Source: a bacterium (GTDB taxonomy: Bacteria; Verrucomicrobiota; Kiritimatiellia; CAIKKV01; CAITUY01). From it: a stretch of DNA of 43,516 nt. The stretch covers positions 1 through 43,516 of the forward strand of contig JBAWZF010000024.1 in assembly GCA_037143175.1 (NCBI GenBank). The letters are read 5' to 3'. Both the position numbers and the translations under genes were made by a program. Below the pieces are notes generated by a model. It saw only the letters and a program-made list of their open reading frames with translations, was not told the DNA's origin and made no database searches. This document shows, in pieces, positions 1 through 43,516 of this stretch. The number at the start of each line of letters is the position of its first letter. Position 1 is the first letter of the stretch.

Positions 1-556
1 GCCCGGGGGGTGTCGGTGGTGGCTTTGGGTGTGGGTTTCCGTAAATGGAAGAAGGTTGCGATCCGTCAACACCCATCGCTCCGCCACCGTCAGTACCTGA
101 CCGGGTTCGAACCCATTCAAGATTTTTCTGACCAACTAATACAAGTGGGAATTCTGCGAAAGGCGCATCGGAAGGAAGTGAAAAAAAAGTAAACATATCG
201 GGTGCCAGTCGGGGCGGGGGGAGGGCATATTTCTCAGAAGTCTTTTGGAGATCGGCATCCGTAGTACCTGCGGCCAAGCCTGCCAGTTTGCTCTCGAATT
301 CGACTTTGGCGACGTCGATATCGGGTTTGTCTGAGGTTGTGTTGGCAGGGAGTATGGGGCCTGATGTAGTTACGGCTTTAGTTGAAGGAGCGGAGTCGTT
401 ATTACTCTTATCACCCTTCAGCATGGCTTGTAACCTTGACATATTGTCAAGCTCCGGGGTAAGGGAAAGATAATAAAAATAGCCTGCAATCAAACTGCAT
501 GCCACCACGCATAGCAAGAGAATGATAATCGGAAAACGTTTGTTTTGATCTCTCAC
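1..556 (-). CDS. Membrane-anchored protein of unknown function (C-terminus cut off by window edge)
   Basis: An uninterrupted minus-strand frame runs from a GTG at 554-556 to the left edge, giving 185 complete codons. The GTG is preceded by AAGGGG about 7 bases upstream, and an in-frame TGA lies further upstream, so the start is well bounded. After a short basic N-terminus (VRDQNKR) comes one hydrophobic segment (about residues 8-30, with IIILLLCVVACSLIAGYFYY), then a Ser/Thr/Pro-rich stretch, a short charged segment, and a Pro-rich end (PKPPPTPPG). This is the topology of an inner-membrane anchored periplasmic protein. Such single-pass proteins occur in type IV pilus and type II secretion systems, and pilT and a secretin lie at the other end of the window, but I do not recognise the family. 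It is divergent from aroC with about 110 bp between them. Confidence 0.6.
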   Translation of the reverse strand, partial: MRDQNKRFPIIILLLCVVACSLIAGYFYYLSLTPELDNMSRLQAMLKGDKSNNDSAPSTKAVTTSGPILPANTTSDKPDIDVAKVEFESKLAGLAAGTTDADLQKTSEKYALPPPRLAPDMFTFFSLPSDAPFAEFPLVLVGQKNLEWVRTRSGTDGGGAMGVDGSQPSSIYGNPHPKPPPTPPG

Positions 557-666
557 GAAAATGCCCCTTATGAGGACGACCTCATTTCAATATACATCAT
601 TATCCAAGAAACCATTGCATTGAGCAAGATGGATTTCGTACTGTACGCGGATTGGAGAAACGATTT

Positions 667-2861
<2,195 letters not shown>

Positions 2862-3224
2862 ATGAGCATGACGACGACACTGTTGTTTTTAGGTATGGGT
2901 GCACCTCCGGCTGGCGGACAGGCGCAGGGCGGTAGCGGAATGTTGATGATGGGCTATATGGTCATCATTTTCGCGCTCTTCTATTTTATGATGATCCGCC
3001 CCCAGCAGAAGCGGGAAAAAGAACGCCGGGCGATGGTGGATAGCATCAAGGTTGGTGATCGCGTTATGTTCTGCGGCGGAATGATCGGGGCGGTGGCGAC
3101 TGTCAAAGAGCAGTTGCTGGTCATCAAGGTATCAGAAACCACCAAGGTGGAGATTGTCCGTAGTGCCGTGATCCGCGTGCTGGGCAAGGATGAAGTTCCC
3201 GCCAGCGTGGAAATTTCTAAGTAA
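2862..3224 (+). CDS. yajC: Preprotein translocase subunit YajC
   Basis: Small accessory subunit of the Sec translocon that associates with SecDF in the inner membrane. The 120-aa protein has one membrane helix (about residues 30-45, ending in FYFMMIRPQQKREKE) followed by the typical cytoplasmic domain with VGDRVMFCGGMIGAV. The ATG directly follows the tgt stop, with AGGAG 6 bases upstream. About 30 bp separate it from secDF. The Gly-rich N-terminus before the helix (APPAGGQAQGGSG) resembles other PVC and Bacteroidetes YajC proteins. Confidence 0.95.
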   Translation: MSMTTTLLFLGMGAPPAGGQAQGGSGMLMMGYMVIIFALFYFMMIRPQQKREKERRAMVDSIKVGDRVMFCGGMIGAVATVKEQLLVIKVSETTKVEIVRSAVIRVLGKDEVPASVEISK

Positions 3225-3256
3225 TAATGGGCGAGGGTAGCGAGGAGTAGTCGATT

Positions 3257-5818
3257 ATGGATAAGAAAACGATCTTTAAGTGGATGTTGCTGATTGTTCT
3301 GGTGGGGATGTCGGTTGCGATGGTTTTCCCCGTCAAGGATAAGGTTCGTTTTGGTTTGGATATCAAGGGCGGAACCAGCTTTACGGTGCAGATCGACGAA
3401 TCCGCCATGTCGGATCAGATCCGTGAGGAGATGAAGGCCAAGTTGGGCGCCGAAGATTTCGCCAAATTGTCTGAAGAGCAGGTCACGGTCCGCGTGAAGG
3501 ATCGGATGATCACTACCCTCAAGGAAGCCCAGGCACGGGCCATTGAAGTGATCCGGAATCGTGTGGATGGCCTGGGCATCGCCGAACCGATCATCTTCCC
3601 GGAGAAGGATAATCGCATTGTCGTTCAGCTTCCCGGCGTCGATGAAAAGAAGCGTGATGAAGCGGCGCGTATGCTCAAAGAAGCGGCCTTCCTTGAATTC
3701 CGCATGGTTCACGAAAAGAATTCTGAACTGATCAATAAACTGTTTGAGAAGGGTGTTGCGCCGGAAGGGTACAAGATTATGTCCCTCGCCGATGGCGGCG
3801 CTTCCCGCGAATATCTGGTTCGTGACCGGCAGGCCGTTCCAGACGAAAAAATGGATTCCACATTCCGTGCGAAGGTGTCACTTTTCAATGCCCCCCGACG
3901 CTGTGAACTCCTTTTTGAAAAACAGAAAGTGGGCGGACGTGAAGCGTTCATGCCTTATTATGTCGAAAAAACGGCGCAGTTGACGGGCGATACCCTGAAG
4001 CGTGCCACGGTGGATACCCAGGGCGTCGGGCAGTCGGTTGTCAGTCTTGAGTTCAATCCCGAAGGATCCCGTAAATTTGCGCGGGTAACCGGCGAATATG
4101 CGCCCGGTGGAGCCAAGAACCCGGGCCCCGTTGGTCGTCAGATGGCGATTGTGCTTGATGGTTCACTGTATTCCGCCCCCGTGATCAAAGAGGCCATTCA
4201 TGGCGGACGTGCGGTCATCAGCGGTAGTTTCACCTTCAGTGAGGCCCTGTTCCTGACCCATATTCTGAAGGCTGGCTCACTGCCCGCCCCCGTTGAAATT
4301 GTTGAACGCCGGGTGGTAGATCCCACACTGGGTAAGGATTCGGTTACCAGCGGTATGAATGCCGGTCTGTATGGCTGTGTGGTGATCATTATCCTGATGG
4401 CACTTTATTATCTGGTCAACGGCTTGCTGGCCGATTTGGCGCTGATCCTGAATGTGGTGTTGTTGCCCTTGGGCATGATCGTGGTGGCCGGTATTCTCGG
4501 GATGTTCTCCAGTGATGCCCGGGCCGGAAGCGCCATAGCCCTGCCGGTGTTGACGTTACCGGGTATTGCGGGTATTGCCCTGAGTATTGGTATGGCCGTG
4601 GATACGAACGTTCTGATTTTTGAGCGTATTCGTGAGGAAATCAAGGGCGGCAAGAGCCTCAAGGCGTCCATTGATGCCGGTTTTTCACGTGCCTTTGCGG
4701 CGGTGTTTGACTCCCATGTGGCCACCATCTTGACGGCCGTGATCATGTTTATTTTTGGATCAGGCCCGGTTCGTGGCTATGCCATCACCTTGATTGCCGG
4801 TCTGTTGATCAATCTTTATACCGCTGTGACGGTCACCCATATGTGCCATATGCTGATCGCTGAACGGACCAACAAAGTATCCATCATGAAGATGTTGTCG
4901 TTTATTCCTGAGACGAATTTCGATTTCATCGGGAAATGGAAATGGATGCTGGGGGGCACCTTTGCGGTAGTGGTGGTCTCCTGGACCTTGATGATTGGTC
5001 ATGGGATGAAAGATAAATCGAGTGTCTTCGGCGTGGACTTCACAGGGGGAACGCAGTTGACGATGAGCTTTCAGGACAAGCCTGAAATCGATGGCGTCCG
5101 TAATGTTTTGACAGGCGGCGGGATTAAAGATCCGTCTATTCAATTCCAGAAGGGCATGGAGGCCGGGACGCGCGAGATTCTTTTGGTTAAGGTTGCAACG
5201 TTGGAAGAAGGCAAGCAGGTTGAATCTTTGCTCACCACCAAGATTCCCCAGGCAGGCTTCAAGCTGATGCAGCAGGACGATGTAGGCCCTCAAATCGGAA
5301 AGGAATTGAAAGCGCGTGCCGCTTGGGCAATTATCTTGGGTACGTTGGCCATGGTTATTTATATTGCCTTCCGGTTTGAATTCGGCTTCGGGCTTGGAGC
5401 CGTGGTGGCGACCATTCATGATGCCATGATTACAATCGGTATCTGCCATCTGTTTGGCTTCCCGATCACGATGACGCTGATCGCCGGGGTACTGACCATT
5501 ATTGGTTACTCGAGCAATGATACGGTGATTATCTTTGATCGAATTCGCGAAAATCTGCGCCTTTATCGGGGCGGCCAGACCTTCAAGGAATTGTGTAATC
5601 ATAGTATTAATCAAACCCTGTCCCGTACGTTGCTGACCAGTTCCTTCACTCTTGTGTCGGTGCTGTTCCTGCTCATTATGGGGGGTGGCGCATTGAAGGA
5701 CTTCTCTGTTGCCATGTTGGTGGGTATGATCACGGGTACCTACTCAAGTATCTATATTGCCACTCCTGTAACCTTGGCCTGGTACCGCTGGAAGGCCCCG
5801 GATCTCGGACAGAAATAA
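3257..5818 (+). CDS. secDF: Fused protein translocase subunit SecDF
   Basis: Membrane subunit that uses the proton-motive force to help complete protein export. At 853 aa it joins a SecD half (first helix, FGLDIKGGTSF, large periplasmic domain, then the RND-type membrane block with AVDTNVLIFERIREE at about 450) to a SecF half (FGVDFTGGTQL, then GYSSNDTVIIFDRIREN at about 755). Both halves keep the conserved aspartate-rich fourth-helix motifs. SecD and SecF are separate in many bacteria; a single fused chain is frequent in Bacteroidetes, the PVC group and some Firmicutes. The ATG has GAGGAG upstream. yajC lies directly before and recJ only 5 bp after. Confidence 0.97.
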   Translation: MDKKTIFKWMLLIVLVGMSVAMVFPVKDKVRFGLDIKGGTSFTVQIDESAMSDQIREEMKAKLGAEDFAKLSEEQVTVRVKDRMITTLKEAQARAIEVIRNRVDGLGIAEPIIFPEKDNRIVVQLPGVDEKKRDEAARMLKEAAFLEFRMVHEKNSELINKLFEKGVAPEGYKIMSLADGGASREYLVRDRQAVPDEKMDSTFRAKVSLFNAPRRCELLFEKQKVGGREAFMPYYVEKTAQLTGDTLKRATVDTQGVGQSVVSLEFNPEGSRKFARVTGEYAPGGAKNPGPVGRQMAIVLDGSLYSAPVIKEAIHGGRAVISGSFTFSEALFLTHILKAGSLPAPVEIVERRVVDPTLGKDSVTSGMNAGLYGCVVIIILMALYYLVNGLLADLALILNVVLLPLGMIVVAGILGMFSSDARAGSAIALPVLTLPGIAGIALSIGMAVDTNVLIFERIREEIKGGKSLKASIDAGFSRAFAAVFDSHVATILTAVIMFIFGSGPVRGYAITLIAGLLINLYTAVTVTHMCHMLIAERTNKVSIMKMLSFIPETNFDFIGKWKWMLGGTFAVVVVSWTLMIGHGMKDKSSVFGVDFTGGTQLTMSFQDKPEIDGVRNVLTGGGIKDPSIQFQKGMEAGTREILLVKVATLEEGKQVESLLTTKIPQAGFKLMQQDDVGPQIGKELKARAAWAIILGTLAMVIYIAFRFEFGFGLGAVVATIHDAMITIGICHLFGFPITMTLIAGVLTIIGYSSNDTVIIFDRIRENLRLYRGGQTFKELCNHSINQTLSRTLLTSSFTLVSVLFLLIMGGGALKDFSVAMLVGMITGTYSSIYIATPVTLAWYRWKAPDLGQK

Positions 5819-5823
5819 GCTTC

Positions 5824-7542
5824 GTGAAAAATTGGAGACTTCGAGAGACGGAAGACGGGCCAGTTCAAGAACTGGCCCGTCGTTCTTTGTTGCCAGCCCC
5901 CTTGGCCCGGGCACTCCTGTTGCGTGGCGTATCTGCCGCCGGCGATGTGGAACGGTTTCTGAACCCCAGGCTAAGTGACGTTGTCGACCCTTTCACCCTG
6001 CCGGCCATGGACGCTGCGGTGGTCAGAATATGGAAGGCGATCAAGGCGGGTGAAACGATGGTGGTGTATGGGGATTATGATGTCGATGGCGTGACCAGCG
6101 CTGCCTTGATGAGCCATGTCCTTACCCGCCTGGGCGGGAAGGTATTCCGATTTCTTCCCAGCCGTACGGAGGAGGGGTATGGGCTGAATGCGGAGACCGT
6201 GGCGCGGTGTATCAGTGCTTTCAACCCGAGTCTGATCGTTACCACCGACTGTGGATCCGGCTCACATGAAGCCGCTGCCGCGGCGTCCAAGGCTGGTGTG
6301 GATATTGTGGTGACCGATCATCATGAGGTGGGGATGGGCGGGCTGGCGCCAGTGGTGGCGGTCGTTAATCCCAAGCTGGGTTCAGACCTGCAGGCCCGCT
6401 GTCTTTCGGGTGTTGGTGTTGCCTTCAAGGTCTGTCATGCCTTGCTGAAAAAGGGGCGTGATCAAAAACAGAAATGCGCCATGGCTCTGGATTTACGGGA
6501 GTTCCTGGATCTTGTGGCGCTGGGCACCGTTTCGGATATGGTGCCGATGATTTATGAAAACCGGATTCTGGTTCGGCATGGGCTTGCCCAATTGAACCGC
6601 CGGGAGCGTTTGGGGTTACGGATCCTTTCCGAGGTCGCCGGAGCGACTGGGGAACTCGGTACCTATCATGTCGGGTTTGTGCTCGGGCCCAGAATGAATG
6701 CCGCCGGGCGTATGGGTAAAGCGGATGTTGCCCTGGAACTTTTGCTCACTGAGGATCCCGCTAAAGCCCGTGAACTCGCGGTCTTTTTGGATTCTGCCAA
6801 TCAGGATCGCAAACAGGTCGAGAGTGAAATCATGGAGGAAGCTGTCCGCCGGATCGAGGCCAATTACGATCCCAACTTGCATTTTGGAATTGTGGTGGGA
6901 GACATCGGATGGCATGTCGGCGTGGTGGGCATTGTCGCCTCACGGCTGGTGAGTAAGTATGGACGACCTGCGATTGTAGTCGGCTTTGATGAGAATGGGG
7001 TAGGGCGGGGCTCCTGCCGCAGCATTGAGGGCTTTGATCTGTTGGGTGGCCTGAATGTTTGCAGTGAGTATTTGAGCCGGCATGGTGGTCATGAAATGGC
7101 GGCTGGCTTAGAGTTACAGCATGGGGTGTTTGAGTCGTTCCAGAAGGCGTTTTATACGGTTTGTGAGAAGGGTTTGAAGGGACGTGACCTCCGACGAACC
7201 CTGGCATTGGATAGTTGGGTTTCCCTGGCCGAAGTATTGGATCCCGGGTTTCTGGATGTGACCACCCGCATGGGGCCTTATGGTGAAAGCAATGCCGAGC
7301 CGGTGTGGGGCTTGAAAAGCGTCCAAATCGTGGGAGCCCCCCGGATTCTTAAGGAATCTCATCTCAAGATGCGAGTGGGGGTGGGGCATGATGTGTGTGA
7401 TGCGATTGGATTCAAGATGGCAGATCAGTTGAAAGATTTGCCCGATGGCCCCGTGGATTTGGCGTTTAATTTGCGTACCAACACTTATATGAACCGGACA
7501 ACCCTGCAATTGAATCTGCTGGATATCAGGAGCGGCACATGA
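5824..7542 (+). CDS. recJ: Single-stranded-DNA-specific 5'-3' exonuclease RecJ
   Basis: DHH-family nuclease acting in RecF-pathway recombination and mismatch repair. The 572-aa protein has the DHH phosphoesterase motifs in order: DYDVDG (84-89), DCGSGS (142-147), DHH (165-167), GTVSDMVPM and GPRMNAAGRMG. The DHHA1 motif GRGSCRSIEGFDLLGGL and RHGGHEMAAG follow, then the C-terminal OB-like domain. The start is GTG, 5 bp after the secDF stop, without a strong Shine-Dalgarno, which suggests translational coupling. Its stop overlaps the next ATG in ATGA. Confidence 0.96.
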   Translation: MKNWRLRETEDGPVQELARRSLLPAPLARALLLRGVSAAGDVERFLNPRLSDVVDPFTLPAMDAAVVRIWKAIKAGETMVVYGDYDVDGVTSAALMSHVLTRLGGKVFRFLPSRTEEGYGLNAETVARCISAFNPSLIVTTDCGSGSHEAAAAASKAGVDIVVTDHHEVGMGGLAPVVAVVNPKLGSDLQARCLSGVGVAFKVCHALLKKGRDQKQKCAMALDLREFLDLVALGTVSDMVPMIYENRILVRHGLAQLNRRERLGLRILSEVAGATGELGTYHVGFVLGPRMNAAGRMGKADVALELLLTEDPAKARELAVFLDSANQDRKQVESEIMEEAVRRIEANYDPNLHFGIVVGDIGWHVGVVGIVASRLVSKYGRPAIVVGFDENGVGRGSCRSIEGFDLLGGLNVCSEYLSRHGGHEMAAGLELQHGVFESFQKAFYTVCEKGLKGRDLRRTLALDSWVSLAEVLDPGFLDVTTRMGPYGESNAEPVWGLKSVQIVGAPRILKESHLKMRVGVGHDVCDAIGFKMADQLKDLPDGPVDLAFNLRTNTYMNRTTLQLNLLDIRSGT

Positions 7543-8327
7543 AAATACCCTACTATCAGTTGGCGGCATTTGCGGAGGAGCGATTCAAAGGGAACCCGGC
7601 CGGGGTTTGTTTTTTGGCCAGAGGCTGGCTGCCTGATGATGTGATGCAGAAAATTGCCGCCGAGAACGGGGTATCTGAAACCGCCTTTGTTATCCGCGAA
7701 AGCGAAGGATATGGCCTCCGTTGGTTTTCTCCGATCATGGAGGTCGATTTGTGCGGCCATGCGACGCTGGCTACGGCGCATGCGATCTTTTTTGAGACAG
7801 GCCTGGATGCGGAAAGCATCACCTTCAAGACCCGCAGTGGCGAGGTGAGTGTGGCGCGGGTTGAGGATATGATGATGTTGGATTTCCCGGCGCGACCGCC
7901 GGTGCGCTGTGCGGCCCCGGACGGGGTGGAGTTTGTATTGGGCACTATGCCGCAGGAAATATGGCGGGCGCGGGATTATCTGGTGGTGTTCGAATCCGAA
8001 GCGGATGTGAAGTCCCTTCAACCCGATTTCGAGAAACTGCGTGAGTGGGATTGTCTGGGTGTCATTGCGACCGCCCCTGGTGATTCCGTGGATTTTGTTT
8101 CCCGCTTCTTTGCTCCCAAAGTCGGCCTTAATGAGGATCCCGTAACTGGCTCTGCCCATTCAACCCTGATTCCCTACTGGTCGCGGCGGCTCAAAAAGAA
8201 GGAACTTCATGCCCTCCAGGTTTCCGCCCGCGGCGGTGAACTCTTTTGCCAGGACCATGGCGACCGGGTTAAAATCGGCGGCTATGCGGTCACCTATCTC
8301 AGGGGCGAACTCGACATCATTCTGTAA
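7539..8327 (+). CDS. PhzF family epimerase/isomerase
   Basis: Member of the PhzF/YddE family of diaminopimelate-epimerase-like enzymes; the substrate cannot be told from sequence. The 262-aa protein has GNPAGV (18-23), SETAF with the conserved Glu at 47 (the general acid/base in PhzF), RWFSPIMEVDLCGHATLA, and the C-terminal GLNEDPVTGSAHSTL motif, so it looks catalytically intact. It overlaps recJ by 4 bases and has AGGAG just upstream of the ATG. No phenazine genes are nearby, so a phenazine role is unlikely. Its 3' end overlaps the convergent mazG by 11 bp. Confidence 0.9.
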   Translation: MKIPYYQLAAFAEERFKGNPAGVCFLARGWLPDDVMQKIAAENGVSETAFVIRESEGYGLRWFSPIMEVDLCGHATLATAHAIFFETGLDAESITFKTRSGEVSVARVEDMMMLDFPARPPVRCAAPDGVEFVLGTMPQEIWRARDYLVVFESEADVKSLQPDFEKLREWDCLGVIATAPGDSVDFVSRFFAPKVGLNEDPVTGSAHSTLIPYWSRRLKKKELHALQVSARGGELFCQDHGDRVKIGGYAVTYLRGELDIIL

Positions 8328-9117
8328 CATTGATCAATGTTTGGTGTGTTTTGACTGTGTTCCAGAAAGCGTCAAGTTCGGCCAGCGTGCAATCCGTCAT
8401 TTGCTTGCCCGCGGCATGAACAAGGGCTTCCACGGCCTGGAACCGGCGTGAGAACTTGCGGACGGTTGCTGCGAGCAGCTCTTCGGCATGTAATTTCTGG
8501 AAGCGGCTGAGGTTGACTACGGAAAAGAGCAGATCCCCGATTTCTTCGGCAATGTGCTCTTTATTTCCCGAACGCATGGCTTCTTTGGTCTCTTCGAGTT
8601 CCTCTTCCAGTTTCGCCATGACATCATGGATGGCGGACCAGTCGAAACCCACGCGGGCGGCCCGGCTTTGAACCTGATGCGCTTTCATCAGGGCGGGCAG
8701 GTGATTGGGGACCCCGTCGACTACGGAACGTTTGCCGTTTTTCTTTTCTGTATTCTTGATCTGTTCCCATTTGGTGAGAACGTCCTTGGAGCCGGTCACC
8801 GTGACGTCGCCGAAGACATGCGGGTGGCGGCGGATCAGTTTTTCGGCGAGCACGGTGCAGATGTCGTCAAACCCGAATTCGCCCTTTTCCTGGCGGAGTT
8901 GGGCCTGAAAGACGACCTGAAGCAGCATATCGCCCAGTTCATCCTTATGCTTCTCAACGTCGCCGGAATCAATGGCATCAATCAGCTCGTAACACTCCTC
9001 GATCAGGAAGGGTTTGAGCGATTCCAGATTCTGTTCGCGATCCCACGGGCAACCCTTTTCGGGATCCCGTAGCTTCCGCATAATTTCAAGGACGCGGTCA
9101 ATTGGTTTTGTGCTCAT
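8317..9117 (-). CDS. mazG: Nucleoside triphosphate pyrophosphohydrolase MazG
   Basis: Hydrolyses (deoxy)nucleoside triphosphates to monophosphate and pyrophosphate, a house-cleaning role. The 266-aa protein matches the E. coli length and has two MazG domains. The first has GCPWD (23-26) and EECYELIDA with KDELGD (E40, E41, E60, D63); the second has EEELEETKEA and AEEIGDLLFSVVN. The ATG at 9117 (MSTKPIDR) is chosen because the family begins there and AGAGGA lies upstream. A longer frame to 9333 only reads across thiC. The start lies inside the end of thiC (20-bp overlap), so the two are probably co-transcribed. Confidence 0.95.
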   Translation of the reverse strand: MSTKPIDRVLEIMRKLRDPEKGCPWDREQNLESLKPFLIEECYELIDAIDSGDVEKHKDELGDMLLQVVFQAQLRQEKGEFGFDDICTVLAEKLIRRHPHVFGDVTVTGSKDVLTKWEQIKNTEKKNGKRSVVDGVPNHLPALMKAHQVQSRAARVGFDWSAIHDVMAKLEEELEETKEAMRSGNKEHIAEEIGDLLFSVVNLSRFQKLHAEELLAATVRKFSRRFQAVEALVHAAGKQMTDCTLAELDAFWNTVKTHQTLINVTE

Positions 9118-10390
9118 AAATCCTCTTGCTTGTGCGCATGGCGCAGAAATCGGGGCCACACATGGAACAGTGGTCGTCTTCGCCCTCTTTGCAGACGCGG
9201 GTTTGCTCGTAACGCTTCCGGGCATGTTCAGGATCCAGGGACAGTTCGAATTGGCGCTTCCAGTCGAAAGCAAAACGGGCATCGGCCATGGCGTCATCGA
9301 CGACGCGGGCGCCGGGCAGTCCGCGTGCCACATCGGCGGCGTGGGCGGCGATGCGATAGGCGATCACGCCCTGATGAACCTCTTCGCCGGTCGGCAGGCC
9401 GAGATGCTCGGCAGGGGTGACGTAACAGAGCAGGCAGGCACCGTAATAGGCCGCCGATGTGGCGCCAATGGCGGAGGTGATATGGTCGTAGCCAGGGGCG
9501 ATATCGGTGACAACCGGGCCCAGTACATAGAAGGGTGCCCCGTCGCAAATTTTCTGCTGACGTTCCATATTGGATTGGATCTGGTTGAACGGAACATGGC
9601 CGGGTCCTTCGACCATGACCTGCACGCCTTCCCGACGGCACCAATTTACCAGCTCAGCCAGGGTGTCAAGTTCGGCAAACTGGGCCTCATCACTGGCATC
9701 CGCCAGGCAACCCGGCCGCAGTCCATCGCCAAGTGAGACAGTGACATCATGTTTGCGACAGATTTCAATGATTTCATCCCAGTGGGTGAAAAGGGGGTTT
9801 TCTTTTTTGTGGAGGAGCATCCACTCGGCCAATAAAGAGCCGCCACGGCTGACAATACCCAGCTTGCGTTTCAGGGCGAGGGGGACATGGTGTTGGAGCA
9901 GTCCGGCATGCAGGGTCATAAAGTCGACTCCCTGTTCCGCTTGTTCCTTGATCACCTGAATGAGGACTTCAGCGGTGAGATCCATGGCTTTGCCATTAAG
10001 GCGAGAGATGGCCTCGTACATGGGGACGGTTCCCAGCGGAACCGGACTGGCCTTGAGCATTCCGGCACGGATGGCAGCCAGATCGGCACCGACACTGAGA
10101 TCCATGACAAAATCGGCACCGGCCTTCAGGGCGATGTCGAGTTTGCAAAGTTCTTCCCCGGCTTCTGACCGCTCTGTGGAGCGGCCCAGATTGGCGTTTA
10201 CCTTGGTGCGGAAGGCACGTCCGGCAATGGCGGGTTTGGCCATGGGGTGGGCGGGGTTGGCTGGCAGGACGGCCCGGCCTGAAGCAATTTCGTCTCGCAC
10301 CAAGGTGGCTGGAACGCCTTCCAAGCGGGCGACTACTTCCATAACCTCAGTGATAATTCCTTTTCGTGCAGCGATTAACTGTGTCGTCAT
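9098..10390 (-). CDS. thiC: Phosphomethylpyrimidine synthase ThiC (short form)
   Basis: Radical-SAM enzyme that rearranges aminoimidazole ribotide to the pyrimidine moiety of thiamine. The 430-aa protein is the short form lacking the N-terminal extension of the enterobacterial type. The C-terminal 4Fe-4S motif C408-x2-C411-x4-C416 is intact, and the barrel motifs TLHAGLL, SRGGSLLAEWM, SLGDGLRPG and MVEGPGHVP are present. A promoter-like pair lies 41-69 bp upstream. I looked for, and did not find, the conserved CUGAGA/ACCUGA core of a TPP riboswitch in the leader. No other thi gene is in the window. Confidence 0.96.
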   Translation of the reverse strand: MTTQLIAARKGIITEVMEVVARLEGVPATLVRDEIASGRAVLPANPAHPMAKPAIAGRAFRTKVNANLGRSTERSEAGEELCKLDIALKAGADFVMDLSVGADLAAIRAGMLKASPVPLGTVPMYEAISRLNGKAMDLTAEVLIQVIKEQAEQGVDFMTLHAGLLQHHVPLALKRKLGIVSRGGSLLAEWMLLHKKENPLFTHWDEIIEICRKHDVTVSLGDGLRPGCLADASDEAQFAELDTLAELVNWCRREGVQVMVEGPGHVPFNQIQSNMERQQKICDGAPFYVLGPVVTDIAPGYDHITSAIGATSAAYYGACLLCYVTPAEHLGLPTGEEVHQGVIAYRIAAHAADVARGLPGARVVDDAMADARFAFDWKRQFELSLDPEHARKRYEQTRVCKEGEDDHCSMCGPDFCAMRTSKRIYEHKTN

Positions 10391-10430
10391 ACGACTTCAG
10401 ATTCCTTTCTTGAACGTGGATGAGCCAAAG

Positions 10431-10459
10431 ACTTTATTGATTTTGCCAGGGAGAGTCAA
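10431..10459 (-). promoter_or_regulatory. Candidate sigma-70 promoter of thiC
   Basis: On the minus strand TTGACT (10459-10454) and TAAAGT (10436-10431) are separated by exactly 17 bases. They match the -35 consensus at 5 of 6 and the -10 at 4 of 6. The implied leader to the thiC ATG is about 35 nt, too short for a TPP riboswitch. AAAGGA lies about 12 bases before the ATG. Confidence 0.5.
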
Positions 10460-10586
10460 TTCGGCAAAGGGACTTCAATGCCTCGACTCATGACATCGTC
10501 TTTGTAGTACCCGCATTTGACTTTGTAAGGGTGCCGCAGGTGTCCTTAAATGGTGATCCCGCAATAAGTGGAAGATATATTGGCAT

Positions 10587-11417
10587 TTAGCGGTGCTGAC
10601 AGACCGGACAATGATGGGTACCTCGTTGTCCGACCACAGTGCGGACGATCTCGGTACGGCAGCGAGGGCAGGGCAGGCCAGTGCGGCGGAAGACCTTGAG
10701 AGCATCGGCATTACGGCCACGGTGACCTGCCACGCTGTAGAAATTACCTTCTCCGGTTCCCAGTGTGGTTCCGCAGTTTTCAACGCCCCGCTGCAATACG
10801 GTGCGAATGGCCTGATGCAGACGTTTTACTTCGGCAGGGAGCAGGGTGTCGGCGCGGCGTTCAGGGTGAATCTTGGCCTGCCACAATGCCTCATCTACAT
10901 AGATGTTTCCCAACCCCGCCACGCAGGTCTGATCCAATAGCAGAGGTTTAATCATGCGGCTCTTGCCCTTGAGTTGATGCTGCAGTACCTGGACGGTGAA
11001 GGCCTCATCGAGCGGCTCTGGCCCAAGGTGATTCAACCCAGATCCGATCTCACGGGTGAGGCGGAACCGTCCGAACTTCCGGGTATCATTAAAGATGAGT
11101 TGATGTCCGTTCGTCAGGGTGATCAGCACATGGTCATGTTTCCCGGGCGGATCGATGAGCGTCGCGTAACGGAGTTTGCCCGTCATGCGGAGATGGATCA
11201 GGAGTTGCAGGCCATTATCGAGAAAAATCAGGATGTATTTCCCGCGGCGTGACAGGCGAGTGATGGTGCGGCCGCAGAGGGCCTTGGTAAAATGGGCAGC
11301 TGTCAGTCCCTCGATCGTTCGTGCCCAGCGAATATCCACAGATTGGATGACGGCCTTTTCAAGGCCATGGGCTCGTAAATCTCGCACAACAGTTTCAACT
11401 TCTGGTAGTTCGGGCAT
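10587..11417 (-). CDS. mutM: Formamidopyrimidine-DNA glycosylase
   Basis: Bifunctional base-excision enzyme that removes oxidised purines such as 8-oxoguanine and nicks the strand. The 276-aa protein keeps the N-terminal catalytic PELPEVE (Pro and Glu after Met removal), RRGKY with the conserved Lys, the H2TH segment LLDQTCVAGLGNIYVDE, and the C-terminal zinc finger with CPRC and CPVC. The ATG at 11417 has AAGGTG upstream. About 196 bp separate it from thiC on the same strand, and thiC appears to have its own promoter. It faces away from the FAD-oxidoreductase remnant. Confidence 0.97.
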   Translation of the reverse strand: MPELPEVETVVRDLRAHGLEKAVIQSVDIRWARTIEGLTAAHFTKALCGRTITRLSRRGKYILIFLDNGLQLLIHLRMTGKLRYATLIDPPGKHDHVLITLTNGHQLIFNDTRKFGRFRLTREIGSGLNHLGPEPLDEAFTVQVLQHQLKGKSRMIKPLLLDQTCVAGLGNIYVDEALWQAKIHPERRADTLLPAEVKRLHQAIRTVLQRGVENCGTTLGTGEGNFYSVAGHRGRNADALKVFRRTGLPCPRCRTEIVRTVVGQRGTHHCPVCQHR

Positions 11418-11562
11418 ATTGTCACCTTTTGTTATCCATAATTTACAAGAAATCCCGCATCACGAAAAGGAAAAGCGTTTTGAGTACCCATAGATAATTC
11501 ACATTCCCAATATAACGCCTAATTATTATACTCCATGGCTCTAATCATATCAGGAGATGCAG

Positions 11563-11694
11563 ATGTTAATGAAATATCAAGGTGCGGGGGATATTTCGGT
11601 GATCGCTGAAGCGGATGTTGTGGTCGTAGGCGGAGGACCCGGTGGTCTGGGGGCAGTCCGGCAGCGTCTGGTCGCCGCCGGAGCCCGGCTCTGA
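11563..11694 (+). pseudogene. Internally deleted FAD-dependent oxidoreductase remnant
   Basis: A 43-codon frame with a good Shine-Dalgarno (AGGAG, 6 bases before the ATG) encodes a short lead, then ADVVVVGGGPGGLGA, the dinucleotide-binding start of the FAD-dependent oxidoreductase family. After about 30 residues the frame passes directly into VRQRLVAAGARL and TGA. From memory, proteins of this family often end in a similar xLRxRLxxxGxxL tail, so the frame reads like an N-terminus joined to a C-terminus with roughly 400 residues missing. No FAD domain remains, so it cannot be an enzyme. A misassembly that collapsed the gene is also possible. The rest of the 362-bp gap between mutM and hisB (11418-11779) shows no other gene. 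Confidence 0.6.
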
Positions 11695-11779
11695 GTCAGG
11701 CTGGATGTAGTTTGTAGACTGGCATTTGATGATGTGGTAGAACTAAGAAAATTTGTAAGCAATACCGGGAGCTAATTTC

Positions 11780-12370
11780 ATGAAGAATCGAGTGGCTACA
11801 GTGGCGCGGAAAACGCGCGAGACAGACATTAAAGTTTCGGTCAATCTTGATGGGAGCGGAATCAGTAAAATTGAAACGGAGATGCCGTTTTTGAGCCACA
11901 TGCTGGAATTATTCTCCAAGCACTCACTGATCGACCTCACCGTGGTGGCAAATGGGGATCTGGAAGTCGACTATCATCACACGGTTGAGGATCTCGGGCT
12001 GGTGCTCGGGGATGCGATTGATCAGGCGTTGGGTGACCGTAAGGGCATTGTGCGCTATGGATCGGCTTATATTCCCATGGATGATGCCTTGAGCCGGGCG
12101 GTAGTGGATTTGGGAGGGCGGCCTTTTATGGTTTATGACGTAGCCAACCGGACCCGCAAGATCCGTGATTTTGACTTACTGTTGATCCGTGAGTTTTTTC
12201 AGGCCTTTACCGTGAAAGCTCGCATGAATCTGCACATTGCCCAGCTCTATGGAAAAGAGCCGCACCATGCCTACGAAGCAATTTTCAAGGCGGTCGCCCG
12301 TGCGATGAGTGCCGCCTGCCAGAAGGATGCACGCGTCAAAGGTGTGCCCTCAAGTAAAGGGGCCATTTAA
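11780..12370 (+). CDS. hisB: Imidazoleglycerol-phosphate dehydratase
   Basis: Mn-dependent dehydratase of histidine synthesis (imidazoleglycerol phosphate to imidazoleacetol phosphate). The 196-aa protein is the monofunctional form without the N-terminal phosphatase of the E. coli enzyme. Metal-binding motifs DYHHTVEDLG and PHHAYEAIFKA are present, as is the terminal SSKG. The ATG has GGGAG 9 bases upstream. hisA starts two bases after its stop; hisH, hisF and the other his genes are not in the window. Confidence 0.97.
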   Translation: MKNRVATVARKTRETDIKVSVNLDGSGISKIETEMPFLSHMLELFSKHSLIDLTVVANGDLEVDYHHTVEDLGLVLGDAIDQALGDRKGIVRYGSAYIPMDDALSRAVVDLGGRPFMVYDVANRTRKIRDFDLLLIREFFQAFTVKARMNLHIAQLYGKEPHHAYEAIFKAVARAMSAACQKDARVKGVPSSKGAI

Positions 12371-12371
12371 G

Positions 12372-13109
12372 TTGAAAATATATCCAGCGATTGACCTTAA
12401 GGACGGCAAATGCGTCAGACTGCGTCAGGGTTTGGCTTCTGCTGTTACCGTTTATTCTGAAGATCCGGTTGCCATGGCGAAGCAGTGGGCCGATGCCGGC
12501 GGCGACTGGTTGCATGTGGTCGATCTGGATGGGGCGTTTGCCGGGCACCCTGTTCATCATGAAGTGATCAAGGCCATGGCGGCCGCCATTTCCATTCCCT
12601 TGGAATTGGGTGGGGGACTACGTACGGATGCCGACATCCGTCAGATGCTCGACGCAGGTGTGAGCCGGGTGATTCTGGGAACGCGGGCCTGTGCCGATCC
12701 CCAGGCGCTGGCTGATTTGGTAAAGGTTTTTGGTGACCGGATCGCTGTTGGCATTGATGCCCGTAAGGGGAAAGTTCAAGTCAAGGGTTGGGTGGAAACC
12801 ACCGATACGCTGGCCGTCGATCTCGCCGTGAAGGTCGCTGCGGTGGGTGTGCGTACCATCATTTATACCGATACGGCCACGGATGGCATGTTGACGGGGC
12901 CGAATCTCGAAGGTGTACGCCTTCTATGCCGGGCGGTGAAAGCCAATGTCATTGCCTCGGGGGGGATTTCTAAATGTGAGGATATTGCCGCACTGGCGGC
13001 TTTGAAGCTTTCCAATCTCGATGGCGTTATTGTGGGGAAAGCCCTCTATGAAGGGGCCGTCACCATTCCCGCCATGCGGGCGGTGGCTGGATCGGCTCCC
13101 TGCGCATGA
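12372..13109 (+). CDS. hisA: ProFAR isomerase HisA
   Basis: Catalyses the Amadori rearrangement of ProFAR to PRFAR in histidine synthesis. The start is read as TTG at 12372, one base after the hisB stop, with AAAGGGG 9 bases upstream. This gives the family-standard KIYPAIDLKDGKCVRL start and 245 aa. An earlier in-frame ATG (12309) would translate the end of hisB and is rejected. Catalytic Asp residues fall at D8 and D129 (VGIDARKG), the same numbers as in characterised HisA, and TDGMLTGPN and IASGGISK are present. The stop overlaps the next ATG. Confidence 0.95.
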   Translation: MKIYPAIDLKDGKCVRLRQGLASAVTVYSEDPVAMAKQWADAGGDWLHVVDLDGAFAGHPVHHEVIKAMAAAISIPLELGGGLRTDADIRQMLDAGVSRVILGTRACADPQALADLVKVFGDRIAVGIDARKGKVQVKGWVETTDTLAVDLAVKVAAVGVRTIIYTDTATDGMLTGPNLEGVRLLCRAVKANVIASGGISKCEDIAALAALKLSNLDGVIVGKALYEGAVTIPAMRAVAGSAPCA

Positions 13110-14389
13110 TGATCAATTCCAAATGCGAACGGCTTCCCTCCGGGATTCGTGTGGTGACGGCGCCCATGCCGCACGTCGAAAGCATTTCGATGGGAGTCTG
13201 GGTGGGCGCAGGGGGGCGGTGTGAGGCGGCGGCCCAGTCCGGGGTCAGTCATTTTCTGGAGCATATTCTTTTCAAGGGAACCACCCGCCGTACAGCCCGT
13301 GAAATCTCGCAGGCCATTGAGGGGCGTGGCGGGGACATCAATGCCTTTACCCAGGAGGAAAACACCTGTTATTACGCCCGTGTGGCGGCGGCCCATTCCT
13401 GGCAGGCGTTGGATGTTCTCCTAGATATGATTCAACATCCCCGTATGTCTCCGGTGGATATCAAAAAGGAGCGGGACGTCATCATTGAGGAAATCATGAT
13501 GGTTCGGGATCAGCCCCATCAGCAGGTGGAGGAAACGCTGGGTGAGCTGATGTGGCTGAATCACCCACTGGGTCGGCCCCTGGCTGGCACTTGTGAGACT
13601 GTGAAGGCCATCGGGCGCGAGGAGTTGCTGGCTTACAAGGCTAAGCATTATGTCCCCGCCAATATCGTTGTGGCGTTTGCGGGCAAATTGGATCATGCCG
13701 CCTGTGTTGAGCGCGTGCAGGCGGCCTTCCCTGAGAAGGGGCGGGCGCTGCCACTGCCGTTTGCCCCGCTGGGTAAAGGCGTGAAGCGCAAGCCGCTGGA
13801 CGTGCTGTCAAAAGAGGTGGAACAGGCGCATATGGCATTGGGCTTCCGTACCTTTGGACGCAGGGATCCCCGCCGGTTTGCGTTGAAATTATTCAGTGTC
13901 ATTTTAGGTGAGAACATGAGCTCGCGCTTGTTTCAGGTCGTGCGGGAGCAGTATGGCCTGGCCTATGCCATTCAATGTGGCGGACATATGTTTCATGATA
14001 CCGGTGGGTTTGTAATTACCGGTGGGTTGGATCGGACCCGTTTGGAGCGTGCGATGGCGTTGATTGCCCGTGAGTTGCGCCGGATTAAGGAAACACCGGT
14101 GGGTAAGCGGGAGTTGGAGCGGGCCCGTGATTATTCCATCGGACAGATTCAATTGGGATTGGAAAGTACGACGAGTCAGATGATGTGGATTGGCGAACAC
14201 ATCCTGGCTTACGGTCGTGTGAAAGCTCCGGAAGAGGGCATTGAATCGTTGAAGAAGGTGACAGCCGCCGAGATTCAGCAGTTGGCATGTGAGATTCTGC
14301 GTCCTGAGCACGCCAGTCTTGCCATGGTCCTGCCGGATGCGGGTGGACGTGTGAATGCGAAACTGGAATCCTGGTTGGGCACCTTTTGA
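13106..14389 (+). CDS. M16 family zinc metallopeptidase (processing-peptidase type)
   Basis: The 427-aa protein belongs to the single-chain M16B group, related to mitochondrial processing peptidase beta and bacterial PqqL/YmxG-like proteases. The inverted zinc motif HFLEH places H49, E52 and H53, and a third ligand E129 lies 76 residues after H53, the spacing expected for M16. R and Y residues of the C-terminal half (SSRLFQVVREQYGLAY) are also typical. It appears catalytically intact. No signal peptide is seen, so it is probably cytosolic. It overlaps hisA by 4 bases and is followed by an SDR gene. The substrate is unknown. Confidence 0.93.
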   Translation: MMINSKCERLPSGIRVVTAPMPHVESISMGVWVGAGGRCEAAAQSGVSHFLEHILFKGTTRRTAREISQAIEGRGGDINAFTQEENTCYYARVAAAHSWQALDVLLDMIQHPRMSPVDIKKERDVIIEEIMMVRDQPHQQVEETLGELMWLNHPLGRPLAGTCETVKAIGREELLAYKAKHYVPANIVVAFAGKLDHAACVERVQAAFPEKGRALPLPFAPLGKGVKRKPLDVLSKEVEQAHMALGFRTFGRRDPRRFALKLFSVILGENMSSRLFQVVREQYGLAYAIQCGGHMFHDTGGFVITGGLDRTRLERAMALIARELRRIKETPVGKRELERARDYSIGQIQLGLESTTSQMMWIGEHILAYGRVKAPEEGIESLKKVTAAEIQQLACEILRPEHASLAMVLPDAGGRVNAKLESWLGTF

Positions 14390-14396
14390 GGAGATT

Positions 14397-15131
14397 ATGA
14401 AACTTCGTGGAAAAACAGCATTAGTGACCGGTGGTGCCGTCAGGATTGGCAAGGCCATTTGTGAGGCGTTGGCGGATGAAGGATGTAATGTCGTCATTCA
14501 CTGCAGCCGCTCGATGTTGGCTGCCCAACAACTGGCCGTGATGATCCGCGAACGCGGGGTCAAGGCGTGGGTGGTACGTGAGGCGATTGACTCCGAGACT
14601 GATTGCCGCTCCTTGATCGCCGCTTCCCTCAAGCAGGCAAAGCACCTTGATATTCTGGTCAATAATGCCGCGGTATTCCACAAGAACGGACTGATGACTC
14701 TGACAGAGCGCAAGTTGAATGCGGAGTTGGGTATTAATTTTTTCGCGCCTATATTTCTGACGCGATTTTTTGCAGAGCAGGCGGAGCAGGGGGCCGTGAT
14801 CAATTTACTGGATCGGCGAATCCTGGCAAATGATATCGAGTGTATGCCTTATTCGCTGTCCAAAAAAGGGTTGGCGGCCTTTACTCAGGAAGCGGCCCTT
14901 GCATTGGCACCGGCTATTACCGTGAATGCTGTGGCACCCGGTGCCGTGTTGCCACCGCCCGGGAAGGGGTCGCAATATCTTTATGACCATGCGGGCCGGA
15001 TTCCGCTGAACCAGCGAATTTCGCCCCAGGACGTGGCGGCCGGGGTAGTGGCATTGTTGAGACTTGAGGGAGTGACCGGCCAGACACTTTTTGTGGATGG
15101 CGGACAGCATTTGCTTGGGAATGGCGTGTGA
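14397..15131 (+). CDS. Short-chain dehydrogenase/reductase, pteridine reductase (PTR1/FolM)-like
   Basis: NAD(P)H-dependent SDR of 244 aa. The cofactor motif is TGGAVRIG (TGxxxRxG, as in pteridine reductases); LVNNAA and the catalytic YSLSK follow. Where classical SDRs have a catalytic Ser, this one reads INLLDRR, with Asp, as PTR1 does (NMVDAM from memory). Other PTR1-like blocks are NFFAPIFLTRFFAE and IPLNQR. A dihydropteridine or related pterin substrate is therefore more likely than a fatty-acyl one, but this is inference. The ATG at 14397 has GAGGAG close upstream. It sits 7 bp after the M16 gene and 20 bp before the AraD-like gene. Confidence 0.85.
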   Translation: MKLRGKTALVTGGAVRIGKAICEALADEGCNVVIHCSRSMLAAQQLAVMIRERGVKAWVVREAIDSETDCRSLIAASLKQAKHLDILVNNAAVFHKNGLMTLTERKLNAELGINFFAPIFLTRFFAEQAEQGAVINLLDRRILANDIECMPYSLSKKGLAAFTQEAALALAPAITVNAVAPGAVLPPPGKGSQYLYDHAGRIPLNQRISPQDVAAGVVALLRLEGVTGQTLFVDGGQHLLGNGV

Positions 15132-15151
15132 ACAATAAGGATTGATGGATT

Positions 15152-15820
15152 ATGACGTATAAAGCTTTGCGTAAGGAAGTTTGTGATGCGAATCACGAAC
15201 TTCAGAACATTAACCTGACGTTTTTAGGGCGCGGTGAAGTGAGTGGACTTGATCGTGAGCGCGGGGTGATGGTCGTAAAGCCTGCCAGCATTTCCCATGA
15301 GCGGCTGATTCCGGAAGATATGCTGGTGTTGGATTTTTCAGGAACCAGACTGGAGGGGACTTTGGCCCCGAGTCCTGACGCCATCACGCATTTGTATCTT
15401 GCCCAAGCATTTATGGAGGTAGGCTTTATTGTCAGCAGTTTCGGCCCGCATACCGCCATGTTTGCCCAGGCCCTGCGGCCCATTCCCTGTCTGGGCTCCC
15501 TTCATGCTGCGCATTTCAAGGGGGAAATTCCAATCACGCGCATGTTGCGGAAACCGGAACTGGATCGTAGTTATGAAAAGAGTCTGGCGGCGGTGATTAT
15601 CGAACGTTTCGGGCGAATGGTTCACCTTGAAACGCCCGCCGTCCTGGTTGCGAGTCATGGTGCGGTAGCCTGGGGCCAAACCTCGGAGGAGGCGGTGCTT
15701 AAAGCCCGCGCGGTAGAGGAATTGGCGCGTATCGCTTTGGGAGCCTTGCAGCTGGCACCGACCATTCAACCTATTCCGGCCATGCTTGTTGAGCGTACTT
15801 TTGCCGATTACAGGAAGTGA
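15152..15820 (+). CDS. AraD-like class II aldolase/epimerase-fold protein with degenerate active site
   Basis: A 222-aa protein that aligns almost without gaps to L-ribulose-5-phosphate 4-epimerase (AraD), recalled from memory. Shared blocks are DRERGVMVVKP, SPDAITH, IPITR and LVASHGAVAWG. The zinc site is broken: positions equivalent to H95 and H97 are S95 and F97 (IVSSFGPHTA instead of IVHTHSRHAT). The catalytic D120 is A120 (LHAAHFKG) and the catalytic Tyr near the C-terminus is Phe. The third zinc His is kept at H169 and D76 is kept. It is thus unlikely to be an active epimerase or aldolase of the known type. It may be a pseudoenzyme or have a new activity, possibly with the SDR 20 bp upstream. 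The frame is intact and has a usable ribosome site (AAGGAT). Confidence 0.85.
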   Translation: MTYKALRKEVCDANHELQNINLTFLGRGEVSGLDRERGVMVVKPASISHERLIPEDMLVLDFSGTRLEGTLAPSPDAITHLYLAQAFMEVGFIVSSFGPHTAMFAQALRPIPCLGSLHAAHFKGEIPITRMLRKPELDRSYEKSLAAVIIERFGRMVHLETPAVLVASHGAVAWGQTSEEAVLKARAVEELARIALGALQLAPTIQPIPAMLVERTFADYRK

Positions 15821-15829
15821 ATTGGCGAA

Positions 15830-16924
15830 CTACACATACCCGGCACCGAACTTTGTGGCGACCAGCTTCTGCACTTCCTTGATGCTTTCGGCTTGATCGG
15901 CAGGGCAGATCAAGGTGGCTTCGGGCGTGTGAATCACCATGAGGTTATGACAGCCGACGGTGACAATCAGGTGCTTGGGATCGCTGGAGGCCACCAGCAT
16001 TCCCTTGCTATCCATGAGTAGTGATTTTCCTTCACCGATGGCATTCTGATTCTCGTCCAATGGGCAGGTTAGGGCAAACGATGGCCAGGATCCGACGTCC
16101 AGCCATTTGAGCGGCATGGGGACGGCTGCAACTTGGACTGCGGTGTCACGGGAGGCCGGCTCCATCACGGCAAAATCGACGCTGATTTTTTTCAGGGTGG
16201 GATAGATTTCCTCGATGACTTTCTGCTGTGATGGCGTTCCCCAGGCTGCGGCAATTTTCATGAGTCCGGCATGGTTTTCCGGATGATAGCGGCGCATACA
16301 GTCCAAGAGCGTGGAGGCGCGCCAGACGAACATCCCGCTGTTCCAAAGATATTTTGATGCGCCTGCCTTGAAATAATTTTCAGCCATCTCTGCAGCCGGC
16401 TTCTCTTTGAACTGATCCACAATCGATGCGCCGTTTCCGAGGGCTTTGCTGAGTTGCAGATAGCCATAGCCGGTGGCGGCGTGTGTGGGAGCTATGCCGA
16501 AGGTGACCAGGGTGCGTGGCATTTCTTCCGCCAGGCGGTAGCCCTGATCAACAATTTTAAGGAAATGATCGATGGGCTCAATAATGTGATCGGCCGTGAA
16601 GATGGCGATGACGGCAGCCGGGTCATTTTTTGCAAGGATTGCGGCGCTAAAGCCGACCGCATTCAGGGTGTCGCGAGCACAGGGTTCGCCTAGAAACTGA
16701 TTGGCTCCCAATTCGGGAAGCGCCTGTCGCATCAGGGGTTCCTGCTTATTGGAGGCGCAGATATACCGTTGAGCGGCGGGGACAAGTCCCTCCAGCCGCT
16801 GAGTGGCAATTTGGACGAGACTTTTCCCCTGAATAAACGGCAACAATTGTTTGGGTGTGGCTTCCCGGCTCATGGGCCACAATCGCGTTCCCGATCCTCC
16901 AGCCATAATCACAGCATATCTCAT
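15830..16924 (-). CDS. manC: Mannose-1-phosphate guanylyltransferase
   Basis: Makes GDP-mannose from GTP and mannose-1-phosphate for polysaccharide and glycoprotein synthesis. The 364-aa protein has the nucleotidyltransferase motif GGSGTRLWPMSR (9-20), the ATGYGYLQ block, FKEKP and NSGMFVWR. It lacks the C-terminal cupin isomerase domain of bifunctional ManC/AlgA, so it is the short, monofunctional type. GGGAG lies 8 bases before the ATG. It converges on the AraD-like gene with 9 bp between stops. It is the first sugar-nucleotide gene seen; a second nucleotidyltransferase lies at 35324. Confidence 0.93.
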   Translation of the reverse strand: MRYAVIMAGGSGTRLWPMSREATPKQLLPFIQGKSLVQIATQRLEGLVPAAQRYICASNKQEPLMRQALPELGANQFLGEPCARDTLNAVGFSAAILAKNDPAAVIAIFTADHIIEPIDHFLKIVDQGYRLAEEMPRTLVTFGIAPTHAATGYGYLQLSKALGNGASIVDQFKEKPAAEMAENYFKAGASKYLWNSGMFVWRASTLLDCMRRYHPENHAGLMKIAAAWGTPSQQKVIEEIYPTLKKISVDFAVMEPASRDTAVQVAAVPMPLKWLDVGSWPSFALTCPLDENQNAIGEGKSLLMDSKGMLVASSDPKHLIVTVGCHNLMVIHTPEATLICPADQAESIKEVQKLVATKFGAGYV

Positions 16925-16992
16925 GTTAATTTCTCCCTTGTGTCATAGAGGGCTTTCATATCAAAACGGAAGCAAGACTTCATCACTGATCT

Positions 16993-17331
16993 TCACTGAT
17001 CCACACTAAGCGGAGTTCTCGTGTCATCAACAACGTCTCCAACTCGGGGTAGGGGAGCGAGCCAGCCACTTTGGACTTCGATGACGGCGTGGGCCTTCCT
17101 GCCGCCCCAGACCAGTCTCCAGGGCGCAACATTCTGCCTGGTCTTTACCACCTGATTGTGGTCGTCCAGGAAGATGACATCGATGGGGAAACGCATGAAG
17201 CAGGTATGAATGGAGCCGCAGGGACGCAGGAGCAAGCCCTGTCCGGTTTTCAGGTGGGAACGCCCCGACAGCCCAACACTGCGTTTCCAAAAGGTATCGG
17301 CAACGATTAGTTCAGGAATTAGTGTTAACAT
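16993..17331 (-). CDS. DUF192 family protein
   Basis: Matches the DUF192 family in LSGRSHLKTGQGLLLRPCGSIHT followed by CFMRFPIDVIFLDD and VVKTRQNVAPW. The first of these runs as two motifs, LSGRSHL and GQGLLL. Function of the family is unknown; many members are exported, but no signal peptide is visible here. The start is uncertain. The ATG at 17331 gives 112 aa but lies inside one arm of a palindromic repeat and has no ribosome site. An upstream in-frame ATG at 17406, in the other arm, would add about 25 residues that are only translated repeat. The repeat seems to have replaced the native 5' end. It lies downstream of thrC on the same strand. Confidence 0.75.
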   Translation of the reverse strand: MLTLIPELIVADTFWKRSVGLSGRSHLKTGQGLLLRPCGSIHTCFMRFPIDVIFLDDHNQVVKTRQNVAPWRLVWGGRKAHAVIEVQSGWLAPLPRVGDVVDDTRTPLSVDQ

Positions 17332-17411
17332 GGATGTACAGGATAAACAGGATGGTTTTGGAGCCCCCTCCCGCGGCGCTTTATCCTGTAAATCCTGTAT
17401 ATCCATGTTAA
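17325..17411. repeat. 29-bp-arm palindromic repeat
   Basis: Two 29-bp arms (17325-17353 and 17383-17411) are inverted copies of each other with 3 mismatches, separated by a 29-bp spacer. The arms start TTAACATGGAT and contain two ACAGGAT units. The element lies between thrC and the DUF192 gene and overlaps the possible starts of the latter. Similar CATGGAT/ACAGGAT palindromes are a repeat type I associate with PVC and some deltaproteobacterial genomes. It has no coding content. Confidence 0.85.
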
Positions 17412-17449
17412 ATCTCTTGTCTTACCGTAACCAAAGCGTCCTTGGTTTA

Positions 17450-18829
17450 TCAGATGTTTTTTTCCATATGCCGGCGGATCTCGGTCTCGCTGGCGGGGAG
17501 GATGGCACAGCGGGTGGGCAGATCGCGCAGTGCTTCAAGGATGGGATGATGGGCCAGATCCGAACCCGTGGCATCCTGAATGGCCTGACTGAATTTTGCC
17601 GGATGCGCGGTGGCCAGGCAGATCATAGGTGAATTCTTTGTCACATAGGGTTTAGCAACATGGACTCCAACGGCGGTATGAGGATCAAGAAGGTAGCCGT
17701 AGCGCGTCTGAAATTCCTTAATGGTAGCCAAGGTCTGTACCGTATTCCCTGCGCCGGCACAGATCAGGTCATCGATTTGACCATTGGCGAGGGGGGGCAC
17801 AGAAATCTTTTTATCCGTGTCGAATTGCTTCATGACCTGGCTCAATGTTTTCGGGTTGGCGCCCAGTCGATAATAAAGATAGCGCTCGAAGTTACTGGCA
17901 ACCTGAATGTCCATGGACGGACTGATTGTGGCATGAACGGTGTCGCTGCTGTAAACGCCGGTATTGAAGAATCGCGACAAGATATCGTTCTCATTAGTAG
18001 CCAGGACCAGTCGGCTGATAGGGAGTCCCATTTTGGCCGCCACATATCCGGCAAAAATGTCGCCGAAGTTACCGGTGGGAATGGAGAACTGGACCGTCTT
18101 GGCGCCGGTCAATCGCATGACGCGGAAGGCGGCGAAGAAGTAATACACAATTTGGGCTAACACTCGTGCCCAGTTGATGGAATTGACCGTGCCGAGTGAA
18201 TAGCGATCCTTGAACTCCAGATCGCTGAATATGGTTTTCATGATCCGCTGGCAGTCATCAAAGGTGCCGTCCACGGCAATGTTGAAGACGTTGGCGTCCG
18301 GCACGGTGGTCATTTGACGTTCCTGGAGCGGGCTGACCCGGCCATGAGGATGCATAACGAAGATGTTGATATGTTCGCGGCCTTTTACGCCATCGATGGC
18401 GGCACTGCCGGTGTCGCCACTGGTGGCGGCCAGAATGTTCATTTCCTGTCCGGTTTTCTTCAGGACATATTCAAAGGCATTCCCCAGAAACTGGAGGGCT
18501 ACATCCTTGAAGGCGAGGGTCGGGCCGTGGAAGAGTTCCAGGATATGAATATCCCCGACGCTGCGTACAGGAGTGACGTCCGGATGCCGGAAGGAGGAGT
18601 AGCTCCGGGTAATCAAGTCGCGCAATTCTGGCTCGGGAATATCGGTATAAAGGCGCATGACCTCGAAGGCGAGGTCGGTGTAGGAGAGGTGTTTCCAGGC
18701 CTGAAGTTTGTCGGTGACATTCGGGATCACGTCAGGGAGCAGGAGACCCCCGTCGCGTGCCAGGCCGGTCATGACGGCATCCTGAAATCCCCGACGCTCA
18801 TTTTCACCACGAGTACTGATGTATTGCAT
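17450..18829 (-). CDS. thrC: Threonine synthase
   Basis: PLP enzyme converting O-phosphohomoserine to threonine. The protein of 459 aa is the long fungal/proteobacterial type and begins MQYISTRGENERRGFQDAV like the Pseudomonas enzyme. The PLP lysine is K108 in LAFKDVALQ; AATSGDTGSAAI and PTGNFGDIFAG complete the cofactor site. An ATG four codons earlier (18841) is also possible; neither has a clear ribosome site, and the later one fits the family. No other threonine-pathway gene is adjacent. Confidence 0.95.
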   Translation of the reverse strand: MQYISTRGENERRGFQDAVMTGLARDGGLLLPDVIPNVTDKLQAWKHLSYTDLAFEVMRLYTDIPEPELRDLITRSYSSFRHPDVTPVRSVGDIHILELFHGPTLAFKDVALQFLGNAFEYVLKKTGQEMNILAATSGDTGSAAIDGVKGREHINIFVMHPHGRVSPLQERQMTTVPDANVFNIAVDGTFDDCQRIMKTIFSDLEFKDRYSLGTVNSINWARVLAQIVYYFFAAFRVMRLTGAKTVQFSIPTGNFGDIFAGYVAAKMGLPISRLVLATNENDILSRFFNTGVYSSDTVHATISPSMDIQVASNFERYLYYRLGANPKTLSQVMKQFDTDKKISVPPLANGQIDDLICAGAGNTVQTLATIKEFQTRYGYLLDPHTAVGVHVAKPYVTKNSPMICLATAHPAKFSQAIQDATGSDLAHHPILEALRDLPTRCAILPASETEIRRHMEKNI

Positions 18830-18908
18830 GGCTGGAACCATAGGTTATGGGGAAAGCGACAGGCAAGGAGAAATTATGCTGTTATAGGCTTTTGCTACCA
18901 CCTCAACT

Positions 18909-19790
18909 TTAACTCGATGGCGGCATTAACCAGTTCAGATAGGCGTAGAGCAGGGTAGGTCCCCACACGATCCAGATCAGTGCGGCGGCGGCAATGTAGG
19001 GGCCAAAGGGAATGCGGCTCTGCATCTCTTTCTTGCCCGTCAGGATCATTGACACCCCGACGCCAGCCCCCAGGAAAGAGGATACCATCAATGTGAAAAT
19101 AACTGCCGGCCAGCCCAGGAAGGCACCGATGGCTCCCATAAGTTTAACGTCACCCATTCCCATGGCATCCTTTCGGAAGATCAGTTTACCCACTACGGCA
19201 ATTCCCCACAGGATTCCGACTCCCACGGATGCTCCCAGCAGAGAGGCAACGAATCCGCTATAAGCGTTGGGTTGGCCTTGTAATGAAGGCACCAGAGTGC
19301 TGAAGGTCAAGCCCAGCACGATTCCGCCGAGCGAAACCCGGTCAGGGATAATCATGTGTTCAAGATCCACAAAGGTGCCCAGGGCCAGTCCGAAAACCGC
19401 CAGCCAGAAAATGGGGATGATGGCAAAGGAATAGACAGGCGTCATGGCCAGTACCGGATTGGGACTGGCTTTGAGCCATACCATCACAAAGAGCACGGCG
19501 ATCAATGTTTCCACGATGACGTAGCGGGGGGATATGGTTCCCTTGCAGTTCCGGCAGCGCGCACGCAGGATTATAAAACTCACCAGCGGTATGTTATCGT
19601 ACCAATGGATGGCTTTATTGCAATGAGGACAGTGGGAGCCGGGGCTGATCACAGACTCCTCGCGCGGAATCCGGTAAATACACACGTTAAGAAAACTGCC
19701 CATGCAGGCGCCGAACCAGAACACAAGGCCTGTTAGGTACAGATACATTCCCGGGCTAAGTGCGGCAATGGCTTCGCAAATGGTACTCAT
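18909..19790 (-). CDS. pilD: Type IV prepilin peptidase / N-methyltransferase
   Basis: Bifunctional inner-membrane aspartyl protease (A24 family) that cleaves and methylates type IV prepilins and type II pseudopilins. The 293-aa protein has about eight membrane helices, the cytoplasmic zinc loop C54-x2-C57 and C79-x2-C82, and the catalytic aspartates D142 (FVDLEHMIIPD) and D214 (GMGDVK). It is the full two-domain form. Its start lies 3 bp after the DnaJ-like gene. Together with pilT and the secretin at the right end of the window it indicates a working type IV pilus or related system. Confidence 0.95.
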   Translation of the reverse strand: MSTICEAIAALSPGMYLYLTGLVFWFGACMGSFLNVCIYRIPREESVISPGSHCPHCNKAIHWYDNIPLVSFIILRARCRNCKGTISPRYVIVETLIAVLFVMVWLKASPNPVLAMTPVYSFAIIPIFWLAVFGLALGTFVDLEHMIIPDRVSLGGIVLGLTFSTLVPSLQGQPNAYSGFVASLLGASVGVGILWGIAVVGKLIFRKDAMGMGDVKLMGAIGAFLGWPAVIFTLMVSSFLGAGVGVSMILTGKKEMQSRIPFGPYIAAAALIWIVWGPTLLYAYLNWLMPPSS

Positions 19791-19793
19791 AAT

Positions 19794-20792
19794 TTATCCT
19801 CTTGGTTTGAACGGGGAGACTTGGGCGAGTTCCTCGAAAAGGGCTTTCTCACGGGCCGACATTTGTTTAGGAACGACGATCCGTATGACGGCAACGAGGT
19901 CACCGGGTTCCACACCTCGCTTCTGGGGCATTCCCTTTCCTCGAAGGCGGAGCCGTTGTCCTGATTCGGTGCCAGATGGAATGGTGATGAAAGCCTGCCC
20001 TTGTAGTGTTGGAATCCCGACTTTGGCCCCAAGTGCTGCTTCCCAAGGAGCCAGCAGGCAATCGATCTCAAGATTGTTTCCGTCCACCCTAAAGATGGGA
20101 TGCGGAGCAATGTGGATAGTCAAATAGAGGTCACCTGCGGTACCGCCCCCCACGCCGGGACCACCTTGTCCGGCCAGGCGGATCCGAGCCCCCTCACTGA
20201 TTCCGGGCGGGATTTTAACCTGATAGGTCTTAGTCTGGGTGTGGGTTCTCGCACGGGGATCCTGATTGGCGATTTGCAGGCTGATACTTTTTGTGCTGCC
20301 GTGGCAGGCTTCTTCCAGTGAGATCGAGATCTCCGCCTCGTGATCCTGTCCCTGGGGCGGTGAAAAGTCTTCTCCGGCACCCCACATATTTGATGGGGCC
20401 CCACGTGACCCACGACCACCGGGATTCTGGCCGAACAGCATTTCGAAGAAATCACTGAATTCGCCCATGTCCTGACTCTTGAAGCCACGCCCTCCTCCAG
20501 AGGCGCCGCGGAAATCAAAGGGGCTGCCGCCACCGAAATCGGTGGGGGGGCGGAAATCCTGACCCGCTTGCCAGTTTCTTCCCAATTGATCGTAGCGACT
20601 CCTTTTTTCTGGATCGCTCAAAACTTCATAGGCCTCGCCGATTTCCTTGAATCGGGCTTCGGCGCCGGCATTTTTATTCAAGTCGGGGTGATATTTACGC
20701 GCCAACTTGCGGTATGTTTTTTTTATATCGTCAGCGCTTGAAGTGCGGGGAATGCTGAGAATTTCGTAGTAGTCTTTAAATTTTACACTCAT
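19794..20792 (-). CDS. cbpA: DnaJ-like co-chaperone, CbpA type (no zinc finger)
   Basis: Co-chaperone that stimulates DnaK. The 332-aa protein has an N-terminal J domain with HPD at 35-37, then a Gly/Phe-rich linker (FGGGSPFDFRGASGGG region, about 85-135). Two substrate-binding beta domains follow with KIPPGISEGARIRLAGQG and PSGTESGQRLRLRGKGMP. The four CxxCxGxG zinc repeats of DnaJ are absent, which defines the type II / CbpA form. No CIRCE element was seen in the 208-bp upstream gap shared with the divergent PQ-loop gene. No clear ribosome site precedes the ATG. Confidence 0.92.
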   Translation of the reverse strand: MSVKFKDYYEILSIPRTSSADDIKKTYRKLARKYHPDLNKNAGAEARFKEIGEAYEVLSDPEKRSRYDQLGRNWQAGQDFRPPTDFGGGSPFDFRGASGGGRGFKSQDMGEFSDFFEMLFGQNPGGRGSRGAPSNMWGAGEDFSPPQGQDHEAEISISLEEACHGSTKSISLQIANQDPRARTHTQTKTYQVKIPPGISEGARIRLAGQGGPGVGGGTAGDLYLTIHIAPHPIFRVDGNNLEIDCLLAPWEAALGAKVGIPTLQGQAFITIPSGTESGQRLRLRGKGMPQKRGVEPGDLVAVIRIVVPKQMSAREKALFEELAQVSPFKPRG

Positions 20793-20871
20793 ATGGGTTC
20801 AATGACATCAGCTTTGGATTGTTAGGCTGCAATGGCTTCAATGTTGCCGATTGGTGCCGGCGATGTCAAGA

Positions 20872-20898
20872 CCCCCGAGAAGGCCCCCGAGAAGGCCC
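20872..20898. repeat. Short tandem duplication of a 12-mer
   Basis: CCCCCGAGAAGG occurs twice in a row (20872-20883 and 20884-20895) followed by CCC, in the divergent intergenic region between the DnaJ-like and PQ-loop genes. It is probably a simple slippage duplication. No hairpin or known motif is evident. Confidence 0.7.
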
Positions 20899-21000
20899 TC
20901 ATGTTGAAGTATTTGTCTTTAATGATGGGTGCGAATCAGTAAAGATCTGCGGCGATTTTTAGATCCAGTAAAACGGGGGTAAGTCATCAAGGAGATATGA

Positions 21001-21264
21001 ATGAGTATTTTTGAGGCGGGAATGCTTTTGTGTTTTGGGGCGAGCTGGCCATTTTCTGTTTATAAAACCTGGAAGGCAAAAACCAACAAGGGTAAGAGTC
21101 TGATTTTTTTGTGGCTCGTATTGATCGGCTATGGCTGCGGTATTATCCATAAATTGCTGTACAGCCGTGATCTGGTCATTGCCATCTATCTGTTGAACGC
21201 CACTCTCGTTCTGGTTGATATCGTGCTTTGCACAATTTATCTTCGGCGGGGAAAAGTCAGTTAG
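21001..21264 (+). CDS. PQ-loop (SemiSWEET-like) small membrane protein
   Basis: An 87-aa protein with three predicted membrane helices (about 5-20, 33-50 and 57-80), the layout of a single triple-helix bundle as in SemiSWEET transporters. The first helix carries SWPFSVYKTWKAKTNKGKSL, the place of the PQ motif in the family, and the third has NATLVLVDIVLC. SemiSWEETs work as dimers moving sugars, but the PQ dipeptide itself is replaced by PF, so substrate is unknown. AAGGAG lies 7 bases before the ATG. It stands alone between divergent cbpA and the truncated dehydrogenase gene. Confidence 0.75.
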   Translation: MSIFEAGMLLCFGASWPFSVYKTWKAKTNKGKSLIFLWLVLIGYGCGIIHKLLYSRDLVIAIYLLNATLVLVDIVLCTIYLRRGKVS

Positions 21265-21420
21265 AGTAGTGGCCCTCGCCCGAGATGCGAGATGACTCTT
21301 TGGGCGCCCATGCTTGGTCTGATTCATTTACTTGCTGATTATATAAAAACAAACATAATACGCGGCTGATGGTTTTTGAGAGCAATCAGGGAATTATATA
21401 AATTGTAAGGAGTTTATTAT

Positions 21421-21975
21421 ATGGCGAACAGTGCAGTATCAACCGAATCTTTTGGCAGCGAAAAGAAAGTCGAGCATAAGGGCCGGAAATTGAAAGTAGC
21501 CGTCGTTGGGTGCGGTGGTATTTCTGAATTACACCTGAGAACTTTTGCCAACATGCCGGAAGTCGAAATTGTGGCGGGCGTAGATATCAAGCCTGAGCGT
21601 CTGGCGGTGATGCAGGAAAAGTTCGGCATCAAAAAATTGTACAAAGACTGGAAGGTCATGCTGAAGGAAGTCAAGCCGGATGCCGTGGATGTCTGTACGC
21701 CCAATGGTGTGCATGCCCAGGCTGCGATTGATGCCTCCAATGCCGGTTGTCACGTTATCACCGAAAAGCCCATGGCCATGACTCCTGCGGAATGCGTCAA
21801 GATGATCGCGGCGGCCAAGAAGGCTGGCAAGTTGCTCGTGACCGGTTTCCAATACCGCTATCACCCTGTCACCCAGATGATCAAGCGTTTCCGTGATGAA
21901 GGCCAGTTCGGCAATATCATGTTTGTGAAATGTCAGGCGCTGCGTCGTCGTGGTATTCCCAACTGGGGCGTATAA
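21421..21975 (+). pseudogene. Gfo/Idh/MocA family oxidoreductase, truncated after the NAD-binding half
   Basis: The 184 codons match the N-terminal half of Gfo/Idh/MocA sugar dehydrogenases: VAVVGCGGISELH (about 27-38), VDVCTPNGVH, VITEKPMAM with the conserved EKP Lys, and TGFQYRYHP. The reading frame then ends at RRRGIPNWGV-TAA, while full members have about 340-400 residues. The substrate-binding half with its GGGxxxDxGxH motif is missing, so activity is unlikely. AAGGAG precedes the ATG, so expression signals remain. The TAA overlaps a perfect TATAAT (21971-21976) and the SOD gene begins 23 bp later. This looks like a deletion that joined this gene to the sod upstream region. Confidence 0.8.
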
Positions 21976-21997
21976 TAATTCTGAACAGGCGGTCAAT

Positions 21998-22657
21998 ATG
22001 CGACGTCAGATATTGTGTGGTGTGGGGGTTGGGATGTTGGTGGCCTGTAACGGGTGGGGTGCATTTCAGTTGCCGCCCCTGCCTTATCCCGAGAATGCGC
22101 TGGAACCCTCCATTTCGGCTCGAACGATGAGTTTCCATTATGGCAAACACCATAAGGGCTATGTGGATGCCTTGAATAAACTGATCGCGGTTTCGGAATT
22201 GGAGTCTATGCCCCTGGAAGAGATCATCAAGGTGACCACGAACTCCAAGGACAAGGATGGGCCTGCGGTTTTTAATAATGCCGCACAAATTTGGAACCAC
22301 ACATTCTTTTGGAACAGTATGAAGCCGAATGGTGGGGGTAAGCCATCAGGGGTATTGCTGGAAAAGATCGAAAAATCTTTCGGGAGCTTTGAGAAATTCC
22401 AGGAGGCCTTTTCCGCGGCAGCATTAAGTCAGTTTGGCAGTGGATGGGTGTGGTTGGTGATGGAGGGGGATGGCCTGCAGGTCATCAAGACGTCCAATGC
22501 GGATACTCCTTTGGCGCATGGGCAGAAGGCGCTGTTGTGTTGTGATGTCTGGGAACACGCTTATTATCTCGATTATCAGAATCGCCGCAAAGATTTTGTG
22601 GCGGTATTTTTGGAAAAACTCGTGAACTGGGACTTTGCCGCCGCGCAATTAAAGTAA
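21998..22657 (+). CDS. sodB: Iron-type superoxide dismutase with lipoprotein signal peptide
   Basis: Dismutates superoxide to oxygen and peroxide. All four metal ligands are present: H47, H101, D183 and H187 (DVWEHAYY). The Gln in NNAAQIWNHTF (Q97) is the iron-enzyme type. The first 22 residues form a signal peptide with MRR, a hydrophobic core and a lipobox LVAC (C17), so the enzyme is probably exported and lipid-anchored. Most Fe-SODs are cytosolic. The ATG at 21998 is chosen because an upstream frame from 21950 only reads the truncated gene before it. A TATAAT lies 22 bp before the start. The stop overlaps the start of the GH20-like gene by one base. Confidence 0.9.
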   Translation: MRRQILCGVGVGMLVACNGWGAFQLPPLPYPENALEPSISARTMSFHYGKHHKGYVDALNKLIAVSELESMPLEEIIKVTTNSKDKDGPAVFNNAAQIWNHTFFWNSMKPNGGGKPSGVLLEKIEKSFGSFEKFQEAFSAAALSQFGSGWVWLVMEGDGLQVIKTSNADTPLAHGQKALLCCDVWEHAYYLDYQNRRKDFVAVFLEKLVNWDFAAAQLK

Positions 22658-24507
22658 TGAATACCCTTGAGCGTTGGAACCTGCTACCGCAGCCTCGATC
22701 GATGGTGTTGAGTGGCGGGGAATTGTTGATTAGCAGTGTGCACAGGATTCTGCCTAGGGGTGACTCCCCGGAGTTGCTTCGGGTGGCTACCTATCTTCAG
22801 GCAGGTGCTAAACGCTGTGTGGCATCGAACTGGAAGGTGGAAGAGAGCTCAGGGGACGGAGGGGCCGGGGTCGTCGAGATGACCGTGATTCCGGCTGCTG
22901 TACTCCAGCCGCAGGGGTATCGGTTGGACATCCTGGCAGATCGTGTGCAAGTATCGGCGCATGATCCGGCGGGTTTGTTTTATGGGGTTGTGACGTTGGT
23001 GCAGCTATTGAGCCAGACTCAGGGCACACTGCCCTGTGGGGTCATTGAAGATTATCCTGATTTTCCGGTGCGTGGGGTCATGCTGGATATCAGTCGGAAC
23101 AAAGTTCCAACGATGGCGACGCTGTTTGAACTGATTGATAAGTTCGCCTCGTGGAAACTCAATCATCTCGAGCTTTACACAGAGCACACCTTTGCGTATC
23201 GGAATCATCAGGATGTTTGGGCGGATGCCAGTCCGATGACCGCTGAGGAAATCCGGCGTCTTGATGTATATTGCCGGGAACGCTTTATTGACCTGGTCCC
23301 CAATCAAAACTCCTTCGGACATCTGACCCGGTGGCTGACGAAACCTGCCTATCAGGAGCTTGCGGAAAGTCCGAATGGGGGGGATACGCCGTGGGGTACG
23401 CATAACCCCCTGCCGAATAGTCTGAATCCTGTGGACCCTCGAAGCCTGGCGTTGCTAAGGGAGTTGTATGACGAATTATTGCCAAACTTCAGCAGTCAAA
23501 AATTCAATGTTGGTTGTGATGAAACCTGGGATCTGGGGCAGGGGAAATGCAAAGCCTTGTGTGAGCAGCGGGGGAATGGGCGTGTCTATCTCGACTTCCT
23601 GCTGAAACTCCATCAGTTAGTCAAAGGACATGGCAAAACCATGCATTTCTGGGGGGACATCATTATTAAGCATCCTGAGCTTGTGGCGGAGTTGCCCGGG
23701 GATGTTGTGGTGTTGGAGTGGGGGTATGAGGCGGATCACCCCTTTGATGAGCATGGTGCAAAATTTGCCGCTGCGGGGTTGCCCTTTTATGTGTGTCCAG
23801 GAACCTCCTCGTGGAATAGCATTGCGGGACGTACTGAAAATGGCATAACCAATCTGCGGGCGGCGGCGGAGAACGGGTTGAAACATGGAGCCACGGGGTA
23901 CCTGATCACCGACTGGGGTGATAACGGGCATTGGCAGTATCTGCCGGTGAGTTATCTGGGTTTTATGGCTGGCGCGGCGATGGCCTGGAATGTGGCGGGG
24001 AATAGCGAACGCAATTGGCCGTCTGTTCTTGATACTCATGTTTTTTACGATAGGGCAGGAGTGATGGGACGGATTGCCTATGATCTGGGGAATGCATACC
24101 TGAAATGTGGCCATTTGCAGGGGAACGCTTCGATGTTGTTTAAGCTCCTGCATGAGGCGCTGGATATGACGATTCCGGAGACAGTCACGGAAGTCTCGTT
24201 ACGGGCTACCCAGGAGGCCATTACCGAGGTTATGAGCAGTCTTGCCGGGGCGTCGATGAAATGCCAAGATGCGAACTTGGTTGCAGATGAATTTCAGAAC
24301 ACGGCCCGGATGCTTTTGCATGCCTGTGACCGCGGGCTTATGCGTCGTTGTGAGAACACGGAGAATGCCGAAGTACTTCATCAACTGGGCTCAGATATGA
24401 ATCTTATCATCAGTGAGCATCGGCGATTGTGGTTGGCCCGCAACCGCCCTGGCGGATTGCCGGATAGTGAACGTGTATTCAGACAGCGAGAGAAGGAGTA
24501 TTTATGA
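22657..24507 (+). CDS. Glycoside hydrolase family 20-like (beta-N-acetylhexosaminidase family)
   Basis: A 616-aa protein with a GH20b-like N-terminal domain (about 1-130, ending GLFYGVVTLVQLL) and a GH20-type barrel from PVRGVMLDISRNKVP. The expected catalytic Asp-Glu pair is D288-E289 in FNVGCDETWD; typical GH20 enzymes read GGDE here, so one Gly is Cys. ITDWGDNGHWQ near 420 and HFWGDII are also present. No signal peptide is seen. It would release terminal GlcNAc or GalNAc residues. An extra helical C-terminal domain follows. It overlaps SOD by 1 base and the cupin by 4 bases, so these three are one unit. Confidence 0.8.
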   Translation: MNTLERWNLLPQPRSMVLSGGELLISSVHRILPRGDSPELLRVATYLQAGAKRCVASNWKVEESSGDGGAGVVEMTVIPAAVLQPQGYRLDILADRVQVSAHDPAGLFYGVVTLVQLLSQTQGTLPCGVIEDYPDFPVRGVMLDISRNKVPTMATLFELIDKFASWKLNHLELYTEHTFAYRNHQDVWADASPMTAEEIRRLDVYCRERFIDLVPNQNSFGHLTRWLTKPAYQELAESPNGGDTPWGTHNPLPNSLNPVDPRSLALLRELYDELLPNFSSQKFNVGCDETWDLGQGKCKALCEQRGNGRVYLDFLLKLHQLVKGHGKTMHFWGDIIIKHPELVAELPGDVVVLEWGYEADHPFDEHGAKFAAAGLPFYVCPGTSSWNSIAGRTENGITNLRAAAENGLKHGATGYLITDWGDNGHWQYLPVSYLGFMAGAAMAWNVAGNSERNWPSVLDTHVFYDRAGVMGRIAYDLGNAYLKCGHLQGNASMLFKLLHEALDMTIPETVTEVSLRATQEAITEVMSSLAGASMKCQDANLVADEFQNTARMLLHACDRGLMRRCENTENAEVLHQLGSDMNLIISEHRRLWLARNRPGGLPDSERVFRQREKEYL

Positions 24508-24824
24508 AGAAAAATCTATTGAAAAATATTCCCCACTCGATGCCTGAAGAATTGATTGAGGTGCTTTGTCAGTCCGGTGAAATGTGGGTGGAACGAATCG
24601 TATCCCGAGGACATAGTTCACCAGAGGGGTTCTGGTATGATCAGGAAGATCATGAGTTTCTTGTTCTGATCAAAGGGCGGGCCTGTCTGAAGTTTGAGGG
24701 ACGGGCAGAGCCGATGGTGTTGGAACCCGGGGATTGGACGAATATCAAAGCCCATGTCCGGCATCGTGTGGAGTGGACCTCTCCGGATGAGGATACTGTT
24801 TGGCTGGCGGTATGTTATCAGTGA
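24504..24824 (+). CDS. Small cupin-domain protein
   Basis: A 106-aa single-domain cupin. The first motif has HEFLVLIKGRACLKFEG and the second LEPGDWTNIKAHVRHRVEW, with His residues that could bind a metal. Small cupins of this type are often called phosphomannose-isomerase-like, but the reaction is unknown. The ATG overlaps the stop of the GH20-like gene (ATGA), which suggests a shared role in sugar handling. Its TGA stop falls in the first unit of a heptamer repeat array. Confidence 0.82.
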   Translation: MKKNLLKNIPHSMPEELIEVLCQSGEMWVERIVSRGHSSPEGFWYDQEDHEFLVLIKGRACLKFEGRAEPMVLEPGDWTNIKAHVRHRVEWTSPDEDTVWLAVCYQ

Positions 24825-24862
24825 GATATGAGACGTGTGAGATGTGAGACGTGTGAGATGAG
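24821..24862. repeat. Degenerate heptamer tandem array (GTGAGAT type)
   Basis: Between the cupin and yqeY the sequence can be read as six heptamers: GTGAGAT, ATGAGAC, GTGTGAG, ATGTGAG, ACGTGTG, AGATGAG. A longer phrase, TGAGACGTGTGAGATG, occurs twice. The array begins within the last codons of the cupin gene, supplies its TGA stop (24822-24824) and ends just before the AGAGGA ribosome site of yqeY. Confidence 0.7.
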
Positions 24863-24872
24863 AGGAAAAATT

Positions 24873-25322
24873 ATGGGATCACCTTTGTTGGATGCGTTGT
24901 TGGCGGATGTGAAGACGGCGATGAAATCGCAAAATCAGGGGCTGTTGTCAGCCTTGAGAATGCTGCATTCCCAAGTTAAGGATGCTACGGTAAATGTGGG
25001 GAAGGAGCCATCCGATGAGATGGTGGCGACCATCGTTGCCAAGGCTATCAAGCAGCGCCAGGACTCGGTTGAGCAATACCGAGCCGCTGCACGGCAGGAT
25101 TTGGCAGATAAAGAGCAACAGGAAATCGAATGGTTCCGTAAATATCAGCCGCAGCAGCTTGGGCAGGCAGAAATTGAAGCGTTGGTGAAGGCCATCATTG
25201 CCGAGACCGGTGCCAGTGGGAAGAAGGATTTAGGAAAGGTGATGCAGGCGCTGATGCCCAAGGTAAAGGGCCGTTCTGATGGCAAGCTTGTCAATCAGGT
25301 GGTTCTGGCCGAGTTGGGTTGA
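24873..25322 (+). CDS. yqeY: GatB/YqeY domain-containing protein
   Basis: A 149-aa protein of the YqeY family, similar to the C-terminal tail domain of the amidotransferase subunit GatB. It has a helical N-terminal part (LLSALRMLHSQVKDATVN), the AKAIKQRQDSVEQYRAAARQDLADKE block and the C-terminal KDLGKVMQALMPKVKGRSDGK. The cellular role is not established; tRNA-related binding is assumed from the fold. The ATG at 24873 has AGAGGA upstream. An earlier in-frame ATG at 24828 would translate the heptamer array and is rejected. Confidence 0.93.
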   Translation: MGSPLLDALLADVKTAMKSQNQGLLSALRMLHSQVKDATVNVGKEPSDEMVATIVAKAIKQRQDSVEQYRAAARQDLADKEQQEIEWFRKYQPQQLGQAEIEALVKAIIAETGASGKKDLGKVMQALMPKVKGRSDGKLVNQVVLAELG

Positions 25323-25372
25323 GCGCCGGGAGTTGTGATCCCAAAGTCGGAAGACAGGATTCAGGAGTCAGA

Positions 25373-26053
25373 ATGAAAGCGTTATGCGTTTTAGTTGTCT
25401 CAGCGGTACTGGGGAGCTTATGCGCTTTCGGGGCTGATGTCTCGCCAGGGGTGGTGAAGGGCGAAACATTTGAGCAGGTCGTTCAGAAGTTGGGAGTTCC
25501 GAAAGGGAAGGCTCAAGGGGGGCATCGTACGACATATTACTATGACCGTGGGACGGTAGACTTTCTGACTGGCCGGGTTGAGCGGGTGTTTCTGATTACG
25601 GCGCAAGCGGCGAAGGAAAAAATTGCGGAGCGGGAAAAGGCTGAAGAGAACAGTCGTCGACAGGCTGAGGCTGAACGAGTCCGGATTATGACTGCCGGTA
25701 AGGCCCAGCGTGAGAAAATGCTTGGAGATAAAACTTTTATGACCTCTTCGCCCGTTGCACAGATTGCCTACTGGGACGATTTCAAGAAGCAGTACCCTGG
25801 GGTTGATGTTGGTGCCCCTCTGGCTGACGCGAAAAAGGCGTTGGCCTCAGCCAATGAAAAGGATGAAAAGACCGAGGATTTTATCTCACTAAATAGGCGG
25901 GCTGCCGAGATTGAAGGACGGTTTAAGCAGTTGGATCAGGATTATGCGGCCTCGTTGGCAAATTGGAAACGGACTGAAATCGACCAGGAGCGCGCCCGGT
26001 TGACCGAGGAACTGGCCGGGATCAAGGCTCGTGTGGCAGAGATGTTGAAGTAG
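25373..26053 (+). CDS. Exported BamE/SmpA-like plus coiled-coil protein
   Basis: A 226-aa protein with a clear signal peptide (MKALCVLVVSAVLGSLCAFGA, likely cut after residue 21). A short domain (about 28-70) follows with GETFEQVVQKLGVP and TTYYYDRGTVDFLTGRVERV, the strand-helix-strand pattern seen in SmpA/BamE lipoproteins. The rest is rich in Lys, Glu, Ala and Arg and probably forms a long coiled coil. It is not a lipoprotein by motif. A periplasmic envelope role is plausible but not shown. AGGAG lies 6 bases before the chosen ATG. It converges on uup. Confidence 0.65.
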   Translation: MKALCVLVVSAVLGSLCAFGADVSPGVVKGETFEQVVQKLGVPKGKAQGGHRTTYYYDRGTVDFLTGRVERVFLITAQAAKEKIAEREKAEENSRRQAEAERVRIMTAGKAQREKMLGDKTFMTSSPVAQIAYWDDFKKQYPGVDVGAPLADAKKALASANEKDEKTEDFISLNRRAAEIEGRFKQLDQDYAASLANWKRTEIDQERARLTEELAGIKARVAEMLK

Positions 26054-26059
26054 GGGATT

Positions 26060-26129
26060 GATAACTATTAGTTATTGGGAATTCCAAATAACCTATAATT
26101 TGTAACCGATAACTACTGTCAACTATTGG
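26060..26129. repeat. Degenerate heptamer tandem array (AGTTAT type)
   Basis: Read on the minus strand, the sequence between uup and the BamE-like gene divides into heptamers such as CCAATAG, TTGACAG, TAGTTAT, CGGTTAC, AAATTAT, AGGTTAT, TTGGAAT, TCCCAAT, AACTAAT. Most keep a TTA or its complement at a fixed phase. The TGA stop of uup (26119-26121) is inside it. It is more AT-rich than either flanking gene. Confidence 0.6.
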
Positions 26130-27948
26130 CAATCGCTTCAAGTTTTTCCCACTGCCGATACGCCGCCTGAAGGGCCGAGGCAAGATCCTCGGAACGCTCT
26201 GTAACCCGGGTGATTTCCGCTTTGGGTTTCCGGAAAAATGTGGGATCGGCCAGGCAAGCATGCCATTGGGCCTGTTCTTCTTCCATCGCCTCAATACGCC
26301 CTGGTAATTCATCGAGTTCTTTTCGTTCGCGGAACGTCAGTTTACGCTGGGGCGGATTCTCCGGTTTGAGAGGGGGCGGTTTAGCGGCAGGCTCTTCATC
26401 CGGGGGCAGTAACCGCTTGGCGGCCCAGTCATCATAGCCCCCCACATACTCATTTACAAACCAGCCTTCCTCTGGTTTCAGCCAGACGTCATTGCGACCC
26501 GGGGGGTGTTTTTCAAAAGCCAGCACGCTGGTGACCACGTTATTCAAAAAGGAGCGGTCATGGCTAACGATAAGGACGGTGCCGGTGTAGGCTGCCAGTT
26601 GCTCCTCGAGTAGTTCCAGTGTATCGAGATCCAGATCATTGGTAGGTTCGTCCAGAACGAGTACATTGGAAGGTTGTGCAAAGAGTCTCGCCAGCAAAAG
26701 GCGGTTGCGTTCCCCACCGGAAAGAACCGATACAGGTTGTCGGGCACGATCGGGCGTAAATAGGAAATCTTCCAGATATCCCATGACATGGCGTTTGACG
26801 CCCTGCAGCATGATGAACTCTTTTCCCTGTGCGATGTTTTCGGCCAGCGATTGGGTTTCATCCAACTGTGCGCGAAGCTGGTCGGAGTAGGCAATTTGCA
26901 GGTTAGTGCCATGCGTAATTTTTCCCGATAGTGGGGTCAGGCCAGTTCCACTTGGTTCAAGCAACAGGCGCAGTAAGGTGGTTTTTCCGCACCCGTTAGG
27001 GCCGAGGATCCCAATCCGGTCACCCCGGGTGATGACTTCGGAAAAGTCGTGAATCAAAGCGCGGTTACCGTACCCGAAAACAACCGACTCGGCCTTCAAT
27101 ACAATTTGGCCGGTACGATCCGCCTCCTGAATCGCCATTTGGACAGCTCCTGAACGTTCACGGCGTTGCCGGCGATCAGCGCGAAGGGCCTCCAGGGCTC
27201 TCACACGACCCTGATTCCGGACCGTTCGTGCTTTGACGCCGCGGCGGCGCCAAGCCTCTTCTTTCTCGAGTCGTTTATCGTTCCGCTCCCATAGCAGGGC
27301 TTCGGCCTGGAGGGTCTCCTCTTTGCGTTTCAAGAAGGTGTCATAATCACAGCGCCAATCGACGAGATGGCCCCGATCCAGTTCAACCACTCGTGAGGCG
27401 ATGCGCCGGAGAAAGGCCCGGTCATGGGTGATGAAGAGGAACGTCCGGCAATGACGCAGAAGGTAGCCTTCCAGCCAGGCGATGGAGTCGAGATCCAGAT
27501 GGTTGGTTGGCTCATCCAGAAGTACGACATCCGGTTTTCCGAGCAGAGTACGGGCAAGAAGGACGCGGCGGCGGGTCCCCCCCGAAAGGGTTTCAAAATG
27601 GACGTCCGGGTCAACTTGAAGGCGGGTCAGGATTTGCTCGGCCTCAAGAGCGACGCGGTGATTATCCAGTGCATCGGGATCCGGGCAGACGATGTCGAGT
27701 ACCCGGCCAGTTAAATGGAGGGGTACTTGTTGGGGAAGCCTGTTGACGCGGGTACTGGGAGGTTGGATAACTTTACCCAGGTCCGGCTTGGATTCTCCGG
27801 CGAGAATTCTGAGCATGGTGCTTTTCCCGGCGCCGTTAGCGCCCAGTAGGCAAATACGATCTCCGCGCTCAATGTGGAACTCAACATCATCCAGGAGCGG
27901 AAGTCCGCCATAACTCACACTGACATCTTTTAAACTTAATAGGGCCAT
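26119..27948 (-). CDS. uup: ABC-F ATPase, Uup type
   Basis: Soluble ATPase with two ABC domains and no membrane part; ABC-F proteins act on the ribosome, and Uup also affects precise transposon excision in E. coli. The 609-aa protein has Walker A GANGAGKST (36-44) and GPNGCGKTT, signatures LSGGTRRRVLLAR and LSGGERNRLLLARL, and Walker B LLDEPTNHLD and VLDEPTNDLD. The GGYDDW motif and the coiled-coil C-terminal domain (ERKELDELPGRIEAMEEEQ) are Uup-specific. The ATG at 27948 (MALLSLKDVS) fits the family; a longer frame to 28050 would translate sequence next to the hexamer array and is rejected. The last codons lie in a heptamer array. Confidence 0.93.
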   Translation of the reverse strand: MALLSLKDVSVSYGGLPLLDDVEFHIERGDRICLLGANGAGKSTMLRILAGESKPDLGKVIQPPSTRVNRLPQQVPLHLTGRVLDIVCPDPDALDNHRVALEAEQILTRLQVDPDVHFETLSGGTRRRVLLARTLLGKPDVVLLDEPTNHLDLDSIAWLEGYLLRHCRTFLFITHDRAFLRRIASRVVELDRGHLVDWRCDYDTFLKRKEETLQAEALLWERNDKRLEKEEAWRRRGVKARTVRNQGRVRALEALRADRRQRRERSGAVQMAIQEADRTGQIVLKAESVVFGYGNRALIHDFSEVITRGDRIGILGPNGCGKTTLLRLLLEPSGTGLTPLSGKITHGTNLQIAYSDQLRAQLDETQSLAENIAQGKEFIMLQGVKRHVMGYLEDFLFTPDRARQPVSVLSGGERNRLLLARLFAQPSNVLVLDEPTNDLDLDTLELLEEQLAAYTGTVLIVSHDRSFLNNVVTSVLAFEKHPPGRNDVWLKPEEGWFVNEYVGGYDDWAAKRLLPPDEEPAAKPPPLKPENPPQRKLTFRERKELDELPGRIEAMEEEQAQWHACLADPTFFRKPKAEITRVTERSEDLASALQAAYRQWEKLEAIANS

Positions 27949-28024
27949 AAGGGGTGGTATCTTTCTTCGGGCGACACTATGGAGATTGTTTGGCGCATTT
28001 TCAAGCGCGGTTCTAAGTTCTCTC

Positions 28025-28093
28025 ATAATCTTAATCGTAATCGTAATCATAATCCTCTCTGGGGCCGTAGATTACGATTACGATTACGATTAG
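28025..28093. repeat. Inverted hexamer array (NTAATC / GATTAN)
   Basis: Five hexamers of the form NTAATC (28025-28054) and four of the form GATTAC/GATTAG (28070-28093) face each other across a 15-bp spacer. Four hexamers of each arm can pair over 24 bp with two mismatches, giving a long hairpin on either strand. The element lies in the 222-bp divergent gap between uup and a small unknown gene. No gene is encoded. Confidence 0.85.
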
Positions 28094-28170
28094 GATGTCA
28101 TTCACAGAGGTCTGGCCTACAACAATGATGATGTGATAGGGTAGAGTTTCTTTGACAGGAGACTTGAATT

Positions 28171-28428
28171 ATGATGCGTCAGATTTGTTGGATTGAAAAA
28201 AATGCGGACGGGGTTAAGCGAGATGTGCGGTGGACGGTGGAGCAGGGGAGAGTCAAGTGGCAGTTCAAATTGGCCACGGATGAGCGGTTTGATTACACCA
28301 CGCCGCCGACACGTGAGGATTGGGAAAACTTCTTGGAGCGGATGGAGGCCCGTTATCAGCGTCGCAATGTCTCTTTTGATGATTTGCAGCTTGCTCGTCT
28401 GGCGATGAAAAAGGCGCTGGAGAGTTGA
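28171..28428 (+). CDS. Small protein of unknown function
   Basis: An 85-aa protein I do not recognise. It is basic and acidic in turn, with several tryptophans (WIEKNADGVKRDVRWTV, VKWQFK, WENFLERMEARYQRR), no membrane segment and no Cys pair. AGGAG lies 9 bases before the ATG, and codon use is like the neighbours, so it is probably a real gene. It is 12 bp upstream of a YcgN-like gene on the same strand and may share its promoter. Confidence 0.65.
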   Translation: MMRQICWIEKNADGVKRDVRWTVEQGRVKWQFKLATDERFDYTTPPTREDWENFLERMEARYQRRNVSFDDLQLARLAMKKALES

Positions 28429-28440
28429 TCGTTCAGTATC

Positions 28441-28878
28441 ATGAAAATAGTGAGTGCCAAAACATCTATTCAGCAGCCCCATTTCTGGAGACGGAAAACG
28501 CTGGCGGCGATGACACGGGCGGAGTGGGAATCCCTTTGTGACGGGTGTGGTCGGTGCTGTGTGATCAAGTATGAAGATCCCGATACCTTGAAAATCCACT
28601 ATACCAAATGGGCTTGTCGGCATCTTGATCTCAAAACTTGCCGTTGTTCCTGTTATGGTAATCGGAAAAAGCGCATGCCGGAATGTGTCGATTTGTTCCA
28701 TTGTACGCCCGAAATGTTGGCCTGGTTGCCCTCGAGTTGTTCTTATCGGCTACTAACGGAGGGGCATGATCTGCCGGTGTGGCACCCGCTGGTTACCGGG
28801 AAAGTCACTTCCACTTGCCGGGCCGGAATGTCCGTAAGGGGACATGTCATTCCAGAACCGGACAACCATTATGAATAA
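28441..28878 (+). CDS. ycgN: YcgN-like cysteine cluster protein (UPF0260)
   Basis: A 145-aa protein with the YcgN signature FWRRKTLAAMTRAEWESLCD followed by CGRCC; Cys at 33, 36, 39 and 40, then CRHLDLKTCRCSCYG and MPECVDL. The family is thought to bind zinc or iron through these cysteines, but its role is unknown. No signal peptide. No strong ribosome site is seen before the ATG. The end overlaps the start of the TVP38 gene by 8 bp. Confidence 0.9.
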   Translation: MKIVSAKTSIQQPHFWRRKTLAAMTRAEWESLCDGCGRCCVIKYEDPDTLKIHYTKWACRHLDLKTCRCSCYGNRKKRMPECVDLFHCTPEMLAWLPSSCSYRLLTEGHDLPVWHPLVTGKVTSTCRAGMSVRGHVIPEPDNHYE

Positions 28879-29581
28879 CAGATTATTGTGGGTAAAAGGT
28901 TTAGCTCTCTTGTTTTTTGTGGGTACGGTGGTCTTTGTCACTGTGAAGTATGCCACGCCCCTGACCCGCTTCTTCAGCAATGCAAACCAATTGGGGGAGT
29001 ATCTGGCCTCCTTCGGGATATGGGGCGCGGCAGTGTTTGTTTTGCTTCAGGCGGTACAGGTAGTGATTGCGCCGATACCCGGGGAAGTAACCCAGTTTGC
29101 TGGCGGATTCATTTACGGAACCATTCAGGGAACCCTTTTTTCGATCCTTGGTATTTTGATGGGATCAGTGATGGTATTCGGATTGGGGCGATGGTTTGGG
29201 TTGCCGTTATTGAGGGTGATTATGCCCGGGAAAACCTTCCAGAAATTCGAATTTTTATTGAATCATCCGAAGACAGAATTGGTGATTTTGATCTTGTTTC
29301 TCATTCCCGGCAGTCCAAAGGACATTCTGACCTACATTGCGGGTCTGACTCCCGTTAAGCCATTGCATTTCTTCATTGCCGCCATGGTGGCCAGATTCCC
29401 CGGTATCCTGCTGTCGTCTTACATTGGCGCTCATGTGGAGGCCAAAGCCTACGGTCCCGTCATTGTGGCCACTGTGATCGCTTTGGGTCTGTTTGTAGCT
29501 GGGGTACTGTTGCAGGATCGGATTGTACCCATGTTGAAGCATCTTAAAGAAAAGCCAGGAGATCGCAAACTCCGGCCGTAA
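28871..29581 (+). CDS. TVP38/TMEM64 (SNARE-associated, DedA superfamily) membrane protein
   Basis: A 236-aa integral membrane protein of the VTT-domain superfamily. It has an N-terminal helix, then the conserved re-entrant blocks APIPGEVTQFAGGFIYG and LFLIPGSPKDILTYIAGLTP, followed by two C-terminal helices. Family members have been linked to lipid scrambling and membrane homeostasis. The ATG at 28871 (MNNRLLWVKG) is preferred; 28844 (nine codons earlier) is also in frame. It overlaps ycgN by 8 bp and is likely the last gene of that unit. Confidence 0.88.
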   Translation: MNNRLLWVKGLALLFFVGTVVFVTVKYATPLTRFFSNANQLGEYLASFGIWGAAVFVLLQAVQVVIAPIPGEVTQFAGGFIYGTIQGTLFSILGILMGSVMVFGLGRWFGLPLLRVIMPGKTFQKFEFLLNHPKTELVILILFLIPGSPKDILTYIAGLTPVKPLHFFIAAMVARFPGILLSSYIGAHVEAKAYGPVIVATVIALGLFVAGVLLQDRIVPMLKHLKEKPGDRKLRP

Positions 29582-29702
29582 TGTCAGTAATTTTTACAGA
29601 TTGACGCCTTCTGTGGTTTTCTGGTTCGTTTTGTTCTCGTAAATATCGTCGTAAAATTCTTGCAATCAGTGAGTTGTGATATGTTTATGTTGAGGAATAT
29701 CC

Positions 29703-29719
29703 TTGGCATATAAGATGCT
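29703..29719 (+). promoter_or_regulatory. Candidate sigma-54 (-24/-12) promoter of the PilZ genes
   Basis: TTGGCATATAAGATGCT places GG and GC exactly 10 bases apart, matching the TGGCA(N)6-TGC core of RpoN promoters. It lies about 60 bp before the PilZ ATG in a 198-bp AT-rich gap with no other gene. A poorer sigma-70 reading (TAAGAT) overlaps it, so the call is tentative. Confidence 0.4.
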
Positions 29720-29779
29720 ACTCTTCACTAGTCGTAGTAGTGGTGCGCATTAAAAGTTTTGCAAACAGAGGCTTGGAGA

Positions 29780-30187
29780 ATGACAACACCTGTCGAAAAT
29801 CGTACCCATCGGAGGATGGTGATGGAAATTCCTGTAGGGGTCGTTGTCGTTTCAAAGTTCCGGGATTTATTTATTCGGAAACCGCGGATGCAATGTATGA
29901 TTGAGGATGTTTCGATTCAGGGGATGAAGCTGGCCACGGATCAACCAATACCGGAGGGCGCGGTCGTTAACTTGTGGGTTAATTTACCCGTTAATGGACT
30001 TAGTCAGGCCATGAAACTTCGTGGTCGGGTATGTTGGACCAGTACTAAAAGTATCGCAAGTAAGTTCTCTGCGGGTGTTTGTTTGGATGTTCATTTTGGA
30101 CGGTCTGTGGAGGTGTGGATTCAGGCCGTGCGCGCACGAATCAACGACCATTTCCGAAGTTCAATTCAGCTGGGAGTAACCCCATGA
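29780..30187 (+). CDS. PilZ-domain protein
   Basis: A 135-aa single PilZ domain, the c-di-GMP binding module. Both binding motifs are intact: R8-x3-R12 (RTHRR) and D43-x-S45-x2-G48 (DVSIQG). The rest is a beta barrel with VNLWVNLPV and MKLRGRVCW. No other domain or signal peptide is present. The ATG at 29780 has AGAGG 8 bases upstream and is preferred over an in-frame TTG at 29759. It is followed after 25 bp by a second PilZ protein, so the pair is probably one operon. Pilus or adhesion control is a likely but unproven role. Confidence 0.88.
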   Translation: MTTPVENRTHRRMVMEIPVGVVVVSKFRDLFIRKPRMQCMIEDVSIQGMKLATDQPIPEGAVVNLWVNLPVNGLSQAMKLRGRVCWTSTKSIASKFSAGVCLDVHFGRSVEVWIQAVRARINDHFRSSIQLGVTP

Positions 30188-30212
30188 TACATAATTAGCA
30201 AGGTGAAATTCG

Positions 30213-30905
30213 ATGAAAGCGATGATTCTTGAAGATGATCCTGTGATACGAACTCTGCTGGGGAAAGTATTGAGTTCGGATGGCTATGAAGTGGATTCTT
30301 ATGATAGTCCGGCTTCCTGTCCTCTGTTAGCTGATGAGTCATGTCCCTGTTCACAGAAGGGAGCATGTCCCGACGTTATTATTTCGGATTATGACATGCC
30401 CACGGTCAGTGGGCTTGATTTTTTAGAGCATCTGAAGCGGAAACAATGCAAGTGTAAGAATGTTGCTGTGATTTCTGGCGGCTGGGACGAGGATGAACTT
30501 CAGAGTGTTTTGCCTATTGGCTTAAAGGCCTTTGGGAAACCCTTTTCCCGGCGGTTTTGGGCTTGGTTAAGCAGAATAAAAGGCCAGGGCCAGGCACTAA
30601 ATCGGGCCTATCGACGAAGTTTTGAGCGATTTACCTGCGAATTGCCACTTGAGTTGTATTTCAGTTCTCCAGGCCTTGTTGAGACGGTACATGCTGTCGC
30701 CCGGAATATTTCCAAAGGGGGGATGTTGATTGAATGTCAGACGTTTCTTGCCCCCATGACGTCATGTCAGCTCTCCTTTAAAGTACCGGACTGGTTGCCG
30801 TTCAAGGTGGGATCAGACAGGATGGTGATGCTGACGGCCCAGGCGCGTCATGCCGACAGGAATTCAGGGATCTATGGCTTGCAATTCTTGGATCAGGTTG
30901 CGTGA
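30213..30905 (+). CDS. Response regulator with cysteine-rich receiver domain and PilZ output domain
   Basis: A 230-aa fusion. The receiver (about 1-120) has the acidic pair D8/D9, the phosphoacceptor D59 (ISDYDMP), S88 and K109 (FGKPF), all needed for phosphorylation. It carries a Cys cluster C36, C44, C46, C52 and a second pair C79, C81, which is unusual for a receiver and could bind metal or sense redox. The C-terminal PilZ domain has R135-x3-R139 and N165-x-S167-x2-G170, both intact. It thus joins two-component and c-di-GMP signals. AAGGTG precedes the ATG. No histidine kinase is adjacent. Confidence 0.88.
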   Translation: MKAMILEDDPVIRTLLGKVLSSDGYEVDSYDSPASCPLLADESCPCSQKGACPDVIISDYDMPTVSGLDFLEHLKRKQCKCKNVAVISGGWDEDELQSVLPIGLKAFGKPFSRRFWAWLSRIKGQGQALNRAYRRSFERFTCELPLELYFSSPGLVETVHAVARNISKGGMLIECQTFLAPMTSCQLSFKVPDWLPFKVGSDRMVMLTAQARHADRNSGIYGLQFLDQVA

Positions 30906-30954
30906 TGTCTGATAAGGGTTTGACAGCGGCAGAGGGTCTCCGTATTGTGCCGAT

Positions 30955-32256
30955 ATGCTTCCCCAATGGATTATCGAAAAGAAACGCAACGGTGGAATTC
31001 TCTCGGATCAAGAACTGACTGACTTCATTGGAGGTTATGTCAGGGGGGATATTCCTGATTATCAAATGGCTGCTTTGGCCATGGCCATATTCTTCCGGGG
31101 GATGACTCCAGAGGAGATTACCTCGTTGACCCGGGTTATGATGCACTCGGGCGACATCGTGGATACATCAAGTATTTTACGGCCCAAGGTGGATAAACAC
31201 TCTACGGGCGGCATCGGCGACAAGCTTTCTATTCCCCTGGCACCCATTGTGGCGTGTTGCGGCGTTGCTGTTCCGATGATCTCCGGGCGGGGTTTGGGGA
31301 TTACCGGCGGTACCTTGGATAAATTGGAGTCAATCCCCGGGTATCGTACGGGGTTACAAATCCCTGAATTTATCAATGTTTTACAGTCATGCGGGTGTTC
31401 ATTGATTGGACAAACTGAACGACTGGTTCCGGCTGATAGGAAGCTTTATGCCTTGCGGGATGTAACCGCGACCGTGCCTTCCATTCCCCTGATTGTCTCC
31501 AGTATCATGAGCAAGAAATTGGCTGAAGGGCTTGACGGGCTGGTGCTGGATGTGAAGTGTGGCCGTGGTGCTTTTATGAAAACCCGGGACGAGGCCAGGG
31601 CTTTGGCCGAAGCGCTCGTACGGGTTGGTCGTGCGATGGGTAAGCGTGTGACGGCATTAATTACCGCCATGGATCAACCCCTTGGACGTGCTGTTGGTAA
31701 TTCTTTGGAAATCATGGAGTCAATCGATATTTTGAAAGGGCGGGGGCCTGCGGATAGCACGGAATTGACACTGGCGCTGGCCGCAGAAATGCTTGTTGTG
31801 GCCGGCGTGGTCCCGACGCCAGAAGCCGGTTTGGAGGTGGTGCGCCGCAAATGGCAGTCGGGCGAACCTTTTGAAGTGTTTAAAAAAATGGTGCGGCTGC
31901 ATGGAGGAGATACGGAGTTTTTAGATGATCCTCGTTGTTTCCCGATTGCTAAGATGAAGATTGACTTTACTGCAGTAGAAAAAGGATTTGTACAGGATGT
32001 GGATGCTGAGAAAATTGGCCGCGCCAGTTTGTTATTGGGGGCTGGGCGTGCCAAAACGACTGATGCAATCGATTACTCGGCCGGTTTGTCAAATTTGATG
32101 AAAATCGGGGAGCCAGTTGTCGCTGGTGCGCCATTGGCAACCTTACATGCGGCCACACAGAACCGCATAGATGCGGCTATGGGACTGGTTCGTGAAGCAT
32201 TCGTCGTGGGTCCGGCCTCGGTGCCTTCAGGGCCGCTGGTGCTTGAAAGAGTTTGA
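30955..32256 (+). CDS. deoA: Pyrimidine-nucleoside / thymidine phosphorylase
   Basis: Cleaves thymidine or uridine with phosphate to base and (deoxy)ribose-1-phosphate. The 433-aa protein has the family signature KHSTGGIGDKLS (81-92), ISGRGLGITGGTLDKLESI, and SKKLAEGLDGLVLDVK. It cannot be settled from sequence whether it prefers thymidine (DeoA) or both pyrimidines (Pdp). The ATG lacks a clear ribosome site but fits the family start (IEKKRNGG near residue 7). Punctuation with the purine phosphorylase is 4 bp, and salvage genes follow. Confidence 0.93.
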   Translation: MLPQWIIEKKRNGGILSDQELTDFIGGYVRGDIPDYQMAALAMAIFFRGMTPEEITSLTRVMMHSGDIVDTSSILRPKVDKHSTGGIGDKLSIPLAPIVACCGVAVPMISGRGLGITGGTLDKLESIPGYRTGLQIPEFINVLQSCGCSLIGQTERLVPADRKLYALRDVTATVPSIPLIVSSIMSKKLAEGLDGLVLDVKCGRGAFMKTRDEARALAEALVRVGRAMGKRVTALITAMDQPLGRAVGNSLEIMESIDILKGRGPADSTELTLALAAEMLVVAGVVPTPEAGLEVVRRKWQSGEPFEVFKKMVRLHGGDTEFLDDPRCFPIAKMKIDFTAVEKGFVQDVDAEKIGRASLLLGAGRAKTTDAIDYSAGLSNLMKIGEPVVAGAPLATLHAATQNRIDAAMGLVREAFVVGPASVPSGPLVLERV

Positions 32257-32260
32257 GCCT

Positions 32261-33085
32261 ATGAATACAGATAAACTCATTGTGGCGGCAGAGAAGCTTC
32301 GTGGTGCCTTTCAGGGCTTTCGCCCCAAACTGGCCATCGTTATGGGCTCAGGATGGCGGGAGGTATCGAATGGGTTTACCGTCAAGCAAACCATTGACTA
32401 TGGGGATATCCCGGAATTGGGCGCGCCTCAGGTGGCGGGCCACGGGGGGCAGCTTTTGTTGGCTGAACAAGCTGGCATCGATCTCTTGATTTTTGCAGGA
32501 CGTCGCCATTGGTATGAAGGAGTAGGGTGGGAGCCTATCGCTTTTCCTGCCTGTCTCGCTAAAACGCTGGGCGCGTCAGGAATGGTTTTGACCAATAGTG
32601 CCGGTGGTATTAGAAAATCGTTTCAGTCCGGAGCGGTGATGGTGATTGATGATCACATTAACCTGATGGGGGTAAATCCGCTCATCGGCCCTCATCATGC
32701 GTTTTGGGGAACCCGCTTTCCAGACATGACCTGTATCTATGACAAAAGGTATCGGGACACGCTGGATCAGATCTCGCGGAGTGAGGGAATCCCTTTGGCT
32801 CATGGCACTTATTTGGCCGTGACGGGCCCCTCCTATGAAACCCCCTCTGAAATTACGGCCTTCCGGCAATGGGGCGCTGACGCCGTGGGGATGTCCACTG
32901 TACCGGAAGCAATTTTGGCTCATGCGGCAGGACTCAAAGTGGTGGGGCTATCTTGTATTACCAATGCGGCGGCAGGTGGCTCGGCGGTGCTTTCACATGA
33001 TGAAGTTTTGGCGGGGGCACGTGTGGCGATTCCAACGCTGACACGTTTGTTGCAGGAATTTGTGAAAGAGATAGGGCCTTTATGA
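32261..33085 (+). CDS. punA: Purine nucleoside phosphorylase (trimeric type)
   Basis: Phosphorolyses inosine, guanosine and their deoxy forms. The 274-aa protein belongs to the trimeric PNP/MTAP group: MGSGW phosphate loop, HYEG-like WYEGVGW, NSAGGI, GPSYETPSEI with the conserved Glu, and SCITNAAAG with the base-binding Asn. The start ATG at 32261 lies 4 bp after the upstream stop. An earlier in-frame ATG inside the upstream gene is rejected. The stop overlaps the cytidine deaminase start in ATGA. Confidence 0.93.
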   Translation: MNTDKLIVAAEKLRGAFQGFRPKLAIVMGSGWREVSNGFTVKQTIDYGDIPELGAPQVAGHGGQLLLAEQAGIDLLIFAGRRHWYEGVGWEPIAFPACLAKTLGASGMVLTNSAGGIRKSFQSGAVMVIDDHINLMGVNPLIGPHHAFWGTRFPDMTCIYDKRYRDTLDQISRSEGIPLAHGTYLAVTGPSYETPSEITAFRQWGADAVGMSTVPEAILAHAAGLKVVGLSCITNAAAGGSAVLSHDEVLAGARVAIPTLTRLLQEFVKEIGPL

Positions 33086-33498
33086 AGAAACAGATAGGAA
33101 TGAAGAGGCTATTGCAGGCCGCCCTGAAAGCGGCCCGAATAAGTTATTCTCCTTACTCCCGGTTTCCTGTTGGGGCCGCCTTGTTGACGGCAGCGGGGGA
33201 TGTATGCGTTGGATGTAATGTTGAAAATGCCTCGTATGGGCTGACACTATGTGCTGAGCGCGTGGCGATAGTGAAGGCCGTTTCAGGGGGAATGCAGAAA
33301 TTCAAGGCCTTGGCGGTAGTCGGAGGATCAGGCAAAGCGGCTTTGCCCTGCGGGGCATGCTTGCAGGTTCTGGCAGAGTTTTGCAGTCCCGACTTTCAGT
33401 TGATCTTGGCCCCGCTGGATGATCTTAATAAAAGTGAGGTATTTTTTCTGGGAGATTTGCTCCCACATGCCTTTGCAATGAGAGAGAAGTCAGAATGA
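33082..33498 (+). CDS. cdd: Cytidine deaminase
   Basis: Deaminates (deoxy)cytidine to (deoxy)uridine. The 138-aa zinc enzyme has the short tetrameric form. Ligands are C57 with the catalytic E59 (CAER) and C90/C93 (PCGAC); N47/E49 in NVEN bind the ribose. The ATG overlaps the purine phosphorylase stop, and its own stop overlaps the cca start, so the four genes are translationally linked. It feeds uridine to the phosphorylase at 30955. Confidence 0.95.
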   Translation: MKKQIGMKRLLQAALKAARISYSPYSRFPVGAALLTAAGDVCVGCNVENASYGLTLCAERVAIVKAVSGGMQKFKALAVVGGSGKAALPCGACLQVLAEFCSPDFQLILAPLDDLNKSEVFFLGDLLPHAFAMREKSE

Positions 33499-34832
33499 CT
33501 GCGGTTCCCCTCAATGTCGCCCATGTCGCGGTGCCGGGTGCTATAAAGATTGTACGCACGCTTAAAGCAATGGGCTTCATAGCTTACTGGGCAGGGGGCT
33601 GTGTTCGTGATTTGATCATGGGGCGGAGTGCCAAGGATTATGACATCGCCACGAATGCTGTTCCCGACAAAGTGATGGAGTTGTTTCCCGGTGCAGTGGC
33701 TGTGGGAAAGTCATTTGGAGTGGTGCGGGTGCCTGTTTGCGGGAACTGGTACGAGGTGGCAACCTTTCGGAAGGATGCCGAATATATGGACGGGCGGCAT
33801 CCCTCGAGCATCACCTTCTCAGATCCAGAGACAGATGCCCACCGGCGTGATTTCACAGTAAACGCGTTGTTTTATGATCCCCTTGAGCAGCAAGTCATCG
33901 ATTATGTGGATGGGCGAAGTGATATTGCCAGGGGAGTGATTCGCGCGGTCGGGGTTCCTGCTGATCGCTTTCGTGAAGACCATTTAAGGATGCTGCGAGC
34001 GGCACGGTTTGCCGCCACATTAGGGTTTACCATTGAGCCAGCCACTGAGAATGCGATCCGGGGGTCGGCGGTTTGGATAACCTTAATCAGCGCAGAGCGG
34101 ATTCGTGAAGAGCTCAACCGGCTCCTGGTGGAAGCTAAACAGGCGGGTGATGCGATTATTCTGCTCAGAGATTTAGGTCTTCTACAGATGATTCTGCCCG
34201 AGGTGGCGGTCATGGAGGGGGTGGAACAACCGCCGGAATATCATCCCGAAGGTGATGTTTTTCAGCATACGATCATTATGTTGAATGAGATGAAAACAGA
34301 TGATTATCGGCTGGCCTGGGCGGTGCTGCTACATGATGTCGGGAAGCCGCCTACGGCCCAGTTTAAGGAGGGGCGGTGGCGGTTTGAATGTCATGCTAAG
34401 GTGGGGGCGGATGCCGCCCGCGTGATCCTTGAGCGGTTGAAGTTTTCCTGTGATGATCGTGATGTAATATCATTTATGGTGGGAAACCATATGCGTTTCA
34501 TAGATGTTAAATCCATGCGGCGTGCAACCTTGCGGCGTTTGGTTGGGGCCCCGACTTTTCTATCGGAGATGGAATTGCATCGTCTGGACTGCGCTTCGAG
34601 CCATGGGGATTTGGTGAATCATGAATATCTTTTGGAATTCCGGCGTCAGATGGATTCGGAACCAGTGCTCCCTGAACCATGGGTGAATGGGCGTGATATT
34701 ATCGCTTTGGGAATACCTGAAGGGCCGGAAGTCGGGGTCTGGCGGAAGAAGGCATACGACGCTCAACTCGAAGGTACCGTTGCAGATCGTGAAGCATTGC
34801 TCGAGTGGCTAAGGGAAGCCAGTCGCCAGTAA
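33495..34832 (+). CDS. cca: CCA tRNA nucleotidyltransferase (class II, with HD domain)
   Basis: Adds or repairs the CCA end of tRNAs; a poly(A) polymerase function cannot be excluded from sequence alone. The 445-aa protein has the head-domain motifs GGCVRD (34-39), DYD (48-50) and RRDFTVNAL, the neck motif EDHLRMLRAARFA, and ISAERIREELNRLL. An HD domain with LLHDVGKP follows. It overlaps cdd by 4 bases. Its last three residues and TAA stop (34821-34832) are encoded by the first units of a heptamer array. Confidence 0.93.
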   Translation: MTAVPLNVAHVAVPGAIKIVRTLKAMGFIAYWAGGCVRDLIMGRSAKDYDIATNAVPDKVMELFPGAVAVGKSFGVVRVPVCGNWYEVATFRKDAEYMDGRHPSSITFSDPETDAHRRDFTVNALFYDPLEQQVIDYVDGRSDIARGVIRAVGVPADRFREDHLRMLRAARFAATLGFTIEPATENAIRGSAVWITLISAERIREELNRLLVEAKQAGDAIILLRDLGLLQMILPEVAVMEGVEQPPEYHPEGDVFQHTIIMLNEMKTDDYRLAWAVLLHDVGKPPTAQFKEGRWRFECHAKVGADAARVILERLKFSCDDRDVISFMVGNHMRFIDVKSMRRATLRRLVGAPTFLSEMELHRLDCASSHGDLVNHEYLLEFRRQMDSEPVLPEPWVNGRDIIALGIPEGPEVGVWRKKAYDAQLEGTVADREALLEWLREASRQ

Positions 34833-34946
34833 GCAGTAGGCAGTGAGCAGTTGCCAGTAAACAGTGTTCACTGCCTACTGCACACTGCCTACTGCCTACT
34901 GCACACTGCCTACTGCCTACTGCACACTGCCTACTGCACACTGACA
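34821..34946. repeat. Inverted heptamer tandem array (AGTNNNC / ACTGCNN)
   Basis: Eighteen heptamers in perfect phase. Seven of the form AGTNNNC (34821-34869: AGTCGCC, AGTAAGC, AGTAGGC, AGTGAGC and so on) are followed by eleven of the form ACTGCCT, ACTGCAC or ACTGACA (34870-34946). The halves are inverted relative to each other and could pair as a long hairpin. The array supplies the TAA of cca and, on the other strand, the last residues and TAG of the small CxxC protein. Confidence 0.9.
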
Positions 34947-35159
34947 ACTATCACAGAGATTCCAGTCTGAGTGCGAGAGCAGGCCGCTAAGGACCTGCCG
35001 TTTCCAGTCTTCGGGTGAATCCGGGGTGGCGAGTTGGGCTAACTTGGGCGGGAGCAGTCCTTCAGCAAAAGGGTCGAAGCCTCCCTCGACAGCCTGCTTC
35101 ATGACTGAAGCCTTCAGGGTGGTCAGTGTGGTGTGGTTGCTGCAGATATCACAAGGCAT
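34917..35159 (-). CDS. Small CxxC...CxxC protein of unknown function
   Basis: An 80-aa protein not recognised. Cys pairs at C3/C6 (CDIC) and C69/C72 (CDSC) could form one zinc site, with a helical middle ([22 protein letters not shown] in two parts). The ATG at 35159 has AGAGGA about 10 bases upstream. The last 8 residues (QCAVGSVQ) are translated heptamer repeat, so the native end was probably just after C72. It converges on cca. Confidence 0.6.
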
Positions 35160-35211
35160 AGGTGGCTTTCCTCTTATATTCGCTAATAATCTAACTGTTT
35201 CGTTTATATCG

Positions 35212-35239
35212 TGTTCCTATATTGGGAACAAGAGATAAT
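35212..35239 (+). promoter_or_regulatory. Dyad (TGTTCC-N7-GGAACA) beside a -10-like GATAAT
   Basis: A perfect 6-bp dyad lies at 35212-35217 and 35225-35230, followed by GATAAT at 35234-35239, about 85 bp before the nucleotidyltransferase gene. A repressor operator overlapping a promoter would look like this, but the -35 is poor and no regulator is adjacent. Confidence 0.25.
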
Positions 35240-35323
35240 TCTGCTGGAGGGCGAAGCTTGCCTGAGCCGCGTGGGCAGTTGGGAACTTGCCGATCATGGG
35301 GCGCCTAGTGTAGATTTGCACCC

Positions 35324-36229
35324 ATGAGCAAAACATTGGTGATATTGGCGGCGGGGATTGGGAGTCGTTATGGCGGATTGAAACAGATTGAGGCTGTAGG
35401 CCCTCATGGTGCCATTGTGATTGAATATTCGGTCTATGATGCCCTTCGTGCTGGCTTTGACCGGGTTGTATGTGTGATTCGGCGCGATATTGAGAAAGAT
35501 TTTCGCAATCTTGTTTCCTCCCGGTTCGAAAAGAAAATTCCTGTGGATTACGTTTTTCAGGATCTGGCGGATCTGCCGGGTGGTTTTGCCGTGCCTGCCG
35601 ACCGGAAGAAACCTTGGGGAACGGGCCATGCGGTGCTGGCTTGCCGTGAGGTGGTCAAGTCCCCCTTTGCGGTAATCAATGCTGATGATTTTTATGGAAG
35701 CCGTTCTTATAAGGCCCTTGGCGTTTTTCTTGAGGATGTGAAGGCCGATTCCTGTGACTATAGCATGGTGGGATTTACGCTGCGGAATACGTTATCCGAA
35801 CATGGGCATGTGGCGCGCGGCGTGTGTGAAGTCGATAAGAACGGATTGCTGACGCGGGTGGTGGAGCGTACCCATATTGAGAAAACTGAAAAGGGTGCCC
35901 GTTTTAGCGATGGGGATGGCGCGTGCCTTGACTTGACCGGCGATGAAGTGGTCTCGATGAATATGTGGGGGCTGACTCCGTCGCTGTTCGGCCATCTTCA
36001 ACGTGAGTTTGAAATCTTTCTCAAAACTAATGGTACGAATGCCAAGGCGGAGTTCTTTTTGCCAACAGTGGTGGACGGGCTGATCAAAGCCAGGAAAGCT
36101 ACGACGAAAGTAATTTCAACTCCGGAGCATTGGTTTGGCGTCACTTATCCTCAAGACAAGGCCGTGGTCGTCGAAGGAATCCGTATCTTGGTGGCAAAGG
36201 GCGTTTACCCCGAGAAACTCTGGGAATAA
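35324..36229 (+). CDS. Sugar-phosphate nucleotidyltransferase
   Basis: A 301-aa NTP-transferase family protein. The N-terminal nucleotide motif is LAAGIGSRYGGLKQ (8-21); GTGHAVLACREVV and INADDFYGS with the metal-binding Asp pair follow. The family makes NDP-sugars from NTP and sugar-1-phosphate, and such stand-alone proteins are often annotated UTP-glucose-1-phosphate uridylyltransferase-like. The substrate cannot be told. The ATG has no clear ribosome site. It converges on the PAS-PP2C gene with 4 bp between stops. Confidence 0.82.
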   Translation: MSKTLVILAAGIGSRYGGLKQIEAVGPHGAIVIEYSVYDALRAGFDRVVCVIRRDIEKDFRNLVSSRFEKKIPVDYVFQDLADLPGGFAVPADRKKPWGTGHAVLACREVVKSPFAVINADDFYGSRSYKALGVFLEDVKADSCDYSMVGFTLRNTLSEHGHVARGVCEVDKNGLLTRVVERTHIEKTEKGARFSDGDGACLDLTGDEVVSMNMWGLTPSLFGHLQREFEIFLKTNGTNAKAEFFLPTVVDGLIKARKATTKVISTPEHWFGVTYPQDKAVVVEGIRILVAKGVYPEKLWE

Positions 36230-36233
36230 AGGC

Positions 36234-37949
36234 TCATCCCCCGGGAAACCCGAAGACTTCCGCGACAACCATACAGACGTCGTCATCAAACCCTACGCCT
36301 GTGGTAAAGGCTTCGGAGTCAGCGGCCATACTCGCGAGAAGGGTGTCGGGGGATGCAGTCAGATGTTTCCGGGCGCTGGCAAGGAGGCGTTCTTCGCCAT
36401 ATTGCTCGCGACCTTTCCCTTCAGCTTCGGTGATGCCATCCGTATAGATAAGAACTCCATCACCCGTGTGCAGAGGGCGTTCGATGGTGGGGTAGGTATG
36501 TTTATCCATTATGCCCAGGGCGGGACCTAAAGGTTCCGGTCTGTCCCGGAGAGGGGATACTGTTTTTTTGAGGCGGTTTATCAGCAATGGATTAGGGTGG
36601 CCCGCATCGCTAAACGCAAGGCGCCTTGTATCGAGGTCGAAAAAGACATACGAGGCCGACACAAACATGAATTCCTCGGCATCCTTCATGATGGTCATGA
36701 ATTCCCTGTTAATGTGTGACATGAAGACGCCTGGGTTGCTGGCGATGGGCCTGAGTTCCTCAACCATACTCCGCATAATCGCGGTGATGAGGGCGGCGCG
36801 CATACCGTGTCCCATCACATCACAGGCAAAGACGCCTGCCTGATGGTTGGAGATGGGGAGGATATAGAAGAAGTCGCCGCCCAAGGTGGTGCTGGGGCGG
36901 TAGAAATGGTTGAATTTCAGTAGGCTTTGTTCTGGTGCACTGCTGGCAGGGAAGGTGGGAAACTGGCGGGGGAGCAGAGCCAATTGAATCTCTCTGGCCA
37001 TGTCGAGATCCGCTTCCATCTCCGTATTTCTGATTCGGAGTTGCTCGGCGTATTGTTCACGCTGTGCTTCAGCCAGACGTCGTTCCGTTACATCATTGAA
37101 CGAGAGGACGATGCCGGTAAATTCGTCATCTGTGTTGAAGTTGGCTGCTGCCGCGGCTTGAACATAAAACAGACTTCCATCCAGACGTTGCGCTTGAACC
37201 TCCTGGCACCAGGCTTGTCCTGTGGATACCATCTCCATGATGGTTTTCCCGAGAAGGGGGTTGCTGAACAACTGGGAAAGAGAAAGGGTTTGGGCTTCTT
37301 CCTGATTGGCCACGCCCCACATCCGGAGTGCTGCAGGATTGCCGTAGGTGAGTTTGGATTGTAAGTCGGCAATGGCAATACCGCTTCCTGCCAGCTGAAT
37401 GGCCGTATGCTCGGTACGTAATTGTTCATCTGCCTGCCTGCGCAAGGTGATGTCGCGCACAAAGAAACAAAGATAATCCTGCCCCGACAGGAAGAGACGA
37501 TTAATTGCTGTTTCTGCCGGGAAAACGGAGCCATCCTTCCTTACAAAAAAAGCCTGAAGCAGAACGAAGCGGGTGGAGGCGAGATTTTCACGGATCATGG
37601 GCAAAATGGTCTCGTCGGCACCATAGAGAAGATCGAAAAGTTCCATGCGACAAAGATCGTGATGTTCGTACCCGACAAACTGGCAAAGCCGAACGTTGAC
37701 ATCTACAATGCGTCCCTGATAGTCCGTAATGACGGCGCCGTCATAAACGTTTTGAAGGAGTTGTTGAAAGTCGGAGTCGCCGACAAGGCTGGTATCGGCT
37801 TTGGCTTTGGTGATGCGAATGGTAGGGCGCCGCGACGCCGTTGAAAACTTGGAGCCGATCTTATCCGGAAGGATATCCGGCGTTAAATCAATGCGCATCG
37901 TTCGGGAACTTTCCCGAGCCGAATCCGCAGCAGGGTTATGCGTATCCAT
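36234..37949 (-). CDS. PAS-PAS-PP2C (SpoIIE/RsbU-type) serine phosphatase
   Basis: A 571-aa sensor-phosphatase. Residues about 1-55 look disordered; two PAS domains follow (about 60-170 and 180-290) ending in FFVRDITLRRQADEQ and LSFNDVTERRLAEAQ, then a coiled linker and a PP2C/SpoIIE domain (about 340-565). The metal sites are intact: GGDFFY, CDVMGHGM, YTDGITEA and FDDDVCMVV. Such proteins dephosphorylate anti-sigma-factor antagonists in partner-switching cascades. No antagonist or anti-sigma gene is adjacent. No membrane segment or signal peptide, so it should be cytosolic. GGAGAAG lies about 12 bases before the ATG. Confidence 0.9.
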   Translation of the reverse strand: MDTHNPAADSARESSRTMRIDLTPDILPDKIGSKFSTASRRPTIRITKAKADTSLVGDSDFQQLLQNVYDGAVITDYQGRIVDVNVRLCQFVGYEHHDLCRMELFDLLYGADETILPMIRENLASTRFVLLQAFFVRKDGSVFPAETAINRLFLSGQDYLCFFVRDITLRRQADEQLRTEHTAIQLAGSGIAIADLQSKLTYGNPAALRMWGVANQEEAQTLSLSQLFSNPLLGKTIMEMVSTGQAWCQEVQAQRLDGSLFYVQAAAAANFNTDDEFTGIVLSFNDVTERRLAEAQREQYAEQLRIRNTEMEADLDMAREIQLALLPRQFPTFPASSAPEQSLLKFNHFYRPSTTLGGDFFYILPISNHQAGVFACDVMGHGMRAALITAIMRSMVEELRPIASNPGVFMSHINREFMTIMKDAEEFMFVSASYVFFDLDTRRLAFSDAGHPNPLLINRLKKTVSPLRDRPEPLGPALGIMDKHTYPTIERPLHTGDGVLIYTDGITEAEGKGREQYGEERLLASARKHLTASPDTLLASMAADSEAFTTGVGFDDDVCMVVAEVFGFPGG

Positions 37950-38077
37950 ATTAGACGATCTTCTCCGGTTAACTTGTGATTAAAGATAGCACGGTATCCC
38001 GTCATGTACAAGCGCCGCATAAGTACTTATCTTAATGGGGGCCGGGTAGATTTACGGGGAAGTGTCATCGATCTTAT

Positions 38078-38192
38078 TTGGAGTGCGGGCTTGACGCCGC
38101 TTTCACATGGCTCGGCTTGACGAGCCATATACCGGGATAACGGCGCGTCGAGCCGCGCCTCAGAAAAGCGGCGTCAAGCCGCCGCACTCCAA
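38078..38192. repeat. Cloverleaf-like inverted repeat element
   Basis: Arms 38078-38103 and 38165-38192 (GGAGTGCGG ... GACGCCGCTTT and its inverted copy) pair over 26 bp with only a 2-base bulge. Between them are two more hairpins: 38107-38128 (ATGGCTCG/CGAGCCAT) and 38142-38159 (GGCGCG/CGCGCC). It is GC-richer than its surroundings and has no open frame. It fills the middle of the only gap above 300 bp (37950-38337); the rest of the gap holds only the nif promoter. Confidence 0.9.
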
Positions 38193-38261
38193 AAATATCC
38201 CACATCCATTGAACTGTTATGCTGGTTTTTGAATGGATACGTAAAAGGTATCATTTGAGTA

Positions 38262-38292
38262 TTGACGACCTACCCTGTTGTAGTGATATAGT
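38262..38292 (+). promoter_or_regulatory. Candidate promoter of nifU-nifS
   Basis: TTGACG (38262-38267) matches -35 at 5 of 6. Two overlapping -10 readings exist: GATATA at 17-bp spacing (38285-38290) or TATAGT at 19-bp (38287-38292, 5 of 6). The leader to nifU is about 40 nt. No convincing IscR-type site was recognised. Confidence 0.45.
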
Positions 38293-38337
38293 TGAACCAT
38301 ATTCGAGTGGGGGCTTAGCCCGAAAGGAATGGACACT

Positions 38338-39192
38338 ATGTGGGACTATACAGGAAAAGTAATGGATCATTTCCGGAATCCCCGGAATGTCGGTGTGATT
38401 GAGAATCCTGATGGCATCGGTGAGGTGGGCTCATTGGCCTGTGGAGATGCTTTGAAGTTGATGTTTAAATTGGGGCCAGACGGACGAATTGTGGATGCGA
38501 AATTCCAGACCTTTGGTTGCGCCAGCGCCATTGCTTCCTCATCAGCCCTTACAGAGATGATTAAGGGGTTGACTCTGGATGAGGCCGCTAAGGTGACCAA
38601 TCAGGATATCGCTGATTTCCTGGGGGGGCTGCCAGAGCAGAAGATGCACTGTTCGGTCATGGGGCGCGAAGCTTTGGAAGCGGCCATTGATAATTACAGG
38701 ATCGGCAAAACCGATAAGAAAATCTTGAGTGGGAAAGTGGTTTGTAACTGCTTTGGTGTTACCGAAGAGGAAATCCAGAGAGTGGTCCGGGAAAATGGAC
38801 TCTCCACAATTGACCAGGTGACAAACTATACCAAGGCTGGTGGCGGTTGCGGCAAGTGTAAAGGGGATATCGGCAAGATTGTGGATAAAATCGTGCACGA
38901 GCGGCTTGATGCGGAGCGTAAAGCAGGGGCTCATACGGCTCCACGGAAAATGACCGTGATCGAAAAAATCCGACTTATAGAACAAACTATTGACCGTGAA
39001 ATACGTCCTCTTCTGAAGCGAGATGGTGGCGATATTGAGCTGATTGATGTTGAGGGTAATCGGGTCAAGGTGGCTTTGCGCGGTATGTGTGCCGGCTGTC
39101 AGGTATCCTCGTTTACGCTGAAAGATGTGGTGGGCGTTAAACTGAAAGAGTTTGTTTCCAGTGATCTAACCGTGGAGGAGGTTCGGGAATGA
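38338..39192 (+). CDS. nifU: Fe-S cluster scaffold NifU (three-domain)
   Basis: Scaffold on which NifS assembles Fe-S clusters. The 284-aa protein is the full NifU. An IscU domain with C35, C61 and C105 comes first, then a central [2Fe-2S] domain with C136, C138, C171 and C174, and a C-terminal Nfu domain with C251/C254. The ATG at 38338 (MWDYTGKVMDHF) is chosen over one at 38329 because AAAGGA sits 9 bases before it and the family starts there. It overlaps nifS in ATGA. No nitrogenase genes are seen, so this is likely the general Fe-S pathway. Confidence 0.95.
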   Translation: MWDYTGKVMDHFRNPRNVGVIENPDGIGEVGSLACGDALKLMFKLGPDGRIVDAKFQTFGCASAIASSSALTEMIKGLTLDEAAKVTNQDIADFLGGLPEQKMHCSVMGREALEAAIDNYRIGKTDKKILSGKVVCNCFGVTEEEIQRVVRENGLSTIDQVTNYTKAGGGCGKCKGDIGKIVDKIVHERLDAERKAGAHTAPRKMTVIEKIRLIEQTIDREIRPLLKRDGGDIELIDVEGNRVKVALRGMCAGCQVSSFTLKDVVGVKLKEFVSSDLTVEEVRE

Positions 39193-40346
39193 AAAACGTT
39201 TACCTCGATAATAACGCGACAACAGCGGTGGCTCCAGAGGTCATTGAGGCGATGGCGCCTTATTTTAAGGAACATTGGGGCAATCCTTCCAGCATGCACT
39301 CCTTTGGTGGACATGTGAAGCAGGCGATTGATGAGGCCCGTCAAAAAGTGGCTGAATTAATTCATGCGGATCCTTCGGAAATTATTTTCACCAGTTGTGG
39401 AACCGAGAGTGATAATACAGCTATTCGGGGTGGGGCCGAGGCCGTCGGGAGCCACCTTAACATCATCTGCACAAGAGTGGAGCATCCCGCAGTTTTGGGC
39501 CCCTGTCGCTATTTGGGTGAACGTGGACATCGGCTCCATGAAATCAATGTCGATTCTTCAGGGCAATTGGACTTAGTTCAACTGGGCGCTGCGCTCAGGG
39601 ATGGACCGGCACTGACGAGCGTCATGTGGGCTAATAACGAGACGGGCGTCATTTTCCCCGTTCCCGAGATAAGCGTTATGGTGAAAGCAGCGGGTGGGGT
39701 GTTCCATACTGATGCCGTCCAGGCCGTAGGTAAAATCCCGCTTGATGTCAGAAAAGTTCCTGTCGATATGCTTTCACTATCTGGGCATAAACTCCATGCA
39801 CCTAAGGGAATTGGGGTCTTGTATGTTCGTAAAGGGACGCGGGTTCAACCGTTTATGTTGGGTGGACACCAAGAGGATAACCGCCGGGCAGGGACCGAAA
39901 ACGTTCCCTACATTGTAGGTCTTGGGTGTGCCGCAGAGTTGGCGCAGCGTCATATGGAGCAAGAGGCCACCGCGGTGTCAGTGTTACGGGATCGGCTGGA
40001 AACTGGGCTTTTGGCAACTTGCCCCGACTCCCGTGTGAATGGGGATCGGATTAATCGTCTTCCCAATACTGCGAATATCAGTTTTGAGTATATTGAAGGT
40101 GAGTCAATTTTGTACATGATGAGTGATGTCGGCATTGCGGCCTCCTCCGGTTCTGCCTGCACTTCGGGCTCACTCGAGCCGTCCCATGTTTTACGTGCCA
40201 TGGGGGTGCCTTTTACTGCAGTTCACGGGTCAGTCAGGTTTAGCTTGAGTCGATACACCACCATTGAAGATGTGGATTATACCATAAAGCAATTGCCTCC
40301 AATTATCGCAAGACTCAGGGCGATCTCGCCGTTTGTGAAGAAGTAG
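39189..40346 (+). CDS. nifS: Cysteine desulfurase NifS
   Basis: PLP enzyme that takes sulfur from cysteine and passes it to NifU. The 385-aa protein is of the group I (NifS/IscS) type: H99 (RVEHPAV), PLP lysine K201 in SGHKLHAPKGIG and the catalytic C324 in SSGSACTSGSLEPSHV. The frame overlaps nifU by 4 bases. Two short palindromes lie shortly after its stop. ThiC in this window is one likely client. Confidence 0.95.
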   Translation: MKNVYLDNNATTAVAPEVIEAMAPYFKEHWGNPSSMHSFGGHVKQAIDEARQKVAELIHADPSEIIFTSCGTESDNTAIRGGAEAVGSHLNIICTRVEHPAVLGPCRYLGERGHRLHEINVDSSGQLDLVQLGAALRDGPALTSVMWANNETGVIFPVPEISVMVKAAGGVFHTDAVQAVGKIPLDVRKVPVDMLSLSGHKLHAPKGIGVLYVRKGTRVQPFMLGGHQEDNRRAGTENVPYIVGLGCAAELAQRHMEQEATAVSVLRDRLETGLLATCPDSRVNGDRINRLPNTANISFEYIEGESILYMMSDVGIAASSGSACTSGSLEPSHVLRAMGVPFTAVHGSVRFSLSRYTTIEDVDYTIKQLPPIIARLRAISPFVKK

Positions 40347-40369
40347 TCAGGATGTAGCGTTCTTGCCAG

Positions 40370-40411
40370 CATCAGGGAATCCCTGATGGCTGAATCAGGG
40401 ATTTCCCGATT
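40370..40411. other. Two adjacent short palindromes after nifS
   Basis: CATCAGGGAATCCCTGATG (40370-40388) is a perfect 9-bp-arm palindrome, and an imperfect second one (AATCAGGGATTTCCCGATT) follows at 40393-40411. They could end the nif transcript or bind a protein, but no U-run follows, so a normal intrinsic terminator is not supported. Confidence 0.5.
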
Positions 40412-40469
40412 GCTTGTATTACCTAACAAGGTTATTCCTCTGTTTATGAGGCAATTTCTGAATTATACC

Positions 40470-40498
40470 TTGATTATTTCCCTTTGCTTGGCTAAAAC
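40470..40498 (+). promoter_or_regulatory. Candidate promoter of pilT
   Basis: TTGATT (40470-40475) and TAAAAC (40493-40498) are 17 bases apart and match the -35 and -10 consensus at 4 of 6 each. They lie 40-68 bp before the pilT ATG, in AT-rich sequence. AGGGG precedes the ATG. Confidence 0.35.
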
Positions 40499-40537
40499 AG
40501 ACACTGTTAGGTGAGTGAATTTCAATAAGGGGCACGC

Positions 40538-41602
40538 ATGAAATTGTTAGAAGAACTCCTTAAGGAGATGTGTGAGCGAAAGGCCTCGGATTTACTATTA
40601 ACAGTCGGCGCCCCCCCCCAGTTACGCATTAATGGAATGCTTGTTTCTGCAAACCACCCCCCCATGGAAGGATCAGTCATCGAACGAATGGCCTTTAATG
40701 TTTTAGGGGAGCGGCGCATGGAGGTTCTGATTGCCCGCAAAAGCGTGGATTTTTCCAAGGGATACGAGGGGCTCAGCCGGTTCCGTTTCAATTTTTACTA
40801 TCAGAGGGACTCGATTGCGGCTGCTATTCGGGTCATTCCCTTCAAAATTCCTCCTTTTGAGGAATTAGGCCTCCCGGATGCGATTAAAGAATTTGCATTG
40901 AGGCCCCATGGCTTAGTGTTGATCACGGGATCGGCGGGGAGCGGAAAGTCTACGACATTGGCGGCTATGCTGGACTATATCAACGATAACCGACGTCTTC
41001 ATGTCGTCTGTCTTGAAGATCCCATTGAATACTTGCACCACCACAAGTTGAGCGTTATTGACCAGCGAGAGATAGGCGAGGATGCCAATTCGTTCACCGA
41101 AGCGCTCCATAGTGTTTTCCGCCAGTCGCCGGACGTGATCATGGTTGGCGAGATGCGCGATTTGGAAACCATCCAATTAGTGTTGAGCTTGGCGGAAACG
41201 GGACACCTGATTATGGGGACGCTCCATACGCAGGACACCACCCACGCGATTAACCGTATTGTAGATGTCTTCCCGCCTGCCCAACAGCAGCAGATCTACA
41301 CACAGCTTTCAATGGTATTGCTGGGAATTGTCTCGCAGCAACTTCTGGTTAACCGGGAAGCAACCCGACGGGTATTGGCGTGCGAGGTTATGAATGTGAA
41401 TCAGGCGATCCGGAACTTGATCCGGGAGATGCAGGTTCAACAGCTCTACTCGGCGATTCAAACGGGGCGTTCAGAGGGGATGATTACGATGAACGATTCC
41501 CTGAAGTCTTTGTATGAGCGTGGTTTGATTGATGCGGGTACGGCAATGAGCCGTTCGCCGAGGCCAAAAGAATTGGCCCGGTTTTTGACATTAAAAGGTT
41601 AG
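40538..41602 (+). CDS. pilT: Type IV pilus retraction ATPase PilT
   Basis: Hexameric cytoplasmic ATPase that powers pilus disassembly and twitching. The 354-aa protein has the N-terminal SDLLLTVGAPPQLRING, Walker A GSAGSGKST (131-139), the Asp box LEDPIEY, Walker B and GEMRDLETI, the His box TGHLIMGTLHTQD and the PilT-specific AIRNLIREM. Length is normal. It is followed after 20 bp by a secretin, while pilM-pilP are not in the window. Confidence 0.95.
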   Translation: MKLLEELLKEMCERKASDLLLTVGAPPQLRINGMLVSANHPPMEGSVIERMAFNVLGERRMEVLIARKSVDFSKGYEGLSRFRFNFYYQRDSIAAAIRVIPFKIPPFEELGLPDAIKEFALRPHGLVLITGSAGSGKSTTLAAMLDYINDNRRLHVVCLEDPIEYLHHHKLSVIDQREIGEDANSFTEALHSVFRQSPDVIMVGEMRDLETIQLVLSLAETGHLIMGTLHTQDTTHAINRIVDVFPPAQQQQIYTQLSMVLLGIVSQQLLVNREATRRVLACEVMNVNQAIRNLIREMQVQQLYSAIQTGRSEGMITMNDSLKSLYERGLIDAGTAMSRSPRPKELARFLTLKG

Positions 41603-41622
41603 GCAAGGAAAGGTTCGGAATT

Positions 41623-43281
41623 ATGAAGGCAAAAGAGAAGAAAATCGGGTCGGGCGTGGAACTTCGTCGAATCGTTCTGGTCGTCCTGGCGGTAAGCTTG
41701 ACTGGCGGTATGATCGCCTCGGGCCAGGATACGCCGGCAGGTGCCATACCCGCTCAAAATACGAATGTTTCCCTGGTGACCATCAATGTCGACAATGGCC
41801 CGATAACTCAGGTCCTGAATGCCTTTTCGCGCCAATCGGGACGGAATATTGTGATCGGCTCCGAGGTAGCGGGTAATGTTACGTTACGGGTGACCGATAA
41901 GCCATGGAATGATGCCTTGGATGTGATCCTGAAGCCCTACGGTTACGATTACTATATGGTTGGCGATACCATTATCATTTGCGGGAAAGATAAACTGCCA
42001 AAAGACGTGGTGTTGAACAAAGCTGGACCAGGTGCAGCGTTGGTTGTTACTCAGACTCCGAAAGTGGATGAGCCGCTTGAGGTTAAGGTCTTTACCTTGA
42101 AATATTTGGATGCGTCGGATGTAGCGGAATTGGTGCAGAGTCAACTCACACCAAATCGGGGTAAGATAGGTAAACTTTTGGCTAGGAGCCAGAGCTGGAA
42201 GGAGCAGTCTGCGACATCCGGTGGCCAGAACACAAGTTCAGAGAGCCTTGGCCGGTTGCAGCGTGTGCAGGAAGAGTCCGTACAAGTCAGAGGTAAGACG
42301 CTGGTGATTGTGGACACTCGGGAGGTAATCAAAGCTGTGGCGGCGATGCTCGATAAAATTGACAGGATGCCCTCACAGATTCAAATCGAAGCGAAATTCG
42401 TTGAGGTTTCGGCTAATTTGCTGAGGGATATTGGTGTGGAATGGGGAACCGGGGCGGATGGTAGCGGGGTAATGCTGGGGACCTCGGGTGCAGGTAGTCT
42501 TTATGCGGCAGGTGCGCGCCAATCAAGCAGTGGGGTCAAGCCGGATAGCTTTAAACCTCAGTCCTCCTCCTTGTCTGGCACGTCACCCTTCAATTCCGGA
42601 TTGTCTCTGGCGTTTCAGAAGTTAACGGATTTGCAGTTTTCAGTTCTGCTGCATCTATTGGAGGAAGATGCCTCCTATAAGATGTTGTCGGCTCCGAAAG
42701 TCATGACGATGGACAACCAGGATGCCGTGATTCTTGTTGGCCAGAAACTTCCCATCATCTCTTCTACCATCGGGGCTGGGGATACTCCGGGAACTACGAA
42801 GACTACAACAACGCTTGAGCGCTATGAGGACATTGGGATTAAACTTAAGGTGCTCCCTCAGGTGTGTGAGGATAATAATATCAACCTGATTGTTCACCCC
42901 TCTGTTCGCGAATTACTTGGCTACCAGTCAGGTAACGCGAGCGCGGGGGCGGAGATATCGGGTGCCGCTTATCCGATTATCGCCGCTCGGGAAGCCGAAA
43001 CTCAGGTTTTGGTCAAAAGCGGTCAGACGATTGTGATTGGCGGGATGATTCGTGAAAAGAAGCAGAATACCCAGATCAAGGTGCCTTTCCTGGGCAGTAT
43101 CCCGCTGATCGGGGTATTGTTCCGGCGTGACACTGTGAACACAGAGAAGATTGAACTTCTGATTTTCCTGACGGCGACGATTCGCGACTCGACAGAGGGG
43201 TTATCAGTGAAATCAGAGGTAACTGCGCCGCTCATCAAGGTGGAAAAGGCGGATGTTGTCTCGGTGCCTGTGAAGCCGTAG
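41623..43281 (+). CDS. pilQ: Secretin (PilQ/GspD family)
   Basis: Outer-membrane channel for a type IV pilus or type II secretion system. The 552-aa protein has a signal sequence (hydrophobic stretch at about 16-33), an STN/N0-like domain (VTINVDNGPITQVLNAFSRQ, about 52-115) and a secretin_N ring (VFTLKYLDASDVAELVQSQL). A Ser/Gly/Thr-rich linker and the C-terminal secretin domain follow, ending in VPFLGSIPLIGVLFR. Placement next to pilT favours PilQ, but a PilQ versus GspD call is not certain. No AMIN domain is seen. Confidence 0.9.
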   Translation: MKAKEKKIGSGVELRRIVLVVLAVSLTGGMIASGQDTPAGAIPAQNTNVSLVTINVDNGPITQVLNAFSRQSGRNIVIGSEVAGNVTLRVTDKPWNDALDVILKPYGYDYYMVGDTIIICGKDKLPKDVVLNKAGPGAALVVTQTPKVDEPLEVKVFTLKYLDASDVAELVQSQLTPNRGKIGKLLARSQSWKEQSATSGGQNTSSESLGRLQRVQEESVQVRGKTLVIVDTREVIKAVAAMLDKIDRMPSQIQIEAKFVEVSANLLRDIGVEWGTGADGSGVMLGTSGAGSLYAAGARQSSSGVKPDSFKPQSSSLSGTSPFNSGLSLAFQKLTDLQFSVLLHLLEEDASYKMLSAPKVMTMDNQDAVILVGQKLPIISSTIGAGDTPGTTKTTTTLERYEDIGIKLKVLPQVCEDNNINLIVHPSVRELLGYQSGNASAGAEISGAAYPIIAAREAETQVLVKSGQTIVIGGMIREKKQNTQIKVPFLGSIPLIGVLFRRDTVNTEKIELLIFLTATIRDSTEGLSVKSEVTAPLIKVEKADVVSVPVKP

Positions 43282-43290
43282 GGGAAATAT

Positions 43291-43326
43291 CCCCTCACCC
43301 CAACCCTCTCCCTCAAGGGGAGAGGG
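43291..43326 (-). repeat. Single inverted copy of the GC-rich repeat core
   Basis: A 36-bp copy of the core found in the tandem array downstream, in the opposite orientation, with CCCCTCACCCCAACCC and GGGGAGAGGG. It lies directly after the secretin stop, where GGGGAAATATCCCC also forms a small hairpin. Confidence 0.8.
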
Positions 43327-43341
43327 AGAAGACGATAGGTT

Positions 43342-43516
43342 CCCTCTCCCTTGAGGGGAGAGGGTTAGGGTGAGGGTGTGATTCGGATAGGCATTCCCTC
43401 TCCCTTGAGGGGAGAGGGTTAGGGTGAGGGTGTGATTCGGATAGGCATTCCCTCTCCCTTGAGGGGAGAGGGTTAGGGTGAGGGTGTGATTCGGATAGGC
43501 ATTCCCTCTCCCTTGA
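43342..43516 (+). repeat. 54-bp tandem repeat, three full copies and a cut fourth
   Basis: Copies start at 43342, 43396, 43450 and 43504 and are identical by eye. Each has a hairpin (CCCTCTCCC / GGGAGAGGG), then GGTTAGGGTGAGGGTG and a less GC-rich tail with GATTCGGATAGG. The window stops 13 bases into the fourth copy, which suggests an assembly break or a long array. No gene is encoded. Confidence 0.95.

Follow-up and report, generated by a model that had tools for sequence, protein, structure and literature searches.

An AraD-like protein without its metal site, acid/base and catalytic tail is conserved in one genus of Kiritimatiellia

What keeps an enzyme gene in a genome once its active site has been lost? 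The question is raised by an open reading frame on contig JBAWZF010000024.1 (assembly GCA_037143175.1; the whole 43,516-nucleotide stretch analysed is called the window) from a member of an uncultured PVC-group genus of the Kiritimatiellia, whose genome, G000, is a 3.3 Mb draft in 107 contigs. The product of 15152-15820 belongs to the class II aldolase/adducin family by both profile and fold, matching Pfam Aldolase_II (PF00596) with 93.3 bits (cut-off 22.2, E=2e-26) over profile positions 2-183 of 183. Models of AraD (L-ribulose-5-phosphate 4-epimerase) are its top curated matches, at scores short of their equivalog and subfamily cut-offs (185.8 bits, cut-off 257; for TIGR00760, 179.6 bits, cut-off 389.1), and E. 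coli AraD (1JDI/1K0W) aligns to it over residues 5-215, nearly the whole length. The AraD homology assigned by the original prediction, which had been made from the letters alone, is thus sound. The features discussed below are listed in Table 1.

Table 1. Features of the window and related loci of the genus; residue numbers in the first column are those of the window protein
Feature	Position	Strand	Remarks
AraD-like CDS (putative pseudoenzyme)	15152..15820	+	222 aa, class II aldolase/adducin fold, no catalytic C-terminal tail
Glu29 codon	15236..15238	+	canonical N28, phosphate-pocket position; E/E/G/G/A in the clade
Ser95-Ser96-Phe97 codons	15434..15442	+	replace the zinc motif HxH (H95, H97)
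Ala120 codon	15509..15511	+	replaces catalytic D120; A/A/R/R/G in the clade
His169 codon	15656..15658	+	third zinc ligand kept (E. coli H171)
Early stop	15818..15820	+	Y229-bearing tail missing in 5/5 orthologues; convergent manC stop 1-31 bp away
PTR1/FolM-like SDR	14397..15131	+	named from best matches; immediately precedes the AraD-like CDS in G000 and G004 alone
manC-type mannose-1-phosphate guanylyltransferase	15830..16924	-	convergent neighbour in 5/5 genomes; named by eye from sequence
hisB, hisA and M16-type peptidase genes	11780..14389	+	precede the SDR in this order, also in G004; identified by eye
Classical araA-araB-araD operon loci	L043:5342-9323; L040:4342-8349		

Catalysis by AraD depends on D120 and Y229 (PMC5434028). 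Aligned to canonical AraDs, the window protein has Ser, Phe and His at the zinc triad (H95/H97/H171) and Ala at D120, so that the substitutions originally called at H95, H97 and D120 are borne out. The accompanying claim that the catalytic Tyr had become Phe was wrong, as this Phe aligns with Y219 and the C-terminal tail bearing Y229 (canonical ...RKHGxxAYYGQ) is missing altogether. D76 and the third zinc His (H169) are retained. Further losses affect N28 (Glu), S44 (Ala), S75 (Pro), T116, T117 and T145; we take N28, S44, G45, S74 and S75 to be the phosphate-binding residues of the AraD/FucA structures.

Orthologues are present in four of the five other genomes of the genus (G004, 77% identity; G003 and G002, 55%; G001, 50%), which rejects a chance mutation or assembly error in a single genome. 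In the fifth, G005 (78% complete), the contig with prfC breaks off within that gene at base 4717, and no match to manC was obtained; G005 was rejected as a genome without the gene, since its assembly does not cover the site. H95, H97, D120, N28, S44, T116, T117, T145 and the Y229 tail are absent from all five orthologues, and S75 is kept in one. No tail-coding sequence occurs in the frames downstream of any of the five genes, and a tail hidden behind a frameshift was rejected on this ground. Since 30 canonical AraDs show little or no variation at the lost residues and all five orthologues lack them (S75 excepted), the loss pattern, judged from the alignment, is beyond chance. Canonical AraDs have 62 nearly invariant columns, of which 26 are retained and 14 have been lost in all five orthologues. 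The enrichment of losses in active-site over other invariant columns is borderline (Fisher p 0.055; 0.022 without the tail); the 13 active-site columns include phosphate-pocket residues as assigned above. The replacements differ between genomes (H95 to S/S/N/N/T and H97 to F/Y/Y/Y/Y), with position 97 Phe or Tyr in every clade member. Thus, the S95/F97/A120 pattern that was to be sought in homologues recurs as loss at the same positions, but not as the same letters, and the window copy is not a lone altered gene among homologues that keep HxH.

In the collections searched, the degenerate form looks restricted to this genus. Against 84,980 species genomes, a single-sequence scan gave no match and a profile scan returned only three records, matching genus genomes G002, G001 and G003. 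Across 388 genomes of the phylum, E drops from about 1e-125 to 1e-91 at the next best matches. A quick motif scan of the 29 best-match loci found two to be degenerate genus copies; 26 of the other 27 have the HxH-S and THAD motifs, among them L112 with an odd C-terminal end, and L116 has no readable ORF. AraD-like genes also occur on about 40 viral contigs (L093-L097, L127-L167), with HTHS and YYGQ in the five translated.

The fold is predicted to be intact. AlphaFold2 with 30 sequences gave a pLDDT of 96.1 (50 with four sequences) and a pTM of 0.92, part of this confidence being borrowed from active relatives, as most rows of the alignment are viral active AraDs. The model matches AraD (1JDI/1K0W) best (Z 35.7, 1.0 Å over 220 residues), followed more remotely by FucA, pyruvic oxime dioxygenase and adducin, and the structure prediction that the original note had called for returned an intact AraD fold. 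With the metal ligands, acid/base and tail lost, AraD chemistry appears implausible, and the protein is probably not an epimerase; on the precedent of adducin it would still assemble as a tetramer. We favour, at a probability of roughly 0.6, a metal-free pseudoenzyme that serves in binding or as a scaffold, possibly a bacterial parallel to adducin, because adducin provides a precedent for a non-catalytic tetramer on the same fold. Like the adducin aldolase domain in animals, the protein would bind a partner protein (or a ligand), using a surface that has become conserved in the clade; for this surface we propose K123, R139, K143 and S144 together with the RPIPCLG..HA..FKGEIPxTRxLRKPE stretch. 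Residues 111-140 are the most constrained part of the clade, and its new invariants include F24, H49, K123, R139, K143 and S144. Against the binding reading stand the smallness of the clade (five genomes of one genus), neighbouring genes that offer no functional clue, and H49, D76, H118 and H169, which are invariant in all five orthologues and could form part of another site.

These same four invariants speak for the reading that the protein is still an enzyme with a new substrate, either metal-free or with its metal site relocated to residues such as these. H49 in particular is gained, Tyr being present there in 28 of the 30 canonical AraDs, and the fold has been reused elsewhere, e.g., by the Fe(II) pyruvic oxime dioxygenase, even if the three metal histidines are kept in that case (PMC11841055). 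However, the phosphate-pocket positions and the acid/base are gone and the old ligand positions vary freely. Because the replacements vary across the clade, the alignment argues against a new catalytic set at the lost positions. We consider a surviving enzyme unlikely.

The origin of the gene bears on a further alternative. In an IQ-TREE phylogeny the five orthologues group together (100/100), and their sister group is the native AraD found in the family's other genera (96/82), which shows the gene to descend from the family's native araD. In G007 and G008 this native AraD lies in an operon with isomerase-like and ribulokinase-like genes; several genomes across the order and class have this isomerase, conserved at 62-80%, but the best matches in the six genus genomes reach only 27-29%, so that none is a close homologue. 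In its place the genus has araA, araB and araD in a classical operon, and the AraD of this operon clusters with the E. coli protein in the tree, so that the native isomerase-kinase-AraD operon has apparently been replaced. The probable order of events is operon replacement, move and site decay: the genus ancestor would have lost the native arabinose operon, with an unrelated araA-araB-araD operon in its place; the native araD would have been relocated beside manC; and it would then have lost its metal site, phosphate pocket, acid/base and catalytic tail, its product being retained as a metal-free class II aldolase fold. In the sister-genus genome G006, no AraD-like gene was found beside manC.

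Four genomes (G000, G001, G003 and G004) carry both the active and the degenerate AraD, which would suit a regulatory subunit that joins the cell's own active AraD in mixed tetramers. In class II aldolases the active sites are located at subunit interfaces (PMC5434028), and in trypanosomes the AdoMetDC prozyme, itself catalytically dead, activates the paralogue with which it pairs (PMC5201418). But G002 (89% complete) keeps the degenerate gene with no match to araB or active araD and only a marginal 24% match to araA, and the two AraD proteins are only 39% identical. A role in mixed tetramers is therefore improbable.

The gene is under strong purifying selection. For the AraD-like gene, omega is 0.06-0.08 between G003 and G002 (dS 0.34-0.36, unsaturated) and 0.10-0.11 between G000 and G004, these being the only two pairs used as dS is saturated for most others and itself high for G000/G004 (1.2-1.4). 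The SDR and manC give comparable values, 0.06-0.09, for the same two pairs, and the active AraD gives 0.036 for G000/G004. An enzyme homologue without catalytic residues, selected across five orthologues at an omega of about 0.06-0.11, fits the description of a pseudoenzyme, as originally proposed. The alternative that the gene is a dying, functionless remnant of the operon replacement draws on its protein evolving faster than its neighbours (77% identity in one pair, compared to 90% for the SDR and 86% for manC). Yet the protein is clearly constrained despite this faster divergence. The reading frame is intact in all five genomes, free of frameshifts and internal stops, the omega values largely refute decay, and a sigma70-like site lies close upstream in G003 (one found, 0.1 expected by chance), with similar sequence visible upstream in G001 and G002. 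A dying gene is thus very improbable.

The genomic neighbourhood gives no functional partner. The shared neighbour manC is convergent and so offers no operon clue. The gene was originally placed in an operon with a PTR1-like reductase; in the window the SDR does lie directly upstream, but this linkage holds in only two of five genomes (G000 and G004, with a gap of about 20 bp), and the expectation that the AraD-like gene would always follow the SDR fails. In G001-G003, the AraD-like gene stands alone between a divergent prfC-like gene and manC, and the SDR is on another contig, in runs of his genes. G003 shows the complete order hisDCBA-SDR-pcnB; elsewhere in the genus, too, the SDR follows hisA, with hisB upstream in G002, G003 and G005. 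A pterin or folate role alongside the FolM/PTR1-like reductase, e.g., as a dihydroneopterin-aldolase-like protein, takes some support from folB directly following the SDR in many genomes of the class, but is scarcely credible, as three of the five genomes have the SDR and the AraD-like gene at separate loci, and the aldolase role itself was rejected on a standard FolB being encoded elsewhere in all six genus genomes. We caution against annotating the gene at 15152-15820 either as AraD or as a member of a pterin operon.

Some other features of these regions were observed. In G000 and G004, hisA and the SDR are separated by an M16-type peptidase gene (13106-14389 in the window), and in G003 the SDR follows hisA directly, with no such gene between. 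G003 has a second manC copy (L080; G003:C242:27704-28792) of 69% identity, with none of the other queried genes within 12 kb around it. At 21421-21975 of the window, an ORF for a 184 aa oxidoreductase-like protein, by eye a truncated Gfo/Idh/MocA gene, overlaps the start of a superoxide dismutase-like ORF (21950-22657).

How an enzyme fold becomes a non-enzyme usually has to be pieced together from ancient and indistinct events, that of adducin among them, whereas the loss here is recent. Active orthologues persist in sister genera, the five dead ones provide replicate outcomes, and the probable trigger, the replacement of a pathway operon, is legible in the genomes, which makes the question of what keeps a dead enzyme alive a testable one. 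Tentatively, the case may be either a counterpart of adducin, in which a displaced catabolic AraD became a metal-free binding tetramer, or a new enzyme whose site has been rebuilt, in one genus and with active ancestral forms in its sister genera.

Compared to known systems, the protein is closest to E. coli AraD (1JDI/1K0W), with which it shares the full-length fold at 37% identity, D76 and the third zinc His, and from which it differs in lacking H95, H97, D120, N28, S44 and the Y229 tail. The trypanosome AdoMetDC prozyme (PMC5201418) is likewise a catalytically dead paralogue retained in the genome, but its fold is unrelated and it has an active partner, of which G002 shows none. The pyruvic oxime dioxygenase (PF00596; 18% identity) is another class II aldolase fold turned to a different function, though it keeps all three metal histidines (PMC11841055). 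The aldolase domain of adducin is reported to be a tetramer without catalysis, and the Trichoplax adducin is divergent at two of the three histidines and was modelled without metal (PMC12599920). Our model resembles that domain in fold (PDB 8IAH; Z 21.1, 2.6 Å), whereas adducin is eukaryotic, part of a larger actin-binding protein and only 14% identical, and an independent origin from AraD is likely.
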